Origin: Faecalibacterium sp.
GTDB taxonomy: Bacteria; Bacillota; Clostridia; Oscillospirales; Ruminococcaceae
DNA: 61,288 bases
NCBI GenBank assembly: GCA_029264955.1
Contig: JARHYC010000008.1
Span: 1-61,288 of the forward strand
Reading direction: 5' to 3'
Both the position numbers and the translations under genes were made by a program. Of this stretch, positions 1-61,288 are shown in pieces. Numbering within the stretch: position 1 is the first letter of the stretch; the number at the start of each line of letters is the position of its first letter. The notes below the pieces were generated by a model. It saw nothing but the letters and a program-made list of their open reading frames with translations. It did no database searches and had not been told where the DNA came from.

Positions 1-80
1 TCCTCATGCAGAAGATTTTTCCACACGAAAAGGTGTTTCTTTGTATTTTTTCTATTGAACCTGTAATCCCACACAAAAAG

Positions 81-118
81 AAAGAGCGCTTAAAACGCAA
101 TCGTTTTAAGCGCTCTTT
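81..118 (-). terminator. Terminator of the tmRNA gene
   Basis: A perfect 17-bp stem (81-97 against 102-118) with a four-base loop sits directly after the tmRNA 3' end. Read on the minus strand it is followed by a T-rich run, as expected for intrinsic termination. Positions 1-80 hold nothing else I can support. Confidence 0.9.
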
Positions 119-119
119 G

Positions 120-463
120 TGGTGGAGGCGATGGGAGTCGAACCCATGTCCGAAAAGAGATCAGTATGAGTATCTCCGGGTGCAGGCGATCAACAACATT
201 CCCTCCGTGCCACGCCGACCGTCAGGCTAGCACTTCAGTAGCTTCATAAGTTCCTGCCGAGCCGCAAAGCTTAAGCTCGTTCAGGTGCTGTGTCTAAGGA
301 CGCCCTGGCCCCACACGACACAAGAGTGGGCAGGACGGCGGCACTCAGGCCGCGATCAACTGAGTATTATTGTCAGTTATTGTTTTTAGGGCTTTTATAG
401 CAGGATCCCCACTGCTACCCGCTGCTCAAGCCTCACTCTCCCCGTCGAAACCATTACGCCCCC
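120..463 (-). ncRNA. ssrA: Transfer-messenger RNA (tmRNA)
   Basis: tmRNA rescues stalled ribosomes by trans-translation with SmpB, whose gene lies just upstream. The minus strand starts with GGGGGCGTAATGG followed by TTCGACGGGG, the conserved 5' tRNA-like half. It ends with the T-arm GGTTCGACTCCC and an encoded CCA at 122-120. An internal open frame at about 345-392 reads ALKTITDNNTQLIAA and stops at TGA, so this is the likely degradation tag. The resume codon (probably GCC, Ala) is my inference. The length of about 344 nt is normal. Confidence 0.95.
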
Positions 464-506
464 TTATGGGGGGCATCTCTGGGAAGAAGATGCCCTTGCT
501 TTATCC

Positions 507-525
507 CAAAACCGGCATTAGCCGG
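507..525 (-). terminator. Short hairpin after smpB
   Basis: The minus strand reads CCGGC-TAAT-GCCGG followed by TTTT just after the smpB stop codon. It is a weak intrinsic terminator, so some read-through into ssrA is likely. I found no clear separate ssrA promoter between here and 463. Confidence 0.55.
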
Positions 526-530
526 GTGGA

Positions 531-1013
531 TCAATAATATCTGCCATTAGATTTGATTGCACGATCAATGCTGCGCTTTGCGTCACGCCGCGCTGCATCT
601 TCACGCTTATCGTAGAGCTTTTTGCCCTTACACAGACCCAGCTGCACTTTTACCCGTCCATACTTAAAATACAGGGACAGCGGTATCAGCGTGTAACCCT
701 CTAGCTTGCACTGCTGATGCAAGTGCCTTATCTCGTTCTTGTGCGCCAGCAGACGACGCGGACGAGACGGGTCCTGATTAAAGATATTGCCATGGTCATA
801 GGGGCTGATGTGAACTCCGTGAGCGATCAGTTCGCCATCCTCAATTTCAATCCAGCTGTCCTTGACTGTTACCGTACCAGCACGCAAGCTTTTCACCTCA
901 GTGCCTTTCAGTTCAATACCGGTTTCCAATGTTTCGATGACGAAATACAGATGGCGTGCTTCCCGGTTGGTGGCAATCGTCTTGGTTGCTGGTTTGTCGC
1001 CTCTAGGGGCCAT
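531..1013 (-). CDS. smpB: SsrA-binding protein SmpB
   Basis: SmpB binds tmRNA and places it in the A site of stalled ribosomes. The 160-residue protein has the family length. It shows the SmpB core (NREARHLYFVIETLETGIELKG, then GTEVKSLRAG) that forms the OB-type barrel. The C-terminal tail is rich in K and R (DKREDAARRDAKRSIDRAIK), as needed to mimic the decoding helix. The start is supported by AAAGGAG a few bases upstream. It lies next to ssrA, the usual pairing, and downstream of recR on the same strand, with about 80 bp between them. Confidence 0.96.
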   Translation of the reverse strand: MAPRGDKPATKTIATNREARHLYFVIETLETGIELKGTEVKSLRAGTVTVKDSWIEIEDGELIAHGVHISPYDHGNIFNQDPSRPRRLLAHKNEIRHLHQQCKLEGYTLIPLSLYFKYGRVKVQLGLCKGKKLYDKREDAARRDAKRSIDRAIKSNGRYY

Positions 1014-1095
1014 TTGTATCTCTCCTTTCCGGTAAAACTTTGGTTTGGATAGTTAGTATATCACAAAATTCTCTGCGAATGCAAGCGAAATCTGC

Positions 1096-1695
1096 TTACA
1101 GCTCATCTCGACCGGACAGCGCACGATACAACGTCGTCTCATCCGCGTATTCCAGGCTGGACCCTACTGGCAAGCCATACGCCAAACGGCTGGTCTTAAT
1201 GCCCAGCGGCTTAATCAGGCGTGCCAGATACATTGCTGTTGCTTCCCCCTCTACAGTTGGGTTGGTTGCCATAATGACTTCCTTCACCGTACCGTCGCCC
1301 AAACGTGACAAAAGCGGTTTGATGGTCAGCTGCTCTGCATTCACACCATCCATCGGGCTGATCAGGCCATGCAGCACATGGTACAAACCATGGTATTCTC
1401 TGGTGCGCTCAAAGGCCACAATGTCTCTGGGGTTTTCTACTACGCAGATAACAGACCGATCTCGTTTTGGGTTTGCGCAGATAGCGCAAACATCGTTTTC
1501 GGTATAATCTTGGCAATATTTGCAGCGATGTAGCTTTGAATGGGCAGAGCGGATGGCATCTGCCAGCTGCTCTGCACTAGCGGGAGACATACCCAGCACC
1601 TGATACGCCATACGGGTAGCACCTTTGCGCCCGATTCCAGGGAATTTGGAAAATTCATCGATGAGCCGTTCCAACGGCGCAGCGTTAAATCCCAT
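1096..1695 (-). CDS. recR: Recombination protein RecR
   Basis: RecR works with RecO and RecF to load RecA on gapped DNA. The 199-residue protein has the family order: an N-terminal helix-hairpin-helix (LIDEFSKFPGIGRKGATRMA), a four-cysteine zinc finger (CKYCQDYTENDVCAIC, about residues 57-72) and a TOPRIM domain (ICVVENPRDIVAFERT). The C-terminal segment carries SRLAYGLPVGSSLEYADE, the RecR signature. An AAAGGAG site precedes the ATG. It sits in the common ybaB-recR arrangement behind dnaX. Confidence 0.97.
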   Translation of the reverse strand: MGFNAAPLERLIDEFSKFPGIGRKGATRMAYQVLGMSPASAEQLADAIRSAHSKLHRCKYCQDYTENDVCAICANPKRDRSVICVVENPRDIVAFERTREYHGLYHVLHGLISPMDGVNAEQLTIKPLLSRLGDGTVKEVIMATNPTVEGEATAMYLARLIKPLGIKTSRLAYGLPVGSSLEYADETTLYRALSGRDEL

Positions 1696-1722
1696 TATTT
1701 TATGCTCCTTTATGTTGCGATC

Positions 1723-2058
1723 TTACAGACCCAGGTTCATACCGCCGGTCAGCTTGCCCATAGCTTCAGACGCTGCCTCGTCAACCTTGGCAACGGTAGC
1801 GTTCACAGCTGCAGCGACCAGATCTTCCAGCATTTCGATATCGTCCGGGTCCACAGCCTCGGGCTTGATTTTGATTGCAGAAACTTCGTGCTTGCCGTTC
1901 ATGGTCACAGTAACCATTTCACCGGAAGCGCTGCCTGTGTATTCGGTAGCTTCCAGTTCTGCCTGCTTTGCCTGCATATCGCTCTGCATCTTCTGTGCCT
2001 GACGCATCAGTGCATTCATATCGGGACGGCCGTAGCCCTGGGGCATTCTTGCTTTCAT
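1723..2058 (-). CDS. YbaB/EbfC nucleoid-associated protein
   Basis: This is a small DNA-binding protein of 111 residues. The N-terminal Met- and Gln-rich helix (MNALMRQAQKMQSDMQAKQ) leads into the family's central sheet (VTVTMNGKHEVSAIKIKPEA) and a long C-terminal helix ending in a GGMN tail. Members bind DNA as dimers and often lie between dnaX and recR, as here. Its specific role in this organism is unknown. Confidence 0.93.
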   Translation of the reverse strand: MKARMPQGYGRPDMNALMRQAQKMQSDMQAKQAELEATEYTGSASGEMVTVTMNGKHEVSAIKIKPEAVDPDDIEMLEDLVAAAVNATVAKVDEAASEAMGKLTGGMNLGL

Positions 2059-2083
2059 AATCGTATATCCTTTCCTGTCCGCT

Positions 2084-3841
2084 TTAGTGGCGGCTGTTTT
2101 CAGTATTTTTTATAATAACATCCAGACCCAGCTGTTCTAGCTGTTCCAGCGTTTGTTCTGCATTTCCGGTTTTTTCCGGAGCCTTTTCTGCTTCATACGG
2201 ACCAATACCGCACTGCAAACCGGTTACTTCAGCAATCACTTTTTTAATGGATCGCTGGCTCGCCTTATTTGCACGGATAAAATCGCGGAACATATTTCCA
2301 CCGTCAATCAAAACACGACGACCATCAAAGTATGCCTTGGAATTTTTCAAGTAGGGATACAGCATCGGGTCACGACTTTGCAGCTGTTCCACCACCTGCG
2401 ACCAAGAAGTGAACTCTCCCGGAGCAGGTTTTTCCACTGCCGGTTTTTCTTTTTCTTCCGCCGCCTGAACTGGCTTTTTCTCCGGAATTTCCTGCGGTGC
2501 TGTGGGCTGATTTTCCCATGGCGGCATCTCATCTGTAGAGATTTCCGCCTGTGGTGCCGGCAGTACAGTTTCCACCTGTACTGGAGCCGATTCCTGCTCC
2601 CACGGGGGTAACTCGTCTGCTGTCGGTGCCTTTATCGGTTCGGAAGCAACCGGTGCTTGTGCTATCGGTGCTGCGGCAAAGGGGCGCACTGCCTGTGGTG
2701 CCGCAGTGGTCGACTGTGCCCTTCCTACTGGCTGCTGCACTGCCATAACTGGTATCTCCATAGAACCTTCCGTCAGTGAGAACAGCGCAAGCTCCAATGC
2801 GATCCGCTGATTGTTGCCGCGAGTCATCTTTTCCATTGCAGAGCCAATCTCTCGGATAGCGCGAATCGACTCCGCCTGCGGAATCCGCTCTGCTTTTGTC
2901 AGGTAAAGCTGTTCTTCTTCCGGGCTGACACCACTCAGCAGCGTTTTGCCACCCGGCAATACTGCTAGCATCAAATTGCGATAATGCCCAACCAGTTCAT
3001 CTGCCAGACGCTTCATATCCACAGACTGCTGGCGCAGTTCCGCCAATTCTGCTAATGCAGCTGCACCGTCTTTTGCGGCAATCGCATCCGACAAACGGAA
3101 CAGATAGCTTCGGTCTGTCACACCCGCCATGCGGCGTACCAGATCTTCGTCAATCCGCTGTGCCACACCCGCACAAGTATCCAGAATGGAAAGTGCATCA
3201 CGCAGTGCGCCATCTGCCAAGCGTGCAATTAAATTTGCCGCACCCTCGGTTAGTTCCAGCTGCTCTGCATCTGCAATCTGCTTTACACGTCCGGCAATAT
3301 CTTCCGGACGAATCCGGGTAAAATCATACCGTTGGCAGCGCGACAAAATCGTTGCGGGCACTTTGTGAATCTCAGTGGTTGCCAGAATAAAAATCACATG
3401 GGCGGGCGGTTCTTCCAGCGTTTTCAGCAGAGCATTAAATGCCGCCACAGACAGCATATGCACCTCGTCGATGATGTACACCTTGTACCTACAAACGCTA
3501 GGTGTGTATGCGGTTTCATCCCGCAAATCACGAATATCGTCAACACCGTTGTTGGATGCGGCGTCCATTTCCACCACATCCAGCAGACTGCCGTTGTCTA
3601 TTCCGCGGCAGACTTCGCATTCACCGCATGGGTCACCATTTTCCGGATGTATGCAGTTAACTGCTTTTGCAAAAATTTTTGCGCAGGTAGTCTTACCGGT
3701 GCCTCGCACGCCAGTGAACAAATAGGCATGACCGATACGCCCGGAAGTGATTTGATTTTTCAGGGCGGTCACAATGGCTTTCTGTCCCACCACATCCTCA
3801 AATCGCTGGGGACGCCATTTGCGGTAAAGCGCGCGATACAT
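2084..3841 (-). CDS. dnaX: DNA polymerase III subunit gamma/tau
   Basis: DnaX is the clamp-loader ATPase of the replicase. The protein is 585 residues from the ATG at 3841, which begins MYRALYRKWRPQRFEDVVGQ and has GGGAGGGAAGG upstream. The frame stays open to 4036, but that extension overlaps an RNA gene and is not coding. Visible motifs are Walker A GVRGTGKTT, a zinc-binding loop with CGECEVC, Walker B IIDEVHML and sensor ATTEIHKVP. A Pro- and Glu-rich linker (about residues 370-500) precedes a C-terminal tau-like domain. It heads the dnaX-ybaB-recR-smpB run. Confidence 0.96.
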   Translation of the reverse strand: MYRALYRKWRPQRFEDVVGQKAIVTALKNQITSGRIGHAYLFTGVRGTGKTTCAKIFAKAVNCIHPENGDPCGECEVCRGIDNGSLLDVVEMDAASNNGVDDIRDLRDETAYTPSVCRYKVYIIDEVHMLSVAAFNALLKTLEEPPAHVIFILATTEIHKVPATILSRCQRYDFTRIRPEDIAGRVKQIADAEQLELTEGAANLIARLADGALRDALSILDTCAGVAQRIDEDLVRRMAGVTDRSYLFRLSDAIAAKDGAAALAELAELRQQSVDMKRLADELVGHYRNLMLAVLPGGKTLLSGVSPEEEQLYLTKAERIPQAESIRAIREIGSAMEKMTRGNNQRIALELALFSLTEGSMEIPVMAVQQPVGRAQSTTAAPQAVRPFAAAPIAQAPVASEPIKAPTADELPPWEQESAPVQVETVLPAPQAEISTDEMPPWENQPTAPQEIPEKKPVQAAEEKEKPAVEKPAPGEFTSWSQVVEQLQSRDPMLYPYLKNSKAYFDGRRVLIDGGNMFRDFIRANKASQRSIKKVIAEVTGLQCGIGPYEAEKAPEKTGNAEQTLEQLEQLGLDVIIKNTENSRH

Positions 3842-3875
3842 AAGCCTTCCCTCCCGTAAAATTACAATAAAAAAA

Positions 3876-4055
3876 GGACAGGGCCGCGGGGAACATTCCC
3901 CGCCTTGCGGAGCTCGGCATACAGATGCAGGGTGGCTGCGGCGCACGGTACGAACGCTTAAGGCTGCTTGGTTCCCCACCTGACCTGGTTCACGGCCGGA
4001 CCATCGCACAGGCCCCACATCTGTATGCCGAACCACGCAGCAGGCGCTGTCCGGT
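3876..4055 (-). ncRNA. ffs: Signal recognition particle RNA
   Basis: The minus strand contains GAACCAGGTCAGGTGGGGAA followed by CCAAGCAGCC, the conserved SRP RNA Ffh-binding domain with a GGAA tetraloop. Flanking arms pair at long range (GGCATACAGATG near 4018-4030 with CATCTGTATGCC near 3916-3928, and GGACAG with CTGTCC at the ends). A run of T follows the 3' end and serves as terminator. The promoter at 4063-4091 would start transcription near 4056. The length of about 180 nt lies between the E. coli 4.5S form and the Bacillus form. The ends are estimated. Confidence 0.88.
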
Positions 4056-4062
4056 AGTATTT

Positions 4063-4091
4063 ATTATAATATAAACGGTTCCAAATTGCAA
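4063..4091 (-). promoter_or_regulatory. Promoter of SRP RNA (and dnaX)
   Basis: The minus strand reads TTGCAA (4091-4086), a 17-bp spacer and TATAAT (4068-4063). The spacing is ideal and the predicted start falls at the SRP RNA 5' end. Read-through would also serve dnaX. Confidence 0.75.
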
Positions 4092-4094
4092 GTG

Positions 4095-4126
4095 AAAAAA
4101 GGCAGGGTCTGCGCCCTGTCTTTTTT
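4095..4126 (-). terminator. Terminator after mgsA
   Basis: A GC-rich hairpin around GCAGGG and CCCTGT is flanked by A6 and T6, so it can work in both directions. It lies three bases past the mgsA stop codon. Confidence 0.8.
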
Positions 4127-4128
4127 CT

Positions 4129-4530
4129 TTACTGTGCGTGTACAATTTCGCGCCAATCCAAATCCCCGCGCTCCAAACCGTGAATCAACACTTCTGCGGT
4201 AGCAATGTTAGTACCCACCGGAATATTGTGTACGTCGCACAGACGCAGCAGGTTCATTGCATTTACTTCGTTCGTGTTTGTATTGTTCGGATCACGGAAG
4301 AACAGCAGCATATCAATTTCATTGCAGGCAATGCGAGATGCAATCTGCTGGTCACCGCCATGTGCACCGGACATAAACCGTTTTACCGGCAGCCCCGCAA
4401 TATCCTCAACCATTTTACCGGTCGTGCCTGTTGCAATTAGTTCATGCCGCCCCAAAACACGGCAGTATGCCATACAAAAACGAGCCAGCAGCTCTTTCTT
4501 GGAATCGCTTGCAATCAATGCAATCGTCAT
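4129..4530 (-). CDS. mgsA: Methylglyoxal synthase
   Basis: MgsA converts dihydroxyacetone phosphate to methylglyoxal and phosphate, a bypass of lower glycolysis under phosphate limitation. The 133-residue protein shows the family landmarks ALIASDSKK at the N-terminus, TGTTGKM, SGAHGGDQQI (phosphate-binding loop) and FFRDP followed by NTNEVNAM. It is the last gene of the shape-determination run, 32 bp behind the MinD-like gene. mgsA near mre and min genes is a recurring clostridial arrangement. Confidence 0.95.
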   Translation of the reverse strand: MTIALIASDSKKELLARFCMAYCRVLGRHELIATGTTGKMVEDIAGLPVKRFMSGAHGGDQQIASRIACNEIDMLLFFRDPNNTNTNEVNAMNLLRLCDVHNIPVGTNIATAEVLIHGLERGDLDWREIVHAQ

Positions 4531-4562
4531 AGAAACTTCCTCCTCTTACTATTCCGTATCCA

Positions 4563-5291
4563 TTATTGTACGGACAAGGTGATCCTTTCACCTTCCAAAC
4601 GGCGTGCAATATGATCCAACGCCGTAAAAGCTAAACAGTCTGTTGGCAGTGCGGTTCCCTTTGCTGCAGCAATTTGCAGTTCCGCACTTTCCGGCAGAAC
4701 ACCAATCAACTGCGCACAAACAGTATCAATACATTCGTCAATGTCCCGCACCGCTCCCCGCTGAAAGGTCTTCGGTGTCACGCGATTGACAATCAACCGA
4801 ATCTCTGGCATCTCGCTGTCAAACAAATCATCCGAAATAATTCGTCCATCCCGCAATGCCACAGGATCTGGTGTTAACACCAGCAGCGCCTGCGTTGCAC
4901 AGGCTTTTGCCGCCTCAAACGGCGCCCCCATCCCAGCTGCGGTATCCAGCAGAACAATATCAAAAAACGGTTCCATCGCAAGGCACAGCTTTTGCAGCGC
5001 TTCTTTCGTTACATCGCCACCCTCATAGGGTGCGCTAATTACCGAAAGCCCCGGATACAGTGGACTTTCCACCACTGCTTTTTCTCCGCTGCAGCGTCCG
5101 CACAGCACATCTTCAATATCGTATACGGTCTTGCCATACACACCCGATATAATATCTACACTGCGCAAACCTGAGTCCAGCTCAATTAGCAGTACACGAT
5201 TTCCATGCGCTGCCAGCCGTGCGCCCAGTAATACCGAAACCGTACTTTTCCCGGTTCCACCCTTACCAGATGCCACCATAATCGTTTTCAT
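4563..5291 (-). CDS. MinD/ParA-family ATPase
   Basis: This is a deviant Walker A ATPase of 242 residues with KGGTGKST near residue 11, switch I-like ELDSGLRSVD and Walker B VLLDTAAGMG. Overall it resembles MinD, the septum-site regulator that recruits MinC at the membrane. It is shorter than typical MinD (about 265), and its end (RRLEGERITLSVQ) does not look like the amphipathic membrane-targeting helix. No minC or minE lies beside it. The place after PBP2 and mreBCD suggests division or shape control. An alternative is a generic ParA-like positioning ATPase. Confidence 0.8.
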   Translation of the reverse strand: MKTIMVASGKGGTGKSTVSVLLGARLAAHGNRVLLIELDSGLRSVDIISGVYGKTVYDIEDVLCGRCSGEKAVVESPLYPGLSVISAPYEGGDVTKEALQKLCLAMEPFFDIVLLDTAAGMGAPFEAAKACATQALLVLTPDPVALRDGRIISDDLFDSEMPEIRLIVNRVTPKTFQRGAVRDIDECIDTVCAQLIGVLPESAELQIAAAKGTALPTDCLAFTALDHIARRLEGERITLSVQ

Positions 5292-5376
5292 CTTTGTGCG
5301 CAGCCTCCGTTCTTCATGTTATGCGCAACTGCATTATAGTATCACATTTTTGCGTCTGTTACAAGATGACTCAATA

Positions 5377-7509
5377 TCATTCTGCCGCTTCTGCCTCTGC
5401 GTCAGGAATCGGTTCATCCGGCTGGTTCTCATTGGTACCGGACTGTGCAAAGAAATATGCGTCAAAAATATCGGCAATTACAGGCGCAGCCTTCGCACCG
5501 CCACCACCGTACTCAATAACAACTGCCACAGCAATCTGTGGATCTTCCACCGGGCCGTAAGCAATCATGTTACTATTGGTGAAATACTTGCGGGTACCTG
5601 CACGATTCACATACGATTCCGATCTCTGGGGGGAACCTGTCTTGCAGGCAATGGTATACGGGTAGGTTGCCAGCACGCTGTTTGCCTGTGCTGCGCCAAC
5701 CATGCCTCTTTCGATTGCCGAGAAAGCACCGATATTATCCTGCAGCTGATCCACTATCACCGGGTCAAATGATTTGACCACTTCACCGGTATTGGAATCC
5801 AACAATGCATCGACCATGTGTACCTTGTAGCGGGTACCATGGCTTGCCAGAGTAGCCGCATAGGTTGCCATCTGTACCGGTGTAATAACCGTATTTCCCT
5901 GACCAATAGCTGCCTGAATTTCTAGAGAACTAGTATAGTTGCTATCCGCCTTTGTAGTTAGACGACCAGTATACTCCGTCAAGCCTCGGCCTACGGTAGC
6001 CTCCGTTTCCAAACCAGTATGAACGCCCATCCCCAGCCGCTTTGCGTACTCATTGTACACATCACTAGTTGTGCGGCGCCCCACATCATAGAAGAATACG
6101 TTGCAGCTTCGCTGAATTGCGGTAAATAAGTCTGTAGGGCCACGGTGTTTCACACTGGTACAGCGAGGCTTATAGTCATCAAAATATTCATAGCGTCCAT
6201 AGCAGGGCACCTTTTCATGCAAGCCGATAGTTCCGGACAAAAGTCCGGCGGTTGCGATTGCCGGCTTAAAAATCGAACCGGGCGTATACAAGCCCATCAT
6301 TGCGCGGTTATACAGCGGCAAAGCCGGATCGGCATTATAAGCATCGTAGTTGCTCTGGTACAAATTCAAGTCATAGTTTGGATAGTTTGCCATTGCCAAA
6401 ACCGCACCGGTTTTGACATCCAGTACCACAGCCGCACCTGCATTTGCTTCGGCGCCAGTACCCTGCCCGCCGTTTTGCTGCAAGTTCAGAATTGTTTTTT
6501 CCAGTGCCTGATAGGTTGCCTTCTGGAAATCTTGATTGATAGTTGTACGCACGGTTAAGCCCGGTTCCGGTTCTTTCGTAACGGAGGAACCAACGATGGT
6601 TCCTGTGCTATCCACCGTAACCGTCTTACTGCCATCCTTACCGCGCAAATCCAGTTCAAACACGCTTTCCAAGCCAGACTGACCGATCAGATCATTCATT
6701 TCATAACCCAAATCTTTCAGGGGCTTGGTTTCATTTCCGTTTTTATCGACTTTTTTCCAGTCTTCCGCCAGAATCTTACCGACCGATCCCACCAGATGCG
6801 GCATCAGCGTGCCATCCGGATACACACGCACTGTGGTCTCTTCAATTTCCGCACCGGGAAGATTCAAACCATTTTCCCGCACGATTGCCATGGTTTCGTC
6901 CGAAATGTCCTCTGCCAGTGTAAAACGATTTCGGTTGGAAAAGCCCTCGCTGTACATCTGGTAACGCACACCGCCCAGCAGACGCTGCCATTCAGCATCG
7001 TACTCCTGCAAATCGAACTTTTCCACAATGGCATTCATCACGTTATCTGCTGTTGCATACTGCTGACGGTTCAGATTCTCTTTGACTTGCGCCAGACTCT
7101 TTTGTTCCCTTTCATCATCTGGATCTGCAGTAAATTCATAATGCCCATTCTCATCCGGCATACTGATTAGGAGCTGGTCGTTCCACTCCTCACTATTATC
7201 CTGCAGGATCAGAATCAGATCCTGTAAAATCTGATTCACATCATTTTCGCCCATCAGCAACTGGTTGACCAGCAAATTATAACAGGTCGTATTCGTTGCA
7301 ATCGATCGACCTTCCTGGTCCACAATATCGCCGCGTGCAGCCGTAATGGGAAATTGATAATTTGTCGTATTGGACGCCATGCCCAAAAATTTTTCTCCAT
7401 TGATAAGCTGCAGATATACCATGCGCAGCAGATACAGCCCAAAAATCAGCACTGAAACACAAACCAGGAATGTCACACGATGCTGTGTTACCTTTTTTTC
7501 CTCTTTCAT
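5377..7509 (-). CDS. mrdA: Penicillin-binding protein 2 (elongation transpeptidase)
   Basis: This class B PBP cross-links peptidoglycan during elongation with the Mre complex. It has 710 residues from the ATG at 7509 (AAAGGAAC upstream). The frame is open further upstream, but a start there would overlap mreD. A single membrane segment (about residues 9-30) is followed by a dimerisation region with an inserted acidic stretch, then the transpeptidase. Catalytic motifs are SIFK (after TPG), SCN (QRSCNVFF) and KTG (CKTGSPQ). The C-terminal tail is acidic and Pro-rich. It follows mreD by 17 bp. Confidence 0.93.
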   Translation of the reverse strand: MKEEKKVTQHRVTFLVCVSVLIFGLYLLRMVYLQLINGEKFLGMASNTTNYQFPITAARGDIVDQEGRSIATNTTCYNLLVNQLLMGENDVNQILQDLILILQDNSEEWNDQLLISMPDENGHYEFTADPDDEREQKSLAQVKENLNRQQYATADNVMNAIVEKFDLQEYDAEWQRLLGGVRYQMYSEGFSNRNRFTLAEDISDETMAIVRENGLNLPGAEIEETTVRVYPDGTLMPHLVGSVGKILAEDWKKVDKNGNETKPLKDLGYEMNDLIGQSGLESVFELDLRGKDGSKTVTVDSTGTIVGSSVTKEPEPGLTVRTTINQDFQKATYQALEKTILNLQQNGGQGTGAEANAGAAVVLDVKTGAVLAMANYPNYDLNLYQSNYDAYNADPALPLYNRAMMGLYTPGSIFKPAIATAGLLSGTIGLHEKVPCYGRYEYFDDYKPRCTSVKHRGPTDLFTAIQRSCNVFFYDVGRRTTSDVYNEYAKRLGMGVHTGLETEATVGRGLTEYTGRLTTKADSNYTSSLEIQAAIGQGNTVITPVQMATYAATLASHGTRYKVHMVDALLDSNTGEVVKSFDPVIVDQLQDNIGAFSAIERGMVGAAQANSVLATYPYTIACKTGSPQRSESYVNRAGTRKYFTNSNMIAYGPVEDPQIAVAVVIEYGGGGAKAAPVIADIFDAYFFAQSGTNENQPDEPIPDAEAEAAE

Positions 7510-7526
7510 AGCGCAGTTCCTTTCTT

Positions 7527-8048
7527 TCAGGGCAGTGACAACCAGCTGGCGACAGTATGAATCAGCCACATGCTAAACAGAGCCAAAATAGCCGAAATCA
7601 GCACTTCAGGCAAAACAATAGTTGTATAAATCCGCATCGGCTCCGGGTACCCACGCATCCAATAGCCGAACAGAAAATCTGTTCCAGTCACAAATAGTCC
7701 CGCCAGCACATTCAGCAAAAAAATATTGGCATAGGCCTTTTTCAAATACAGCTGTACCAACACTGAGCTGAAAAAGCAGAGAAACAGCATACCGATGGCA
7801 AAGAATCCAATCGTTCGCCCAGACGTGAAATCCCATAGCATACCGCCAAGCACACCAAACAACGCACCTGAAAACTCATTTTCTTGTGCGCTGACAGCAA
7901 TGCACACGCCCAAAATCCAAAACGGCTTACATTCACCAATGCATAAAAATCCCGGTGTTGTCTGCAGCGCCGCTGCCACAAAAAGCACCAATGTATAGAG
8001 AGCCCAGCGCGCTATCAGAATTCGTTTTCTTTTATTCTGAGATTCCAT
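7527..8048 (-). CDS. mreD: Rod shape-determining protein MreD
   Basis: MreD is the integral membrane member of the MreBCD elongation complex. From the ATG at 8048 (AGAAGGG upstream) it has 173 residues with about five hydrophobic segments. Charged N-terminal residues (MESQNKRKR) precede the first segment. The family is poorly conserved, so the call leans on the mreC-mreD-PBP2 order. An intrinsic-terminator-like hairpin lies between mreC and this gene, so its dose may be set below that of mreB and mreC. Confidence 0.87.
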   Translation of the reverse strand: MESQNKRKRILIARWALYTLVLFVAAALQTTPGFLCIGECKPFWILGVCIAVSAQENEFSGALFGVLGGMLWDFTSGRTIGFFAIGMLFLCFFSSVLVQLYLKKAYANIFLLNVLAGLFVTGTDFLFGYWMRGYPEPMRIYTTIVLPEVLISAILALFSMWLIHTVASWLSLP

Positions 8049-8081
8049 ATCGACACGCCCTTCTTCTGATTGATCAGATAC

Positions 8082-8106
8082 AAAAAAGACCGCCGGCAAG
8101 GCGGCC
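8082..8106 (-). terminator. Hairpin terminator between mreC and mreD
   Basis: The minus strand reads GGCCGCC-TTGCC-GGCGGTC followed by T6, five bases beyond the mreC stop. It is a compact intrinsic terminator inside the mre gene run, so it would work as a partial attenuator. Confidence 0.75.
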
Positions 8107-8110
8107 TTCA

Positions 8111-8941
8111 TTAGTTATTTGTGAGCACGAACACATGTGTCAGTGACTGAATATCCGCGCCTGGCTGAATCACAGCCTCCAGCGATTTTCCGCCGGATTC
8201 CGGCAGAATCTCGCGCACAGTTCCTACCAGCATATCCTCTGGAAACACTTCGCCCAGCCCGGTTGTGATTACCTGATCTTCTTCTTCCGCCTCAGTATGA
8301 CGAGGCAGATTGGTCATCACACACAGTCCTTCCGCTGCATAGTCAGCACTGCCGGCAAGAATGCCGTTATCTCTGGTGCGGGAAATTGCAGCAGCCGCTG
8401 CAAAACTGGGATGTAAAATAGTCATAACTTTGCAGCTCGTCAGATTGGCTTCCCGCACAATACCGACCAGATATCCATCGTCGCTGACTACAACGCTGCC
8501 CTTTTGAATGCCGCTTGTCGTACCCACATCTATAGTAAACCCGCCGAACACATCCATTGTGTCACGACCGATGATAAATGCCGACGCATAGGTATTTTCC
8601 GGATTCTGCTCCTGAATTTCCTCCAGCTCTTTATAGGCGCGCAGCTCTGCTTCCATACGGTCATATTCGACCAGTTTATCCTGCAACCGCTTATTTTCTT
8701 GGCGGAGGGTTTCATTCTCCTCCTGCACCGCATCATAGTTGCGATACTTTTCCCAAGTATCACCGATTCCCTCACTAATATGCGAGGAAGCCCACTGGAA
8801 CGGGTACAGTACAACACCCAAAATCTCCTGCGGAGCAGCAGTCAGCCGACCATTTGCACCGGCATACGCCATAATACCCGCCAGAAAGATTGTTACACAC
8901 AGCAGAACCTTAAATTTTTTTGATTCAAAGAAATCTCGCAT
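8111..8941 (-). CDS. mreC: Rod shape-determining protein MreC
   Basis: MreC is the extracytoplasmic scaffold that links MreB to PBP2. The 276-residue protein has one N-terminal membrane anchor (about residues 12-30) and a coiled coil rich in E, Q and R (about 65-110). The beta-sheet domain follows with IIGRDTMDVFGGFTIDVGT, GIQKGSVVVSDDGYLVGIV and a second repeat (VITTGLGEVFPEDMLVGTV). Length and order match the family. mreB is 66 bp upstream. Confidence 0.94.
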   Translation of the reverse strand: MRDFFESKKFKVLLCVTIFLAGIMAYAGANGRLTAAPQEILGVVLYPFQWASSHISEGIGDTWEKYRNYDAVQEENETLRQENKRLQDKLVEYDRMEAELRAYKELEEIQEQNPENTYASAFIIGRDTMDVFGGFTIDVGTTSGIQKGSVVVSDDGYLVGIVREANLTSCKVMTILHPSFAAAAAISRTRDNGILAGSADYAAEGLCVMTNLPRHTEAEEEDQVITTGLGEVFPEDMLVGTVREILPESGGKSLEAVIQPGADIQSLTHVFVLTNN

Positions 8942-9007
8942 CTTCCCGAAGACTCCTTTCCTTGATGATAACAGAAAAGCGGGCAGCTTGTGTGCCCGCT
9001 CGAAGTC

Positions 9008-10054
9008 TTACAGATGCATCGATGTGTCGTCCAGAACGTCACGCAGAACATCCACATTATCCAACACAGCGCCAGCACCCATTGCAACACAATCCAGAGG
9101 ATTCTCTGCCACATGCACATCAATGCCGGTTTCGCTTTCGATCAGCTTATCCAGACCACGCAGCAGTGCACCGCCGCCGGACAGCGTAATGCCGCGGTCA
9201 ATGATATCGGCGCTCAGTTCCGGCGGGGTACGCTCCAGCGTTTCCTTGATTGCCTCGGTGATCTTCTCCAGGCACTCAGTCAAAGACTCACGTACTTCTT
9301 CACTGTGTACCACAATATTCTTGGGCAGACCATCCACCAAGTTTCGGCCCTTGATTTCCATACTCATTTCCTCTTCCAGAGGATATGCAGAGCCAATTTC
9401 CACCTTGATGTCTTCTGCGGTACGCTCACCGATCAGCAGGTTGTACTTACGCTTGATAAAGCCAATGATGGCCTGATCAAACATATCGCCTGCCATACGG
9501 ACGCTGCGTGCTGCAACGATACCGCCCAAAGAAATCACAGCGATTTCTGCGGTACCACCACCGATATCAACAATCATGCAGCCGGTGGGCTCGCTGATGG
9601 GCAGGCCTGCACCGATTGCAGCAGCCATAGGTTCTTCAATGACAGAAACCTGACGTGCGCCAGCCTTCATGGCAGCTTCCTTAACAGCACGGCGCTCCAC
9701 CTCAGTAACGCCAGAGGGGATGCAAATAACCACGCGGGGCTTCACAAACATACTCTTACCGCAAGCCTTCTGCATAAATTGCTTCAACATATTAGCGGTA
9801 ATATCAAAGTCAGCAATAACACCATCCTTCAGAGGACGCACAGCCACGATGCTGCCGGGGGTACGGCCGATCACTGCTTTTGCCTCTGCACCAACACAGC
9901 GAACGCCGACTTCGCCGTTTGCATTCACGTCACGCGTATCTACTGCAACGACAGAGGGTTCGCTCATAATAATGCCCTTGCCCTTCATATATACCAGAGT
10001 ATTTGCTGTACCCAGGTCGATACCAATATCTTTAGAAAAATTCAAGTAACCCAT
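9008..10054 (-). CDS. mreB: Actin-like rod shape protein MreB
   Basis: MreB forms actin-like filaments that steer wall synthesis. The protein has 348 residues from the ATG at 10054, which begins MGYLNFSKDIGIDLGTANTL and has AAAGGAG upstream. Nucleotide-binding motifs are clear: DLGTANTL (phosphate 1), DIGGGTAEIAVISLGG (phosphate 2) and LSGGGALLRGLD (adenosine). Length and sequence fit MreB rather than FtsA or DnaK. Together with its own promoter at 10150-10178 it opens the mreBCD-PBP2 run. Confidence 0.96.
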   Translation of the reverse strand: MGYLNFSKDIGIDLGTANTLVYMKGKGIIMSEPSVVAVDTRDVNANGEVGVRCVGAEAKAVIGRTPGSIVAVRPLKDGVIADFDITANMLKQFMQKACGKSMFVKPRVVICIPSGVTEVERRAVKEAAMKAGARQVSVIEEPMAAAIGAGLPISEPTGCMIVDIGGGTAEIAVISLGGIVAARSVRMAGDMFDQAIIGFIKRKYNLLIGERTAEDIKVEIGSAYPLEEEMSMEIKGRNLVDGLPKNIVVHSEEVRESLTECLEKITEAIKETLERTPPELSADIIDRGITLSGGGALLRGLDKLIESETGIDVHVAENPLDCVAMGAGAVLDNVDVLRDVLDDTSMHL

Positions 10055-10149
10055 TTGCTCTGCTCCTTTATATCTATCCCCGCACAAAATGTATGCAGTT
10101 TGGTTCATTTTTCATAAATGGAATCTTAAGTCCATAAAAAATCAAGTAT

Positions 10150-10178
10150 ATTATAACGGCACTTGCCGTCAAACACAA
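10150..10178 (-). promoter_or_regulatory. Promoter of the mreB operon
   Basis: The minus strand has TTGTGT (10178-10173), 17 bp and TATAAT (10155-10150), about 95 bp upstream of mreB. It separates mreB transcription from maf. Confidence 0.65.
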
Positions 10179-10209
10179 GTCAGCCGCAACAAATTTCACG
10201 GTTTTTTAA

Positions 10210-10770
10210 TCAAAATACGCACATTTCCCGCAAAGCTGCCGCTACACGGCTTACCGGGAACCCCATAATATTGTAATAATCCCCATCGATTTTATCCAAC
10301 CACAAGGCGGCACGCCCCTGAATCGCATATGCACCTGCTTTATCGTACGGCTCTTTTGTGTCCGCATAGAACGCAATTTCTGCTTCGCTTAGCGAAAAAA
10401 ATGACACCTCGCTGGTCACAACAAAATTGTTTACCATCTCACCGTTTCGAATGCACACGCCGGTGTGCACTGCGTGTGTACGCCCAGAAAGTGCCTGCAG
10501 CATCCGTATCGCATCGGCATGGTCTTTTGGTTTGCCGAACACTTTGCCACCGCAATCCACTACGGTATCACATCCGATGATTACATCCGCCGGGTGATTT
10601 TTTGCGATATCATTACACTTTGCCGCAGCCAAAGCCTTTGCAAGCAATGCCGGTGTTTCTGCCGTAACCCCGCTTTCGTCCAGCGCACTGGGCTCAACCT
10701 GATAGTCAGGCGTAATCAGATTCATTAGTTCACGCCGCCGTGGGCTCGCCGATGCCAGAATAATTGCCAT
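10210..10770 (-). CDS. maf: Maf-like nucleotide pyrophosphatase
   Basis: Maf proteins hydrolyse non-canonical or excess nucleoside triphosphates such as dTTP and UTP. The start at 10770 (AAAGGAAG upstream) gives 186 residues beginning MAIILASASPRRRELM, the signature Maf N-terminus. VIIGCDTVV and AGAYAIQGRAALWLDKIDGDY are the other conserved blocks. It lies between dut and mreB; maf beside mre genes is common and has linked it to septation. The exact substrate cannot be read from the sequence. Confidence 0.94.
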   Translation of the reverse strand: MAIILASASPRRRELMNLITPDYQVEPSALDESGVTAETPALLAKALAAAKCNDIAKNHPADVIIGCDTVVDCGGKVFGKPKDHADAIRMLQALSGRTHAVHTGVCIRNGEMVNNFVVTSEVSFFSLSEAEIAFYADTKEPYDKAGAYAIQGRAALWLDKIDGDYYNIMGFPVSRVAAALREMCVF

Positions 10771-10845
10771 AAGGTACTTCCTTTCTTCAAACGGAAACAT
10801 CCTGCTGCGCTGTTTCTCCGTTAAAAATTCATTTGTATCTCAGCT

Positions 10846-11295
10846 TTAAGCCTTTCCTGTAGACCCAAATCCGCCTTCACCACGGTCAGTGTCGTTCAGC
10901 TGTTCCGCCGGAACAAAAGCCGCTGTATAAACCGGCGCAATGCACAGCTGTGCTACACGCTCACCAGGCTGAATGGTATACGCTTCCTTACCCAGGTTAA
11001 TCATAGGAACTTTCAGCTCCCCGCGATAGTCACTGTCAATGACACCCACGCCATTTGCCATGCACAGGCCGTACTTGATGGACAAACCACTGCGGGCATA
11101 GACCAGCGCCACTGTCTGCGGGCTGGGCAGCTCGATTGCCAGCCCAGTCGGCACCAGTACACGTTCCATAGGCTGTACGGTCATCGGCTCGTCCAGTACT
11201 GCGTGCAAATCTGCTGCTGCTGCGCCGCTGGTTGCGTAAGCCGGAGCCTGCGCGCGAGGATCCAGCGCTTTATATTTTACGGTAATGTTTTCCAT
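10846..11295 (-). CDS. dut: Deoxyuridine 5'-triphosphate nucleotidohydrolase
   Basis: dUTPase cleaves dUTP to dUMP and pyrophosphate, keeping uracil out of DNA and feeding dTMP synthesis. The 149-residue trimeric-type protein shows the five motifs: AAAADLHA (1), YARSGLSIKYGL (2), GVIDSDYRGEL (3), QPGERVAQLCI (4) and the C-terminal RGEGGFGSTG (5). The length is normal. It follows the U32 peptidase and precedes maf on the same strand. Confidence 0.97.
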   Translation of the reverse strand: MENITVKYKALDPRAQAPAYATSGAAAADLHAVLDEPMTVQPMERVLVPTGLAIELPSPQTVALVYARSGLSIKYGLCMANGVGVIDSDYRGELKVPMINLGKEAYTIQPGERVAQLCIAPVYTAAFVPAEQLNDTDRGEGGFGSTGKA

Positions 11296-11343
11296 AGTGT
11301 ATAGTTCTCCATTCTCGATACAATTTTACATTACGGTTTTGTG

Positions 11344-13413
11344 TCACATGGTACCCTTAAAGTACAGACCACGGGTGAATTCATCATCATACGGCGCCTT
11401 TGCTTTCAACAGTTTCAATACCTGCGCCGCACGCTCGGCAGTTTCCTGTGTAAAGTAGGCCACACCATAATCTACAGCCAGTGCATCCGGTTTATCACCC
11501 ATATACAAAGCAACCGGGTTGTAAATCGTGCGCACGCCCAAGCCGCATCGCACATTGAACTTTCTCGCCTTGCGGTCAGTCAGCGCACCGCTGCCGTCGC
11601 AGTGAGCACAGTCCGTCACATTCTGCAGCGGGCAGGCACGGGTCAGCATCAACGGCAAATGGCCATATACAATCACACCAGTCGGCACTTTATAACCTTT
11701 TTTCTTTGGTGCGATATTCAGCATGTCCGTATCCTTCACTTCTGGAAGAATCAGCACATGAGACAATCCCAAGTCTGCATATTCCTGTGCTGCCATCGGG
11801 TTGGTCACATTCAGACCTAACCCTCCCCACAAAGGCAGACCTGCCGCCAGACGGATATGGGCAATATTATTGGCTTCATATCCGGCAAACCCCATTTCCT
11901 TGGTTGATTCAATGCGTCGAGCCGTATCTTCCTCTAACTTGCCAAACATGGCACGGGGCAGCTCTAAAATGGTCTTAGCGCGCCACTGCTCCGGAATCCT
12001 ATCTGCCTGTGCAATAGGAAGAATCAGCTGTTCCACACCGTTTAACGCTTGTTCTGGTACCTGTTCCCAAGTAGCAAAACGTGCCTTCAAACCGCGCGGG
12101 GGCAAATCCTGGCGCATAGGCATATCCGGCAGTGCATATGCCTTTACCGGCCAAGGACGAAGCGTCTCACGCTTTTTCAGCAGGCCTTCCAGTGCCTGAC
12201 GGCGCATTTCATTCACCACACTGCCCGGTAAATACCAAGGGCCTTCGTCCATTACGATTTCCACTTTATCCGCAAGGAACGGAGTCCCTCCGCACTTTTC
12301 CAAACTGCGATGCAGTGCTGCGGTGGGGTCATTCTGTGCAATCTGTGGGTCTGCATCTCCATAGGCAACTGCTTTGTTGCCATCTGCATCGGTCACACTT
12401 AGCTTTGCACCGAATTCTTCTACTTCCAGACGCATGGTCACCGGTACACGCTGACGCTCACGGCGGAACAATTCTCGTAAAGCAGGCAGCGTCTTTTTGG
12501 TTTCTGCGGCCTGCAAATCGCTGCGGGTACCAAACATACTGCCGCTGATTTTTCCGTCCAGCCATCCGCTGGTAAACCCGGCACGGCTGAATGCCTTTTC
12601 CAGCAACTCTCTGTCATACGCCATGCCTTCGCGGCCCGCCAGACAAGCATTCACTGCAGCTGCCACATATTCCGGTGTACGCAGTCTGCCTTCAATTTTG
12701 GCACTTGCAACGCCCAGTGCCTGCAGTTGATCCAAACGATCAATGGCAGAGTTGTCTTTCAGCGACAAGTGGTATGCCTTGCCCGGCATTCCTTCCGGGG
12801 TGGTGGTTGCATCGAAGGGCAGTCGACATGGACCAGCACAGCTGCCGCGATTGCCACTACGTCCCCCCAGAAAAGCAGACATATAACACTGACCGCTCAT
12901 ACTCATGCACAATGCACCATGGATAAACACTTCCGTTTCAATGCCGCACTGCTTGGTAATATGCTCAATTTCGGGCATACTCAACTCACGGGACAGCACT
13001 ACACGCTCAAATCCCATCTCTTTCAGCTGCCGTGCGCCTTCTAGCGTGTGCACGCTCATTTGGGTTGAACCATGGCGCGGCAATTGGGGTGCGATTTCAC
13101 GGCACAAAGCCGCAACCGCCAGATCCTGACAGATAACGGCATCTGCACCAGCAGCTGCAACAGCGCGCACGGCATCTGCTGCGCTGGATAATTCACGACC
13201 ATACAAAGTTGTATTGATGGCAACATGAACCTTCACTCCGCGGCCATGGCAAAAAGCCACTGCCTGCTTCAGGGTCTCGGCATCAAAATTACCGGCACCG
13301 CTGCGTGCATTTAAGCCATCGAAACCCAGGTATACGGCGTCTGCGCCGCTAAAAACCGCCGCGGTCAGCATTTCCTGATTCCCAACCGGCGCTAAAATTT
13401 CAATCTTGGACAT
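11344..13413 (-). CDS. U32 family peptidase
   Basis: From the ATG at 13413 (GAGGAG upstream) the protein has 689 residues. The N-terminal half is a TIM-barrel U32 domain (EILAPVGNQEML, GADAVYLGFDGLNAR). It carries the family cysteines around FIHGALCMSMSGQCYMS and RGSCAGPCRLPF, as in YrrO and YhbU relatives. The C-terminal half contains a second Cys cluster (CPLQNVTDCAHC, about 595). Family members act in collagen-like proteolysis or, for some, in RNA or ubiquinone hydroxylation. The substrate here is unknown. It follows zapA as in many Clostridia. Confidence 0.88.
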   Translation of the reverse strand: MSKIEILAPVGNQEMLTAAVFSGADAVYLGFDGLNARSGAGNFDAETLKQAVAFCHGRGVKVHVAINTTLYGRELSSAADAVRAVAAAGADAVICQDLAVAALCREIAPQLPRHGSTQMSVHTLEGARQLKEMGFERVVLSRELSMPEIEHITKQCGIETEVFIHGALCMSMSGQCYMSAFLGGRSGNRGSCAGPCRLPFDATTTPEGMPGKAYHLSLKDNSAIDRLDQLQALGVASAKIEGRLRTPEYVAAAVNACLAGREGMAYDRELLEKAFSRAGFTSGWLDGKISGSMFGTRSDLQAAETKKTLPALRELFRRERQRVPVTMRLEVEEFGAKLSVTDADGNKAVAYGDADPQIAQNDPTAALHRSLEKCGGTPFLADKVEIVMDEGPWYLPGSVVNEMRRQALEGLLKKRETLRPWPVKAYALPDMPMRQDLPPRGLKARFATWEQVPEQALNGVEQLILPIAQADRIPEQWRAKTILELPRAMFGKLEEDTARRIESTKEMGFAGYEANNIAHIRLAAGLPLWGGLGLNVTNPMAAQEYADLGLSHVLILPEVKDTDMLNIAPKKKGYKVPTGVIVYGHLPLMLTRACPLQNVTDCAHCDGSGALTDRKARKFNVRCGLGVRTIYNPVALYMGDKPDALAVDYGVAYFTQETAERAAQVLKLLKAKAPYDDEFTRGLYFKGTM

Positions 13414-13429
13414 TTTCGTCTCCTCATAT

Positions 13430-13454
13430 AAAAAGCCGGTGAGCTTCACCGGCT
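13430..13454 (-). terminator. Terminator overlapping the zapA stop
   Basis: The minus strand reads AGCCGGTGAAGCTCACCGGC followed by T5. The hairpin includes the zapA stop codon, so zapA ends within its own terminator and the U32 gene lies just beyond it. Confidence 0.75.
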
Positions 13455-13793
13455 GGCGCTTTCTTCTTTCAGCTCCTGCACTTCCCGTTTCAGCCGCTCG
13501 ACCTCGCGCCGTGCTTCGTCTGCTTCCAGTTTTGCCTTGGCAGCATCTGCCAGATATTCTGTAATCTGGCTGCGCATATTATCCGCACTCCCCGTACTCT
13601 TTTTACTGCGATCCAGATAATCCAGTGCGCAGAACACGGCAGCTTTTGTTACTGAAACGCTGGGGTTTTCCGCCATTGCCTCATGAATGCTGTTATCCAA
13701 CTCCGCAGCCAGCTGTTGCACATATTCCTCAGGATCGCTGGTTGCAATCACATAGGGAGCGCCAGCAATAAAAACACGCGTTCTGTTTACCAT
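13446..13793 (-). CDS. zapA: Cell division protein ZapA
   Basis: ZapA bundles FtsZ filaments at the Z ring. The 115-residue protein starts with NRTRVFIAGAPYVIATSDP, the ZapA N-terminal domain. It continues into VQQLAAELDNSIHEAM and a long C-terminal coiled coil of E, K and R (about residues 75-112). Length and layout match the family. The upstream stretch 13794-14086 is AT-rich and carries the divergent glgP promoter. Confidence 0.88.
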   Translation of the reverse strand: MVNRTRVFIAGAPYVIATSDPEEYVQQLAAELDNSIHEAMAENPSVSVTKAAVFCALDYLDRSKKSTGSADNMRSQITEYLADAAKAKLEADEARREVERLKREVQELKEESASR

Positions 13794-13977
13794 ATAAACT
13801 GCCTCTCTTTCCCTGCCAAACCGCCGAATCTATTTTGGATACCGTTTGTACGGTAATTTACTCCATTTTAATACTGCAACGTATCCTATTATAATATACT
13901 TCTGCTCGAAGAAAAAGCCCTTATTTTTATATTTCTTGGCTTTTCTGTATGCCTTTTTCCTGTGTTTTGCTTCTTTC

Positions 13978-14011
13978 TTGAAAAATAACGTACTACCTAT
14001 TATAATAGTAC
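13978..14011 (+). promoter_or_regulatory. glgP promoter with overlapping palindrome
   Basis: TTGAAA (13978-13983), 17 bp and TATAAT (14001-14006) make a good promoter about 80 bp before glgP. An inverted repeat GTACTA-N10-TAGTAC (13990-14011) covers the -10 box. That is the right place for a repressor operator, but no regulator can be named. Confidence 0.6.
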
Positions 14012-14086
14012 TATCGTACCACGAAAGACGAACGTACATCTGCGTCCCGCCTTTTTTACACAATGATTTCTGTGAGGGGTATTTTT

Positions 14087-16483
14087 ATGACAAAGAATGA
14101 ATTTGCCAAGTTGCTGCAAAGCAAACTGACCAGCGAATATGGCGTGGATCTTTCTGTTGCATCCACCCAGCAGATCTATCGCACCCTGGCGCTTATCTGC
14201 CGCCGCCAGATGAGTGATAACCACAAGAAATTTCAATCCCGTGCCATTGGCAGCGGTTCCAAGCAGGTGTATTACCTGTGCATGGAGTTCTTGATGGGAC
14301 GCAGCCTGAAAACCAGCCTGTACAGCTTGGGCTTGAACGAAGTTGCCGAAGCCGTTCTGGCTGATGCTGACATTCGTTTGGAAAGCATTTACGAAGAAGA
14401 ACCCGATGCAGGTCTGGGCAACGGCGGTCTGGGTCGTCTGGCCGCCTGCTATCTGGATGGTATGGCTACCACCGGTATCTGCGGCACTGGTCACTCTATC
14501 CTGTACGAGTATGGCATTTTCAAACAGAAGCTGATTGACGGCTGGCAGCAGGAACGTGCTGACAACTGGCTGCCCGGCGGTCAGGTATGGCTTAAGAGCC
14601 ACCCCGATCAGGCAATCGAAGTTCGTTTCGATGGTGAAATTCATGAAACTTGGGAAGGCAGCTTCCACAATGTCCAACACGTCAATTACAACCGCGTTCT
14701 GGCTGTCCCCAGCGATATGTATGTGCAGGGCTATGACGGTCAGGGTGTCGCCAAGCTGCGTCTGTGGCAGGCAAAGGCACCTGACTTTGATATGAACAGC
14801 TTCAATGCCGGCGAATATAGCAACGCCATGAACAAAAATGCTTCCGCCGAGCTAATTTCCAAGATTCTGTACCCCAACGATAACCATATTGAGGGCAAGA
14901 TTCTGCGTCTGCGCCAGCAGTATTTCCTATCCGCTGCTGCGATCGGCGATATTGTCCACGACCACTTGTCTAACTATGAAACGCTGGATAACCTACCTGA
15001 CAAGGTCGCTATTCAGCTGAATGATACCCACCCCACTCTGGCAATTCCCGAAATGATGCGTATTTTGCTGGACGAGTGCGGTTATGACTGGGACAAGAGT
15101 TTCTCCATCTGCCAGCGTGTCTTTGCTTACACCAATCACACTGTCATGGCAGAGGCCCTTGAAAAGTGGAATTTGGATATCTTCAAGATGACACTGCCCC
15201 GCATTTACCAGATTATCAAAGAACTGGACAACCGCTGCCGTGCTGAGCTGAATCACGCATTCCCCGGCGACTGGGGCAAGATTGACTATATGGCACCAAT
15301 CGGCGACAATCAGGTTCGTATGGCAAATATTTGTGCCTACACTGCTCACAGCATCAATGGCGTTTCCAAGCTTCACAGCGAAATTATCAAAGACAGCGTT
15401 TTCCACGATTACTATCTGTTCAAACCCGACGCCTTTAAGAACGTCACCAACGGTATCGCTTACCGCCGCTGGCTGCTGGCTTCTAACAAAGGTCTGTGCA
15501 ACCTACTGGACGAAACCATTGGTACCGGCTACAAGAAAGACGCAAGCGAACTGAAGAAGTTTGAAAAGTTTGCCAATGACAAGCAAGTTCTAAAGCGTCT
15601 GGAAGATGTCAAGCTGCAGAACAAGAAAAACTTTGCGGACTATTTAGAAAAATCCACCGGTCAAATTATTGATCCCAACTCGGTTTTCGATGTGCAGGTC
15701 AAGCGTATGCATGAGTACAAGCGTCAGCATCTGAACGCTTTGAACATCGCATCCGAGTATCTCTATCTGAAAGAAAACCCCAACGCAGATTTCGTGCCCA
15801 AAACCTATATCTTTGGTGCAAAGGCTGCCCCCGGCTACTATATGGCCAAGCAGATGATTCGTATGATCTGCAAGCTGGGCCAGCTGATAGATAACGACCC
15901 TGTTGTGCGTGAAAAACTGCGTATCGTTTATCTGGAAGAGTACTGTGTTTCTCTGTCCGAACGTCTGATGCCCGCATCTGAGGTTTCTGAGCAGATTTCT
16001 CTGGCAGGCACAGAAGCATCCGGTACCGGCAATATGAAGTTCATGCTAAATGGTGCTATCACGCTGGGTACGCTGGATGGTGCAAATGTGGAGATTGCCG
16101 AGGCTGCCGGTATGGAAAACGAAATCATCTTTGGTATGCACACACCTGAGGTGAATCGCATGAAGTCTCTGGGCTATCATCCCAATGCCTTTATCTCTGG
16201 CGACGACATTACTTCCAGTGCTCTGAACTTTCTGGAGCGCGGCTGGAACGGCGAAAGTTTCCAGGAGGTCACCCAGAATCTGCGCACCAAGGACCCCTAT
16301 ATGGTTCTGGCAGACTTCAAAGATTACCGTCGTGCACAGGCTGACGTACGCCGCCTGTACCAGGATCGTGAAACCTGGAACCGCATGAGCCTGATGAATA
16401 TCGCCAACAGCGGTATCTTTAGCGCAGACCGCAGCGTTTTGGATTACGCACGCGATATCTGGCACGCTCCCGTTGTAAAGTAA
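14087..16483 (+). CDS. glgP: Glycogen/starch phosphorylase
   Basis: GlgP releases glucose 1-phosphate from alpha-1,4-glucans with pyridoxal phosphate. It has 798 residues from the ATG at 14087 (GAGGGG upstream). Motifs include YYLCMEFLMGR, GLGNGGLGRLAACYLDG, NDTHPTLAIPEMMR, FDVQVKRMHEYKRQ and the PLP-lysine site EASGTGNMKFMLNGA (about residues 645-660). The length fits the short bacterial class. It is single, flanked by its own promoter and terminator, with no other glycogen gene beside it. Codon use is strongly biased, which suggests high expression. Confidence 0.97.
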   Translation: MTKNEFAKLLQSKLTSEYGVDLSVASTQQIYRTLALICRRQMSDNHKKFQSRAIGSGSKQVYYLCMEFLMGRSLKTSLYSLGLNEVAEAVLADADIRLESIYEEEPDAGLGNGGLGRLAACYLDGMATTGICGTGHSILYEYGIFKQKLIDGWQQERADNWLPGGQVWLKSHPDQAIEVRFDGEIHETWEGSFHNVQHVNYNRVLAVPSDMYVQGYDGQGVAKLRLWQAKAPDFDMNSFNAGEYSNAMNKNASAELISKILYPNDNHIEGKILRLRQQYFLSAAAIGDIVHDHLSNYETLDNLPDKVAIQLNDTHPTLAIPEMMRILLDECGYDWDKSFSICQRVFAYTNHTVMAEALEKWNLDIFKMTLPRIYQIIKELDNRCRAELNHAFPGDWGKIDYMAPIGDNQVRMANICAYTAHSINGVSKLHSEIIKDSVFHDYYLFKPDAFKNVTNGIAYRRWLLASNKGLCNLLDETIGTGYKKDASELKKFEKFANDKQVLKRLEDVKLQNKKNFADYLEKSTGQIIDPNSVFDVQVKRMHEYKRQHLNALNIASEYLYLKENPNADFVPKTYIFGAKAAPGYYMAKQMIRMICKLGQLIDNDPVVREKLRIVYLEEYCVSLSERLMPASEVSEQISLAGTEASGTGNMKFMLNGAITLGTLDGANVEIAEAAGMENEIIFGMHTPEVNRMKSLGYHPNAFISGDDITSSALNFLERGWNGESFQEVTQNLRTKDPYMVLADFKDYRRAQADVRRLYQDRETWNRMSLMNIANSGIFSADRSVLDYARDIWHAPVVK

Positions 16484-16494
16484 ACGATTTTGGC

Positions 16495-16529
16495 AAAAGC
16501 CCAGCACGCGCAAAAGGTGCTGGGCTTTT
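16495..16529 (+). terminator. Terminator of glgP
   Basis: AGCCCAGCAC pairs with GTGCTGGGCT and is followed by TTTT, 11 bp past the glgP stop. The rest of 16530-16751 is AT-rich leader for the next gene. Confidence 0.85.
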
Positions 16530-16751
16530 GTTGCATATAAATACTTTTCGTCGCCGTTTTCAGCGGCACCCCGCCTCGCTCAAAATGGAACATCTTTTTT
16601 CGCTCCGCACACTCCTTTCCCTAAGCAATGCTCCTTCTCGTTACGCACAAAACAACTTGTGCATTTTTTGTCATTTCAAATATTTCATCCTTATCTTTTG
16701 TATGCTACAATAGAAAATAGAAACCTATCTTTTGAAAGGGGGAGCTTTTTC

Positions 16752-17318
16752 GTGTCACAAACTACTATTTGGGATGCCGCTTTGTCATATGCCCGCGGCA
16801 TGGATGCAGCAGTCGCTTTTACTGAATCAATGTCATTTTCTCACATCGTTTCTCCGACAGACGCCGATTTGCAGGCTGTACTTTCCAGCGCCGTTGATAT
16901 GGATGATGGCACGCTTTATCGTTTGGTGCACTTCACCTATGCTTTGGCAGCCATGCTGCCCAATAGTGACACCGTCGTATTTCCTCACACAGGTGAAAAC
17001 AGCACACTAAAAAAACTATATCCCAATCGATCTGCACTGGAGCCGCTTCTCTCTGTAATTGATCACTTGAATGCATTGCGTGAAAGTTGTGACGCTTTGC
17101 CAGACGGCAGCTTTCAGCTTGTGAAAGCAGATGGAGACTTGTTGCACTTTTCCCGCAGCGGTCCCACGGAAATTCTGGATGCGATTTTTAACCGTGGACC
17201 GCATCTGCTGCTGGAGGAAATCGACGATAAAAGCACACAAGTTAACCCCTACGGCTTTACTCTTACTGTACGAGAACATGGGCACAATGCCAACCATAGT
17301 TACTACGATTATCGGTAA
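16752..17318 (+). CDS. Unrecognised protein, 188 residues
   Basis: I do not recognise a family. The likely start is GTG at 16752, giving VSQTTIWDAALSYARG, because GAAAGGGGGAGC lies 7-15 bases upstream. An ATG further upstream has no such site. The protein is soluble and slightly acidic, without a signal peptide, membrane segment or cysteine motif. Its middle is helical (LYRLVHFTYALAAML) and its tail is rich in H, N and Y (HGHNANHSYYDYR). It stands alone between glgP and the nfeD-SPFH pair. A TACAAT box near 16706 may be its -10. Confidence 0.7.
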   Translation: MSQTTIWDAALSYARGMDAAVAFTESMSFSHIVSPTDADLQAVLSSAVDMDDGTLYRLVHFTYALAAMLPNSDTVVFPHTGENSTLKKLYPNRSALEPLLSVIDHLNALRESCDALPDGSFQLVKADGDLLHFSRSGPTEILDAIFNRGPHLLLEEIDDKSTQVNPYGFTLTVREHGHNANHSYYDYR

Positions 17319-17352
17319 TGTAAAAAAAACACGAAATTCCACGAAAAAGCTC

Positions 17353-17381
17353 TTGACTTCTCCCTATAAAACGTCTATTCT
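17353..17381 (+). promoter_or_regulatory. Promoter of the nfeD-SPFH pair
   Basis: TTGACT (17353-17358), 17 bp and TATTCT (17376-17381) lie 46 bp before the nfeD start. The -35 is near consensus. Confidence 0.6.
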
Positions 17382-17427
17382 GATGAAAACAACACATTCC
17401 GCATAGAATGTGCAAAGGAGGGTTTGT

Positions 17428-17904
17428 ATGGAGTTTCTCTTTCAGGATGGAACCTCATTCTGGTTCTTTTTAACTGTCTTCTTGTTAATCATCGAAGGAT
17501 GCACATGGAATCTAACCACGATTTGGTTCGCGGTAGGCGCTCTGGGTGCTTTGCTGGCAAATCAGCTGGGTGCCTCACCGCTCGTACAGGCCACTGCATT
17601 TCTTTTGGTCAGTCTCGTAGCCGTACTCGCTACCAAACCGCTTGTCCGGAAATGGAAGGATCATCCTTTCACCCCCACCAACGGCGACCGCAACGTCGGT
17701 CGTGTTGCCGATGTTCTGGAAGAAATCACGCCTTCCCATCCGGGTCGTGTTCAGTTAGATGGTGTTTCTTGGGCTGCACAGGTAAACAGTAATGACGTCT
17801 TACACCCCACCGCACTGTGCCGCATCGTTGGTTTCCAAAGCACCACTTTAATTGTAGAACCTTATCTTTCTGACGAAAATTCTAAATCGAGTCGCACTGT
17901 GTAA
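17428..17904 (+). CDS. NfeD family membrane protein
   Basis: The start at 17428 follows AAAGGAGGG and gives 158 residues. Two or three hydrophobic segments (WFFLTVFLLIIEGCTW, LVQATAFLLVSLVAVLA) come first. A small C-terminal OB-fold domain of NfeD type follows (NVGRVADVLEEITPSHPGRVQLDGVSWAAQV). NfeD proteins are partners of SPFH/stomatin proteins and are thought to help organise membrane microdomains. The next gene, 29 bp on, is such a protein, so the pair is a classical nfeD-SPFH operon. Confidence 0.87.
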   Translation: MEFLFQDGTSFWFFLTVFLLIIEGCTWNLTTIWFAVGALGALLANQLGASPLVQATAFLLVSLVAVLATKPLVRKWKDHPFTPTNGDRNVGRVADVLEEITPSHPGRVQLDGVSWAAQVNSNDVLHPTALCRIVGFQSTTLIVEPYLSDENSKSSRTV

Positions 17905-17933
17905 ACACACCAATATAAAAAAGGAGATTACTT

Positions 17934-18812
17934 ATGCCTTGGATTATTCTTGGAATCATTGTTCTAATTGTGTTGGTACGAAATTTCATTATCGTCCCAC
18001 AGGCAAATGCCTATGTCATTGAGCGTCTGGGCAAATACTCCAAAACGTTGGAAGCTGGTTTCCATGTCAAAGTTCCGTTCATTGATCATGTGGCAAAGCG
18101 TGTCAGCCTGAAAGAGCAGGTTGCTGACTTCCCCCCTCAGCCGGTTATCACTCGTGATAATGTCACCATGCAGATCGATACCGTTGTGTTTTTCCAGGTC
18201 ATGGATGCCACGCTGTACACCTACGGCGTAAACAATCCTATTTCCGCTATCGAGAGCTTGTCTGCAACAACTTTACGTAACATCATCGGCGAACTGGAAC
18301 TGGACCACACCTTGACCAGCCGCGATACCATCAACAGCAAAATCACTGCGATCCTGGATCAGGCTACTGACAAGTGGGGCATTAAGGTCAACCGCGTAGA
18401 AGTTAAGAACATTATTCCCCCGCGTGAGATTCAGGATGCCATGGAGAAGCAGATGAAGGCTGAGCGTGAAAAGCGTGCAACTATCCTGACCGCCGAAGGC
18501 GAAAAACAGGCAGCTATTACCGCTGCTGAAGGCGAGAAGCAGTCCGCTATCTTGCGTGGTGAAGCTGTGAAGCAGCAGCGCATTCTGGAAGCACAGGGTG
18601 AAGCAGAAGCTATCCTGGCTGTTCAGCGTGCAGAGGCCGACGCAATCCGCCTGCTGAACGAAGCGGATCCCACGCAGAAGGTTATCGCTCTGCGCAGCCT
18701 GGAAGCTCTGGGCAAGGTTGCTGACGGTAAGTCTACCAAGATTATCGTGCCTTCCGAAATTCAGAACCTATCCGGCGCTGTGGCTTCTGTGAAAGAGCTG
18801 CTGAACAACTAA
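17934..18812 (+). CDS. SPFH/Band 7 (stomatin-like) protein
   Basis: The 292-residue protein starts with one membrane anchor (WIILGIIVLIVLVRNFIIV). The SPFH domain follows (QANAYVIERLGKYSKTLEAGFH, KVPFIDHVAKRV, VDFPPQPVITRDNV-like). The helical part repeats AEGEKQAAI-type units (about 185-225), the coiled-coil region that drives oligomerisation. It belongs to the QmcA/stomatin-like group. AAAAGGAG precedes the ATG. With NfeD it likely scaffolds membrane domains or regulates membrane proteases; the client is unknown. Confidence 0.93.
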   Translation: MPWIILGIIVLIVLVRNFIIVPQANAYVIERLGKYSKTLEAGFHVKVPFIDHVAKRVSLKEQVADFPPQPVITRDNVTMQIDTVVFFQVMDATLYTYGVNNPISAIESLSATTLRNIIGELELDHTLTSRDTINSKITAILDQATDKWGIKVNRVEVKNIIPPREIQDAMEKQMKAEREKRATILTAEGEKQAAITAAEGEKQSAILRGEAVKQQRILEAQGEAEAILAVQRAEADAIRLLNEADPTQKVIALRSLEALGKVADGKSTKIIVPSEIQNLSGAVASVKELLNN

Positions 18813-18835
18813 TCGCTTCGTAATTTCATAAAGGA

Positions 18836-18879
18836 AAAAGCTTCCGCTGTGACGCAAATGCGCTCTGGCGGAAGCTTTT
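18836..18879 (+). terminator. Terminator of the SPFH operon
   Basis: AAAGCTTCCGC pairs with GCGGAAGCTTT and T4 follows, about 25 bp past the stop. The stretch 18880-19009 holds nothing I can support. Confidence 0.8.
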
Positions 18880-19009
18880 CTATTGTATCCTCTTCGCTTA
18901 TTGACTCCGGAAGTATATTCTTTCCAGAAAACATCGATTTAACGCAGTTTTCAACCAATTCACTATTTCATGTTGAAAATTACGCAGTTTCGCTTATTTT
19001 ATGCAACGA

Positions 19010-19042
19010 AAAAGGTCCGCTGTGCAAACACAGCGGACCTTT
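19010..19042 (-). terminator. Terminator of the GGGtGRT operon
   Basis: AAAGGTCCGCTGTG and CACAGCGGACCTTT form a 14-bp stem with a CAAA loop just past the operon's last stop codon. Confidence 0.88.
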
Positions 19043-19056
19043 ACAATCAAGAGATA

Positions 19057-20052
19057 TTATTCAGCCTGAGAAGCTGCAACAGCGCAAGCGACGGTCATAC
19101 CGACCATCGGGTTGTTGCCAGCGCCGATCAGACCCATCATCTCGACGTGAGCAGGAACAGAAGAAGAACCTGCGAACTGAGCGTCACCATGCATACGGCC
19201 CATGGTATCGGTCATGCCGTAAGAAGCAGGACCTGCTGCCACGTTATCGGGATGCAGGGTGCGGCCCGTGCCGCCGCCGGAAGCAACGGAGAAGTACTTC
19301 TTGCCGTTCTCCATAGCCCACTTCTTGTAGGTACCAGCAACGGGGTGCTGGAAGCGAGTGGGGTTGGTAGAGTTGCCGGTGATGGAAACTTCAACCGCTT
19401 CCTTCTTCATGATAGCAACGCCTTCCTGAACGTCGTTAGCGCCGTAGCACTTAACTGCTGCGCGCTCGCCCTCAGAGAAAGCCTTCTCACGAACGACCTT
19501 CAGGTCGCCGGTAGCGAAGTCGTAGTCGGTCTCCACATAGGTGAAGCCGTTGATACGGCTGATGATGTAAGCAGCATCCTTGCCCAGACCGTTCAGGATA
19601 ACGCGCAGAGGAGTCTTACGTGCCTTGTTAGCGGTACGAGCAATGCCCAGTGCGCCCTCAGCAGCTGCGAAGGACTCGTGGCCTGCCAGGAATGCGAAGC
19701 ACTTGGTATCGTCATCCAGCAGCATTGCGCCCAGGTTACCATGACCCAGACCAACCTTACGCTGCTCTGCAACAGAGCCGGGAATGGTGAAAGCTTCCAG
19801 ACCTTCGCCGATAGCAGCAGCGCACTCAGAAGCGTTCTTCAGGCCGCGCTTAACAGCAATAGCGGTGCCCAGGGTGTATGCCCAGACAGCGTTCTCGAAG
19901 CAGATGGGCTGAATGCCCTTAACAATAGACTCGCAGTCAATGCCCTTTGCGAGGAGCATGTCGCGGCAAGCGTCCAGAGATTCCAGGCCATTAGCCTTCA
20001 GGCATGCCTCGATCTTCGGCATACGGCGATCCATAGATTCAAATGTAGCCAT
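19057..20052 (-). CDS. GGGtGRT family protein
   Basis: The 331-residue protein belongs to the family named after its GGGTGRT motif, here at residues 259-265 followed by LHP. No biochemical role is established to my knowledge. Other stretches that look conserved are GLGHGNLGAMLLDD, FLAGHESFAAAEGALGIA, GRMHGDAQF and NPMVGMTVACAVAASQ. There is no signal peptide or membrane segment. It has a few scattered cysteines (such as KCYGA and VACAV) but no CxxC. It follows the NifU-like gene by 18 bp with an AGGAGGA-type site. Codon use is extremely biased, which predicts very high expression. I infer that the two work together in metal-sulfur or thiol chemistry. Confidence 0.88.
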   Translation of the reverse strand: MATFESMDRRMPKIEACLKANGLESLDACRDMLLAKGIDCESIVKGIQPICFENAVWAYTLGTAIAVKRGLKNASECAAAIGEGLEAFTIPGSVAEQRKVGLGHGNLGAMLLDDDTKCFAFLAGHESFAAAEGALGIARTANKARKTPLRVILNGLGKDAAYIISRINGFTYVETDYDFATGDLKVVREKAFSEGERAAVKCYGANDVQEGVAIMKKEAVEVSITGNSTNPTRFQHPVAGTYKKWAMENGKKYFSVASGGGTGRTLHPDNVAAGPASYGMTDTMGRMHGDAQFAGSSSVPAHVEMMGLIGAGNNPMVGMTVACAVAASQAE

Positions 20053-20070
20053 AATAAAACTCCTCCTTTC

Positions 20071-20763
20071 TTATTCTTCGCGGGGATCGATGTACTTAGC
20101 AGCCTCAGCAAAACGGCCGTAAGTGCCGATATTGCTCTCGTAAGCTTCCTTAGCATCGACACCGTGACGAATTGCTTCCATCATCTTGCCCAGGCGGACG
20201 AACTGGTAGCCGATAACTTCGTTGTCAGCATCCAGAGCCAGCTTAGTGATGTAGCCTTCGGTCAGCTCCAGGTAACGAACACCCTTTGCCTTGGTGGAGA
20301 AGATGGTACCGGTCATGGAACGCAGGCCCTTACCCAGGTCCTCCAGACCAGCGCCGACAGGCAGACCGTCTTCAGAGAAAGCAGTCTGAGTACGACCGTA
20401 AACGATCTGCAGGAACAGCTCGCGCATTGCAACGTTGATTGCGTCGCAGACCAGGTCCGTGTTCAGAGCCTCCAGAATGGTCTTGCCGGGCAGGATTTCG
20501 CCTGCCATAGCAGCAGAGTGCGTCATGCCGGAGCAGCCGATGGTCTCAACCAGAGCTTCTTCGATGACACCGTTCTTAACATTCAGGGTCAGCTTGCAGG
20601 TACCCTGCTGGGGTGCGCACCAGCCCACACCGTGGGTCAGGCCGGAAATGTCGCTGATCTGGTATGCCTTAACCCACTTGCCCTCTTCGGGAATGGGGGC
20701 CGGACCATGGTTAGGACCCTTGGTCAACGGGCACATACGCTCGACTTCATGAGAATAGTTCAT
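20071..20763 (-). CDS. NifU/IscU-like iron-sulfur scaffold protein
   Basis: The 230-residue protein contains a region like the NifU N-terminal scaffold. GTCKLTLNVKNGVIEEALVE and TIGCSGMTHSAAMAGEILPG place cysteines 56 and 77 where IscU has its first two ligands. Cys106 (DLVCDAIN) could be the third, at a slightly different spacing. Cys11 and Cys49 are extra. About 100 residues after the scaffold (from about 125 on) have no match I know. The ATG at 20763 follows AAAGGAGAG. It is the first gene of a two-gene operon with the GGGtGRT protein. A general Isc/Suf role is unlikely without IscS beside it. Confidence 0.85.
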   Translation of the reverse strand: MNYSHEVERMCPLTKGPNHGPAPIPEEGKWVKAYQISDISGLTHGVGWCAPQQGTCKLTLNVKNGVIEEALVETIGCSGMTHSAAMAGEILPGKTILEALNTDLVCDAINVAMRELFLQIVYGRTQTAFSEDGLPVGAGLEDLGKGLRSMTGTIFSTKAKGVRYLELTEGYITKLALDADNEVIGYQFVRLGKMMEAIRHGVDAKEAYESNIGTYGRFAEAAKYIDPREE

Positions 20764-20792
20764 GATGATCTCTCCTTTATCTTATTGATAAA

Positions 20793-20818
20793 CGGGGCTC
20801 GTCCGGGACGAATCCCCG
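20793..20818 (-). promoter_or_regulatory. GC-rich stem-loop in the NifU-like leader
   Basis: The leader between promoter and start folds as CGGGG-x-TTCGTCC paired with GGACGA-x-CCCCG. It lies 30 bp upstream of the ATG and is not followed by T, so it is not a terminator. A 5' stabiliser of an abundant mRNA or a protein-binding site is possible. Confidence 0.55.
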
Positions 20819-20838
20819 GTGTAACCACGCTTACATTT

Positions 20839-20867
20839 ATTATAAGGAAATTCGCCTTTTTTTTCAA
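20839..20867 (-). promoter_or_regulatory. Promoter of the NifU-like/GGGtGRT operon
   Basis: The minus strand has TTGAAA (20867-20862), 17 bp and TATAAT (20844-20839). The perfect -10 box and spacing agree with the strong codon bias of the operon. Confidence 0.78.
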
Positions 20868-20940
20868 GATGGGTCAACATAAAATTCACAATGCTATCCC
20901 TCTGTTTTTTCGTCCAATCTGCTCACGAATTGTTTTCCAC

Positions 20941-20985
20941 AAAAAAAGAACTCCCGGCCTGTAGCACAGGAGTTCTTCTTTTTAA
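20941..20985 (-). terminator. Terminator of the flavoprotein gene
   Basis: GAACTCC pairs with GGAGTTC around a loop, with T7 following on the minus strand, directly after the stop at 20992. Confidence 0.82.
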
Positions 20986-20991
20986 GTTGCC

Positions 20992-22785
20992 TTACTGGCC
21001 AAGTGCGCTCTTTACCGCAGCACGCAAGCCTTCGCTGGAGCGGGTTGCACCTGCAACCGCATCAATATCCAGATTTTGTGTCTTAATCAGGTTCGGGATA
21101 AACTGCTCTTCCGCACCTGCATAGATATTGGGAGTTTCGGACTGCTCCAAAACCTTAATCTCAGTAATGCTGCCGTCCTTAACCGTTACCTCTACCTTGA
21201 TCATGCCATTCATGCCCTGGCCCTCACCAGTGAATGTACCATCGGTAAAGTTACCCTTTGCGCCTTCTGCTTCCGGAGCCTTTTCGCCGCGCTCAAAGGG
21301 AATATGCTCGGTCAAGCCGCCACGGTCATTGATGTATTCAATTGCATTGCGTGCAGACACGCGGCCAAAAACAGCTGCCTCGCCCAAACCAACAGAGTAA
21401 TAAGTACCCTGTACATTGCCAATTACTTCGCCTGCTGCATACAGACCCTTGATTGGCTTGTTGTCAGTATTCAGCACACGGCCAGTGGTATCCGCCTTAA
21501 CACCGCCCAGCGTATCCATCACGCCCGGAGTCAGCGGAATTGCATAGAAGGGGCCCTTCTTGTAGCTATCGGCTTTCTCGACCACGACCTCATTGCCAAT
21601 ACCATCTGTCTTCAGGTTTGCAATCGTTTCGGTCAGAACGGCAACATCCACACCGATTTTCTCTGCCAGTTCTTCAATAGTATCTGCCTTTACCAGCAGC
21701 TTGCTGTTGTCGATGCCGTTCATACGGTATTCGTCAAAGAAATCCTTTTCTTCAACTGCAACAAATTCCTGATAAATTTCTTCGTTATAAATGCCATAGC
21801 ACTCAGCGTCCGTCTGCTTCAGAATATCCTCTGAGATGCGGCGGTCAGAGCTTGCTTCACTATACTCATTGGTGAAACGCTTGCCTTCTTTATTGACGAA
21901 AATGACACCGTTATTCTTCAGCGGCATCTGCATCTGAATCGAGAAGGGTGCCACTGCGCAGGATAGCTGAATCAGATTCATATTAACCAGCTGTGCACCC
22001 AGCTTTTCTGCCATAACAATGCCATCGCCCATGTTGCCCTGGCTCGGTGCCAGATGGATGTTTGCCAGACCCGGGTTATCGTACTTTGCAATCATTTCAG
22101 GATTGGATTCAAAGCCGCCAGTTGCCAAAATGACAGCTGTTGTATCAATAGTATACTCGCCCTCAGGGCCCTGTACCTTCACACCGCAAATGCGGCCGTC
22201 AGCATCTGCGACCAAGTCCACAGCCGGAGAGTTATAGCGAATCTCAACGCCATTCTTTTCAGCCTGCTGCTTCAAAACCTTCACCAACTCCACACCGGGG
22301 ATGGTGCCATCGGTCGGGCAGTGCAGATCGTTATAACGAATCTTGCCCCACTCAGAACCAAAGCCATACAACCATTCGATGACAGCGGGGGTCTGCATTG
22401 CAACCACACTAGCCATGTCAGGATCATTCAGGCCAGAACCGTTTTTGATAATGCGGTCCGCCAACTGAATGGGCGTTTCCTCGCGGCCCAGTGCATCCAT
22501 AAAGCGGGAGTTGGTGCAGTTAAAGCCACCAAATGCCATAGTAGTGCTGCCACCCGCAAAAGACATTTTTTCCAGAACCACAATGTTTTTTGCGCCCTGC
22601 TCGCTGGCCTCGACTGCCGCTGCCAAACCAGCGCCGCCGGCACCAATAATTACGATGTCAAACTGTTCATTCTTGCCCTCCGGCTGTTTTGCCGGTGTAC
22701 CATTCGCTTCGTTGCCAGTTGTACCGCACGCTGCCAGCGAAAGTACCATCACTGCACTCAACAAGAGTGCCAGAAACTTTTTCAT
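20992..22785 (-). CDS. Lipoprotein flavoenzyme, fumarate reductase-like, with FMN-binding domain
   Basis: The start MKKFLALL (22785) is chosen because GAGGAGG lies nine bases upstream; the ATG two codons earlier is too close. A lipoprotein signal ends at LAAC (Cys20). The FAD domain begins IVIIGAGGAGLAAAVEASEQG. It continues with fumarate reductase blocks (TTMAFGGFNCTNSRF, VDLVADADGRICGV, TTAVILATGGFESN, GGVKADTTGRVLN, GLYAAGEVIG). The last 75 residues form an FMN-binding domain with DAVAGAT, the site where ApbE couples FMN to Thr. It likely reduces an enoate-type acceptor outside the membrane. The acceptor (fumarate, urocanate, cinnamate or other) is unknown. Confidence 0.9.
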   Translation of the reverse strand: MKKFLALLLSAVMVLSLAACGTTGNEANGTPAKQPEGKNEQFDIVIIGAGGAGLAAAVEASEQGAKNIVVLEKMSFAGGSTTMAFGGFNCTNSRFMDALGREETPIQLADRIIKNGSGLNDPDMASVVAMQTPAVIEWLYGFGSEWGKIRYNDLHCPTDGTIPGVELVKVLKQQAEKNGVEIRYNSPAVDLVADADGRICGVKVQGPEGEYTIDTTAVILATGGFESNPEMIAKYDNPGLANIHLAPSQGNMGDGIVMAEKLGAQLVNMNLIQLSCAVAPFSIQMQMPLKNNGVIFVNKEGKRFTNEYSEASSDRRISEDILKQTDAECYGIYNEEIYQEFVAVEEKDFFDEYRMNGIDNSKLLVKADTIEELAEKIGVDVAVLTETIANLKTDGIGNEVVVEKADSYKKGPFYAIPLTPGVMDTLGGVKADTTGRVLNTDNKPIKGLYAAGEVIGNVQGTYYSVGLGEAAVFGRVSARNAIEYINDRGGLTEHIPFERGEKAPEAEGAKGNFTDGTFTGEGQGMNGMIKVEVTVKDGSITEIKVLEQSETPNIYAGAEEQFIPNLIKTQNLDIDAVAGATRSSEGLRAAVKSALGQ

Positions 22786-22853
22786 ATCCATTATCCTCCT
22801 CAATATGACGCGTCGAAAGCAGCTTTTTTGTTTTCGCCGCAAAAGTCTTGTCT

Positions 22854-22882
22854 AATTTACCAACTCGTTTGATAAATGTCAA
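22854..22882 (-). promoter_or_regulatory. Promoter of the flavoprotein gene
   Basis: The minus strand has consensus TTGACA (22882-22877), 17 bp and TAAATT (22859-22854), about 70 bp before the start. Confidence 0.65.
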
Positions 22883-22973
22883 TCATTTCTTGCAATTTTT
22901 TCGTATTTTATTCATAAAATATTCTAATATATTCACATTATCGCGTTTTTTCTTACATATTCTTCAAAAATAT

Positions 22974-23016
22974 AAAAATCAATGGGCATGTATCTTCTAC
23001 ATGCCCATTGATTTTT
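22974..23016 (-). terminator. Terminator of the ArsR-DUF2087 operon
   Basis: AAAAATCAATGGGCATGTA and its exact complement form a 19-bp stem with a TCTTC loop, just past the stop at 23030. Confidence 0.88.
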
Positions 23017-23029
23017 ATATTTCATGCTT

Positions 23030-23578
23030 TCAGATGCGCCAATACCCGTTTTTGTCGCGGCCCAAAATTTGCTCAGCGACTAAATCACGACGCAGAGTAC
23101 AGAAATCATCATAGAAATCTGCCAGTATGATATTTACCTCTCGCTCTGTGTAAACGCGCTTCGGTTCAAAGGCTTTCGCCAGCTCCTCCAGAACAATCTT
23201 CTCTTTCTTGCGTTGCGCAGGGATACTTTTCAGTTTTCCGTACACAAAAAAACTCTGAATCACACGCTGTCGATATTCCGCTTCTCGCCGCTCCTGTATT
23301 GCAGCTTCGTCAGAAGTCTGCGTAATAATATCCAGCATACTGGTATCAAACATCTCACGGCAAAGCGTGTACATTGTATAGTACTGATTTTTGTAGGAAC
23401 GTACCGCACCGGCATCTGCCAGCTTTTTCAAGTGAAAGGATACAGTCGATGGGGTCAATGCCAAACGCTCAGCAAGACGCTCCACATACATATCCTCGAT
23501 TGTAAGAGATTTCAAAATTTGCAGGCGGGATCGATCCGCCAAGCACTTAAACAACCGAACGGCTTCTGTTTCGGTCAT
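23030..23578 (-). CDS. ArsR-type regulator with DUF2087 domain
   Basis: The 182-residue protein has an N-terminal winged helix of ArsR type (LFKCLADRSRLQILKSL, then LALTPSTVSFHLKKLADAGAV, residues 8-60). The C-terminal block (IPAQRKKEKIVLEELAKAFEP, VYTEREVNIILADFYDDFCTLRRDLV) matches DUF2087, a small domain often fused to ArsR folds. No metal-sensing cysteine pair is visible, so this is not a classic arsenic or cadmium sensor. Its ATG overlaps the end of the upstream small gene by four bases, so the two are translationally coupled. Confidence 0.87.
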   Translation of the reverse strand: MTETEAVRLFKCLADRSRLQILKSLTIEDMYVERLAERLALTPSTVSFHLKKLADAGAVRSYKNQYYTMYTLCREMFDTSMLDIITQTSDEAAIQERREAEYRQRVIQSFFVYGKLKSIPAQRKKEKIVLEELAKAFEPKRVYTEREVNIILADFYDDFCTLRRDLVAEQILGRDKNGYWRI

Positions 23579-23946
23579 TCTGCTTCCCCCCAGATCTGTG
23601 CAAAAGCGTCTTTAATTTCTTCGATTGCCTGAATCTTTACACGCTCCACGTGCGCTGCTTCTGCATCACCATAGGACCGTGCACGTTCCAATGAAATACG
23701 CCAGTTCTGGGGAATCTGCTCCGTCTTGCTCAAAAAGAACTCACGAAACTTTTCCTCATCGCCACCGCAGTTTTCCTGTGCCACAGAAGAAATGGTGCGG
23801 AAAATATCCAGAATATTACCACGAATCACTGCAAAGACAGCTTCGTCCTTGCGGTTATCTTCAGTCAATTCTGCGCCTTTCGCTGTACATTTTGCAATTT
23901 CTTTCTCAAAATATCCATTTAGTTTTTCAATTCTTGACATATTCAT
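23575..23946 (-). CDS. Small helical acidic protein, unrecognised
   Basis: The 123-residue protein is not one I can place. It is predicted helical, Glu- and Lys-rich and soluble (IEKLNGYFEKEIAKCTAKGAELT, GDEEKFREFFLSKTEQIPQNW). It has two cysteines and no membrane segment. It is followed by the ArsR-DUF2087 gene with an ATGA overlap, so it is likely the first gene of that unit and may modulate or be sensed with it. AAGGAG lies before the ATG. No clear promoter was found in 23947-24059. Confidence 0.75.
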   Translation of the reverse strand: MNMSRIEKLNGYFEKEIAKCTAKGAELTEDNRKDEAVFAVIRGNILDIFRTISSVAQENCGGDEEKFREFFLSKTEQIPQNWRISLERARSYGDAEAAHVERVKIQAIEEIKDAFAQIWGEAE

Positions 23947-24059
23947 CTTTATAATCTCCTTTTTTCTATTGTTGCAGTATTTTGCTCCCCCATATTCATT
24001 TTACATCCATCACTTTAAAAAGTCAATTCTATTTTTATGTTTATCGAATCACATTTATG

Positions 24060-24101
24060 AAACAAAAGGCACATCTGCCTTTCTTGCGTCTGTGCCTTTT
24101 G
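24060..24101 (-). terminator. Terminator after the DUF1846 gene
   Basis: ACAAAAGGCACA pairs with TGTGCCTTTTGT around an imperfect loop, about 20 bp beyond the stop at 24124. Confidence 0.72.
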
Positions 24102-24123
24102 TATCTAATTCAAATCCAATTGA

Positions 24124-25608
24124 TCAGAAGAACAGGTCCTTGCCGGGATAGACAGGTTCGCTAGTTACACGCAGACCCAAACGGCGCAATGTACCTTCGT
24201 CACCAGAGTGCAGCATCTGGGTGGAGTGGAACTCGCACTCACGCAGTTCCTTCAGTGCCCACATAGCGCGTGCCGTCATAGTGTTGGTTGCGCCAGAGAT
24301 TGCCAGCGCAGTCAGCACATCATCCAGCTTCAGCAATGTGCTGCGGCTGTTCAGGATTTCTGTCTTCAGCTGCAACATCGGTTGCAGAATGATGGGGGTC
24401 AGCAGTGTCAGCTCATCATCAATGTTCGTCAGTGCCTTAATTGCATTCAGCACACAGGAAGCAGAAGCACTCATCAACTTACTTTCTTTGCCGGTAATGA
24501 TACGACCGTCCACCAACTCGATTGCCGCAGCAGGCGTGCAGTTGTTCTGTGACTTATCCAACGCAGCACCAACAACTTTGCGGATATCCGGGGTAATATC
24601 CAGCTGGCGCATAATCATGCGGATCTTATCCAAAGATTCCGTAGTACCGGTTCCCTTACGCACAGCGCACTTTGCCGCAAAGAAACGGCGAATGATTTCC
24701 TGACGGCTTGCCTCACAAACAACTTCATCATCAATGATGGCGTTACCAACCATATTCACACCCATATCCGTGGGGCTCTTATAATCAAATGCACCATTGC
24801 TGATGCGTGCCAGCGTACTCTTTACAATGGGGAATGCTTCCACATCGCGATTATAGTTGACAGTGGTTTCACCGTAAGCATCCAGATGGAATGGGTCAAT
24901 CATATTGACGTCGTTCAAGTCTGCGGTAGCAGCCTCATATGCCAAATTGACCGGGTGCTTCAAAGGCATATTCCAGATGGGGAAAGTTTCAAACTTTGCA
25001 TAACCGGCATTCACACCGCGCAGACTCTCGTGATACACCTGAGACAGGCAGGTAGCCAGCTTGCCGCTGCCGGGACCGGGAGCAGTAACAACAACCAGAG
25101 GCTTAGTGGTTTCAATATAGGGGTTGGAGCCAAAACCTTCGTCGCTGCAAATATAATCAATTTCGGTGGGGTAGCCCTTGATAGACTTATGTGCGTAGTT
25201 CTTCACGCCGCGCTGGGTCAACTTGGACATAAAGGCATCTGCAGCTGCCTGACCTGCATAGCGAGTGATTACAACGCTATTGACCTGAATTCCCAGACGA
25301 GTAATGTCATCAATCAGGCGCAGAACGTCCATATCGTAAGTGATGCCCAGGTCTGCACGAACCTTGGTCTTTTCAATATCGCCCGCAGACACGACAAAGA
25401 TGATCTCTGCCATATCACGCAGCTCGCACAGCAGCTTGATTTTTGCGTTCACATCAAAGCCGGGCAGCACGCGTGCTGCATGGTAATCGTCAAACAGCTT
25501 ACCACCAAACTCCAGATACAGCTTGCCATTGGAGTTCTCGATACGCTCCAGGATATGCTCCTTTTGCTTTTTCATATAAAGCTCATTGTCAAAACCGATC
25601 TTTGCCAT
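24124..25608 (-). CDS. DUF1846 family protein
   Basis: The 494-residue soluble protein matches DUF1846 over its length. It begins IGFDNELYMKKQKEHILERI and has LYLEFGGKLFDDYHAARVLPGFD, VTAPGPGSGKLATCLSQVYHE (a loop like a nucleotide-binding P-loop), AYGETTVNYNRDVEAFPIV and SPTDMGVNMVG. The family is common in anaerobic and lactic Firmicutes, and its function is not settled. The P-loop-like GPGSGK suggests nucleotide binding (inference). GGAG precedes the ATG. It appears to be a single-gene unit. Confidence 0.88.
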   Translation of the reverse strand: MAKIGFDNELYMKKQKEHILERIENSNGKLYLEFGGKLFDDYHAARVLPGFDVNAKIKLLCELRDMAEIIFVVSAGDIEKTKVRADLGITYDMDVLRLIDDITRLGIQVNSVVITRYAGQAAADAFMSKLTQRGVKNYAHKSIKGYPTEIDYICSDEGFGSNPYIETTKPLVVVTAPGPGSGKLATCLSQVYHESLRGVNAGYAKFETFPIWNMPLKHPVNLAYEAATADLNDVNMIDPFHLDAYGETTVNYNRDVEAFPIVKSTLARISNGAFDYKSPTDMGVNMVGNAIIDDEVVCEASRQEIIRRFFAAKCAVRKGTGTTESLDKIRMIMRQLDITPDIRKVVGAALDKSQNNCTPAAAIELVDGRIITGKESKLMSASASCVLNAIKALTNIDDELTLLTPIILQPMLQLKTEILNSRSTLLKLDDVLTALAISGATNTMTARAMWALKELRECEFHSTQMLHSGDEGTLRRLGLRVTSEPVYPGKDLFF

Positions 25609-25775
25609 TTTTCACACTCCGTTTTTGATCTTTTCCAACGCTTTCCAAGCCGCATGCCAACGCACGTTCTCCAAAAAGCCACTTCAAATTTCCACACTTT
25701 ATTAGAGTACCATCTCGTCTTTTCTTTTGCAAGGGATAAGCAGGAAAACACGCTTCCAAATTTCGTCCTATTTTT

Positions 25776-26987
25776 TCATGCTTTTTCATCACCTCCGCCC
25801 GACTTTTTAGATTGTTCAGATATTTGTACTGCTTTTATTACAAAGAAACCTAGGGTCGCCGCCAGAACTGCCAAAATATGTCTGCCCTTTTTCAGCCCCA
25901 GCGCATCCGCCAGTAGCGGAAAGCTCAAGCTGCCCACAGTTTGCCCCAAAGCCAACAGACCATAATTCACACCAGCGTGCGCCAACCCAAACAAATCTGT
26001 AGAAAACGCAGGCAGTACTGCCGCCAATCCGGAATAGCACACACATAGGCACACATACGCCGCAATCATCCACCAATGTGGCGCAAACGCAAATGCAACT
26101 GAGCATACTGCCAGTCCCATAAACAACAACTGGTCTGTTTTTTTGCGGCCTATTTTATCGCTGAGAATCGACATTAACAAGCGTCCTGCTGCATTGCCTG
26201 CGCTACCCAGCATCACAGCCCATAGCGCCTGACTCTCCGCAAGCCCACGTTCTGAACCGATTTCCACCAGCATCGGACTGAACAGCTGTACCGCCGGGGT
26301 AGAAAGTGCCACAGCGGCTGTCAAAAGCCAATAATTTCTGGTATGCAGCATTTCTTTTGGGGTATATCCCTTTTGTTTTTTTATGTTGTTTTTCTCATCC
26401 TGTTCGGGATTTTCCAATAATATACCTGCGCTCAGACATACCGGAAGCGTAATCAGCGCCAACGCAAAAAATGCCCAGCGAATTCCCTTTTCCTGCCAGA
26501 TACTTTTTGTAAACAGGGCAATAAATCCGGTCAGAAATAGCCCGGAAAGCCCCATAGCACAGCCAATCACACCTGTGGCCAATCCTTTGCGGTCCGCATA
26601 CCATTTTTGCGCACAGGACAGTACCGCCGGATATAAAAAAGCACTACCCAACCCCACCGGAATCGAAAACGCTAAATAAAACATCCACGCTTTCCCCTGC
26701 GGGATCACGCCGCCCAGTGCAATACCGCCACATAGCAGCGCGGTTCCGGCAAAAGCTGCCTTGCGCGGTCCATACTTATCCTGTAAAAAACCACCTACCG
26801 CACAGCCTATCCCATATCCTGCAATCAGAATGCTGAAAATATATCCCGCCGATTGTTCATTTAGACCATATTCTCCAATGACAGGCTTTTGAAACGCCCC
26901 CCACGCCGACGGAATCCCCGTTAAAATTTGTATGAGCGCCCCCGCCAGCAAAATCAGCCAGGGGCTCTTTTGTAAGATACGCTGCAT
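25776..26987 (-). CDS. MFS transporter, oxalate/formate antiporter-like
   Basis: From the ATG at 26987 (GGAGGG upstream) the 403-residue protein has 12 hydrophobic segments in two halves. The loop 2-3 motif is GGFLQDKYGPRKAAF, and the second half has GRLLMSILSDKIGRKKTD, the MFS signature pair. The N-terminal GIPSAWGAFQKPV resembles the OFA (oxalate/formate antiporter) branch. That branch exchanges small carboxylates, but the substrate cannot be read here. It is divergent from hisS with a shared control region. Confidence 0.85.
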   Translation of the reverse strand: MQRILQKSPWLILLAGALIQILTGIPSAWGAFQKPVIGEYGLNEQSAGYIFSILIAGYGIGCAVGGFLQDKYGPRKAAFAGTALLCGGIALGGVIPQGKAWMFYLAFSIPVGLGSAFLYPAVLSCAQKWYADRKGLATGVIGCAMGLSGLFLTGFIALFTKSIWQEKGIRWAFFALALITLPVCLSAGILLENPEQDEKNNIKKQKGYTPKEMLHTRNYWLLTAAVALSTPAVQLFSPMLVEIGSERGLAESQALWAVMLGSAGNAAGRLLMSILSDKIGRKKTDQLLFMGLAVCSVAFAFAPHWWMIAAYVCLCVCYSGLAAVLPAFSTDLFGLAHAGVNYGLLALGQTVGSLSFPLLADALGLKKGRHILAVLAATLGFFVIKAVQISEQSKKSGGGDEKA

Positions 26988-27030
26988 AGAAAATCCCTCC
27001 TGCTTCAAAGTCTGGTGAAAGCAGGCTTAA

Positions 27031-27084
27031 ATTATACGATAGCGATCGGGTTTTATTGACGAAACCTCGATTCAATCGTATAAT
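27031..27084. promoter_or_regulatory. Divergent hisS/MFS control region
   Basis: For hisS, TTGACG (27056-27061), 17 bp and TATAAT (27079-27084) form a strong promoter. The 10-bp sequence ATCGTATAAT at 27075-27084 is repeated inverted at 27031-27040, so a TATAAT box also faces the MFS gene. The MFS -35 is poor. The inverted copies may be paired promoters or a regulator site. Confidence 0.65.
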
Positions 27085-27138
27085 ATTCTGTATTGATGTT
27101 ATTTGGCTTTATGGATTAGAATAGAGGAGATTATACTT

Positions 27139-28380
27139 ATGAAAACCCAGCCTTTGAAGGGTATGCGCGACCTGCTGCCCGCTGAGCAGCGCCTGCGCGA
27201 TTATATTCAGAACCGGATCCTGGACACTTACCGCTCTGCCGGTTTTCAGCGTATTTCCACCCCGCTGATGGAAGATGCTGAAAACCTGGATAAATCCGAC
27301 GGCGGTGACAACCTGAACCTGATCTTCAAGGTGCTGAAGCGCGGTGAAAAGCTCCAGGCTGCTCTGGCAACCGGCGATGCCTCCAAGCTGAGCGATATGG
27401 GTCTGCGTTATGACCTGACCCTGCCTTTGAGCCGCTACTACGCAGCCAACAAGGCAAATCTGCCCACCCCTTTCAAGGTGATTCAGACCGACCGTGTGTT
27501 CCGTGCTGAGCGCCCCCAGAAAGGCCGTCTGCGTGAATTTGTGCAGTGCGACATTGACATTCTGGGTGACAGCAGCCCCAACGCTGAGGTTGAGCTGATT
27601 GACGTAACGACCCGTGCTCTGCTGAACATTGGCTTCACCGATTTCACCGTGAATATCAACGACCGCCGTATTCTGCGCGGTATGTTGGAGTCCATGGGCT
27701 TTGCTGCCGATACATTGGATTCTGTCTGCATCACTTTTGACAAAATGGACAAAATCGGTGCCGAAGGCGTTGCCAAGGAGCTGACCGAAAAGAACCTGCC
27801 GGCAGATGCAATCACTGCTCTGTCCGACTTTATCGCCGCAGGTGATGTGAGCCTGGATGCTGTTGCAGCAAAGTGCCAGGATGCGTCGGTTGCCGATGAT
27901 TTGAAGTACGTTCTGAAGACTGCTGAAAAGCTGGCTGGCGGTCGTTTTGGTGTTGCTTACTGCCCCAGTTTGGTGCGTGGTCAGGGTTACTACACTGGTA
28001 TGGTCTTTGAAGTGACCTGCCCGCAGTTCTCCGGCGCAGTTGCTGGTGGCGGTCGTTACGACAACATGGTTGGTAAGTTCCTGGGGCAGCAGGTTCCTGC
28101 CGTTGGTTTCTCCATTGGCTTTGAGCGTGTTTGCTCTATCCTGCTGGAGAACGGCTATCAGATTCCCGGTGCAAAAGAGCGCCTGGCTTTGGTTTATCTG
28201 CCTGAACTGGACTTTGCGGATGTTCTGGCAAAGGCAGCTGTTCTGCGTGAGCAATATGATGTTACCATTCTGCCCCAGGCTAAGAAACTGGGCAAACAGT
28301 TCAGTCAGCTGGAAGCTGCTGGCTACAATGCTGTTGCCTTCGCGGACAACGACGATCTCAAGCCTCTGGGCAAAAAATAA
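27139..28380 (+). CDS. hisS: Histidyl-tRNA synthetase
   Basis: HisRS charges tRNA-His. The start at 27139 (MKTQPLKGMRDLLP, after AGAGGAGA) gives 413 residues. Class II motifs are present: FRAERPQKGRLREFVQCDIDILG (motif 2), VRGQGYYTGMVFEV (histidine A loop) and AGGGRYDNMVGKF with GFSIGFERV (motif 3). The sequence resembles the archaeal/eukaryotic-like branch (VNINDRRIL). The anticodon domain is short, about 67 residues after GYQIPG, and ends at ADNDDLKPLGKK where relatives run on. HisZ is less likely because the catalytic motifs are intact. A terminator follows at once. Confidence 0.9.
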   Translation: MKTQPLKGMRDLLPAEQRLRDYIQNRILDTYRSAGFQRISTPLMEDAENLDKSDGGDNLNLIFKVLKRGEKLQAALATGDASKLSDMGLRYDLTLPLSRYYAANKANLPTPFKVIQTDRVFRAERPQKGRLREFVQCDIDILGDSSPNAEVELIDVTTRALLNIGFTDFTVNINDRRILRGMLESMGFAADTLDSVCITFDKMDKIGAEGVAKELTEKNLPADAITALSDFIAAGDVSLDAVAAKCQDASVADDLKYVLKTAEKLAGGRFGVAYCPSLVRGQGYYTGMVFEVTCPQFSGAVAGGGRYDNMVGKFLGQQVPAVGFSIGFERVCSILLENGYQIPGAKERLALVYLPELDFADVLAKAAVLREQYDVTILPQAKKLGKQFSQLEAAGYNAVAFADNDDLKPLGKK

Positions 28381-28391
28381 GTTTTCTGCAG

Positions 28392-28422
28392 AAAAGGTCC
28401 AGCAACTGCTGGGCCTTTTTTT
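28392..28422 (+). terminator. Terminator of hisS
   Basis: AAGGTCCAGCA pairs with TGCTGGGCCTT and is followed by T5, 12 bp past the stop. Confidence 0.85.
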
Positions 28423-28494
28423 ACAATATTTTCCGTGGCTGCAATAGTTTCTCTGTTCAGCTCGTATTTTTAATAGAAGCAAAGGAGGCGGCTT

Positions 28495-28986
28495 ATGAAT
28501 ACACTGGCAACAACGGATGTATTCCGCCTGGCGGTGGAACGATATGCCGACACCCTGTATCGCATCGCTTTACACGCAGTTTCTCGTCCAGAAGATGCTG
28601 AGGATGCCGTACAGGATACATATGAACGACTGCTGCACTGCGGCAAAACATTCACCAGTGAAGACCATCTGAAAGCATGGCTGATTCGAGTGGTCATCAA
28701 TCGCTGCCACGATTTATGCCGATTGGCGGAAAGTAAAAATCGTTCACTGGATGAAGCCATCTCGATTCCTGCTGCTGCGCAAGATAACGAGATTCTAAAC
28801 ACAGTGATGTCCTTGCCCAAGAATTACCGCATTGCGATTTATCTGCATTATTATGAAGGCTATACTGCTGCGGAAATCGGAGATATGCAGGACGTCTCCC
28901 CCAATACCGTGCTGACCTGGCTTTCTCGTGGGCGAGCCAGACTGCGCGAATTACTAAAGGAGGATATGGAACATGAACTGGTCTGA
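28495..28986 (+). CDS. ECF-type RNA polymerase sigma factor
   Basis: The 163-residue protein has only sigma regions 2 and 4. Region 2 reads YADTLYRIALHAV, then PEDAEDAVQDTYERLL. Region 4 ends LPKNYRIAIYLHYYEGYTAAEIG and SPNTVLTWLSRGRARLRELL. AAAGGAGGCGG precedes the ATG. It overlaps the next gene by 14 bases, a DUF4349 membrane protein that probably acts as its anti-sigma factor. The signal and regulon are unknown. Confidence 0.93.
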   Translation: MNTLATTDVFRLAVERYADTLYRIALHAVSRPEDAEDAVQDTYERLLHCGKTFTSEDHLKAWLIRVVINRCHDLCRLAESKNRSLDEAISIPAAAQDNEILNTVMSLPKNYRIAIYLHYYEGYTAAEIGDMQDVSPNTVLTWLSRGRARLRELLKEDMEHELV

Positions 28987-30067
28987 TGCATACAAGAATC
29001 AACTGGATGACATTCACGTCCCAGATGCCCTGAAAGAGCGACTTCTGGCGATGGAAGCAGACGCTGACCCATCCGATGCCCCCAAAATGGCAGCACACCG
29101 CCACAAAATTACCCATCTGCGCTTTGGCCACACAAAATCAAAAGTCTGGCAAATTGCTGCTGTGCTGGTTTGCTGCGTTGGCCTGGTCGCCGTAGCCGGT
29201 CCTACATTGCGCAATGCCGTCAGCACTGGCAAGAGCTCTTCCATGCAGGAAAATAGTGCTGCCAATGAATCCTTTGTTATGGATACGTTTGATGCTCCTG
29301 CCGATGCAGAACCCCCTATGGTCGGCAGCACATTGCCTGATTCCGCTTCCGGGGATGGTGCTGAACCGCCAATGAATTCCCCCATGCTTGCCCGCAGCGT
29401 GGAATCCCGACAGGTAATCTATACCGCTGAACTGCGTTTAGAATCCACAGATTACGCCAGCACCCGCACCGCATTGGAACAGGCTTTGGCAGACACAAAT
29501 GGTTACGTTCAGCAGTCAGAAGAACACACCCAGCCCAACGACTCTCGCTACCTGTACTGCACCTACCGCATTCCGGTAGATCATTATGCTGAATTTTTGG
29601 ATCTGGTGGGTGCTGCCGGCAATTTGATTCATACCAGTGAAACTGCCGACGATGTTACAACACAGTATATTGACATCCAAGCGCATGTGAATGCACTGAC
29701 CGCCGAAAGAGATCGCTTACTGGAGTTACAGCAGCAGGCTGAAAACCTGACCGATCTTTTAACCATCGAAGATCAGCTGACCACCACCCAATCTGAGCTG
29801 GAAAGCTGGCAGACTCGCTTGAATTATTTGAACGATCAAACTAATTTCTGCACTGTAAATCTTACTGTAAACGAAGTAAAATCCTATACACCAGTCCAAA
29901 CCAATCCGCTTGCTAAAGTAACAGATGCCTTTCAGCATGGTTTGCGCGCCTTTGTGGACACACTAATCAATTTACTGCTCTGGATCATCTCGATTTGGCC
30001 TTGGTTATTACTCATTAGCGTTGTATGTGGCGGAATCCTCTACGCAAACAAAAAACATAAGAAATAA
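28973..30067 (+). CDS. DUF4349 membrane protein, probable anti-sigma factor
   Basis: The 364-residue protein has a cytosolic N-terminus of about 58 residues (MNWSDAYKNQLDDIHVPDALKERLL) and then a membrane segment (WQIAAVLVCCVGLVAVAG). An extracytoplasmic DUF4349 domain follows (VIYTAELRLESTDYAST, YLYCTYRIPVDHYAEFLDLVG, TQYIDIQAHVNALTAERDRLLELQ, a coiled coil). A C-terminal membrane helix comes last (LLLWIISIWPWLLLISVV). The overlap with the sigma gene and the topology fit a sigma/anti-sigma pair that senses the envelope. No zinc-type HxxxCxxC anti-sigma motif is seen. Confidence 0.88.
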   Translation: MNWSDAYKNQLDDIHVPDALKERLLAMEADADPSDAPKMAAHRHKITHLRFGHTKSKVWQIAAVLVCCVGLVAVAGPTLRNAVSTGKSSSMQENSAANESFVMDTFDAPADAEPPMVGSTLPDSASGDGAEPPMNSPMLARSVESRQVIYTAELRLESTDYASTRTALEQALADTNGYVQQSEEHTQPNDSRYLYCTYRIPVDHYAEFLDLVGAAGNLIHTSETADDVTTQYIDIQAHVNALTAERDRLLELQQQAENLTDLLTIEDQLTTTQSELESWQTRLNYLNDQTNFCTVNLTVNEVKSYTPVQTNPLAKVTDAFQHGLRAFVDTLINLLLWIISIWPWLLLISVVCGGILYANKKHKK

Positions 30068-30071
30068 ATAC

Positions 30072-30110
30072 AAAAAGGTCGCTATGATAATCGTCACAGC
30101 GACCTTTTTA
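30072..30110 (+). terminator. Terminator of the sigma/DUF4349 operon
   Basis: AAAAAGGTCGCT pairs with AGCGACCTTTTT a few bases past the stop. Confidence 0.87.
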
Positions 30111-30142
30111 TTCTGTATTTTTTGTTTACCGCGTGAAAAAAG

Positions 30143-30170
30143 AAAAGCACAGCCATACAGCTGTGCTTTT
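30143..30170 (-). terminator. Terminator of tRNA-Gly
   Basis: AAAAGCACAG and CTGTGCTTTT form a 10-bp stem immediately after the tRNA CCA end on the minus strand. Confidence 0.82.
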
Positions 30171-30245
30171 TGGAGCAGGTAATGGGAATCGAACCCACCT
30201 CCTCGGCTTGGAAGGCCGATGTACTAGCCGATGTACTATACCTGC
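30171..30245 (-). tRNA. tRNA-Gly (TCC)
   Basis: The minus strand starts GCAGGTATAGTACATCGGC and has an anticodon stem-loop GGCCTTCCAAGCC with anticodon TCC. The T-arm is GGTTCGATTCC and the acceptor TACCTGC ends in an encoded CCA. It is 75 nt long. Confidence 0.96.
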
Positions 30246-30257
30246 ATCGACTAGATT

Positions 30258-30286
30258 AGTATATCACATCTTTTTTTGTTTGTCCA
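30258..30286 (-). promoter_or_regulatory. tRNA-Gly promoter inside the upstream gene
   Basis: TGGACA (30286-30281), 17 bp and TATACT (30263-30258) point to the tRNA. The -35 lies within the last codons of the AI-2E-type gene. Confidence 0.65.
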
Positions 30287-31235
30287 GCCTAAAATGAACC
30301 CAGCGCCGCACTTGGTCATAAATCACGCCCATAATCGGAATTCCCAAAAACAAACCCGCTGGACCTAAAATTCCTCCACCCAGTAATACTCCCGCCAATA
30401 CCCACATCGGCGGGAGGCCGATTCGATTACCCACTACACGAGGGTAAATCAGTTGATTTTCCACTTGCTGCACGACCAGAAATACGACCAGAAAAGCGAT
30501 TGCTTTCTTGATGCCTGCCGACAAGGTGAGTACCATACCCACCGCACCACCAATCCATGCGCCAAAAATCGGTACCAGCGCCGTCACACCAATCACTACG
30601 CTGATGGGCACTGCACAGGGAAACCGCAAAACCATCAGGGTTACCAGAAACATTCCTGCCAAAATAGACGCTTCCAGACACTGCCCCACAATAAACCCAC
30701 CAAACACTTCGGCTGACTGGTGTGCCATACAGGTAATTTTCTCTGTACGCTCCTGCCCAAAAGCAGCAAGACAAAGTCGTTTCGCCCTGGCTTGATTGCT
30801 TTCCTTACTCGCCAGCAAATACAATGCCAACACTACACCAAATCCCATATCAGCCAGCGTTCCAATTACATTGCGTGCTGCCGTCACACCTGTTTCCAGC
30901 AAAGTTCTGCCAGCATTGATCCCGGCCTGCTGAATGTTTTGCAGCATCTGTTCTCCCCATTCTCCCAAGAGATGATCGCACGCCTGTTCTATCTCTGAAA
31001 AATCATGGCTGAAGTTGGTCAGTACCTGCATTAACTGGGGCAGAAGCAACCAGATTCCCAGCAGCCCCAGGCCCAGCATTCCGGCTGTAATACAAATGAG
31101 TGCAGCGGTTCTCCGTGGTTTTGGCTTTAACCATTGCAGATGGCTTTCCAAATGACGCAGCGGTATATTCCATACCAGCGCCAATGCACCACCCCACAAA
31201 AACGGTGTCATTGTATCGCATAATGTTTCCCACAT
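30264..31235 (-). CDS. AI-2E family membrane protein
   Basis: The 323-residue protein has about eight hydrophobic segments and the end signature of the AI-2E/PerM family (GVLLGGGILGPAGLFLGIPIMGVIYDQV). Members have been linked to autoinducer-2 export, Na+/H+ antiport and other fluxes, so the substrate is uncertain. The ATG at 31235 directly follows the rpoD terminator. Its only ribosome site, GGGGGAGGG, is in the 3' arm of that hairpin, nine bases from the start. Translation may thus be low unless the hairpin melts. Confidence 0.88.
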   Translation of the reverse strand: MWETLCDTMTPFLWGGALALVWNIPLRHLESHLQWLKPKPRRTAALICITAGMLGLGLLGIWLLLPQLMQVLTNFSHDFSEIEQACDHLLGEWGEQMLQNIQQAGINAGRTLLETGVTAARNVIGTLADMGFGVVLALYLLASKESNQARAKRLCLAAFGQERTEKITCMAHQSAEVFGGFIVGQCLEASILAGMFLVTLMVLRFPCAVPISVVIGVTALVPIFGAWIGGAVGMVLTLSAGIKKAIAFLVVFLVVQQVENQLIYPRVVGNRIGLPPMWVLAGVLLGGGILGPAGLFLGIPIMGVIYDQVRRWVHFRLDKQKKM

Positions 31236-31277
31236 ACAAAAAAGCCCTCCCCCGCTAGAATGCGCAGGGAAGGCTTT
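31236..31277 (-). terminator. rpoD terminator with embedded ribosome site
   Basis: On the minus strand AGCCTTCCCTGCGC pairs with GCGGGGGAGGGCT and T6 follows. The GGAGGG of the 3' arm is also the only ribosome site for the next gene. Confidence 0.75.
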
Positions 31278-31295
31278 TGTTATGCGAAGAGGAAA

Positions 31296-32699
31296 TTACT
31301 CAATCAGACCATTCAGCAGCGCCAGGCACTTACGGCTGTGCAGCTTGCGAATTGCTTTAGCCTCGATCTGACGTACACGCTCACGGGTAACGCCGAAGTC
31401 CTTGCCGACTTCTTCCAGCGTACGGGGGCGGCCATCATCTAGACCAAATCGCAGACGAATAACCTTAGCCTCACGAGGCGTCAGGCTCTGCAGCGCCAGA
31501 TTGATTTGCTGTGCAATCATTGCACGGTCAGCAGCCTTACCGGGTGCTTCTGCACTCTCATCTGCCACGAAATCGCCCAGGGAGGAATCTTCTTCCTCAC
31601 CAACAGGGCTTTCCAGACTTGCGGGCTCCTGTGCCATACGCTGAATCTCGCGTACACGCTCAACGCTCATGTCCATAGCCTTTGCCAGTTCTTCCGGTGT
31701 GGGCTCATGGCCATTCTGGTACACCAGCATATTGGTAGCCTGACGCATACGGTTGATTGTCTCAACCATATGTACCGGGATACGGATGGTACGAGCCTGG
31801 TCTGCAATGGCGCGGGTAATTGCCTGACGAATCCACCAGGTTGCATAGGTGGAGAACCGGAATCCGCGCTCGCAGTCAAACTTTTCTGCTGCCTTGATCA
31901 GACCGATGTTACCTTCCTGAATCAGGTCCAGGAAGGCCAGGTTATGACCAACGTGCTTCTTTGCAATGGAAACAACCAGACGCAAGTTTGCTTCGCTCAA
32001 AGAGCGGCGTGCTGCCAGACCATCCGCACGGGTTTTCAACAGAGATGCGCGACCGTCCTCAGACAGAGGGCCGTTTTCGGTTGCCTCATCGGCTTCTTTC
32101 TCATTTTCGCGTTCCTGCTCATCCGCCTCTTCTGCCACATCACTCAGGTCCATCATTTCGCCGGGCTTGAGGTTCCCTAAATCTTCCTCAAAAGAGAAAC
32201 GCTCGCCGTTGCGCTTGATGTATTCGGGGCTGCCGTACTTTTTACGATCCGCATACAGGATGTGTGCAGCTTCTGCACCTGCATGGATCCGCTTGGACAG
32301 GCTAATTTCCTGCTCAGCGCTCAGCAGCGGAATCTGGCCGATCTGCTTCAGATAGTTCTTAACAGGGTCATCCAGCAGCTCATCCATAGCCGCCTTGGTA
32401 TCAGCAGCATCTTCTGCACGCTCGTCGTCTTCACGATCCATATCACTCTCGGGTGCTTCATCTGCACGACGGCGGCTCTCACGATATTTTTCACGCTTAC
32501 GGCGCAGTTCGGACTCAGACAAAATATCGTCCAGTTCAGCAGCGCTGGTGTCGCGCACTTCGATATCCTTTTCGTCCAGCATGCTGTACAGACTTTCCGG
32601 ATCTGCGCTGCCTTCAGCCACAACAGCATTCACTTCTGCCACTGTAACGTAGCCATGGGCGGTGCCCCTCTTGATCAAATCTTTTAAAGAAATGCTCAT
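31296..32699 (-). CDS. rpoD: Primary RNA polymerase sigma factor
   Basis: This is the vegetative sigma-70. The ATG at 32699 (AAAAGGAGAGG upstream) gives 467 residues. Region 1.1 ([19 protein letters not shown]) and an acidic linker come first. Region 1.2 is [22 protein letters not shown]. Region 2 is [21 protein letters not shown], then [15 protein letters not shown] and [14 protein letters not shown]. Regions 3 and 4 end with [20 protein letters not shown], then AIRKLH. dnaG, its frequent neighbour, is absent here. A good promoter lies at 32761-32789. Confidence 0.96.
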
Positions 32700-32760
32700 A
32701 TTTCGTCCTCTCCTTTTGGTTCCGCTGCTTGTCGGGATAAACATAGATAATCAATTCTAC

Positions 32761-32789
32761 ATTATACACGCTTTATCGGGTTTTGTCAC
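32761..32789 (-). promoter_or_regulatory. Promoter of rpoD
   Basis: GTGACA (32789-32784), 17 bp and TATAAT (32766-32761) lie about 60 bp before rpoD. Confidence 0.7.
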
Positions 32790-32832
32790 GTCTTTTTCGG
32801 CAAAAACAGTGCATTTCCTCTTTTTTCCGCAA

Positions 32833-33909
32833 TCAGATCACCAAACCGCCATTGACCCCCAGAATCTGTCCTGTAATAAATCCGGCGTTTTCATCTGCCA
32901 GAAATACCAGCATTCGTGCAACTTCCTCCGGAGTCCCTAAACGCTGCACCGGCGTTTCTTCCGCCAGGGCGGCTTTATCATCCGGTGTAAAGCTGCGCAT
33001 CATATCGGTTTCAATCACACCGGGCGCAACACAGTTTACCGTAATGCCGCTGGGCCCCTCCTCTTTTGCCAAAGCCTTAGTCAATCCAATCACGCCTGCC
33101 TTTGCGGCAGAATAATGTACTTCACAACTGCCGCCGGTCTGTCCCCACATACTGCTGACTGTTAAGATACGACCGTATTTCTTGCGGATCATGTCAGGCA
33201 AAGCCAGCTGACACAAATGGAACACACCCGTTAAGTCCACGCCAATCATATGCTGCCAGTCTGCTTCAGTAATGTCTGTAAACAATTTCTGCTGTGCCAC
33301 TCCCGCATTACATACCAGTACATCCGGTTCCCCTACAGTGCGCTGCACCACTTTCCATGCCGCTTCACAGGCAGCACGATCTGACACATCACACTGTACT
33401 GCTACACAGTCACATCCCAACTCATTGACCAAAGCACGGGCAGCATCTTCATTCGTGTGATAGAAAAATGCCGTGCGGTAACCTGCCTGCCAGAACATCC
33501 GAACCGTTGCCGCACCAATTCCCCGGTCGCCGCCGGAAACTAACACCACATGACCATTATTCTCATGGTAATTCTGGGGTTGCTTAGGCTCTTCTGCTGG
33601 TTGTTCCGGTTCTGTCTTCGGCAAGCTTTCGGTTGGGTGCAGTACCTCTTCCTGCTCCGACTGGGTCAATGGAATCCAGCTATCTTCGTCTGTATTTTGG
33701 GGCGTCACATCCGGCTCTTGAATATCCGTGAACAGCTGTGTTTTTTCCTCATCCCGCTGAGGATCATCATCAATCAAATCAGTGGCACCACCAGCGGCCC
33801 AATCGAAAATGGCATGGTGGTTGGCCTTCAGTTCCTGTTCCGTTACTTCTTCTTCCGGTTCATCATCAAAAAAATTCATTTCAAAATCATCGTGATCAGA
33901 ATACGACAC
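32833..33909 (-). CDS. SDR-family reductase with long acidic N-terminal extension
   Basis: Residues from about 118 to the end form a typical FabG-like short-chain dehydrogenase. The cofactor loop is VSGGDRGIGAAT, followed by LVCNAGVAQ, catalytic Ser in TVSSMWGQ, YSAAK and the end block VFLADENAGFITGQILGVNGG. The first 117 residues are disordered-looking and very acidic, with many D, E, P and Q (NFFDDEPEEEVTEQEL, SWIPLTQSEQEEVLHP). They have no match I know. FabG itself is about 245 residues, so the extension is unusual. GAGGAAT precedes the ATG. It lies between tadA and rpoD. Confidence 0.87.
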   Translation of the reverse strand: MSYSDHDDFEMNFFDDEPEEEVTEQELKANHHAIFDWAAGGATDLIDDDPQRDEEKTQLFTDIQEPDVTPQNTDEDSWIPLTQSEQEEVLHPTESLPKTEPEQPAEEPKQPQNYHENNGHVVLVSGGDRGIGAATVRMFWQAGYRTAFFYHTNEDAARALVNELGCDCVAVQCDVSDRAACEAAWKVVQRTVGEPDVLVCNAGVAQQKLFTDITEADWQHMIGVDLTGVFHLCQLALPDMIRKKYGRILTVSSMWGQTGGSCEVHYSAAKAGVIGLTKALAKEEGPSGITVNCVAPGVIETDMMRSFTPDDKAALAEETPVQRLGTPEEVARMLVFLADENAGFITGQILGVNGGLVI

Positions 33910-33960
33910 GGTACATTCCTCCTTATATATAAGATTTACAGTTGCAATTTATTTCATTTG

Positions 33961-34455
33961 TTAATTGAATTTCGGCTGTGGTGGACGCCACTTGGGCATA
34001 CCGGCACGCTTTTCTCTGAGCTGTACAAAAAACTTCGACAGCAGCGCACCGGCTTCCTCTGCGCACAAACCGCTTTCCAGTTTTGGTTTGTGGTTGAACG
34101 GCATAGCAAACAAATTGGTTACCGAGCCACAGCAGCCCGCTTTGGTATCCGGAGCGCCATACACCACCCTGCGAATCCGACTGTTAATGATTGCACCCGC
34201 ACACATAGGGCAGGGTTCCAGCGTCACAAACATCTCACACTGCCATAATCGCCAGCCCCCCAGTTTTTTACAAGCCGCATCGATTGCCAGCAGTTCGGCA
34301 TGGTGGGTGGCATTTTTTTCTGTTTCCCGAGTGTTGTGTGCTGCGGCAATGATTTCGCCATCTTTGGCAATCACTGCACCTACAGGCACCTCACCCAGCG
34401 CTGCGGCCTTTTCTGCCTCACGCAAGGCCTCCCGCATCAGTTCCAAATCTGTCAT
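33961..34455 (-). CDS. tadA: tRNA-specific adenosine deaminase
   Basis: TadA makes inosine at position 34 of tRNA-Arg(ACG). From the ATG at 34455 (AGGAG upstream) it has 164 residues. The zinc site is HAELLAI and PCPMCAGAI (HAE and PCxxC), with Glu as proton shuttle. VPVGAVIAKDGEIIA and RVVYGAPDTKAGCCGSVTNLF are family blocks. It follows the CPBP gene by 20 bp. Confidence 0.96.
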   Translation of the reverse strand: MTDLELMREALREAEKAAALGEVPVGAVIAKDGEIIAAAHNTRETEKNATHHAELLAIDAACKKLGGWRLWQCEMFVTLEPCPMCAGAIINSRIRRVVYGAPDTKAGCCGSVTNLFAMPFNHKPKLESGLCAEEAGALLSKFFVQLREKRAGMPKWRPPQPKFN

Positions 34456-34475
34456 GAGTTCTCCTATCCATCTTG

Positions 34476-35393
34476 TTATGCCAAGAACAGGCAAAAAATC
34501 AACAGAAAAATCTGAGTCAGCATCCATGGCGCACTATATAAAAGACGATCCACACGAGAAACCCGCTCCAGCTTTTGCAGAAGCCCCCCCTGACGAATCC
34601 ACCAAATCAGTACCACCAATCCCATAATAGGTAATAGTATCAAACATAGGATACTTATCATTTGTGCTGTACCACCGGCGCCATTGTTGATCAACGCCAT
34701 CTGCACAAACGCCATCACGTTATTGATAAAATGCAATACCATACCCGGCAAAATACTATCGCTGTACTCTGCCAGCCATCCAAAGAAAATACCCGCCAGC
34801 AGTGCAAAAAATGCTGCGGATGCGCTGCCATGCAACAGTGCGAACGGCACTGCCTGACCCACAACTGCAAGCCACAATCCATACGGGCGCAAAAATCCCT
34901 GCATCGCACCACGAAATAAGGTTTCTTCCAACACAGGCGGAATCACACAAAGCACAAAAAATGCCAACACGCAGGCAGCGCCGCTCTGCGGAATTGAAAT
35001 TACCTGTGTACTTCCGGTTGCCTGCCCAATCAAACTCGCTGCAATACCTGCCACCTGTGCGCCGCCCAGGTAAACAATCAGCGCCGGTAACAGTACAGCT
35101 TTCTTTGGCATTTTCCAGCGCAGTTGGCATCGTGGTAAATGTCCCAGCCCAAGAGCCAGCAAAATTGGAATCACCAATCCTAACGTGCTGAATGCCAAAT
35201 TTGCGCACCACGCCACCCATTCATAGCGAACGATCGAAGCACCCGCACCCGGACCCAACCGCCATTTTTCCAGTAGTATACTGCCAATCATACTGCCCAG
35301 TACCGAAAGCAGCAGGTAACTAACGGCACAGCCGGCACACCAGGCAGTTGCCGCTTCGAAGCCATCCTGCCGCAGCATTTTACGACTCTGCAT
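34476..35393 (-). CDS. CPBP family intramembrane metalloprotease
   Basis: The 305-residue protein has about eight membrane segments. It shows the CPBP (Abi) motifs EETLFRGAMQGFLRPYG (EExxxR), FALLHG and FINNVMAF (HxxNN-like, here HFINN). Members are Rce1-like proteases in prenyl-protein, bacteriocin-immunity or signalling roles. The N-terminus is cysteine-rich (AATAWCAGCAVSYLLL). It is upstream of tadA on the same strand. The substrate is unknown. Confidence 0.87.
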   Translation of the reverse strand: MQSRKMLRQDGFEAATAWCAGCAVSYLLLSVLGSMIGSILLEKWRLGPGAGASIVRYEWVAWCANLAFSTLGLVIPILLALGLGHLPRCQLRWKMPKKAVLLPALIVYLGGAQVAGIAASLIGQATGSTQVISIPQSGAACVLAFFVLCVIPPVLEETLFRGAMQGFLRPYGLWLAVVGQAVPFALLHGSASAAFFALLAGIFFGWLAEYSDSILPGMVLHFINNVMAFVQMALINNGAGGTAQMISILCLILLPIMGLVVLIWWIRQGGLLQKLERVSRVDRLLYSAPWMLTQIFLLIFCLFLA

Positions 35394-35579
35394 TTGTCAT
35401 CGCTCCTTTTTTCTACAGTTTTTTTAGTATACAACATTTTTATCCACGGATTCAACCGAAGTAGGATAGTTTCACAGTATCCTTACTTTTACGATATCCC
35501 GCTTTATATAAGAACTTCCTGCACTGTTTTCTCTCAAAACTTCAGCACAAAAACGAAACGATTTTTCACTGCTCTAAAG

Positions 35580-35625
35580 TAGAAAACGCGCACCGCTATG
35601 CTAAACATAGCGGTGCGCGTTTTCT
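35580..35625. terminator. Terminator after gntR
   Basis: A perfect stem of about 20 bp around AACGCGCACCGCTATG with loop CTAAA lies two bases past the gntR stop. It is flanked by A and T runs, so it works in either direction. Positions 35394-35579 hold nothing else I can support. Confidence 0.9.
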
Positions 35626-35627
35626 AC

Positions 35628-36308
35628 TTACTTAAAATAAGCGGGATATGCTTCTCGAATAGCCTTTGCATCAATATCATAGCGATTCAAATGCTTTTTC
35701 ATCAACTCTACCACGCACTCCGGCTCATTATCTACAATGCCTTTCAGTAAAAGCTCGTGATCCTCCACAATCTTTTCATCCTTGACCTTGCTCAATGCCA
35801 GGCTGCGTACACGCTCCGCGTGCAACGAAATATTTTCCATCAATTTGTAGACCTGGGGTTTGCCTGCCATCTCAAACAGTAAAGCATGGAATCCATTATC
35901 CAACTCCATCAGCATTTCTGTGTATGTTTGACCATCCTGCTGGTAAAACTGCTGTAAGCGTAGATTTTCCTGTAGCTTCTGCAGTTCCACTGCATTGGTC
36001 TTTCCGCAGCACCGCTCCACTACAGCACATTCCAGCACCTGCCGCATAAATCGGGCTTCTTCGACCAAATTGTAATCAATAAGCGAAATGCTGCTGCCGC
36101 GCTGCGGGTAGATTTCAACAATCTTTGCCTTAGAAAGTTCAATCAACGCCTCCCGCACCGGAGTACGGGACAATCCCATTTCGGAGGCCAGCTCATTTTC
36201 GCTCACCATGCTGCCTGGTTCCAGTTCCAGACGCACAATGTTATCTTTAATTGTACGCAAGGCATAATCTCGACCGGTTTCTCGCGGTAGTCGTTCTGTC
36301 AAACGCAT
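35628..36308 (-). CDS. GntR/FadR-type regulator of the hexuronate operon
   Basis: The 226-residue protein has an N-terminal winged helix (LRTIKDNIVRLELEPGSMVSENELASEMGLSRTPVREALIELS, read as two blocks). An FCD ligand domain follows with family His and Glu residues (VLECAVVERCCG, DNGFHALLFEMAGKPQ, DHELLLKGI). It is divergent from kdgA. A CTGGTATGCAAG site lies beside its promoter and a CTAGTATACAAG site in the kdgA promoter. I infer a UxuR/KdgR-like repressor that also controls itself and is released by a uronate pathway intermediate. Confidence 0.88.
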   Translation of the reverse strand: MRLTERLPRETGRDYALRTIKDNIVRLELEPGSMVSENELASEMGLSRTPVREALIELSKAKIVEIYPQRGSSISLIDYNLVEEARFMRQVLECAVVERCCGKTNAVELQKLQENLRLQQFYQQDGQTYTEMLMELDNGFHALLFEMAGKPQVYKLMENISLHAERVRSLALSKVKDEKIVEDHELLLKGIVDNEPECVVELMKKHLNRYDIDAKAIREAYPAYFK

Positions 36309-36367
36309 GATGAAATGTCTCCTGTTCCCCTATAATATTTCAACTTTTTTGTTATTGTTACAAATTC

Positions 36368-36409
36368 ACTGTACCATGGAAACCGTCAATGCGTCAACTG
36401 GTATGCAAG
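36368..36409 (-). promoter_or_regulatory. gntR promoter with operator
   Basis: On the minus strand TTGACG (36397-36392), 18 bp and TACAGT (36373-36368) form a promoter. The operator-like CTGGTATGCAAG (36398-36409) abuts the -35 box and matches the kdgA site in 10 of 12 bases. The rest of 36410-36646 is AT-rich and shows no gene. Confidence 0.6.
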
Positions 36410-36646
36410 TAAAAAATCTTCGCTCTTTTCCGACATAACGCCAAAGCTGCACCAAAACTCTTGCGAAAAACAAAAAGCTTTGGCAAACTGAAAGTATAAA
36501 TATGTGGCAGCGTGACAAATGCTTTTCGTGTCCTGCGAGGCCATTTTTATGTACCGTATTTTTCGATTCTGTTCGTTATTTCTTTGTTGCTTCGTTCATA
36601 TTTCTTTTTTATCCTATGAAATTCTTCTTTAGAGTTAGATTCCCCC

Positions 36647-36675
36647 TTGTTTTCTAGTATACAAGATATTATAAT
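36647..36675 (+). promoter_or_regulatory. kdgA promoter with operator in the spacer
   Basis: TTGTTT (36647-36652), 17 bp and TATAAT (36670-36675) form the promoter. CTAGTATACAAG (36654-36665) lies in the spacer and is nearly palindromic around GTATAC, as GntR-family uronate regulators prefer. A wider repeat CTAGTAT-N13-ATACTAG (36654-36680) spans the -10. Confidence 0.7.
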
Positions 36676-36748
36676 ACTAGGTACCACACAGCGTCACGCT
36701 GTCCAATATATTTGTTACGACATGAAATTCTTTTAGGAGGAACCCGCT

Positions 36749-37711
36749 ATGAATGACGTACTGAACAAAGTTTATCAGATCGGTATCATCCCTGTCATCG
36801 CTTTCAACAGCGTTGATGAAGCTCTGCCCCTGTGCAAGGCTCTGGCTGACGGTGGTCTGCCCGCTGCTGAGGTCACCTTCCGCACCGCTTGTGCTGAAGA
36901 GTGCATCCGCAAGATTCACGAAGAAATGCCCGAGATGCTGTTGGGCGCTGGCACTGTCCTGACCACTGAGCAGGCGGATCGTGCCATGGCTGCTGGCGCA
37001 TCCTTTATCGTTGCTCCTGGCTTTGACCCCAACGTGGTCCAGCACGTCATCGACAAGGGTGGCATCGCAATGCCCGGCACCGCTTCCGCTGGCGAAATGC
37101 AGCAGGCTATGAACATGGGCTGCGAAACGCTGAAGTTCTTCCCCGCTGAGGCAAACGGCGGCGTCAACATGCTGAAGAACATCGGCGCTGCTCTGAAGGG
37201 TGCTAAGTGGATGTGTACCGGTGGTGTCAACGCCAAGAACGTGAACGACTATCTGGGCTATGACCAGATCTTCGCTGTCGGCGGCACTTGGATGTGCAAG
37301 TCTGACGTGATCAAGGCGCACGACTGGGATAAGATCACCGCTATGAGCAAGGAAGCTGTTGACGTTATGCTGGGCCTGGAGCTGGGCCATATCGGCATCA
37401 ACAGCGAAAACGAGGAAGAAGCAATGGCTACCGCAAACCTGCTGGCAAGCCTGCTGAGCAAGAAGATCACTGTCGGCAACTCCAGCATCTTTGTTGGCAA
37501 CAAGGAATTCGAGATCATGAAGTCCACCGGCCGTGGTAAGAACGGCCACATCGCTATCAAGTGCAACAATGTGGATCGCGCTGTTTATCACCTGAGCCGC
37601 CGCGGTGTGAAGTTTGATCTGGACAGCATGGTCAACAAGAACGGCAAGAACATTGCATGCTACCTGGCTGATGAAGTCGGCGGCTTCGCAATCCATCTGG
37701 TTCAGAAGTAA
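36749..37711 (+). CDS. kdgA: KDPG aldolase fused to a VOC/glyoxalase domain
   Basis: Residues 1-205 are a KDPG/KHG aldolase, which splits 2-keto-3-deoxy-6-phosphogluconate into pyruvate and glyceraldehyde 3-phosphate. Glu41 and Arg45 (EVTFR), the GAGTVL loop and Schiff-base Lys129 (TLKFFPAEANGG) are in place. Residues about 208-320 resemble a VOC fold (LGHIGINSENEEEA, FEIMKSTGRGKNGHIAIKCNNV, DEVGGFAIHLVQK). Classical KdgA is about 210 residues. The added domain may bind or isomerise a sugar acid. AGGAGGA precedes the ATG. Codon use is highly biased. Confidence 0.93.
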   Translation: MNDVLNKVYQIGIIPVIAFNSVDEALPLCKALADGGLPAAEVTFRTACAEECIRKIHEEMPEMLLGAGTVLTTEQADRAMAAGASFIVAPGFDPNVVQHVIDKGGIAMPGTASAGEMQQAMNMGCETLKFFPAEANGGVNMLKNIGAALKGAKWMCTGGVNAKNVNDYLGYDQIFAVGGTWMCKSDVIKAHDWDKITAMSKEAVDVMLGLELGHIGINSENEEEAMATANLLASLLSKKITVGNSSIFVGNKEFEIMKSTGRGKNGHIAIKCNNVDRAVYHLSRRGVKFDLDSMVNKNGKNIACYLADEVGGFAIHLVQK

Positions 37712-37759
37712 GTTTTATTCATTTATAAAGAAACAAACATATAAAAGGAGTTTATCACC

Positions 37760-38791
37760 ATGGCAAAGAAAGTTGTTACCTTCGGCGAACTGATGATCCG
37801 TCTGCAGCCCTATAACTACGAGCGTTTCGTTCAGGCTGACCATCTGGAGTTCACCTTCGGCGGCGGCGAAGCAAACGTCGCAGTTTCTCTGGCAAACTAC
37901 GGCATGGACGCATACTTTGTTTCCAAGCTGCCCGCACACGCAATCGGTCAGGCAGCTGTGAACAGCCTGCGCCGCTATGGCGTCAACACCAATATGATCA
38001 CCCGCGGTGGTGACCGTGTTGGCATCTACTTCAATGAAAAGGGTGCTTCTCAGCGTCCTTCCGTCTGCATCTATGACCGTGCGCACTCCGCTATTCAGGA
38101 AGCTACCACTGCTGACTTCAACTGGGATGAGATCTTCGAGGGCGCAGAGTGGTTCCACTTCACCGGCATCACCCCGGCTCTGGGCGCAAACGTTGTCGAG
38201 ATCTGCAAGGAAGCTTGCAAGGCTGCTAAGGCACACGGCTGCAAGATCAGCTGCGACCTGAACTACCGTGGCAAGCTGTGGACTCGTGAGCAGGCTCGTG
38301 CTGCTATGACCGAGCTGTGCCAGTACGTTGATGTCTGCATCTCCAACGAGGAGGACGCTAAGGATGTCTTCGGCATCGAGGCTGAGGCTACCGACATCAC
38401 CGCTGGTGAGATCAACCGCGAGGGCTACAAGAGCGTTGCACAGCAGCTGGCTGACAAGTTCGGCTTTGAGAAGGTTGCTATCACCCTGCGTGAGAGCAAG
38501 AGCGCTTTTGACAATGACTGGAGCGCTATGCTGTACGATGTTGCTTCTGACGAGTACTGCTTCTCCAAGAAGTATCACCTGCACATCATCGACCGTATCG
38601 GCGGCGGTGACTCCTTCGGCGGCGGTCTGATCTACGCTCTGCTGAGCGGCAAGGGCACTCAGGATGCTGTCGAGTTCGCTGTTGCTGCTTCTGCTTTGAA
38701 GCACAGCATCGAGGGCGACTACAACTTCGCTACCATCGCTGAAGTTGAAAAGCTGGCTGGCGGCGACGGTTCCGGCCGTGTACAGCGCTAA
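37760..38791 (+). CDS. kdgK: 2-keto-3-deoxygluconate kinase
   Basis: KdgK phosphorylates 2-keto-3-deoxygluconate for KdgA. The 343-residue PfkB-family protein has the substrate block EFTFGGGEANVAVSLANYG and the ATP/catalytic block DRIGGGDSFGGGLIYALL with base Asp284. SCDLNYRGKLW and CISNEEDAKDVFG are also typical. AAAAGGAG precedes the ATG, 48 bp behind kdgA. Other PfkB sugars are possible, but the operon fits KDG. Confidence 0.93.
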   Translation: MAKKVVTFGELMIRLQPYNYERFVQADHLEFTFGGGEANVAVSLANYGMDAYFVSKLPAHAIGQAAVNSLRRYGVNTNMITRGGDRVGIYFNEKGASQRPSVCIYDRAHSAIQEATTADFNWDEIFEGAEWFHFTGITPALGANVVEICKEACKAAKAHGCKISCDLNYRGKLWTREQARAAMTELCQYVDVCISNEEDAKDVFGIEAEATDITAGEINREGYKSVAQQLADKFGFEKVAITLRESKSAFDNDWSAMLYDVASDEYCFSKKYHLHIIDRIGGGDSFGGGLIYALLSGKGTQDAVEFAVAASALKHSIEGDYNFATIAEVEKLAGGDGSGRVQR

Positions 38792-38851
38792 TTAACCACA
38801 GATTTTCGTACTTCTATTTTGTTTGAATAAAGGAGGAGTACGCGGCACATA

Positions 38852-38881
38852 CCGCACGTCCCTATTGGGCGTGCGGCTTTT
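38852..38881 (+). terminator. Hairpin between kdgK and uxaC
   Basis: CCGCACG-T-CCC pairs with GGG-CGTGCGG around TATT and is followed by only four T. A strong AAAGGAGG (38830-38837) lies upstream with no start codon after it. GTACGCGG occurs at 38838-38845 and again at 38884-38891 on either side of the hairpin. Confidence 0.6.
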
Positions 38882-38902
38882 GTGTACGCGGAAGAGATAT
38901 CT

Positions 38903-40336
38903 ATGAAAGCATTTATGGATAAGGATTTCCTGCTGGAAACCGAAACCGCTAAGCACCTGTTCCACGACTACGCTGAAAAGATGCCCATCGTGGACTATCA
39001 CTGCCATATCTCTCCCAAGGAGATTTACGAAGACCGCCGTTTCAACACGCTGGAAGATGTCTGGCTGGGCGGCAAGCAGCCGGATGGTTCTTATGCTGGC
39101 GACCACTACAAGTGGCGTGTTATGCGTTCCAACGGTGTGTCCGAAGACTATGTAACCGGCGACAAGCCCGGTGCAGAGCGTATCCAGAAGTTTGCTGAGG
39201 CATTGGAAATGGCAATCGGCAATCCCATGTACCACTGGTGCAATCTGGAGCTGCGCAAATATTTCGGCGTTGAGGAGGCTTTCACGCCAGAAAACGCACA
39301 GGAGATTTACCAGCACTGCAACGAAATGCTGCAGAACGGTGAGAACATGACTGTTCGCGGTCTGATTCGTCAGTCCAATGTAGCTATGGTCGGCACCACT
39401 GATGACCCCATTGATTCTCTGGAATGGCACGAGAAGATCGCAGCAGACACTTCCATTACCTGCAAGGTCTGTCCTTCTTTCCGTCCCGACAAGGCCGTCA
39501 ATATCCACAAGCCCGGTTTCGTGGAATACATGAGTAAGCTGGCTGCCAGCGTTGGCAAGGAAAATCTGAACACCGTTGAAGATGTAAAGGCTGCTCTGCT
39601 GGAGCGTCTGAATTTCTTCGCAGCACACGGCTGCAAGGCAAGTGACCACGGTCTGGACTATGTGATGTTCCGTCCGGCTTCTGACCAGCAGGTTGAGGCT
39701 GTCTACCAGAAAGCAATGGCTGGCCAGGCTGTTACCAAAGAAGAAGCAGAAATGTACCAGACTGCAATCCTGCTGTTCCTGGCACGCAACTACCACAGCC
39801 GTGGCATCGTCATGCAGCTGCACTACTCCTGCCTGCGTGATAACAACAAGGCAAAGTTTGCTGCTATGGGCCCCGACACCGGCTATGACATGATTGCACA
39901 GAACACCTGCGGCGGCAACATTGCCGCTCTGCTGAGCGCTCTGGATGCAACCAATGAGCTGCCCAAGACCATCCTGTACTCTCTGAATCCTGCTGACAAT
40001 GCACAGATCGGCACCATTCTGGGCTGCTTCCAGAGCCCTGAGATTGCAGGCAAGGTACAGCATGGCTCCGCTTGGTGGTTCAACGACACCAAGACCGGCA
40101 TGGAAGAACAGATGAAGTCTCTGGCAAGCTTGGGCCTGCTGGGCAACTTTGTTGGTATGCTGACCGACTCCCGCTCTTTCCTGTCCTACACCCGCCACGA
40201 CTACTTCCGCCGCATCATGTGCAACCTGATCGGCAAGTGGGTCGAGAACGGTGAATACCCCAACAACGAGGCTTCGCTGAAGAAGATCGTTGAGGGCATC
40301 TGCTACAACAACGCTGTTCGTTACTTCGGTCTGTAA
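38903..40336 (+). CDS. uxaC: Glucuronate/galacturonate isomerase
   Basis: UxaC isomerises D-glucuronate to fructuronate and D-galacturonate to tagaturonate. The 477-residue protein shows the family motifs: FMDKDFLLETETAKHLFHDYA, MPIVDYHCHISPKEI (metal HxH), EDVWLGGKQPDGSYAGDHYKWR, FRPASDQQ and MLTDSRSFLSYTRHDYFRR. The ATG at 38903 has only GGAAGAG as ribosome site, weaker than its neighbours. It follows kdgK with a hairpin in between. No uxuA, uxuB, uxaA or uxaB lies in the window, so the middle steps must be encoded elsewhere. Confidence 0.96.
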   Translation: MKAFMDKDFLLETETAKHLFHDYAEKMPIVDYHCHISPKEIYEDRRFNTLEDVWLGGKQPDGSYAGDHYKWRVMRSNGVSEDYVTGDKPGAERIQKFAEALEMAIGNPMYHWCNLELRKYFGVEEAFTPENAQEIYQHCNEMLQNGENMTVRGLIRQSNVAMVGTTDDPIDSLEWHEKIAADTSITCKVCPSFRPDKAVNIHKPGFVEYMSKLAASVGKENLNTVEDVKAALLERLNFFAAHGCKASDHGLDYVMFRPASDQQVEAVYQKAMAGQAVTKEEAEMYQTAILLFLARNYHSRGIVMQLHYSCLRDNNKAKFAAMGPDTGYDMIAQNTCGGNIAALLSALDATNELPKTILYSLNPADNAQIGTILGCFQSPEIAGKVQHGSAWWFNDTKTGMEEQMKSLASLGLLGNFVGMLTDSRSFLSYTRHDYFRRIMCNLIGKWVENGEYPNNEASLKKIVEGICYNNAVRYFGL

Positions 40337-40351
40337 CGCTTTCTTTTATGC

Positions 40352-40390
40352 AAATGTCCCCGTTCTTTTCCAAAGTGCGGGGACATTTTT
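40352..40390 (+). terminator. Terminator of uxaC
   Basis: AAATGTCCCCG pairs with CGGGGACATTT and T2-T5 follows. Confidence 0.82.
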
Positions 40391-40417
40391 ATTATTCGTA
40401 AAATTTTATGCTGATTC

Positions 40418-40446
40418 TTGTCAGATTCCCTATTTCTTGCTATTGC
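40418..40446 (+). promoter_or_regulatory. Promoter of the GH2 gene
   Basis: TTGTCA (40418-40423), 17 bp and TATTGC (40441-40446). A CATATATACAAG (40507-40518) resembles the GntR site in 9 of 12 bases and overlaps the ribosome site. Confidence 0.5.
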
Positions 40447-40529
40447 CTGTTTCTTATTTTTCCTTTACACTAATGGTAATAAGCTGGGAATTGCATACAT
40501 CCTACGCATATATACAAGGAGGTTCTTTT

Positions 40530-42764
40530 ATGCGCGAGATTTTTTCTTTGAACACGAAGTGGGCTTTCTCTCAGGAAGCTACTACCGCTCCCCAGACCAT
40601 GCCGACGAACTGGTATTGGGTCAACCTGCCCCACACCTGGAACGCAATCGACGGTCAGGACGGCGGCGGTGACTACTACCGCGGCACTGCTTTCTACGCA
40701 AAGCAGCTGGACAAGATGGATTTGCCCAAGGCAGACCGTTACTACCTGGAAATCAATGGCGCAAACTCTTCTGCCATTGTTTATGTGAACGGTCAGGAAA
40801 TGGCTCGTCACGATGGCGGTTACTCCACTTGGCGTGTTGACGTGACCGATGTTCTGAAGGCTCAGAACCTGATTGTTGTTGCTGTGGACAACGCCCCCAA
40901 CGATCACGTTTATCCTCAGTTTGCCGATTTCACCTTCTACGGCGGTCTGTATCGTAACGTGAACATGGTCTGCGTCAGCGACAGCCACTTTGATCTGGAG
41001 TACTACGGCTGCCCCGGCATCCAGATCACGCCTACCATGGACGGCGACAACGCTAACGTGGAAGTCAAGGTCTGGACCAAGAACCAGAAGGAAGGCCAGA
41101 ACCTGGTCTACACCCTGAAGGACAAAGAGGGCAACGTGGTTGCTACCACTACTACCACCGAAACCACCGCGAACTTCGTCATCGAAAATGCACACCGCTG
41201 GCACGGCCGCAAGGATCCGTACCTGTACACCGCTGAGGTTGTTCTGACCGAAGGCGATGCAGTTCTGGATAATGTCTCTGCACGTTTTGGCTGCCGCACC
41301 TACGAAATTGATCCGGAGCGCGGCTTCATCCTGAACGGTGAAGAATATCCCCTGCACGGCGTTTCCCGCCATCAGGACCGCTGGGGCATTGGCAACGCAC
41401 TGCTGCCTGAGCACCACAAGGAAGACATGGAGCTGATCTGCGAGATGGGCGCAAACACCATCCGTCTGGCACACTATCAGCACGACCAGTACTTCTACGA
41501 CCTGTGCGATGAGTACGGTCAGGTTGTTTGGGCTGAGATTCCCTACATTTCTCACCACCTGCCCAACGGCCGTGCGAACACCATGAGCCAGATGAAGGAA
41601 CTGATCATCCAGAACTACAACCACGCAAGTATCGTTGTCTGGGGTCTGTCCAATGAAATCACCATGGACGGCGGTAAGGATCCCACGCTGCTGGAGAACC
41701 ATCGCGAGCTGAACGACATGGTTCACGAGATGGATAAGACCCGTCTGACCACTGTTGCAGCAATTTCTTCCTGCAAAAAGGACGCTGAGTACCTGCGCGT
41801 TCCCGATGTCATCAGCTACAACCACTACTTCGGCTGGTACGCTGGTGAAACCGACATGAACGGCCCCTGGTTCGATGATTTCCACGCTACTTACCCCAAC
41901 ATTCCTGTGGGTATGTCTGAGTACGGCTGCGAGGCTCTGAACTGGCACACCTCCACCCCCGCTCAGGGCGACTACACCGAAGAGTACCAGTCTTACTACC
42001 ATGAAGAGCTGATCAAGCAGCTGTTCTCTCGTAAGTATCTGTGGGCTACTCACGTTTGGAATATGTTCGACTTTGGCTGCGATGGCCGTAACGAAGGCGG
42101 CGAGAATGGTCAGAACCACAAGGGTCTGATTACCTTCGACCGCAAGTACAAGAAGGACTCTTTCTACGCCTACAAGGCATGGCTGAGCGACGATCCGTTC
42201 GTACACCTGTGCAGCAAGCGCTATATCGACCGCGTTGAGGACGTTACTCGCGTAACTGTTTACTCCAACCAGCCGGAAGTCGAGCTGTTTGCAAACGGCG
42301 TATCTCTGGGCAAGCAGAGCTGCCCCGATCACTTCTTCTATTTTGATGTGCCCAACGCTGGCGAAACCAAGCTGACTGCTGTTGCTGGCGACTGCACCGA
42401 TGAAAGCTTCATCCGCAAGGTTGCAGAGCCCAACCTCGCTTACCGCATGGTTGACAAGAGTGCTGTCCTGAACTGGTTCGACATCGTTGAGCCGGAAGGC
42501 TACCACTCCCTGAACTCTAAGATTGGCGATCTGTTGAAGAGTCCCGGCGGTCAGGAAGCATTCATGACTGTTCTGGCATCCATCATGCCCAAGACGGATG
42601 AAACCAAGAAGATGGCCTCCGGCGTCACTCCCGACCTGTTCGAAACGCTGTCCAGCATCGTTGTGCTGCGTCTGATCAACATGATGGGGCTGTCCGGCGT
42701 TAAGCCCACCAAGGAGCAGCTGCTGGCTGGTAATGCGATCCTGAACAAGATCCCCAAGGTCTAA
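40530..42764 (+). CDS. GH2 glycosidase, probable beta-glucuronidase
   Basis: The 744-residue protein starts at 40530 after AAGGAGG. It has a jelly-roll sugar-binding domain (NLPHTWNAIDGQDGGGDYYRG, GQEMARHDGGYSTWRVDVT), an Ig-like middle domain and a TIM barrel. Glu376 (LSNEIT) is the likely acid/base and Glu464 (MSEYG) the nucleophile. An N-H-K triplet (residues 529-531, before GLITFDR) sits where glucuronidases hold the uronate carboxylate, but some beta-galactosidases also have NxK there. A helical C-terminal extension of about 100 residues ends the protein. The location behind uxaC favours glucuronidase; beta-galactosidase is the alternative. No signal peptide is present. Confidence 0.87.
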   Translation: MREIFSLNTKWAFSQEATTAPQTMPTNWYWVNLPHTWNAIDGQDGGGDYYRGTAFYAKQLDKMDLPKADRYYLEINGANSSAIVYVNGQEMARHDGGYSTWRVDVTDVLKAQNLIVVAVDNAPNDHVYPQFADFTFYGGLYRNVNMVCVSDSHFDLEYYGCPGIQITPTMDGDNANVEVKVWTKNQKEGQNLVYTLKDKEGNVVATTTTTETTANFVIENAHRWHGRKDPYLYTAEVVLTEGDAVLDNVSARFGCRTYEIDPERGFILNGEEYPLHGVSRHQDRWGIGNALLPEHHKEDMELICEMGANTIRLAHYQHDQYFYDLCDEYGQVVWAEIPYISHHLPNGRANTMSQMKELIIQNYNHASIVVWGLSNEITMDGGKDPTLLENHRELNDMVHEMDKTRLTTVAAISSCKKDAEYLRVPDVISYNHYFGWYAGETDMNGPWFDDFHATYPNIPVGMSEYGCEALNWHTSTPAQGDYTEEYQSYYHEELIKQLFSRKYLWATHVWNMFDFGCDGRNEGGENGQNHKGLITFDRKYKKDSFYAYKAWLSDDPFVHLCSKRYIDRVEDVTRVTVYSNQPEVELFANGVSLGKQSCPDHFFYFDVPNAGETKLTAVAGDCTDESFIRKVAEPNLAYRMVDKSAVLNWFDIVEPEGYHSLNSKIGDLLKSPGGQEAFMTVLASIMPKTDETKKMASGVTPDLFETLSSIVVLRLINMMGLSGVKPTKEQLLAGNAILNKIPKV

Positions 42765-42796
42765 TTCAATATTTCTATTCCATATTTTAACTGAAT

Positions 42797-42833
42797 AAAA
42801 ATCCCCCGCTGTTCCCTAGCAGCGGGGGATTTT
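42797..42833 (+). terminator. Terminator of the GH2 gene
   Basis: AAAAATCCCCCGCTG pairs with CAGCGGGGGATTTT around CCTAG, about 35 bp past the stop. Confidence 0.88.
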
Positions 42834-42941
42834 CTATTGCAGAAATGTACCTTCTTTGTACTCACGGAGCAAGTCTGAACACAATGTACTAAATAATTGT
42901 ATCAATAGTAAAATATTTTATCCACATAGTACACATATTCC

Positions 42942-42970
42942 TTGTTTTCTTTCCTTCCTTCTGTTATACT
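42942..42970 (+). promoter_or_regulatory. Promoter of the SDR gene at 43 kb
   Basis: TTGTTT (42942-42947), 17 bp and TATACT (42965-42970), 65 bp before the start. Confidence 0.62.
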
Positions 42971-43035
42971 TGCAGTAGGAGTTTTTTCCGTATTTTTATT
43001 TTGTCATAAACAATTCAGGAAAGGATCTGTGAATT

Positions 43036-43836
43036 ATGGGCTTTCTGACTGGAAAAACAACACTGATTACCGGCGCAGGTCGTGCTGTTCTGCAGGACGG
43101 CAGCTGTGGTTCGATTGGCTATGGCATTGCTACTGCCTTTGCAAAGGAAGGCTCCAATCTGGTCATCACCGGTCGTAACATGAAGAAGCTGGAAGATGCA
43201 AAAGAAGAGCTGGAGCGTCTGTATGGTATCCGTGTCCTAACGGTTCAGGCTGATGTAAATAGCCATTCTGATAATAAATCCGTTGTCGATAATGTTATCA
43301 AGCAAGCTGTGGAAACCTTTGGCGGTATTGATGTATTGATCAACAACGCACAGGCTTCTGCTTCCGGTGTTACGCTGGCAGAGCATACCACCGATCAGTT
43401 TGATCTTGCAATCTACTCAGGTCTGTATGCAGCTTTCTACTATATGCAGGCTTGCTATCCTTATCTGAAAAAAAGCAAGGGCAGCATCATCAACTTTGCT
43501 TCCGGTGCAGGTTTGTTCGGCAAATTCGGCCAGTGTGCATATGCCGCAGCAAAAGAAGGCATTCGTGGTTTAAGCCGTGTTGCTGCTACTGAGTGGGCTC
43601 CTGACGGCATCAACGTGAACGTTGTATGTCCCATTGCATGGACAGCACAGCTGGAGAACTTCCAGTTGGCATATCCTGAAGCCTACAAGGCAAACGTAAA
43701 TGTACCTCCTATGGGACATTTCGGCGATTCCGAAAAGGAAATCGGTCGTGCATGTGTACAGCTGGCAAGCCCCGATTTGAAGTATTTGACCGGTGAGACC
43801 TTAACGCTGGAAGGCGGCTTGGGTCTGCGCCCATAA
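43036..43836 (+). CDS. Short-chain dehydrogenase/reductase
   Basis: The 266-residue classical SDR has catalytic Ser (NFASGAG), YAAAK and NNAQ. The cofactor loop is unusual: after TGAGR there is an insertion (AVLQDGSCG) before SIGYGIA, so GxxxGxG is stretched. The end has TGETLTLEGG, a common quinone or enoyl-type SDR finish. GGAAAGGA precedes the ATG. It lies after the hexuronate genes with its own promoter and terminator, so a role in uronate use is only a guess. Confidence 0.87.
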   Translation: MGFLTGKTTLITGAGRAVLQDGSCGSIGYGIATAFAKEGSNLVITGRNMKKLEDAKEELERLYGIRVLTVQADVNSHSDNKSVVDNVIKQAVETFGGIDVLINNAQASASGVTLAEHTTDQFDLAIYSGLYAAFYYMQACYPYLKKSKGSIINFASGAGLFGKFGQCAYAAAKEGIRGLSRVAATEWAPDGINVNVVCPIAWTAQLENFQLAYPEAYKANVNVPPMGHFGDSEKEIGRACVQLASPDLKYLTGETLTLEGGLGLRP

Positions 43837-43845
43837 AGAAACAAT

Positions 43846-43880
43846 AAAAGCACCCCTGACAGTTGTCAGGGGTGCTTTTT
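43846..43880 (+). terminator. Terminator of the SDR gene
   Basis: AGCACCCCTGAC pairs with GTCAGGGGTGCT and is followed by T4. Confidence 0.9.
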
Positions 43881-43890
43881 ATAGCAGTGA

Positions 43891-43926
43891 AAACAGACCT
43901 GACACAATCATATGTCAGGTCTGTTG
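43891..43926 (-). terminator. Terminator of the NCS2 permease gene
   Basis: AACAGACCTGACA pairs with TGTCAGGTCTGTT, facing the convergent permease gene on the minus strand. Confidence 0.8.
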
Positions 43927-43955
43927 CCTCCCTGCTGCCTTTTCTAACTATACCA

Positions 43956-45398
43956 TCAAACTGTTTCAACCGATTCTTTATCCTTGGGCAAAACGATGTT
44001 CAGTATGGTTGCAACCAATGCGGCTGGTACAATACCAGAACCACCAAAGACCAGCTGTACCAACTCTGGCAACTGAGATAGAATGGATGCATTTGCGCCA
44101 AAGCCATAGCCCAAACCCAGTGCAACCATTACAATAGTCATATTGCGCGCGGTCAGCGGTTCTTTTGTAATCAACTGAATACCGCCCATCACAATACTGG
44201 AGAACATAATAACAGCTGCACCACCCAGCACGCTCTGCGGCATAATCGAAATGATTGCCGCCAGCTTCGGCATCAAACCGCACAACACCAGAAAAACTGC
44301 ACCGCAAGCTAATGCAAAGCGATTGACAACTTTCGTTACAGATACCAGACCAACGTTTTGACTAAATGAAGTATTCGGCATAACACCAAACAGCGCTGCA
44401 ATACTGGAGCCTAGACCGTCGCAAATAATACCGCCGGACAGTTCCTGATCGGTAGCTTCGCGCCCCATACCGCCTTCCATAACACCTGCAATATCACCCA
44501 GGGTTTCTACTGCACTCACAATAAACATGATGATAACCGGTAGAATTGCGCCCAGGTGAAACGCCGGTTTAACCGGCATAAATGTAGGCACTGCAAACCA
44601 AGAAGCCTGTGCCACCTTATCCCAATTCAGTACCCATGCCTTTGTATATTCCACACCCTCAGCCGTCACACCTGTTGTGGGCAGAAAAATCGGCAATACT
44701 GCGCACAAGGCATAGCCGAACAGAATACCAATCAAAATACTGGAAGAACTCCAGATTCCCTTCGTTCCATGTTTCAGTGCCAGAATGACTGCCATAACAG
44801 CAAGACCAATCATGAGATTTTCCAGTGAAGCATAGTCCGGTGCATCCACACCACCACCAAAGGTGGCAACACCAACACCAATCAGCGATAGACCAATGGT
44901 CATGACCACTGTACCAGTAACAATCGACGGAAAAAAGCGCCGCAACGGCTTCAAAAATACACCTAGAACACTTTCCACCAAACCGCCAATCATGGATGCC
45001 CCCATAATCGCGCCGTAGGCAACCACACCTCCGCCTGTCATATTGGCGATTCCCTGAAACACACCAATAAAGCTGGAACTTGTACCCATCACAATCGGTA
45101 CTTTGCCACCCATCGGACCAACGGTAAACAGCTGAATCAGCGTCAGAACGCCTGCCACCAGCATAGCATTTTGCAATAAAGTCACCTGCAATGCCGCAAA
45201 GTCTGCACCGCCTACTGCCGCGCAAGTACCCGTCACCACCAAAATGGGGGTCAGGTTTCCCACAAACATGGCCAGCACATGCTGCAAACCCAGCGGAATT
45301 GCCTGCCGCAGCGGGATTCTTCCCTCGAATTCATATGGAGTTGCATTTATTTTCTTTTCCACGATTCCTACCTGCCTATTTCTTTTCTCCTGTGGCAT
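43956..45398 (-). CDS. NCS2 family xanthine/uracil permease
   Basis: The 480-residue protein has about 12-14 membrane segments. It carries the NCS2 signature blocks (GLQHVLAMFVGNLTPILVV, VPIVMGTSSSFIGVFQGI, FIVSAVETLGDIAGVMEGGMG, GVMPNTSFSQNVGLVSVTKV with the QN motif). The carrier imports nucleobases with cations; the sequence fits the xanthine/urate side of the family, but I cannot fix the substrate. I looked for a purine riboswitch in 45399-45600 and did not find one. It stands alone, convergent with the SDR gene. Confidence 0.92.
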   Translation of the reverse strand: MPQEKRNRQVGIVEKKINATPYEFEGRIPLRQAIPLGLQHVLAMFVGNLTPILVVTGTCAAVGGADFAALQVTLLQNAMLVAGVLTLIQLFTVGPMGGKVPIVMGTSSSFIGVFQGIANMTGGGVVAYGAIMGASMIGGLVESVLGVFLKPLRRFFPSIVTGTVVMTIGLSLIGVGVATFGGGVDAPDYASLENLMIGLAVMAVILALKHGTKGIWSSSSILIGILFGYALCAVLPIFLPTTGVTAEGVEYTKAWVLNWDKVAQASWFAVPTFMPVKPAFHLGAILPVIIMFIVSAVETLGDIAGVMEGGMGREATDQELSGGIICDGLGSSIAALFGVMPNTSFSQNVGLVSVTKVVNRFALACGAVFLVLCGLMPKLAAIISIMPQSVLGGAAVIMFSSIVMGGIQLITKEPLTARNMTIVMVALGLGYGFGANASILSQLPELVQLVFGGSGIVPAALVATILNIVLPKDKESVETV

Positions 45399-45903
45399 GC
45401 CTTACAGCACCATAATTTTATACTATCATGACGCGGAATGATGCCACCATCCTTATTAGACATACTTATTGTAACATGGAATCTATCAAAGCCAAGCGAG
45501 GTCGATAAAGTCAGACTTATATTTCGTCAGGAGTACAAGCAAATCTACAATTTTGCTCCTTCTTTTTGACTAACATCTCCATGTATAGACACACTTTTCA
45601 AATTCTGTAGTCACTTACCTCAGGAATGTTTCCGCTCTATTTGAACAACACAAACAGAACTGCTTTATATTGCTTTTCGATTGGGCAGGCACTTATACCG
45701 TTCATTACTTTTTTATGTAAAATCGTGTATAAATTCACTAAAACGGCTGCTGTTACAGTCTTGCAATGTCCCCTATTGTATGATACTATTTTGATGGGTT
45801 CTTTTGCGAGCCTTTCTTTTATCAATGTATAAAAAACAACATTTTTTGTAGTGTTTGAGGCATCTCGTTGCACTGCACAAATTAAATTCACGGAGGAAAT
45901 AGC
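45399..45903. other. Gene-free stretch before the exopolysaccharide genes
   Basis: This 505-bp AT-rich stretch has no supported gene. A possible Wzz promoter is TTGCGA near 45804, 18 bp and TATAAA near 45828, about 70 bp before the gene. Short open frames here lack ribosome sites. Confidence 0.4.
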
Positions 45904-46719
45904 ATGGATGAAAAAGAAACCCAGGTCTATGAAGAAGATTTGAATTTAATGCAGCTTTTTCGCGAATTGATGAATCATTGGTTCCTCATCATTTGCGTTG
46001 CTCTCATTGCTGCCATAGCGGGATTTCTGTTTAGCAAATCTCACCGAAGCTACCAATACACCGCATCTTTCGATATGCTCGTTACGGTCAACCACCCCAC
46101 TGGCGGCAGAGGTATTACCTCGAAGGATCCGCGTATCAACCATCCTAATTTTGCAAATTCCGGTGCCATCGGTAAGAATGAGAATAACAAAAATCCCCAG
46201 AAAGACAATCTTACGGATACTACTCTTACCGCGGAAGATATCGAATTGGCAAAATCACTGGTCGATACCTATGCAACTGTCATGCAGAGTAATATCATTC
46301 TGGATCCCATTATCGAGGACCTCGATTGGGATATGAGTTATTCCGATCTTTGCAGTATGCTTTCCATCTCGGTAAAAGAAGGCACACAAGTCTTCACTGT
46401 TACTGTAACTGGTTCGGATGAAGCACAGGTCCTCACCATTGCACAGCAACTCACCAAGGTTCCGCCGCAGCTTATCAGTAAACAGGTAAAGGTTGGCTCC
46501 TGCCGCGTACTCTCCCAGATCGAAATAGATCAGAATGATGTTTCCACCAGTGCAAAGAAAACTGCATTCCTTGCCGCTTTCCTGGGTGTATTTGTTGTAA
46601 TCGGTCTATTGTTCGTGCGATTCTTGCTGGCGAACGGCATTGACGATGACGATGACGTTCAGCATTATTTGGGTCTGCCTGTTATAGGTGTTATCCCGGC
46701 TATCAAGGAGGTAAAGTAA
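45904..46719 (+). CDS. Wzz/CapA-type polysaccharide chain-length protein
   Basis: This is the membrane adaptor of a tyrosine-kinase polysaccharide system. The 271-residue protein has two membrane helices (WFLIICVALIAAIAGFLF near 29-46 and TAFLAAFLGVFVVIGLLFV near 222-240) flanking an extracytoplasmic Wzz domain. The C-terminal cytosolic tail (DDDDDVQHYLGLPVIGVIPAIK) is the part that normally activates the kinase. The order Wzz then kinase with a one-base gap is that of Gram-positive CapA-CapB. GGAGGAA precedes the ATG. Confidence 0.91.
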   Translation: MDEKETQVYEEDLNLMQLFRELMNHWFLIICVALIAAIAGFLFSKSHRSYQYTASFDMLVTVNHPTGGRGITSKDPRINHPNFANSGAIGKNENNKNPQKDNLTDTTLTAEDIELAKSLVDTYATVMQSNIILDPIIEDLDWDMSYSDLCSMLSISVKEGTQVFTVTVTGSDEAQVLTIAQQLTKVPPQLISKQVKVGSCRVLSQIEIDQNDVSTSAKKTAFLAAFLGVFVVIGLLFVRFLLANGIDDDDDVQHYLGLPVIGVIPAIKEVK

Positions 46720-46720
46720 G

Positions 46721-47452
46721 ATGCCTGCTTTTCATTTTAAACCGTTTTCCTTCGCGAAAAATAAGGCGCAGTCTCTTCCTCTGATTTCAGAAAATAAAGC
46801 ACCTTTCCAGTATGCAGAAGCATATAAATCCTTGCGTACGAATTTGAAGTTTATTGCCGCGAAAAACAATGCACACAGTTTTGTAATTACCAGTGCAATC
46901 CCCGATGAAGATGCCAGTAGCACTGCTTTGAACCTGGCGATTTCTCTGGCAAGTGATAATAAGCGCGTTATCATTGTTGACTGTGATTTAAGAAGACCTT
47001 CTTTGCAGAATATGCTATCAGTTCCTGCCAATGTTCCCGGCTTGGTTCATATTCTCACTGACGAGAAAAAGCTGGAGAATTCCATTTATCAATGCGAGGA
47101 TCTGAATCTGTCCGTACTGCCTGCTGGTGAAACACCTTTCAACCCTTCTGAGCTGTTGGATCTGCCCCAGATGAAAGATGTGATTCAGACGCTGAATACA
47201 CAGTTCGACTATGTGATTCTGACCGCTCCTCCGGTTTCTATCGTTACAGATGCTGCCATTCTGGGTCAATATGTAGATGGCGCATTGCTTGTCGTTCGTT
47301 CTAAATTCGCACCGCGCGAAGATGTACAGCTGGCCAAACACAAGCTGGAAAGTGTGCACATTCCGATTTTCGGTGTCATTCTGACCGAGTTTAATACGCG
47401 TAAGACCAATAAGACTTCCGGATACGCACATATGCACCGCTATCAGTATTGA
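46721..47452 (+). CDS. CpsD/CapB-type tyrosine kinase homologue with degenerate ATP site
   Basis: The 243-residue protein aligns with bacterial tyrosine kinases: EAYKSLRTNL near residue 34, Walker A' VIIVDCDLRRPSL and the C-terminal Tyr cluster (Y235, Y241, Y243). The ATP site is damaged. Where relatives have PGEGKST it reads PDEDASST (residues 61-68), so both glycines and the Walker A lysine are gone. Walker B FDYVILTAPPV has Thr168 in place of Asp. It is therefore probably a pseudokinase that still binds Wzz. The reading frame is intact and the gene is coupled to Wzz. Confidence 0.88.
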   Translation: MPAFHFKPFSFAKNKAQSLPLISENKAPFQYAEAYKSLRTNLKFIAAKNNAHSFVITSAIPDEDASSTALNLAISLASDNKRVIIVDCDLRRPSLQNMLSVPANVPGLVHILTDEKKLENSIYQCEDLNLSVLPAGETPFNPSELLDLPQMKDVIQTLNTQFDYVILTAPPVSIVTDAAILGQYVDGALLVVRSKFAPREDVQLAKHKLESVHIPIFGVILTEFNTRKTNKTSGYAHMHRYQY

Positions 47453-47476
47453 TTTATCTCTAATCCTGAATAACAT

Positions 47477-47530
47477 AAAAAGCCCCGAGAGGGCAGCGAA
47501 AATGTACGCTGTATCCTCCTCGGGGCTTTT
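47477..47530 (+). terminator. Terminator of the Wzz/kinase pair
   Basis: AAAAAGCCCCGAG pairs with CTCGGGGCTTTT across a 28-base loop region. It can also serve the convergent transferase gene. Confidence 0.8.
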
Positions 47531-47556
47531 CTATTTCAATTCTGTTGTGGGTGTGT

Positions 47557-48906
47557 TTATTTCTTTGCGGTGGTTTGGCCTTCTGCCACACCCTCAGTGC
47601 TTTCTGCCATAAACAGAATCTTTATCGTTGCCATCATAATTTTCAGATCTTCCACGATGCTGGGATGTGCAATATAGGTCAGATCCATCTGCAGCTTATC
47701 ATACGGCGTTGTGTTGTACTTACCGTATACTTGGGCATAACCAGTCAAACCGGCTTTTGCCTGCAAACGAAGTGCAAACTCAGGCATTTCTTCCATATAC
47801 TGCTGTGCAATTTCCGGGCGTTCCGGACGAGGACCTACGATAGACAAATCACCCTGCAGAATATCCCACAGCTGAGGTAGCTCATCCAGCCGCAGCTTTC
47901 GAATCACTTTTCCAATGGGAGTAATGCGGTCATCATTTTCCCCCGTAGACAAGCGAGCAACACCATCTTTTTCCGCATCTGTACGCATACTACGGAACTT
48001 GTGAATATGAAACAGCTTTCCATCCTTGGTCAAGCGCACCTGGGAGTACAAAATCGGGCCGCCATCATATAGTTTAATGGCCAAGGCAACGCACAGCATG
48101 ATAGGGCTCAATAAAATCAGCGCAATCAGAGCAATTACAATATCCATCAGGCGTTTGACTGCCAAAAATTCCGGAGATGCATTATAACGGCGCACCTGCA
48201 GCATAGGCAGATGAAACATATGAATTGCCTTTGAGCTACTCATCAGCACATCGCCAATGCGCGGAATGACCATAACCTCAATATCCTCTGCGATACAGTA
48301 CTTCAAAATGATATTTCGATCGTGGCTATGCACTCCGCTCATAAATACAGTTTCGATCCCCTTTAGTACACTCAGATCCTGTAAACATTCATTTGCAGAA
48401 ATAATTTTCTGAATTTCATACTTTTTGGTCAGACCATATTCCTGAACCAAATCCTGCAAGCCTTCACGCGCATCATGAATAACAGCAGTTTTGTGCGGCG
48501 GAAATGTCCTAAAGTACCACTGGTGCGCTACATAGCTCCAAATAACCGCCAACATGAGCTGTACACCAAGCGTGCCAAGCAAAGGCCACAGATTCGGGAA
48601 CGATTTGGTTAGCAGCCAAGTGATAATAAACATCACCGCATCGGTTTCCAGCGCTGCTAAGAACTGGCTGTAAACCATTTCCGAAATTTGTTTCATAGAA
48701 ACAATCAGTGCTTCGTACACATTGCAGCACACACAGTAGATGATCAGGAACAGTGCGATCACCAAGTAATTTCCGTTGCGATAGTACGGAGATACCAACC
48801 GATCTCCATAATATAAATACCAACAACCAGAAAAAGCTATCGTCATCAACAGCACATTAAGCATCTTGACCAACTTAAGCAAAAGATCATGCTTTACCTT
48901 TTTCAT
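47557..48906 (-). CDS. Undecaprenyl-phosphate sugar phosphotransferase
   Basis: The 449-residue protein has four N-terminal membrane helices, a nucleotide-binding-like middle (FPPHKTAVIHDAREGLQDLV) and a C-terminal bacterial sugar transferase domain. That domain has KRLMDIVIALIALILLSP, VRLTKDGKLFHIHKFRSMR with the catalytic Asp-Glu region RKLRLDELPQLWDIL, GDLSIVGPRPERPE and KAGLTGYAQVYG. It would load the first sugar phosphate on the lipid carrier for exopolysaccharide. It is convergent with Wzz and the kinase. No glycosyltransferase, flippase or polymerase is in the window. Confidence 0.92.
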   Translation of the reverse strand: MKKVKHDLLLKLVKMLNVLLMTIAFSGCWYLYYGDRLVSPYYRNGNYLVIALFLIIYCVCCNVYEALIVSMKQISEMVYSQFLAALETDAVMFIITWLLTKSFPNLWPLLGTLGVQLMLAVIWSYVAHQWYFRTFPPHKTAVIHDAREGLQDLVQEYGLTKKYEIQKIISANECLQDLSVLKGIETVFMSGVHSHDRNIILKYCIAEDIEVMVIPRIGDVLMSSSKAIHMFHLPMLQVRRYNASPEFLAVKRLMDIVIALIALILLSPIMLCVALAIKLYDGGPILYSQVRLTKDGKLFHIHKFRSMRTDAEKDGVARLSTGENDDRITPIGKVIRKLRLDELPQLWDILQGDLSIVGPRPERPEIAQQYMEEMPEFALRLQAKAGLTGYAQVYGKYNTTPYDKLQMDLTYIAHPSIVEDLKIMMATIKILFMAESTEGVAEGQTTAKK

Positions 48907-49175
48907 TCAGTTTACCCTTTCCGCCTATTTGAAACACCGTGTCACGAAATCTCGCAGCACAGCCTGGGGCAATGCTTCAACTTATTATCCAAAGATTGTT
49001 TCGTTCCCCTTTGTCATCGCTGACCGCCATTCTTCCGATGCGATTCTGCTTCAAATTCACAGATTACAAAAATATTTTACGCAGCGATATTTTCTCATGC
49101 TTCTCATTCATGTAAAGACAAATTTCATTTCAGAGCGCACTTTTCATCCGCTCTTTTGAAGTTTGCACTCGTTTC

Positions 49176-49204
49176 ATTATAATGTCCGCGCCGTAAAAAA
49201 GCAA
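49176..49204 (-). promoter_or_regulatory. Promoter of the sugar transferase, long leader
   Basis: The minus strand has TTGCTT (49204-49199), 17 bp and TATAAT (49181-49176). The start codon is about 265 bp away, so the mRNA would have a long untranslated leader (48907-49170). The remainder of 48907-49420 is AT-rich and shows no gene. Confidence 0.6.
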
Positions 49205-49421
49205 GTTTCCAGGGATTTTTTGCCGTTTTGTTACTATTTGTGTCAATGCTTTTTTTGTAAAAATCTTGCTATAAAATCACAAGATTCATATATCTTGTCA
49301 AATCTTTTTTCTCTTTTACCGTAGATTCAATCGCTTTTCACAAACTTCATGCAATTCAGTTTTTATCAAATATTGTTCTTCATTTTATACCTATTTTTCT
49401 GTTTTTACCACAAAAAAGCGT

Positions 49422-49449
49422 CATCCGAATCCATCTGGATGACGCTTTC
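49422..49449 (-). terminator. Terminator of the oxidoreductase operon
   Basis: AAAGCGTCATCC pairs with GGATGACGCTTT and the minus strand continues into T6. Confidence 0.85.
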
Positions 49450-49477
49450 TTGCTATTGAAATACTCCGTTTTTACAA

Positions 49478-51502
49478 TCAGATCTTGTTAGCCGTATGAT
49501 ATGCGCTACGAATTGCGCTGGAAATATCAGCAGTACGCTCGCCAGAGCAATCGCCTGCATAGTAAACCGGAACATTAACACCGGTCACATCAAAGTTATT
49601 CTTCTTAGAACCAACTGCCATAACTACATAATCGCAGGAAATAGTGATTTCTTCATTGCTTGCCGTATCTGTTGCCTGAATTGCCTTGCCATCTGCTGCA
49701 ATGCTGTTCACCTTGGTATTCACATACTGCTTTGCTTCGCCCTTTGCAAAATCAGCCATAATCAGGGGCAGAATCGTATTGGATTCCCCGCTGGCAATCT
49801 TATCCATCATTTCGATGACAGAAACCTTGCAGCCCTTCTCCAGCAAATATTCTGCGGTCTCAGTACCAACCAGACCGCCACCGATGACAGCGCAGTCACC
49901 GCTCACATGAACTTTTCCTTCCAACACATCCCACGCAGAAACTACATTTTCACGGTCTGCGCCGGGAATGGGCAGCATTACGTTATGTGCACCCACTGCC
50001 ACGATTACCGCATCCGCTGCGTTCATGTCAGCAACGGTACATTCGGTACCCAATTTGATTTCCACATTCAGGGTCGGCAGGATCATCTTGTAGTATTCCA
50101 CAGCGCGTAAAATCTCAGACTTGCGGGGCGGAACTGCCGCCAGATTGATCTGACCACCCATTTCCTTAGCGGTATCATACACGGTCACATTATAGCCGCG
50201 CAGTGCTGCTACACGAGCAGCCTCCAAACCGGCAATACCAGCACCAACGACAGCAATGTTCTTCTTGCCGTTACCGGGCTTGATGAACACAGTTTCTTCG
50301 TTACCATTCTCTGCATTCAGCACACAGGAAACATACTTACGGCTGGAGATTGCATCAACACAGCCCTTGTTGCAGTTCAGGCAGGTACGAATCGGCTCGT
50401 CACGCTCGATCTTGTTTGCGATATCTTCATCACACAGCAGGCTGCGACCATAGCCAACGATGTCTGCCTGACCGTTCTTCAGGATTTCTTCACCAGCCTC
50501 TACCGTAACAACACGGCCAACGGTAGCAACGGGAATAGAAACCAGCTTCTTGACCTTTTCTGCAACAGGCAGAGTCCAATTATAAGGTACTGCACCCATG
50601 GGAGGAATGGTGTCCCCCATATTTCCCGTATGATTTGCTTGTGCAACCTGAATCATATCCACACCAGCTGCCTCTAGCATCGGTGCAAACTTCAACACTT
50701 CTTCCTCAACCAGACCGCCCTTGCCACGCAGGGTTCCATCCGGATTCTTCGTGATGACGGGCAGTTTGTATTCAATCACCAACTCAGGGGCCGCTTCCTT
50801 CAGGGTCTTGACCACTTCCAGTGCAAAACGAACACGGTTCTCGAAACAGCCGCCGTACTGGTCGTTACGCTTATTCAGCACGACAGAGCACAGAGAGCCC
50901 ACCAGACGGTCACCATGTACTTCGATGGCATCTACACCAGCCTTGACTGCACGCTTTGCACAAGCCGCCATCGCAGCCAGCACTTCATCCAGCTGTTCCT
51001 GCGTTGCTTCGTTGACAAAATGCTGCGTGCCGTGATGCACCATGGCAAAAGCCTCTTTGCGTAGACGACCACTTTCTTCCATCTTAGCGGCAAACATTTC
51101 CATGTTACCCTGCGCCTTTGCTGCTTCAGCAGCTTTTGCCGCGCCCAAAGAAGCTACAATCTTACGGCCCACACCCGGCACGTCATATTCCGGATGAAAT
51201 ACCTGCAAAGCCAGCTTGCAGTCATACTGATGCAGCGCATCTGCCAGCTTGCGGAAGCTGGGAATCTGGCTGTCGTCGCAGAGCTTCGGCGTAGGCGAAG
51301 CCGTGTTAACCGGTGTTACATCACCGATTGCGATATAAGCGACACCACCCTTCGCCAGACGCTCATAGAAGTGGAGGCTACGGGGACCGATGGAACCGTC
51401 GAATTCCTCGTAACCAGTAGTCAACGGCGGAAACATAATACGGTTTTTCAAAGTGAGATTGCCCACTTGAATGGGCTGCAGAAGCAAAGATTCCTTAGAC
51501 AT
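49478..51502 (-). CDS. NADH:flavin oxidoreductase, enoate reductase type
   Basis: The 674-residue protein has an old-yellow-enzyme FMN barrel (PIQVGNLTLKNRIMFPPL), a 4Fe-4S site (CLNCNKGCVD then C about 12 residues on) and an FAD/NAD half (VVGAGIAGLEAARVAALRGY, AVIGGGLVGTETAEYL, YYAGDCSG). This is the layout of 2,4-dienoyl-CoA reductase and BaiCD/BaiH enzymes. The barrel motif HGAHGYL is changed to HGDRLVGSL and there is an insertion near residues 120-170 (AAKAAEAAKAQG). The substrate is probably an enoate or enone. It follows a MarR gene by three bases. Confidence 0.92.
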   Translation of the reverse strand: MSKESLLLQPIQVGNLTLKNRIMFPPLTTGYEEFDGSIGPRSLHFYERLAKGGVAYIAIGDVTPVNTASPTPKLCDDSQIPSFRKLADALHQYDCKLALQVFHPEYDVPGVGRKIVASLGAAKAAEAAKAQGNMEMFAAKMEESGRLRKEAFAMVHHGTQHFVNEATQEQLDEVLAAMAACAKRAVKAGVDAIEVHGDRLVGSLCSVVLNKRNDQYGGCFENRVRFALEVVKTLKEAAPELVIEYKLPVITKNPDGTLRGKGGLVEEEVLKFAPMLEAAGVDMIQVAQANHTGNMGDTIPPMGAVPYNWTLPVAEKVKKLVSIPVATVGRVVTVEAGEEILKNGQADIVGYGRSLLCDEDIANKIERDEPIRTCLNCNKGCVDAISSRKYVSCVLNAENGNEETVFIKPGNGKKNIAVVGAGIAGLEAARVAALRGYNVTVYDTAKEMGGQINLAAVPPRKSEILRAVEYYKMILPTLNVEIKLGTECTVADMNAADAVIVAVGAHNVMLPIPGADRENVVSAWDVLEGKVHVSGDCAVIGGGLVGTETAEYLLEKGCKVSVIEMMDKIASGESNTILPLIMADFAKGEAKQYVNTKVNSIAADGKAIQATDTASNEEITISCDYVVMAVGSKKNNFDVTGVNVPVYYAGDCSGERTADISSAIRSAYHTANKI

Positions 51503-51505
51503 TGT

Positions 51506-51922
51506 TCATTCTCCTTTCGACTCAATCCGTTTCAGCAGCATAAAAAGCTGTTCTTTTTCGTTTTCCGATATACCGTCCAACACACGATCTTCCCATCTGC
51601 ACAGTAAATCCTGACCGAGTTCGAAAATCTCCTGTCCTTTTTCTGTTGCATACAGCACCGTAGCGCGTCTGTCTGTAGGATGCGCTTCCCGCCGGAAAAA
51701 TCCCTCTTCCACCAGTTTTTGAATGGTCCGCAGCACATACGCCCGGTCCAGCGAAAGGTCTCTGGTCAAATCAGTGGGGGTACATCCCGGATGGGTACAA
51801 ACCTCCAGGATGAAATATAATAGCCCGACGGAGACTCCCTTTTTTCGCAGTTCGTCACCACAAAAGAAGGAAAAATCCCGATGCAGTTGTTCGATATAGG
51901 TAGAAAACCTCGCATCATTCAT
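51506..51922 (-). CDS. MarR family regulator
   Basis: The start at 51922 has GAAGGGAG upstream and gives 138 residues. The winged helix is visible (HPGCTPTDLTRDLSLDRAYVLRTIQKLVEEGFFRRE, HPTDRRATVLYATEKG with the wing DRR). Helices at both ends form the dimer interface. It precedes the flavin oxidoreductase by three bases, so it most likely controls that enzyme in response to its substrate. A TATAAT box near 52012 is a possible -10, but its -35 is poor. Confidence 0.9.
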   Translation of the reverse strand: MNDARFSTYIEQLHRDFSFFCGDELRKKGVSVGLLYFILEVCTHPGCTPTDLTRDLSLDRAYVLRTIQKLVEEGFFRREAHPTDRRATVLYATEKGQEIFELGQDLLCRWEDRVLDGISENEKEQLFMLLKRIESKGE

Positions 51923-52046
51923 ATTTTTCTTCTCCCTTCGCACCTCTATTACAGCACAATTAGAGGACTTAGTCACCTATTTTTTCTATCTTTCACAGAT
52001 CGTTCACATTATAACATACTTTATCCATCTGTTCTATGGTCTGCGC

Positions 52047-52075
52047 TTGATTTTGCACACAGTTACAGGTATACT
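52047..52075 (+). promoter_or_regulatory. Promoter of tRNA-Arg
   Basis: TTGATT (52047-52052), 17 bp and TATACT (52070-52075), 24 bp before the tRNA. Confidence 0.68.
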
Positions 52076-52098
52076 AGGTTGGTAATTCTTATAAATCT

Positions 52099-52175
52099 GT
52101 CTCAGTAGCTCAGTTGGATAGAGCATTCGCCTCCTAAGCGAAAGGTCGGGGGTTCAATTCCCTTCTGGGACGCCA
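52099..52175 (+). tRNA. tRNA-Arg (CCT)
   Basis: The sequence starts GTCTCAGTAGCTCAGTTGG and has anticodon stem-loop TTCGCCTCCTAAGCGAA with anticodon CCT. The T-arm is GGTTCAATTCC and acceptor CTGGGAC ends GCCA with encoded CCA. It is 77 nt long. Confidence 0.96.
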
Positions 52176-52182
52176 AAAAACT

Positions 52183-52213
52183 AAGTCGGGACTCTGTTCC
52201 CGACTTTCTTTTT
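52183..52213 (+). terminator. Terminator of tRNA-Arg
   Basis: AAGTCGGGA pairs with TCCCGACTT and a T-rich tract follows. Confidence 0.85.
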
Positions 52214-52260
52214 ATTTTAGCTTTGTTCTTACATCATTGTAAAGCGCACAGCAAAAATAA

Positions 52261-52413
52261 ATTCCGCCGAGAAATGTTTTCCCAAAAATGCAGTTTGCCG
52301 CTCTACTGGAACAGGCCGGCTTTGAGGTACTTCAGGATGGTACATACGATCAGTTCGCACACCGTGTGGATAATTCTATCATGCGTGACATCATCGTCGC
52401 ACGAAAACCTCTT
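52261..52413 (+). pseudogene. Probable 3' remnant of a methyltransferase-like gene
   Basis: One frame reads PRNVFPKMQFAALLEQAGFE, then VLQDGTYDQFAHR and IIVARKPL. It looks like the last 50 residues of a class I SAM-dependent methyltransferase. A stop codon lies just before it, no ribosome site is present, and no stop codon follows before the terminator at 52434. A short remnant left by deletion is the simplest reading. The family guess is weak. Confidence 0.35.
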
Positions 52414-52433
52414 TCATGCATCTATCTGAATCC

Positions 52434-52476
52434 TAAAAAAGCAAGGCTGCATACCAGAACGCAGCCTTGCTTTTTC
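52434..52476. terminator. Bidirectional terminator before the PadR cassette end
   Basis: AAAAAGCAAGGCTGC pairs with GCAGCCTTGCTTTTT. It can end the minus-strand cassette that stops at 52527. Confidence 0.85.
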
Positions 52477-52526
52477 TATTACATTTTCGTTTATGCCGAA
52501 ATCCCCGAACTGCTCAAATTGACAGC

Positions 52527-53078
52527 TCACACTTCATAAAACCCATTCACAAAATCTGTATCTGTCAGCTTTTCTTGTACTTGCTTTTTCCACATATCTG
52601 CTGACAGCAAATCTACCAGAGATTCGCCCAGAATTTCTTTTGCTTTTGTCCGCGTGACTGTGTAGGTTTCATCCGGGAAAACAAAGGTCACACCTTCCAG
52701 ATTATCAATCGACGCCATCGCAGCAACAGCTGCATATACAACATCTCTGCGCACCTTGGCTGTACCGATTTCCTGTACATTCTGCTGCATCTTTACAAAG
52801 ACAATGCGGGCGTCTGAATCCAGTTCAAAGGTCTTGGGCACATCGCACAAGGGCAACCATCCAAAAATCTGTGTTGTATTTGAGGCATTGCCCATATACG
52901 GATTCCGGAACTTTTCAATGCACGCAATGTCGTGGGTCAATGCGTCGGTCTGCTGCTGCAGATATTCCTGCGTCCGTTCTTCTCGGTGCGGAATCTCTTT
53001 TAGTACAATGATTGCAGACAGAATCACCGCCACCACAATGAGTACCCCAATCAAAATATCTTTCTTATTGATTTTCAT
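52527..53078 (-). CDS. DUF4825-type membrane-anchored protein
   Basis: The 183-residue protein has one N-terminal membrane segment (ILIGVLIVVAVILSAIIVL). The extracytoplasmic part resembles DUF4825 (FRNPYMGNASNTTQIFGWLPL, FELDSDARIVFVK, LEGVTFVFPDETYTVTR). The domain has no known activity. Its ATG overlaps the end of the preceding gene by 14 bases, so it is the third gene of a PadR-controlled unit. Confidence 0.75.
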   Translation of the reverse strand: MKINKKDILIGVLIVVAVILSAIIVLKEIPHREERTQEYLQQQTDALTHDIACIEKFRNPYMGNASNTTQIFGWLPLCDVPKTFELDSDARIVFVKMQQNVQEIGTAKVRRDVVYAAVAAMASIDNLEGVTFVFPDETYTVTRTKAKEILGESLVDLLSADMWKKQVQEKLTDTDFVNGFYEV

Positions 53079-53751
53079 CGTCCGCCTCCTTTGCCTGCTT
53101 TTTCAACAATCTGGTAAATCCAGCTACCGTCATCGGAATCAGTGCGGTAAGCAGCAACAGGTAAATCGGTAAAACCATAACCGCAAACTGATAAGGACCA
53201 TCCACATGAATGTATATCGGTCGGTGGAACCAAATATTGCTGCCAAAACACAAAGCTACCCCAGACAACAGCACAACTGCTACAAAAGTCCCCCATACCA
53301 TCCAAACCAGTTTTGTCCGATGGCGGCTGTCTGAAACTGCCAGGATTTCGGTGCGATCCCGCTTCATGTATTTCTGAATAGCATACACAACTGCGCAAAT
53401 TACCGTCGCACTACACCCCAATACAACAGCGCCCCTCGTAATGCTCATATTTACCATCAGGCCTGGCAAAGACAAAATCCAAAACAGCACACTGCTTAAC
53501 AACATAGATTGTAAGCAGTCTGTGTGATACCGGTCTACCCAAGTCAGCTGCTGATCCTCGATCAAGCCATTCAGCGAAGGCATACTTTCTTTTACCTTAC
53601 GGATTGCCTCTGCTTCGCTCACGCCCTGTGCCATCAAATCCATTTTCTGCGCCTGCATATTGCTCAGAATTTCTGCTTCCAGCTCCTTCACTTCCGCCGT
53701 GTCCTTCTGGTCGCGGAACATTTTATTTACATAGCGTTTCAGTTCATCCAT
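53065..53751 (-). CDS. Membrane protein with permease prefix domain
   Basis: The 228-residue protein starts with a cytosolic helical part (LKRYVNKMFRDQKDTAEVKELEAEI, GVSEAEAIRKVKESM). That part resembles the permease prefix/DUF1700-like domain seen after PadR regulators. Five hydrophobic segments follow and a charged tail (KKQAKEADDENQ) ends it. It overlaps padR by eight bases and the DUF4825 gene by 14. A role in envelope sensing is an inference from such cassettes. Confidence 0.8.
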   Translation of the reverse strand: MDELKRYVNKMFRDQKDTAEVKELEAEILSNMQAQKMDLMAQGVSEAEAIRKVKESMPSLNGLIEDQQLTWVDRYHTDCLQSMLLSSVLFWILSLPGLMVNMSITRGAVVLGCSATVICAVVYAIQKYMKRDRTEILAVSDSRHRTKLVWMVWGTFVAVVLLSGVALCFGSNIWFHRPIYIHVDGPYQFAVMVLPIYLLLLTALIPMTVAGFTRLLKKQAKEADDENQ

Positions 53752-54094
53752 TGTTCTGCCCTCCTAGTAAAAGCCGATCAATAATCACCTTCGCGTACTG
53801 CCACTGTGCCACTGCCTGCTGTAATGCCGCCTTTCCGTTTTCACTAATATGATAATATTTACGTCTGCCGCCCTGGGATTCATCGCCCCAGTAGCTTTGA
53901 ATATAACCCTGCTTTTCCAAGCGCTTCAGGCTTGTATATAGCGAAGGCTCTTTCAGTTCATATTGTCCATCGCTTTGCGTAGAAACCGCTTTCATAATTT
54001 CATAGCCATAGTTATCCCCAGCATCCAGAATACGCAAAATGATGGTATCAATGTGCCCGCGAATCAAATCACTGTTAATGCTTTTTTCTTCCAC
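53744..54094 (-). CDS. PadR family regulator
   Basis: The 116-residue protein has the PadR winged helix: IDTIILRILDAGDNYGYEIMKAV, LKEPSLYTSLKRLEKQGYIQS, GGRRKYYHISENGKAAL, then a C-terminal dimer helix. It opens a three-gene unit in which the genes overlap by eight and 14 bases. The promoter at 54119-54146 has a consensus -35 and -10. PadR proteins usually repress their own operon, so self-control is likely. Confidence 0.92.
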   Translation of the reverse strand: MEEKSINSDLIRGHIDTIILRILDAGDNYGYEIMKAVSTQSDGQYELKEPSLYTSLKRLEKQGYIQSYWGDESQGGRRKYYHISENGKAALQQAVAQWQYAKVIIDRLLLGGQNNG

Positions 54095-54118
54095 GTTTTC
54101 ACCGTCCCTTCTATTACC

Positions 54119-54146
54119 ATTATACGCATATTACCATGTATGTCAA
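54119..54146 (-). promoter_or_regulatory. Promoter of the PadR cassette
   Basis: The minus strand has TTGACA (54146-54141), 16 bp and TATAAT (54124-54119), both perfect. GGTAAT occurs twice around the -10 and may be part of an operator. Confidence 0.75.
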
Positions 54147-54278
54147 TATACTATGCATTGCAAAATTTTAAAACACCTTCGTTCTGCTCTAAGGAGCGAC
54201 ACGGCTGTGCACTTGTCGAAATCAAAAAACAACGCTATACTACATAAACGATATTACAATGTGATAAGGTGGAATTAT

Positions 54279-55628
54279 ATGGCTAAATCTGTTCAACTTA
54301 TGACGAGCGGCCCAATCTGGAAACAGATGACCTTTTTCGCCATGCCGATTTTTTTGGGCAATTTATTCCAGCAGATGTACAACACAGTTGATACATTAAT
54401 CGTTGGAAATCAACTTGGCAGCCGTGCATTGGCTGCGGTTAGTTCCTCCGGCAGCCTGATTTTTATGCTGATTGGCTTTCTAGGCGGCATTGCTTCCGGC
54501 GCAGGTGTTATTGTGGCACGATTCTTCGGTGCAGGTGATCACAATCACCTGCAAGCAGCGATTCATACCACAGTTGCTTTCGGTCTTATTGCTGGTGTTG
54601 TGATGACAATTGCCGGCATGGCCTTCTCACCTCAGATTTTGCGCTGGATGGGAACACCTGAAACCGTAATGGCAGATTCGGTAACTTATCTAACGCTTTA
54701 TTTCTCCGGCTCTATGGCTTTCATCATGTACAACATTTTCGTTGGTATTTTGCAGGCGGTAGGCGATAGTCGGCATCCGCTGTATTATCTGATTCTCTCT
54801 TCGATTGTGAATCTAGTGCTGGATATTCTGTTCATTTCTTACTGTAATATGGGTGTCGGTGGTGCCGCAATCGCTACGGTTATTTCTCAGTTTATCAGTG
54901 CACTGCTGTGCCTGATTCAGCTGCTCCGCACCAAAGAAGTGTATCGCCTGTATTGGAATAAGATTCGTCTGGACCCCAAAATGTTCCGCAGAATCATTCA
55001 AATCGGTTTGCCTTCCGGCTTCCAGAACTCTGTCATTGCATTCGCAAATGTCATCGTGCAGAGTAATATCAACGCCTTTGGTGAAATGGCTATGGCAGGC
55101 TACGGTGCATATTCCAAAATCGAAGGTTTTGGTTTTCTGCCTATCACCAGCTTCACTCTAGCACTGACCACCTTTGTTGGTCAGAACTTAGGTGCACAGC
55201 AGTATACGCGCACAAAAAAGGGCGCACGGTTTGGCATCTTGGCATCGGTCATTTCGGCAGAAGTGATTGGTATTCTGACCTTTATCTTTGCGCCACAGCT
55301 GATTGCTGCTTTTGACAGCACACCAGAGGTCATTCAGTTTGGTGTGCAAAAGGCACAGACGGCTGCTTTATTCTTCTTCCTACTGGCGTTCTCCCACGCA
55401 ATCGCTGCTGTATTGCGTGGCGCTGGTAAAGCAACTGTTCCCATGCTGATTATGCTCGCATTTTGGTGCGTTGTGCGTGTTACATTTCTATCCATCACAA
55501 TCCCCCTAACACACAGCATCTGGATGGTATACATCGTGTATCCCTTAACTTGGTTCCTCAGTTCTATCACCTTCCTGATTTATTATAAAAAGGTCAACTG
55601 GATGGAGCAGCCCACCGAATCCCTGTAA
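54279..55628 (+). CDS. MATE family efflux transporter
   Basis: The 449-residue protein starts at 54279 (AAGGTGG upstream). It has 12 membrane helices in two similar halves, with the MATE features IWKQMTFFAMPIFLGNLFQQMYNTVDTLIVG at the start and GLPSGFQNSVIAFANVIVQ in the second half. It resembles the NorM/DinF-like branch that extrudes cationic compounds with Na+ or H+. It is divergent from padR, so that regulator may also touch it. Confidence 0.92.
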   Translation: MAKSVQLMTSGPIWKQMTFFAMPIFLGNLFQQMYNTVDTLIVGNQLGSRALAAVSSSGSLIFMLIGFLGGIASGAGVIVARFFGAGDHNHLQAAIHTTVAFGLIAGVVMTIAGMAFSPQILRWMGTPETVMADSVTYLTLYFSGSMAFIMYNIFVGILQAVGDSRHPLYYLILSSIVNLVLDILFISYCNMGVGGAAIATVISQFISALLCLIQLLRTKEVYRLYWNKIRLDPKMFRRIIQIGLPSGFQNSVIAFANVIVQSNINAFGEMAMAGYGAYSKIEGFGFLPITSFTLALTTFVGQNLGAQQYTRTKKGARFGILASVISAEVIGILTFIFAPQLIAAFDSTPEVIQFGVQKAQTAALFFFLLAFSHAIAAVLRGAGKATVPMLIMLAFWCVVRVTFLSITIPLTHSIWMVYIVYPLTWFLSSITFLIYYKKVNWMEQPTESL

Positions 55629-55642
55629 GCGATTTTATTCAT

Positions 55643-55679
55643 AAAAAAGAACCCGGACCTCAGTCCGGGTTCTTTTTAT
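55643..55679. terminator. Terminator between MATE gene and flavinylated protein gene
   Basis: AAAGAACCCGGAC pairs with GTCCGGGTTCTTT and T or A runs flank both sides, serving convergent genes. Confidence 0.88.
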
Positions 55680-55712
55680 TGCGAGATTCCTAAAACGATT
55701 ATCTGGTCTGGA

Positions 55713-56711
55713 TCACTTTTGAATCTTGCTCAGAGCATCCTCAACAGCCTTCATAATCGCATCACTGGTCTGGGTTGCACCGCCGACAGCGTCAACCTTG
55801 GTAGAGTTCTGCTCAATGATTGCTTTGGGGATATCAGACATTGCCTTGTCGCAAATGCCCTCAGTCTCACTATGCTCCAACACCTCGATTTTGGAAATCT
55901 TGTCACCATCCATAGTAACCTTGACCTTCAGGGTACCACGCTCGGTCTTTGCACTGCCAATATACTCATTCTCCGCCAAATCAACACCTGCTGTATCATC
56001 CTCAGCCGGGGCTTCGGCAAAGCCGAAATGGATGTTCAGCAGCTCTGCTGCCTTGCGTGCGGTATCGGCGCAAACACCAGCACAGCGATGCTTACGACGA
56101 ATATCACCCATGCTGTCAATGCCGTTTGCTTCCATGAACTTGGTAACAGAATCCTTGCAGTTTACTGTACCGCTGACGGTAAAGTTCTCAAAATCCTGCT
56201 CTGGACGATAAATGGGCAGCTCTGCGTTTGCGTACCACTTGCACAGCTCACCAACAATCTGTTTTGCATCGTCAGGTCCGCAAATCAAGCCGATTACATT
56301 GATTGCACCGCCCAGAGAACCGCACAGAGACTGCTGACCATATCCGCCTGCACCGCTTGCAAACATTGCAGTAGGAATCAAGGTATACGGATAGCCTACA
56401 GTCTTTACCAGCTCATCCAACAGACCAGCAGCAGTACCATAGCAGCAACCGCCGATATCGCTGAAGAAGCACTCATATGCGTGCTTTTCAACAGCTTCCA
56501 CATCCAACTTCTGATATGGGAACGGATATTCCGGCACAACTGCTTCATTGTTTACCGAAGTATTCTCCCCATTTGCGGGCTGCGAATTGCCATTATTGGA
56601 AGAATCTGCACCGCAACCAGTCAAAGCAGCCAGTCCGCCCAACACAGCAGTACCACCTACCAGTGCCAAGCTTTGTTTCAAAAACTTACGACGATTTTCC
56701 ACAAATTCCAT
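55713..56711 (-). CDS. Tat-exported C_GCAxxG_C_C / FMN-binding lipoprotein
   Basis: The 332-residue protein has a twin-arginine signal (NRRKFLKQSLALVGG, residues 6-20) and a lipobox-like TGC (about residue 32). The middle matches the C_GCAxxG_C_C redox family: ECFFSDIGGCCYGTAAGL, SLCGSLGGAINVIGL and RRKHRCAGVCADTARKAAEL hold the cysteines. The C-terminal 85 residues are an FMN-binding domain with DAVGGAT for covalent FMN. It would carry electrons on the outer face of the membrane. It is single, with a long leader that holds a hairpin. The ATG at 56711 follows AAAGAG. Confidence 0.87.
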   Translation of the reverse strand: MEFVENRRKFLKQSLALVGGTAVLGGLAALTGCGADSSNNGNSQPANGENTSVNNEAVVPEYPFPYQKLDVEAVEKHAYECFFSDIGGCCYGTAAGLLDELVKTVGYPYTLIPTAMFASGAGGYGQQSLCGSLGGAINVIGLICGPDDAKQIVGELCKWYANAELPIYRPEQDFENFTVSGTVNCKDSVTKFMEANGIDSMGDIRRKHRCAGVCADTARKAAELLNIHFGFAEAPAEDDTAGVDLAENEYIGSAKTERGTLKVKVTMDGDKISKIEVLEHSETEGICDKAMSDIPKAIIEQNSTKVDAVGGATQTSDAIMKAVEDALSKIQK

Positions 56712-56758
56712 AATCTCTTTACCTCATTCAATTGCATTGATCGATGCATCATAATTTT

Positions 56759-56785
56759 GGGAGTGCGTTTTCCCCTCGCACTCCC
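56759..56785 (-). promoter_or_regulatory. Leader stem-loop of the flavinylated lipoprotein gene
   Basis: GGGAGTGCG pairs with CGCACTCCC around a nine-base loop, 48 bp before the start codon. No T run follows on either strand, so it is a leader structure and not a terminator. Confidence 0.5.
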
Positions 56786-56990
56786 CACATTTGTTATTTT
56801 ATCATCAATTTCAAGTTTTGTCTATATTTACCATTTAATTAAATCCGAAAAGCATTGTTTTTGTCAATTCATATCATTTCACTATATTTTATAGGCTTCC
56901 TTCCGTATTCTTTACCTTCTCTTTCTCATGTGCTATACTTAAAATAAAAAAGCGTTATTTTTCACGAGGCGTAATGATGGAGGTACTTTC

Positions 56991-57467
56991 ATGGCTTCAA
57001 TTTCCAATCCTATTCAGTCGAAAAAGCGAAAAAGCAGCTGGCTGATTCCTTCTATTATTTTGATGTTAATCGGTCTGCCCTTCATGATTTTCGCATTCTC
57101 TCCGTATCCTGTACTGCCTGCCGATGCTAAGCTGACAGGAGACGCCGTCGTTTTTCTTGACGGTAACCACAGCGATGAAGCTAAGATGACAATTACTGCG
57201 GAAGATCTGTTGCAGATCGCCTCCGAAAGTCCCCGCAGCCGCCGCCCCAAATCTGCCGAAAATCACGAAGAAGAAACGCTGGAGCTCTCCTTTACCTTGG
57301 CTGCTTCTGAGAGCAGCGCTACGGAACAGCCTTGTGTTCTTCGGATCTTCCACAATGTTCCGACGGCAGGTACGACCGGCTATATTCAAATCGGTCAATT
57401 TGCTTACACCCTGTCTGACCCCGCCAATCTGGAAATGCAACTCCGCAATGCCTGCAAGGCTATGTAA
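56991..57467 (+). CDS. Unrecognised single-pass membrane protein
   Basis: The 158-residue protein is unknown to me. Basic residues (IQSKKRKSSW) precede one membrane helix (LIPSIILMLIGLPFMIFAF), so the C-terminal 120 residues are probably outside. That part has mostly beta-type sequence (DAVVFLDGN, TLELSFTLAAS, TGYIQIGQFAYTL) and a charged region with RSRRPKSAENHEEE. GGAGG precedes the ATG. A TATACT at 56935 with a weak TTTACC may be the promoter. It is convergent with pta. Confidence 0.72.
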   Translation: MASISNPIQSKKRKSSWLIPSIILMLIGLPFMIFAFSPYPVLPADAKLTGDAVVFLDGNHSDEAKMTITAEDLLQIASESPRSRRPKSAENHEEETLELSFTLAASESSATEQPCVLRIFHNVPTAGTTGYIQIGQFAYTLSDPANLEMQLRNACKAM

Positions 57468-57483
57468 GAATTTTCAATACAAC

Positions 57484-57531
57484 CAAAAAGCAACGCCCGA
57501 TGTGAAACTCACATCGGGCGTTGCTTTTTAT
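57484..57531. terminator. Terminator between the unknown gene and pta
   Basis: AAAAAGCAACGCCCGATGTG pairs with CACATCGGGCGTTGCTTTTT, a 20-bp perfect stem serving both convergent genes. Confidence 0.92.
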
Positions 57532-57567
57532 TCGAACGGTTTTCTTAAAACACCGCACTTACAGAAA

Positions 57568-58593
57568 TTACTCCTGGCAAGCAGTGATGATAGCCATGCG
57601 GTAAACTTCTTCTGCGTTGCAGCCACGAGACAGGTCATTGATGGGAGCATTCAGACCCTGCAGGATGGGGCCATATGCTGCGTAGTCACCCAGACGCTGT
57701 GCAATCTTATAACCAATGTTGCCAGCTTCGATGCAGGGGAACACGAAGGTGTTTGCATGACCAGCAACCTTGCTGTCCTTGCACTTAACTGCTGCAACTG
57801 CAGGAGAAACAGCTGCGTCAAACTGGAACTCACCGTCGATAGCCAGTTCGGGAGCCAGCTCCTGTGCCTTGATGACAGCATCGTGGCTCAGACCAACGGT
57901 AGCACCCTTGCCGGAGCCCTTAGTGGAAAAGCTCAACACAGCAACCTTGGGGTCGATGCCAAACAGAGCAGCGGTCTTTGCAGTTTCCACAGCAACCTCA
58001 GCCAGCTTGGTAGAACCAGGCAGAATAACCTCGCCAGTGGTCTTATCCAGGGTGTCAGGGTAATCCAGGTTGATTGCACAGTCGCCCATAGCGATACGGC
58101 GCAGCTCTTCGGGGCCGTGGTCACGGTCCAGAATAAAGCAAGAGCTAACCAAATGCGCGCCCTTGCGAGTCTTGATCAGCTGTAGAGCAGGACGAACGGT
58201 ATCAGCAGTGGAGTAGGTTGCGCCGCCCAGCAGGCAGTCAGCCTTACCCATCTTAACCAGCATGGTGCCGAAGTAGTTGGACTTCTTCAACAGTGCAGCG
58301 CACTCCTCAGCAGTCATCTTGCCGCGGCGCAGCTCAACCATCTTTTCGACCATAGCGTCGAACGCTTCATAGGTTGCAGGATCCACGATCTGTGCGCCGG
58401 TAATATCAAAGTTGCCTTCCTTAGCAGCAGCCTCGATAGCAGCGGTGTTGCCAACAACGACAACATTCATCAGCTTTTCGCTCAGCAGGCGAGCAGTTGC
58501 CTCCAGGATACGAGCGTCCTCACCTTCGGTGAAAACAACCGTGCGGGGATTTTCTTTCAGCTTTGCAATCATCGGTGCGAACATATCAGCCAT
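57568..58593 (-). CDS. pta: Phosphate acetyltransferase
   Basis: Pta converts acetyl-CoA and phosphate to acetyl phosphate for ATP by acetate kinase. The 341-residue protein has the short-form family blocks (NPRTVVFTEGEDARIL, KADCLLGGATYSTADTVRPALQLI, VAVLSFSTKGSGKGATVGLSHDAV, FPCIEAGNIGYKIAQRLGDY, GLNAPINDLSRGCNAEEVYRM). ackA is not next to it. GGAGGT precedes the ATG. Codon bias is strong, as expected for a main fermentation enzyme. Confidence 0.96.
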   Translation of the reverse strand: MADMFAPMIAKLKENPRTVVFTEGEDARILEATARLLSEKLMNVVVVGNTAAIEAAAKEGNFDITGAQIVDPATYEAFDAMVEKMVELRRGKMTAEECAALLKKSNYFGTMLVKMGKADCLLGGATYSTADTVRPALQLIKTRKGAHLVSSCFILDRDHGPEELRRIAMGDCAINLDYPDTLDKTTGEVILPGSTKLAEVAVETAKTAALFGIDPKVAVLSFSTKGSGKGATVGLSHDAVIKAQELAPELAIDGEFQFDAAVSPAVAAVKCKDSKVAGHANTFVFPCIEAGNIGYKIAQRLGDYAAYGPILQGLNAPINDLSRGCNAEEVYRMAIITACQE

Positions 58594-58744
58594 TTTTGAT
58601 TACCTCCAAATTTTATTCCTGTATCAGCAAGGAACGCCTTCCCCGCCCGAAACATAACACTCAATTTTAAGTTTAGCACGAATGTGCAAAAAAGCAAGGC
58701 ATTTTTTGTGCTTTTTGACCTTCTACGAAACTTTTACGCATTTG

Positions 58745-58773
58745 CTGACAGAATCCTGCTACCGTGGTACAAT
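58745..58773 (+). promoter_or_regulatory. Promoter of the uracil-DNA glycosylase gene
   Basis: CTGACA (58745-58750), 17 bp and TACAAT (58768-58773), 27 bp before the start codon. Confidence 0.62.
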
Positions 58774-58799
58774 ACGAATAACGCAAAGGAGGATTGCCC

Positions 58800-59357
58800 A
58801 TGGATTTAAATACTTTGGAAAAAGAATGTCTGCAATGTCAACGCTGTGGTCTGTGCGAAACCCGCACACACGTTGTATTTGGTCAGGGCAGCCCTCACCC
58901 GAAAGTACTCTTCGTTGGTGAAGGTCCCGGTCAGCAGGAGGACGAACAGGGGCGGCCCTTTGTCGGTCGCAGTGGCCAGCTGTTGGATAAATATTTGTTT
59001 GCTATGGATTTGGACCGAAACACCAACTGCTATATCGGCAATATCGTCAAGTGCCGTCCACCCCAGAACCGTGACCCTCTGCCGGAAGAACGTCAAGCCT
59101 GCATTCCTTGGTTGCGGGAACAATTCCGCTGCTTACAGCCGAAAATCATTGTCTGTCTGGGTCGTGTTGCTGCACAGACCTTGATCCGCCCGGATTTTTC
59201 TGTCACAAAGGAGCACGGTCAGTTCATTCAAAAGGGAGATACTCTGTTTATGGCAACCTGGCACCCGGCTGCTCTTTTGCGCAACCCCGCCGCTAAGGCA
59301 GATGCATTTGGCGACTTTGTTGCCTTACGGACAAAAATGAAAGAACTGGGTCTTTAA
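58800..59357 (+). CDS. Family 4 uracil-DNA glycosylase
   Basis: This iron-sulfur glycosylase removes uracil from DNA. The start at 58800 follows AAAGGAGG and gives 185 residues. The 4Fe-4S ligands include CxxCxLC (CQRCGLCETRT) and further Cys in KCRPPQNRDP and QACIPW. Motif GEGPGQQEDEQGRPFVGRSGQLL holds the active site, and HPAALLRNP the DNA-reading loop. Its presence goes with dut to keep uracil out of DNA. A terminator follows at once. Confidence 0.95.
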   Translation: MDLNTLEKECLQCQRCGLCETRTHVVFGQGSPHPKVLFVGEGPGQQEDEQGRPFVGRSGQLLDKYLFAMDLDRNTNCYIGNIVKCRPPQNRDPLPEERQACIPWLREQFRCLQPKIIVCLGRVAAQTLIRPDFSVTKEHGQFIQKGDTLFMATWHPAALLRNPAAKADAFGDFVALRTKMKELGL

Positions 59358-59373
59358 GCGAAACTCGTATCAT

Positions 59374-59417
59374 ACACCCCGCTTTTTGCATAGGATAAGC
59401 AAAAGCGAGGTGTTTTT
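59374..59417 (+). terminator. Terminator with the next gene's ribosome site
   Basis: CACCCCGCTTTTTGC pairs with GCAAAAGCGAGGTG and T5 follows. The 3' arm contains GAGGTG, the only ribosome site of the gene that starts at 59420. Confidence 0.72.
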
Positions 59418-59419
59418 AC

Positions 59420-60508
59420 ATGGAAGCGAAATCTTCTAACATTGATTTTTTTCTAGCTACCACCACTGCATCCGGGTTTCAAGGCTATTTTGATCATCTG
59501 GGTCCACAGGAGGGGCTTCACCTATATCTGCTGAAAGCCGGCCCTGGATGTGGGAAATCCACGCTGATGCGCCGGCTTGCCAGTCAGGCACAGGAGCCGC
59601 TGCAGTATATTCACTGTTCCAGCGACCCGGACAGTCTGGATGGCGTTATTTTCTGCCACCAGCAAGCTGCCGTTTTGGATGCTACCCCACCGCACGCATT
59701 GGAACCACAGGCGCCCGGTGTGGAGGAAACCGTCATTTCCTTGTATGATACCCTGGATCCCAATCAGCTGCGCCCACAGCGTGCTGTGATTCAGGAAAAT
59801 ATTGTACAGGCAAAACTTCTGCGTCAACACGCTACACGCTATATAGCATCTGCCAGCAGCATTTTAATGGACAGTCGCCGCACAGTTGCCGGGTGTACAG
59901 ACTTTGCCAAAGTGCGTCAATATGTTCATGGACTTGCCAACCGTCTGCTGCCGAAAATGCGTACCCCCGGTCAGGAACAAGTCCGCTTTTTGAGTGGTAT
60001 CACCCCACAGGGTATGATTTTTTATCGGGATACCATCCCCGCACTGGCAGACCAGATTTATGTTTTCCATGATACCTATGGGGCAGCTTCTCGGCTTGCT
60101 ATGGAGCTTTTACGCAGCGAAGCGCTCTCGCGCGGATGTCGGGTAATTACTTGCCGCTGCGCTTTGCACCCGGCAGATAAAATTGACCATTTGCTTCTGC
60201 CTGGGCTGGGTCTGGCATTTTTGACCAGCAATCCATGGCACACCTGTAAATTTGCCGGGCAAAAGAATATCCATTGCAGCCGCTTTATCGATCGGATGCA
60301 TTTGCATAACTCCCGCACACGGCTGCATTTCAATCAAAAGGCTGCTGACAGCTTTTTGGATCAGGCGATCGAACTGCTGGCACAAGCACGCATCTGCCAC
60401 AATGCATTGGAAGCCTGCTACGCACCTTCTGTCGATTTTTCCGCTGTTGATGCACAGGCTGCACATTGTGCTGAGCTTCTTGGGCTGGAGCTGCCATCCA
60501 AGGCATAA
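59420..60508 (+). CDS. PRK06851-type P-loop ATPase
   Basis: The 362-residue protein has Walker A AGPGCGKSTLM (residues 40-50) and belongs to an uncharacterised Firmicute ATPase group (PRK06851-type). IHCSSDPDSLDGVIF follows and may contact nucleotide. A second region (DQIYVFHDTYGAASRLAM, residues about 213-230, then CRVITCRCALHPADKIDHLLLP) resembles a repeat without its own Walker A. It contains many Cys and His. The nuclease-helicase gene follows 40 bp later, so a DNA-linked role is possible but unproven. Its ribosome site lies within a terminator arm. Confidence 0.8.
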   Translation: MEAKSSNIDFFLATTTASGFQGYFDHLGPQEGLHLYLLKAGPGCGKSTLMRRLASQAQEPLQYIHCSSDPDSLDGVIFCHQQAAVLDATPPHALEPQAPGVEETVISLYDTLDPNQLRPQRAVIQENIVQAKLLRQHATRYIASASSILMDSRRTVAGCTDFAKVRQYVHGLANRLLPKMRTPGQEQVRFLSGITPQGMIFYRDTIPALADQIYVFHDTYGAASRLAMELLRSEALSRGCRVITCRCALHPADKIDHLLLPGLGLAFLTSNPWHTCKFAGQKNIHCSRFIDRMHLHNSRTRLHFNQKAADSFLDQAIELLAQARICHNALEACYAPSVDFSAVDAQAAHCAELLGLELPSKA

Positions 60509-60548
60509 ACATGCCCAAAAGTTGTTACAAAGAAAGGAGTGTTCCCCT

Positions 60549-61288
60549 ATGGCAGAAATTCGACTTTCTGTGCGGGCATTGGTCGAATTTTTATTACAGC
60601 GTGGCAGTATTGACAGCCGTGCTGTTGGATTTGACCGCGCCCTTGAAGGGGCACGCATCCATCGACGTTTGCAAAAATCCGCCGGGGAAAAGTACGAAGC
60701 TGAAGTTTCTCTACTCGACCAACAAACAGTAGATGGAATTTCTTATCAAATCGAAGGTCGTGCCGATGGCATTTTTACCGATGACCGCGGCACGACAACC
60801 ATTGACGAAATCAAAACCACTACAATTCCCTATGCATCCATTGTGGAAGACATGAACCCTTGTCACTGGGCGCAGGGTATGGTGTATGCTGCAATTTACG
60901 GCAGTCAACAGCATTTAGATGCACTTTCGGTTCAGCTCACCTACTATCAAATCGACGAAGAACGCATCATTCGTTTTGTGCGGCACTTCACGCTGCGACA
61001 GCTGCAAACTTTTTATCAGGACCTTTTATTGCAGTACACCCCTTGGGCAAAACGTCAGCAGGAACATACCCAGCAGTGTACTGCCAGCCTGACAGATTTG
61101 CGTTTTCCTTTTGCAGAATGGCGCACAGGTCAGCATGCCATGTCCGGCGCCGTTTATCACACCTGTAAAGAAGCAGATAGTCGGCTTTTGTGTCAGGCAC
61201 CTACCGGCATTGGAAAAACGATGAGTACCTTGTTTCCTGCTTTGAAAAGTATGGGAGAAGGTTGCGGTGAAAAAATTTTTTACCTAAC
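60549..61288 (+). CDS. Partial PD-(D/E)XK nuclease-DinG-like helicase
   Basis: The ATG at 60549 follows AAAGAAAGGAG and the frame stays open to the window edge, so only the first 246 codons are seen. Residues 1-175 look like a PD-(D/E)XK nuclease domain: VDGISYQIEGRADGIFTDD, then TTTIDEIKTT (D..EIK), and PCHWAQGMVYAAIYG (Q-A motif). The end has QAPTGIGKTMSTLFPAL, Walker A of an XPD/DinG-like helicase. This fusion is known in Firmicutes. The rest lies outside. It follows the ATPase gene by 40 bp. Confidence 0.88.
   Translation, partial: MAEIRLSVRALVEFLLQRGSIDSRAVGFDRALEGARIHRRLQKSAGEKYEAEVSLLDQQTVDGISYQIEGRADGIFTDDRGTTTIDEIKTTTIPYASIVEDMNPCHWAQGMVYAAIYGSQQHLDALSVQLTYYQIDEERIIRFVRHFTLRQLQTFYQDLLLQYTPWAKRQQEHTQQCTASLTDLRFPFAEWRTGQHAMSGAVYHTCKEADSRLLCQAPTGIGKTMSTLFPALKSMGEGCGEKIFYL

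What the first reader, a model, noticed from the sequence alone, without database searches (positions are those of the whole stretch)
19057..20867. Strongly expressed NifU-like / GGGtGRT two-gene operon of unknown function
Seen: a perfect TATAAT promoter, a GC-rich leader hairpin, two genes 18 bp apart, a strong terminator and extreme codon bias. The first gene has NifU/IscU-like cysteines (56, 77, 106) plus extra Cys11 and Cys49 and a novel C-terminal half. The second has GGGTGRT at 259-265. Known: IscU/NifU proteins build Fe-S clusters; the GGGtGRT family has no assigned reaction. Inference: the pair forms an abundant complex, perhaps an enzyme whose metallocluster is assembled in place, rather than general Fe-S assembly, because no IscS or SufS is nearby.
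Basis: partly seen in the sequence, partly recalled or inferred. Interest (0 to 1): 0.78.

Follow-up and report, generated by a model that had tools for sequence, protein, structure and literature searches.

The report
Abundant IscU-derived gene pair, function unknown
Two genes that sit side by side in essentially every case examined encode a protein pair reported as abundant in gut bacteria; one of them is a modified iron-sulfur scaffold protein that has lost the parts needed to hand its cluster on, so it is probably a permanent part of an uncharacterised iron-dependent enzyme and not the Fe-S assembly protein that databases call it.

Summary
In detail: a self-contained two-gene operon with extreme codon bias (N, 230 aa, IscU-like; G, 331 aa, Pfam PF14057 'GGGtGRT'), a near-consensus promoter and a strong terminator. 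In 299 genomes of the phylum, 20 of 20 N and 20 of 20 G places are adjacent, with no orphan. N residues 38-124 have the IscU fold. The conserved IscU-type cysteines are 49, 77 and 106, not 56, 77, 106; Cys11 varies. N lacks IscU's CGD aspartate, its LPxxKxHC loop and that loop's histidine, while the same genome has a canonical IscU with them. G is an orphan with a Rossmann-like domain. Published data show both transcripts 11-13-fold lower under iron depletion in B. thetaiotaomicron and both proteins higher with iron in C. pasteurianum. Best reading (0.45): a cluster-retaining IscU derivative and its partner form an iron-dependent enzyme; the reaction is unknown, and metal, complex and activity are unmeasured. 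Rivals: iron/sulfide store, dedicated assembly factor. No function was found in the papers searched. That part of the 'NifU' in gut and rumen metaproteomes is N is inference.

The parts
20839..20867 (-). promoter, TTGAAA-17-TATAAT
   Evidence: 11 of 12 consensus matches; CTTG(A/C)AAA...TATAAT kept in all 8 leaders aligned, the window's own included
20793..20818 (-). leader hairpin in the 5' untranslated region
   Evidence: fold of 20764-20837: -21.6 kcal/mol, z -2.1; absent from 2 of 8 leaders compared
20071..20763 (-). N: IscU-like protein, 230 aa; residues 38-124 IscU fold, about 150-230 extra C-terminal domain
20617..20619 (-). N Cys49 codon, IscU Cys37 position (beta1-beta2 loop)
   Evidence: 112 of 112 rows; model secondary structure
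20596..20598 (-). N Cys56 codon, extra cysteine
   Evidence: 110 of 112 rows, Ala in L127 and L132
20533..20535 (-). N Cys77 codon, IscU Cys63 position
   Evidence: 112 of 113 rows, one X; alignments
20446..20448 (-). N Cys106 codon, IscU Cys106 position; preceded by Val105, not His
   Evidence: 113 of 113 rows
20053..20070 (-). 18-bp intergenic gap
19057..20052 (-). G: GGGtGRT protein, 331 aa; N-terminal helices (1-112) and Rossmann-like domain (about 110-318)
   Evidence: PF14057 E 4e-188; model pLDDT 87, pTM 0.88
19258..19278 (-). GGGTGRT motif, G residues 259-265, at the start of the low-confidence loop 261-277
   Evidence: all seven positions but T262 invariant in 114 rows
19006..19042 (-). 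intrinsic terminator
   Evidence: -25.1 kcal/mol, z -6.1

Best explanation
N is an IscU that has left the assembly line. It keeps the IscU fold and the three-cysteine pole (Cys49, Cys77, Cys106) but has lost the aspartate and histidine tied to cluster release and the chaperone loop (LPPVK in E. coli), and has gained a C-terminal domain. It therefore probably holds an Fe-S cluster, or another metal site, permanently. G, with a Rossmann-like domain and 108 invariant residues, is its constant partner and most likely carries the substrate or nucleotide site, with the glycine-rich GGGtGRT loop as an anion-binding lid. Together they act as one abundant iron-dependent enzyme, the cluster supplied by the cell's own ISC or SUF-like system. 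Shown here: the inseparable gene pair, the IscU fold of the model, the lost motifs. From published data: the response to iron. Inferred: a bound cluster, a complex, catalysis. The reaction is not identified.
Against: No metal, cluster, complex or activity has been measured. The iron response fits a store or an assembly factor equally well. A. aeolicus and A. fulgidus IscU also lack the aspartate and are still scaffolds (PMC13423590), so loss of Asp alone is weak; the combined loss of Asp, His and the loop carries the argument, and only 4 of the 15 loci have the strict LPPVK. Cys49 = IscU Cys37 rests on the modelled loop, not on the profile alignment, which starts at residue 56. The joint model is moderate (pTM 0.76, IscU part about 70 pLDDT) and has no control. 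G matches nothing clearly (best Foldseek E 0.032). A 54-residue piece of G (277-330) without N lies near the end of one Phocaeicola record, and in a Parabacteroides record a 64-aa annotated ORF lies between N and G.
Confidence: 0.45

Rival explanations
1. Iron or iron-sulfide store or buffer: N nucleates and holds Fe-S material, G makes the bulk of the complex, and the pair rises with iron like a ferritin.
For: Strong positive response to iron, larger in B. thetaiotaomicron than that of its ferritin and a rubrerythrin gene (2.7- to 3-fold). Pair-bearing genomes have fewer strong ferritin matches: 3 of 19 against 122 of 280, Fisher p 0.017; within the five families that hold both kinds, one-sided p 0.018.
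Against: The ferritin cut-off (1e-15) was chosen after seeing the table, the positives were read by eye, and the genomes are related (7 of the 19 belong to one family, f43). The superoxide reductase control is also associated, in the other direction and more strongly (17 of 19 against 137 of 280, p 5.5e-4), so lineage may explain both. B. thetaiotaomicron has a ferritin as well as the pair. The 108 invariant residues of G look catalytic, not structural.
Confidence: 0.2
2. Dedicated assembly or carrier system: N is a specialised scaffold and G an NTP- or redox-driven partner that builds or inserts a cluster for one client.
For: N has the scaffold fold; glycine-rich loops on a Rossmann-like domain suit a nucleotide; in one Collinsella record the pair lies 1.9 kb downstream of sufCBDSU, with a transposase between.
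Against: The aspartate, the histidine and the chaperone loop are missing; no client or cysteine desulfurase gene recurs beside the pair; reported abundance is high for an assembly factor.
Confidence: 0.2
3. General housekeeping Fe-S scaffold, as database names such as 'nitrogen-fixing protein NifU' and 'iron-sulfur cluster assembly scaffold protein' say.
For: Fold and weak profile match to NifU_N.
Against: The genome has a canonical IscU beside an IscS-like ORF, and a SufB-type protein. N scores 24 bits against a cut-off of 187.9 for NifU_clost and 19.8 against 192.4 for IscU. PF14057, which goes with N, is absent from 280 of 299 genomes of the phylum.
Confidence: 0.05
4. Zinc or persulfide protein in the manner of SufU: N binds zinc or carries sulfur, and G uses the sulfur.
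For: SufU shares the fold (5xt5_C, prob 1.00, E 0.011).
Against: The published response is to iron (zinc was not looked at); no desulfurase gene recurs nearby; Ala-Pro follows the first cysteine.
Confidence: 0.07

Closest known systems
IscU / NifU N-terminal domain (PF01592), ISC scaffold
   Same: Fold over residues 38-124, three cysteines at the cluster pole
   Different: No CGD aspartate, no LPxxKxHC loop or its histidine, extra Cys56, extra C-terminal domain, constant G partner
SufU (B. subtilis)
   Same: Fold (5xt5_C)
   Different: N scores 17.8 bits against the SUF_scaf_2 cut-off of 92.5; no desulfurase among the six nearest genes checked
Pfam PF14057 GGGtGRT
   Same: G is a full-length member, E 4e-188
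   Different: The Pfam description gives no function and does not include the constant partner N
Rossmann-like nucleotide-binding folds (UDP-GlcNAc 2-epimerases, short-chain dehydrogenases, tubulin/FtsZ)

Membership tests
PF14057 GGGtGRT | full-length profile match above the curated cut-off | tested here: met
   624.6 bits against 27, residues 4-329
IscU/NifU scaffold (PF01592) | curated profile cut-off | tested here: not met
   19.6 bits against 22 for the window protein; of the 5 N places listed in 21 relatives, own included, 2 pass (22.4 and 23.2 bits)
IscU/NifU scaffold (PF01592) | IscU fold | tested here: met
IscU/NifU scaffold (PF01592) | three cluster cysteines (E. coli Cys37, 63, 106) | tested here: met
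   Cys49, 77, 106 conserved; equivalence of Cys49 by position in the modelled loop only
IscU/NifU scaffold (PF01592) | aspartate two residues after the first cysteine | tested here: not met
   Pro51 in 112 of 112 rows; CGD in 15 of 15 IscU/SufU loci. Two accepted IscUs also lack it
IscU/NifU scaffold (PF01592) | chaperone loop and histidine before the third cysteine (LPxxKxHC) | tested here: not met
   DLVC in N, V105 in 113 of 113 rows; LPxxKxHC in 14 of 15 IscU/SufU loci
IscU/NifU scaffold (PF01592) | partner cysteine desulfurase encoded alongside | tested here: not met
   none among the six nearest window genes with a Pfam check; no recurrent neighbour in 109 loci, many with short flanks; the IscS-like ORF lies beside the other IscU
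IscU/NifU scaffold (PF01592) | transient cluster assembly and transfer | not testable with these tools
   needs biochemistry
tubulin/FtsZ | GTP-binding fold with the GGGTG loop in the T4 position (recalled) | tested here: inconclusive
Ferritin-like iron store | holds many iron atoms per complex | not testable with these tools
   only a weak negative association with ferritin genes

The most novel reading that the evidence does not exclude
N and G are the two subunits of an unrecognised class of metalloenzyme in which an IscU was captured as a permanent cluster-bearing subunit facing a Rossmann-like catalytic partner, and much of the 'NifU' seen at about 1% of human gut core spectra and in the top 25 rumen protein families is this enzyme, misread as Fe-S assembly or nitrogen fixation.
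Probability: 0.35. Interest if true: 0.82.

Novelty: new variant of a known kind. Interest (0 to 1): 0.62.

Why it matters
The pair occurs in at least seven phylum-level groups, many of the named records being gut or rumen genomes, and may be among the commonest uncharacterised proteins in animal guts. 'NifU' (COG0822) makes up 1.0% of spectra of the human gut core metaproteome, about as much as pyruvate:ferredoxin oxidoreductase (PMC3261163, passages), and stands in the top 25 protein families of all three cows of a rumen study, where it was counted as nitrogen fixation (PMC6043501, section 7). If much of that is N, these surveys have mislabelled a dominant iron-dependent system. N would also be a clear case of an assembly scaffold turned into a resident cofactor subunit.

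Tried and rejected
Internal repeat in N (IscU part against C-terminal part): no support, hhalign probability 0.2%. One Foldseek row for the joint model is an archaeal lipoate ligase subunit, 3r07_C, prob 0.97, which I recall as having a SufE/NifU-type fold; which part of N it matches is not reported.

Distant relatives of G: none convincing in PDB sequences (best E 0.031, 0.054), Pfam or NCBIfam (the transketolase hit, E 0.018, came from 1 of 18 members). Foldseek rank 2 (Ni,Fe-CODH, E 0.038, prob 0.35) is within noise.

Leader RNA: no Rfam family in it; the one weak match in 18900-21000 lies at 20942-20995 and is far below its cut-off. No recurrent third gene.

Mobility: the 10 plasmid-collection records with the pair are 39,873 bp to 1.8 Mb and all typed non-mobilizable; the 6 phage-collection hits are unannotated faecal contigs, four starting or ending inside G. 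Neither shows that the pair travels on plasmids or phages.

Ferritin and superoxide reductase profiles: inconclusive. The Pfam accession as a search word found Plasmodium and other unrelated papers only (listing). GGGtGRT papers seen as listing only: PMC12101220, PMC12014591. Passages that did not help: PMC7671984 and PMC13386881, where it cannot be told which NifU is meant.

Full report
What is there. On the minus strand of the window lie N (20071-20763, 230 aa) and G (19057-20052, 331 aa), 18 bp apart. A promoter with 11 of 12 consensus matches precedes N, and a strong terminator follows G (-25.1 kcal/mol, z -6.1, 0 of 200 shuffles as good). The leader hairpin is only moderately better than chance (z -2.1) and is absent from 2 of 8 leaders compared. 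Codon bias is extreme: effective number of codons 30.7 and 33.7, against 30.4 to 61.1 in a greedy list of ORFs of at least 150 codons, which contains some antisense ORFs. A 664-aa ORF on the plus strand (18970-20964) covers the pair and is taken to be a by-product of that bias. The six nearest genes checked against Pfam are a flavoprotein, a DUF2087 regulator, DUF1846, Band_7, NfeD and a glycogen phosphorylase; none is an Fe-S assembly gene.

The pair is one unit. In 299 genomes of the phylum (at least 90% complete) PF14057 occurs in 19. A profile of N finds 20 high-scoring places (407 bits or more; next best 34 bits) and a profile of G finds 20 (577 bits or more; next best 15). All 20 pair up on one strand, 15-100 bp apart including the stop codon, and in these genomes neither occurs without the other. 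In the plasmid collection 10 of 10 records hold both, adjacent by their coordinates; in the phage collection 3 of 6 records were fetched and all 3 hold N upstream of G, while the other three begin inside G. Two blemishes: near the end of the Phocaeicola record lies a 54-residue piece of G (277-330) without N, besides a complete pair, and in a Parabacteroides record a 64-aa annotated ORF fills the gap between N and G. N and G distances go together (r 0.66, null at most 0.31, 113 rows). No other gene recurs at their side: besides N, G and antisense ORFs over them, the commonest neighbour cluster is in 11 of 109 loci, many of which have only 1.5-kb flanks.

Spread. Named records include Bacillota, Actinomycetota, Pseudomonadota, Spirochaetota, Elusimicrobiota and Melainabacteria/Cyanobacteriota, and Bacteroidota. 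Three Vibrio and two Persicobacter records show that the pair is not confined to gut bacteria. In a quick, single-model tree the copy of one genome of the window's own genus (L001, G004, 72% identity in G) falls with Collinsella and Succinivibrio (support 94, inside a clade at 98), away from the window's clade, as expected of horizontal exchange.

G is an orphan, enzyme-like protein. Of 331 positions 108 are invariant in 114 rows, many of them Gly, Asn, Arg, Lys, His and Asp. The model (pLDDT 87, pTM 0.88) has an all-helical N-terminal part and a Rossmann-like domain; the stretch 261-277, from the GGGtGRT motif on, is the least certain, as a mobile lid would be. Structure searches give only generic nucleotide-binding folds. 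No cysteine of G is invariant, so a fourth cluster ligand from G would have to be another residue.

Joint model. Reading the single stop codon between N and G as a residue gives one 568-residue chain. Its pTM is 0.76. If G alone were placed and N lay at random, about 0.58 (331/568) plus a little would be the most to expect (my arithmetic), so the program has some confidence in the mutual placement. Without coordinates, an error matrix or a control this remains suggestive.

Iron and abundance. In B. thetaiotaomicron BT0173-0174 fall 11- to 12.8-fold in iron-depleted medium, while ferritin and a rubrerythrin fall 2.7- to 3-fold (PMC10434189, passages). In C. pasteurianum the G spot is 7.1-fold (late phase 2.2) and the two N spots 2.4- and 3.7-fold higher with iron in the early phase, against up to 5.1-fold for hydrogenase (PMC5395762, section 11). 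G was reported highly expressed in vivo in Bacteroides, Megamonas, Megasphaera, Succinatimonas and Blautia (PMC11204068, passages). G and a 'NifU' are named together as falling after feeding in the rumen, though from different species (PMC7035244, passages), and as lower in colorectal cancer stools (PMC13041051, passage). 'NifU' is 1.0% of core human gut spectra (PMC3261163, passages) and 0.28, 1.72 and 1.47% in three cows (PMC6043501, section 7). That this 'NifU' is N is my inference: databases name N so and the C. pasteurianum N was filed under COG0822, but I take true IscU to be in COG0822 as well.

Storage or enzyme. Strong ferritin matches (E 1e-15 or better, read by eye) are rarer with the pair: 3 of 19 against 122 of 280, p 0.017; within five families 0.018 one-sided. 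The superoxide reductase control is more frequent with it: 17 of 19 against 137 of 280, p 5.5e-4. Lineage may explain both; they keep the storage rival alive but prove nothing.

Verdict. No paper found assigns a function: the searches were GGGtGRT (9 papers, passages read in 7), BT0174 and BT_0173 and four NifU searches; most subscription papers and all preprints are outside the library.

Noticed in passing
window 18970-20964, + strand: A 664-aa open frame runs antisense across both genes; it has the size of a gene but is probably a by-product of the strong codon bias.
   Followed up: partly
window 20992-22842, - strand: Lipoprotein-like flavoprotein with FAD_binding_2 and FMN_bind domains next to the pair, resembling exported anaerobic flavin reductases (recalled).
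   Followed up: no
L025 and L029 (genome G210): One genome holds two N-G pairs, the second only 60% identical to the window in G: a divergent pair that may have another substrate.
   Followed up: no
L001 (genome G004): A genome of the window's own genus carries a pair only 72% identical in G that groups with Collinsella and Succinivibrio, suggesting replacement by horizontal transfer.
   Followed up: partly
L131:9125-9286 (Phocaeicola massiliensis record): A 54-residue C-terminal piece of G without N, about 2 kb from a complete pair: a remnant or an assembly artefact.
   Followed up: partly
L130:8800-8991 (Parabacteroides distasonis record): A 64-aa annotated ORF lies between N and G, possibly a third small component in this lineage.
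   Followed up: no
window 24124-25608, - strand: DUF1846 protein (E 8.8e-169), another family named only as of unknown function.
   Followed up: no
PMC9942572, passage: A virulence-prediction program lists GGGtGRT among the highest-scoring putative virulence factors of Clostridium innocuum; given its distribution this looks like a false label.
   Followed up: no
window 120-463 and 3922-4020, - strand: tmRNA and small SRP RNA genes near one end of the window.
   Followed up: no
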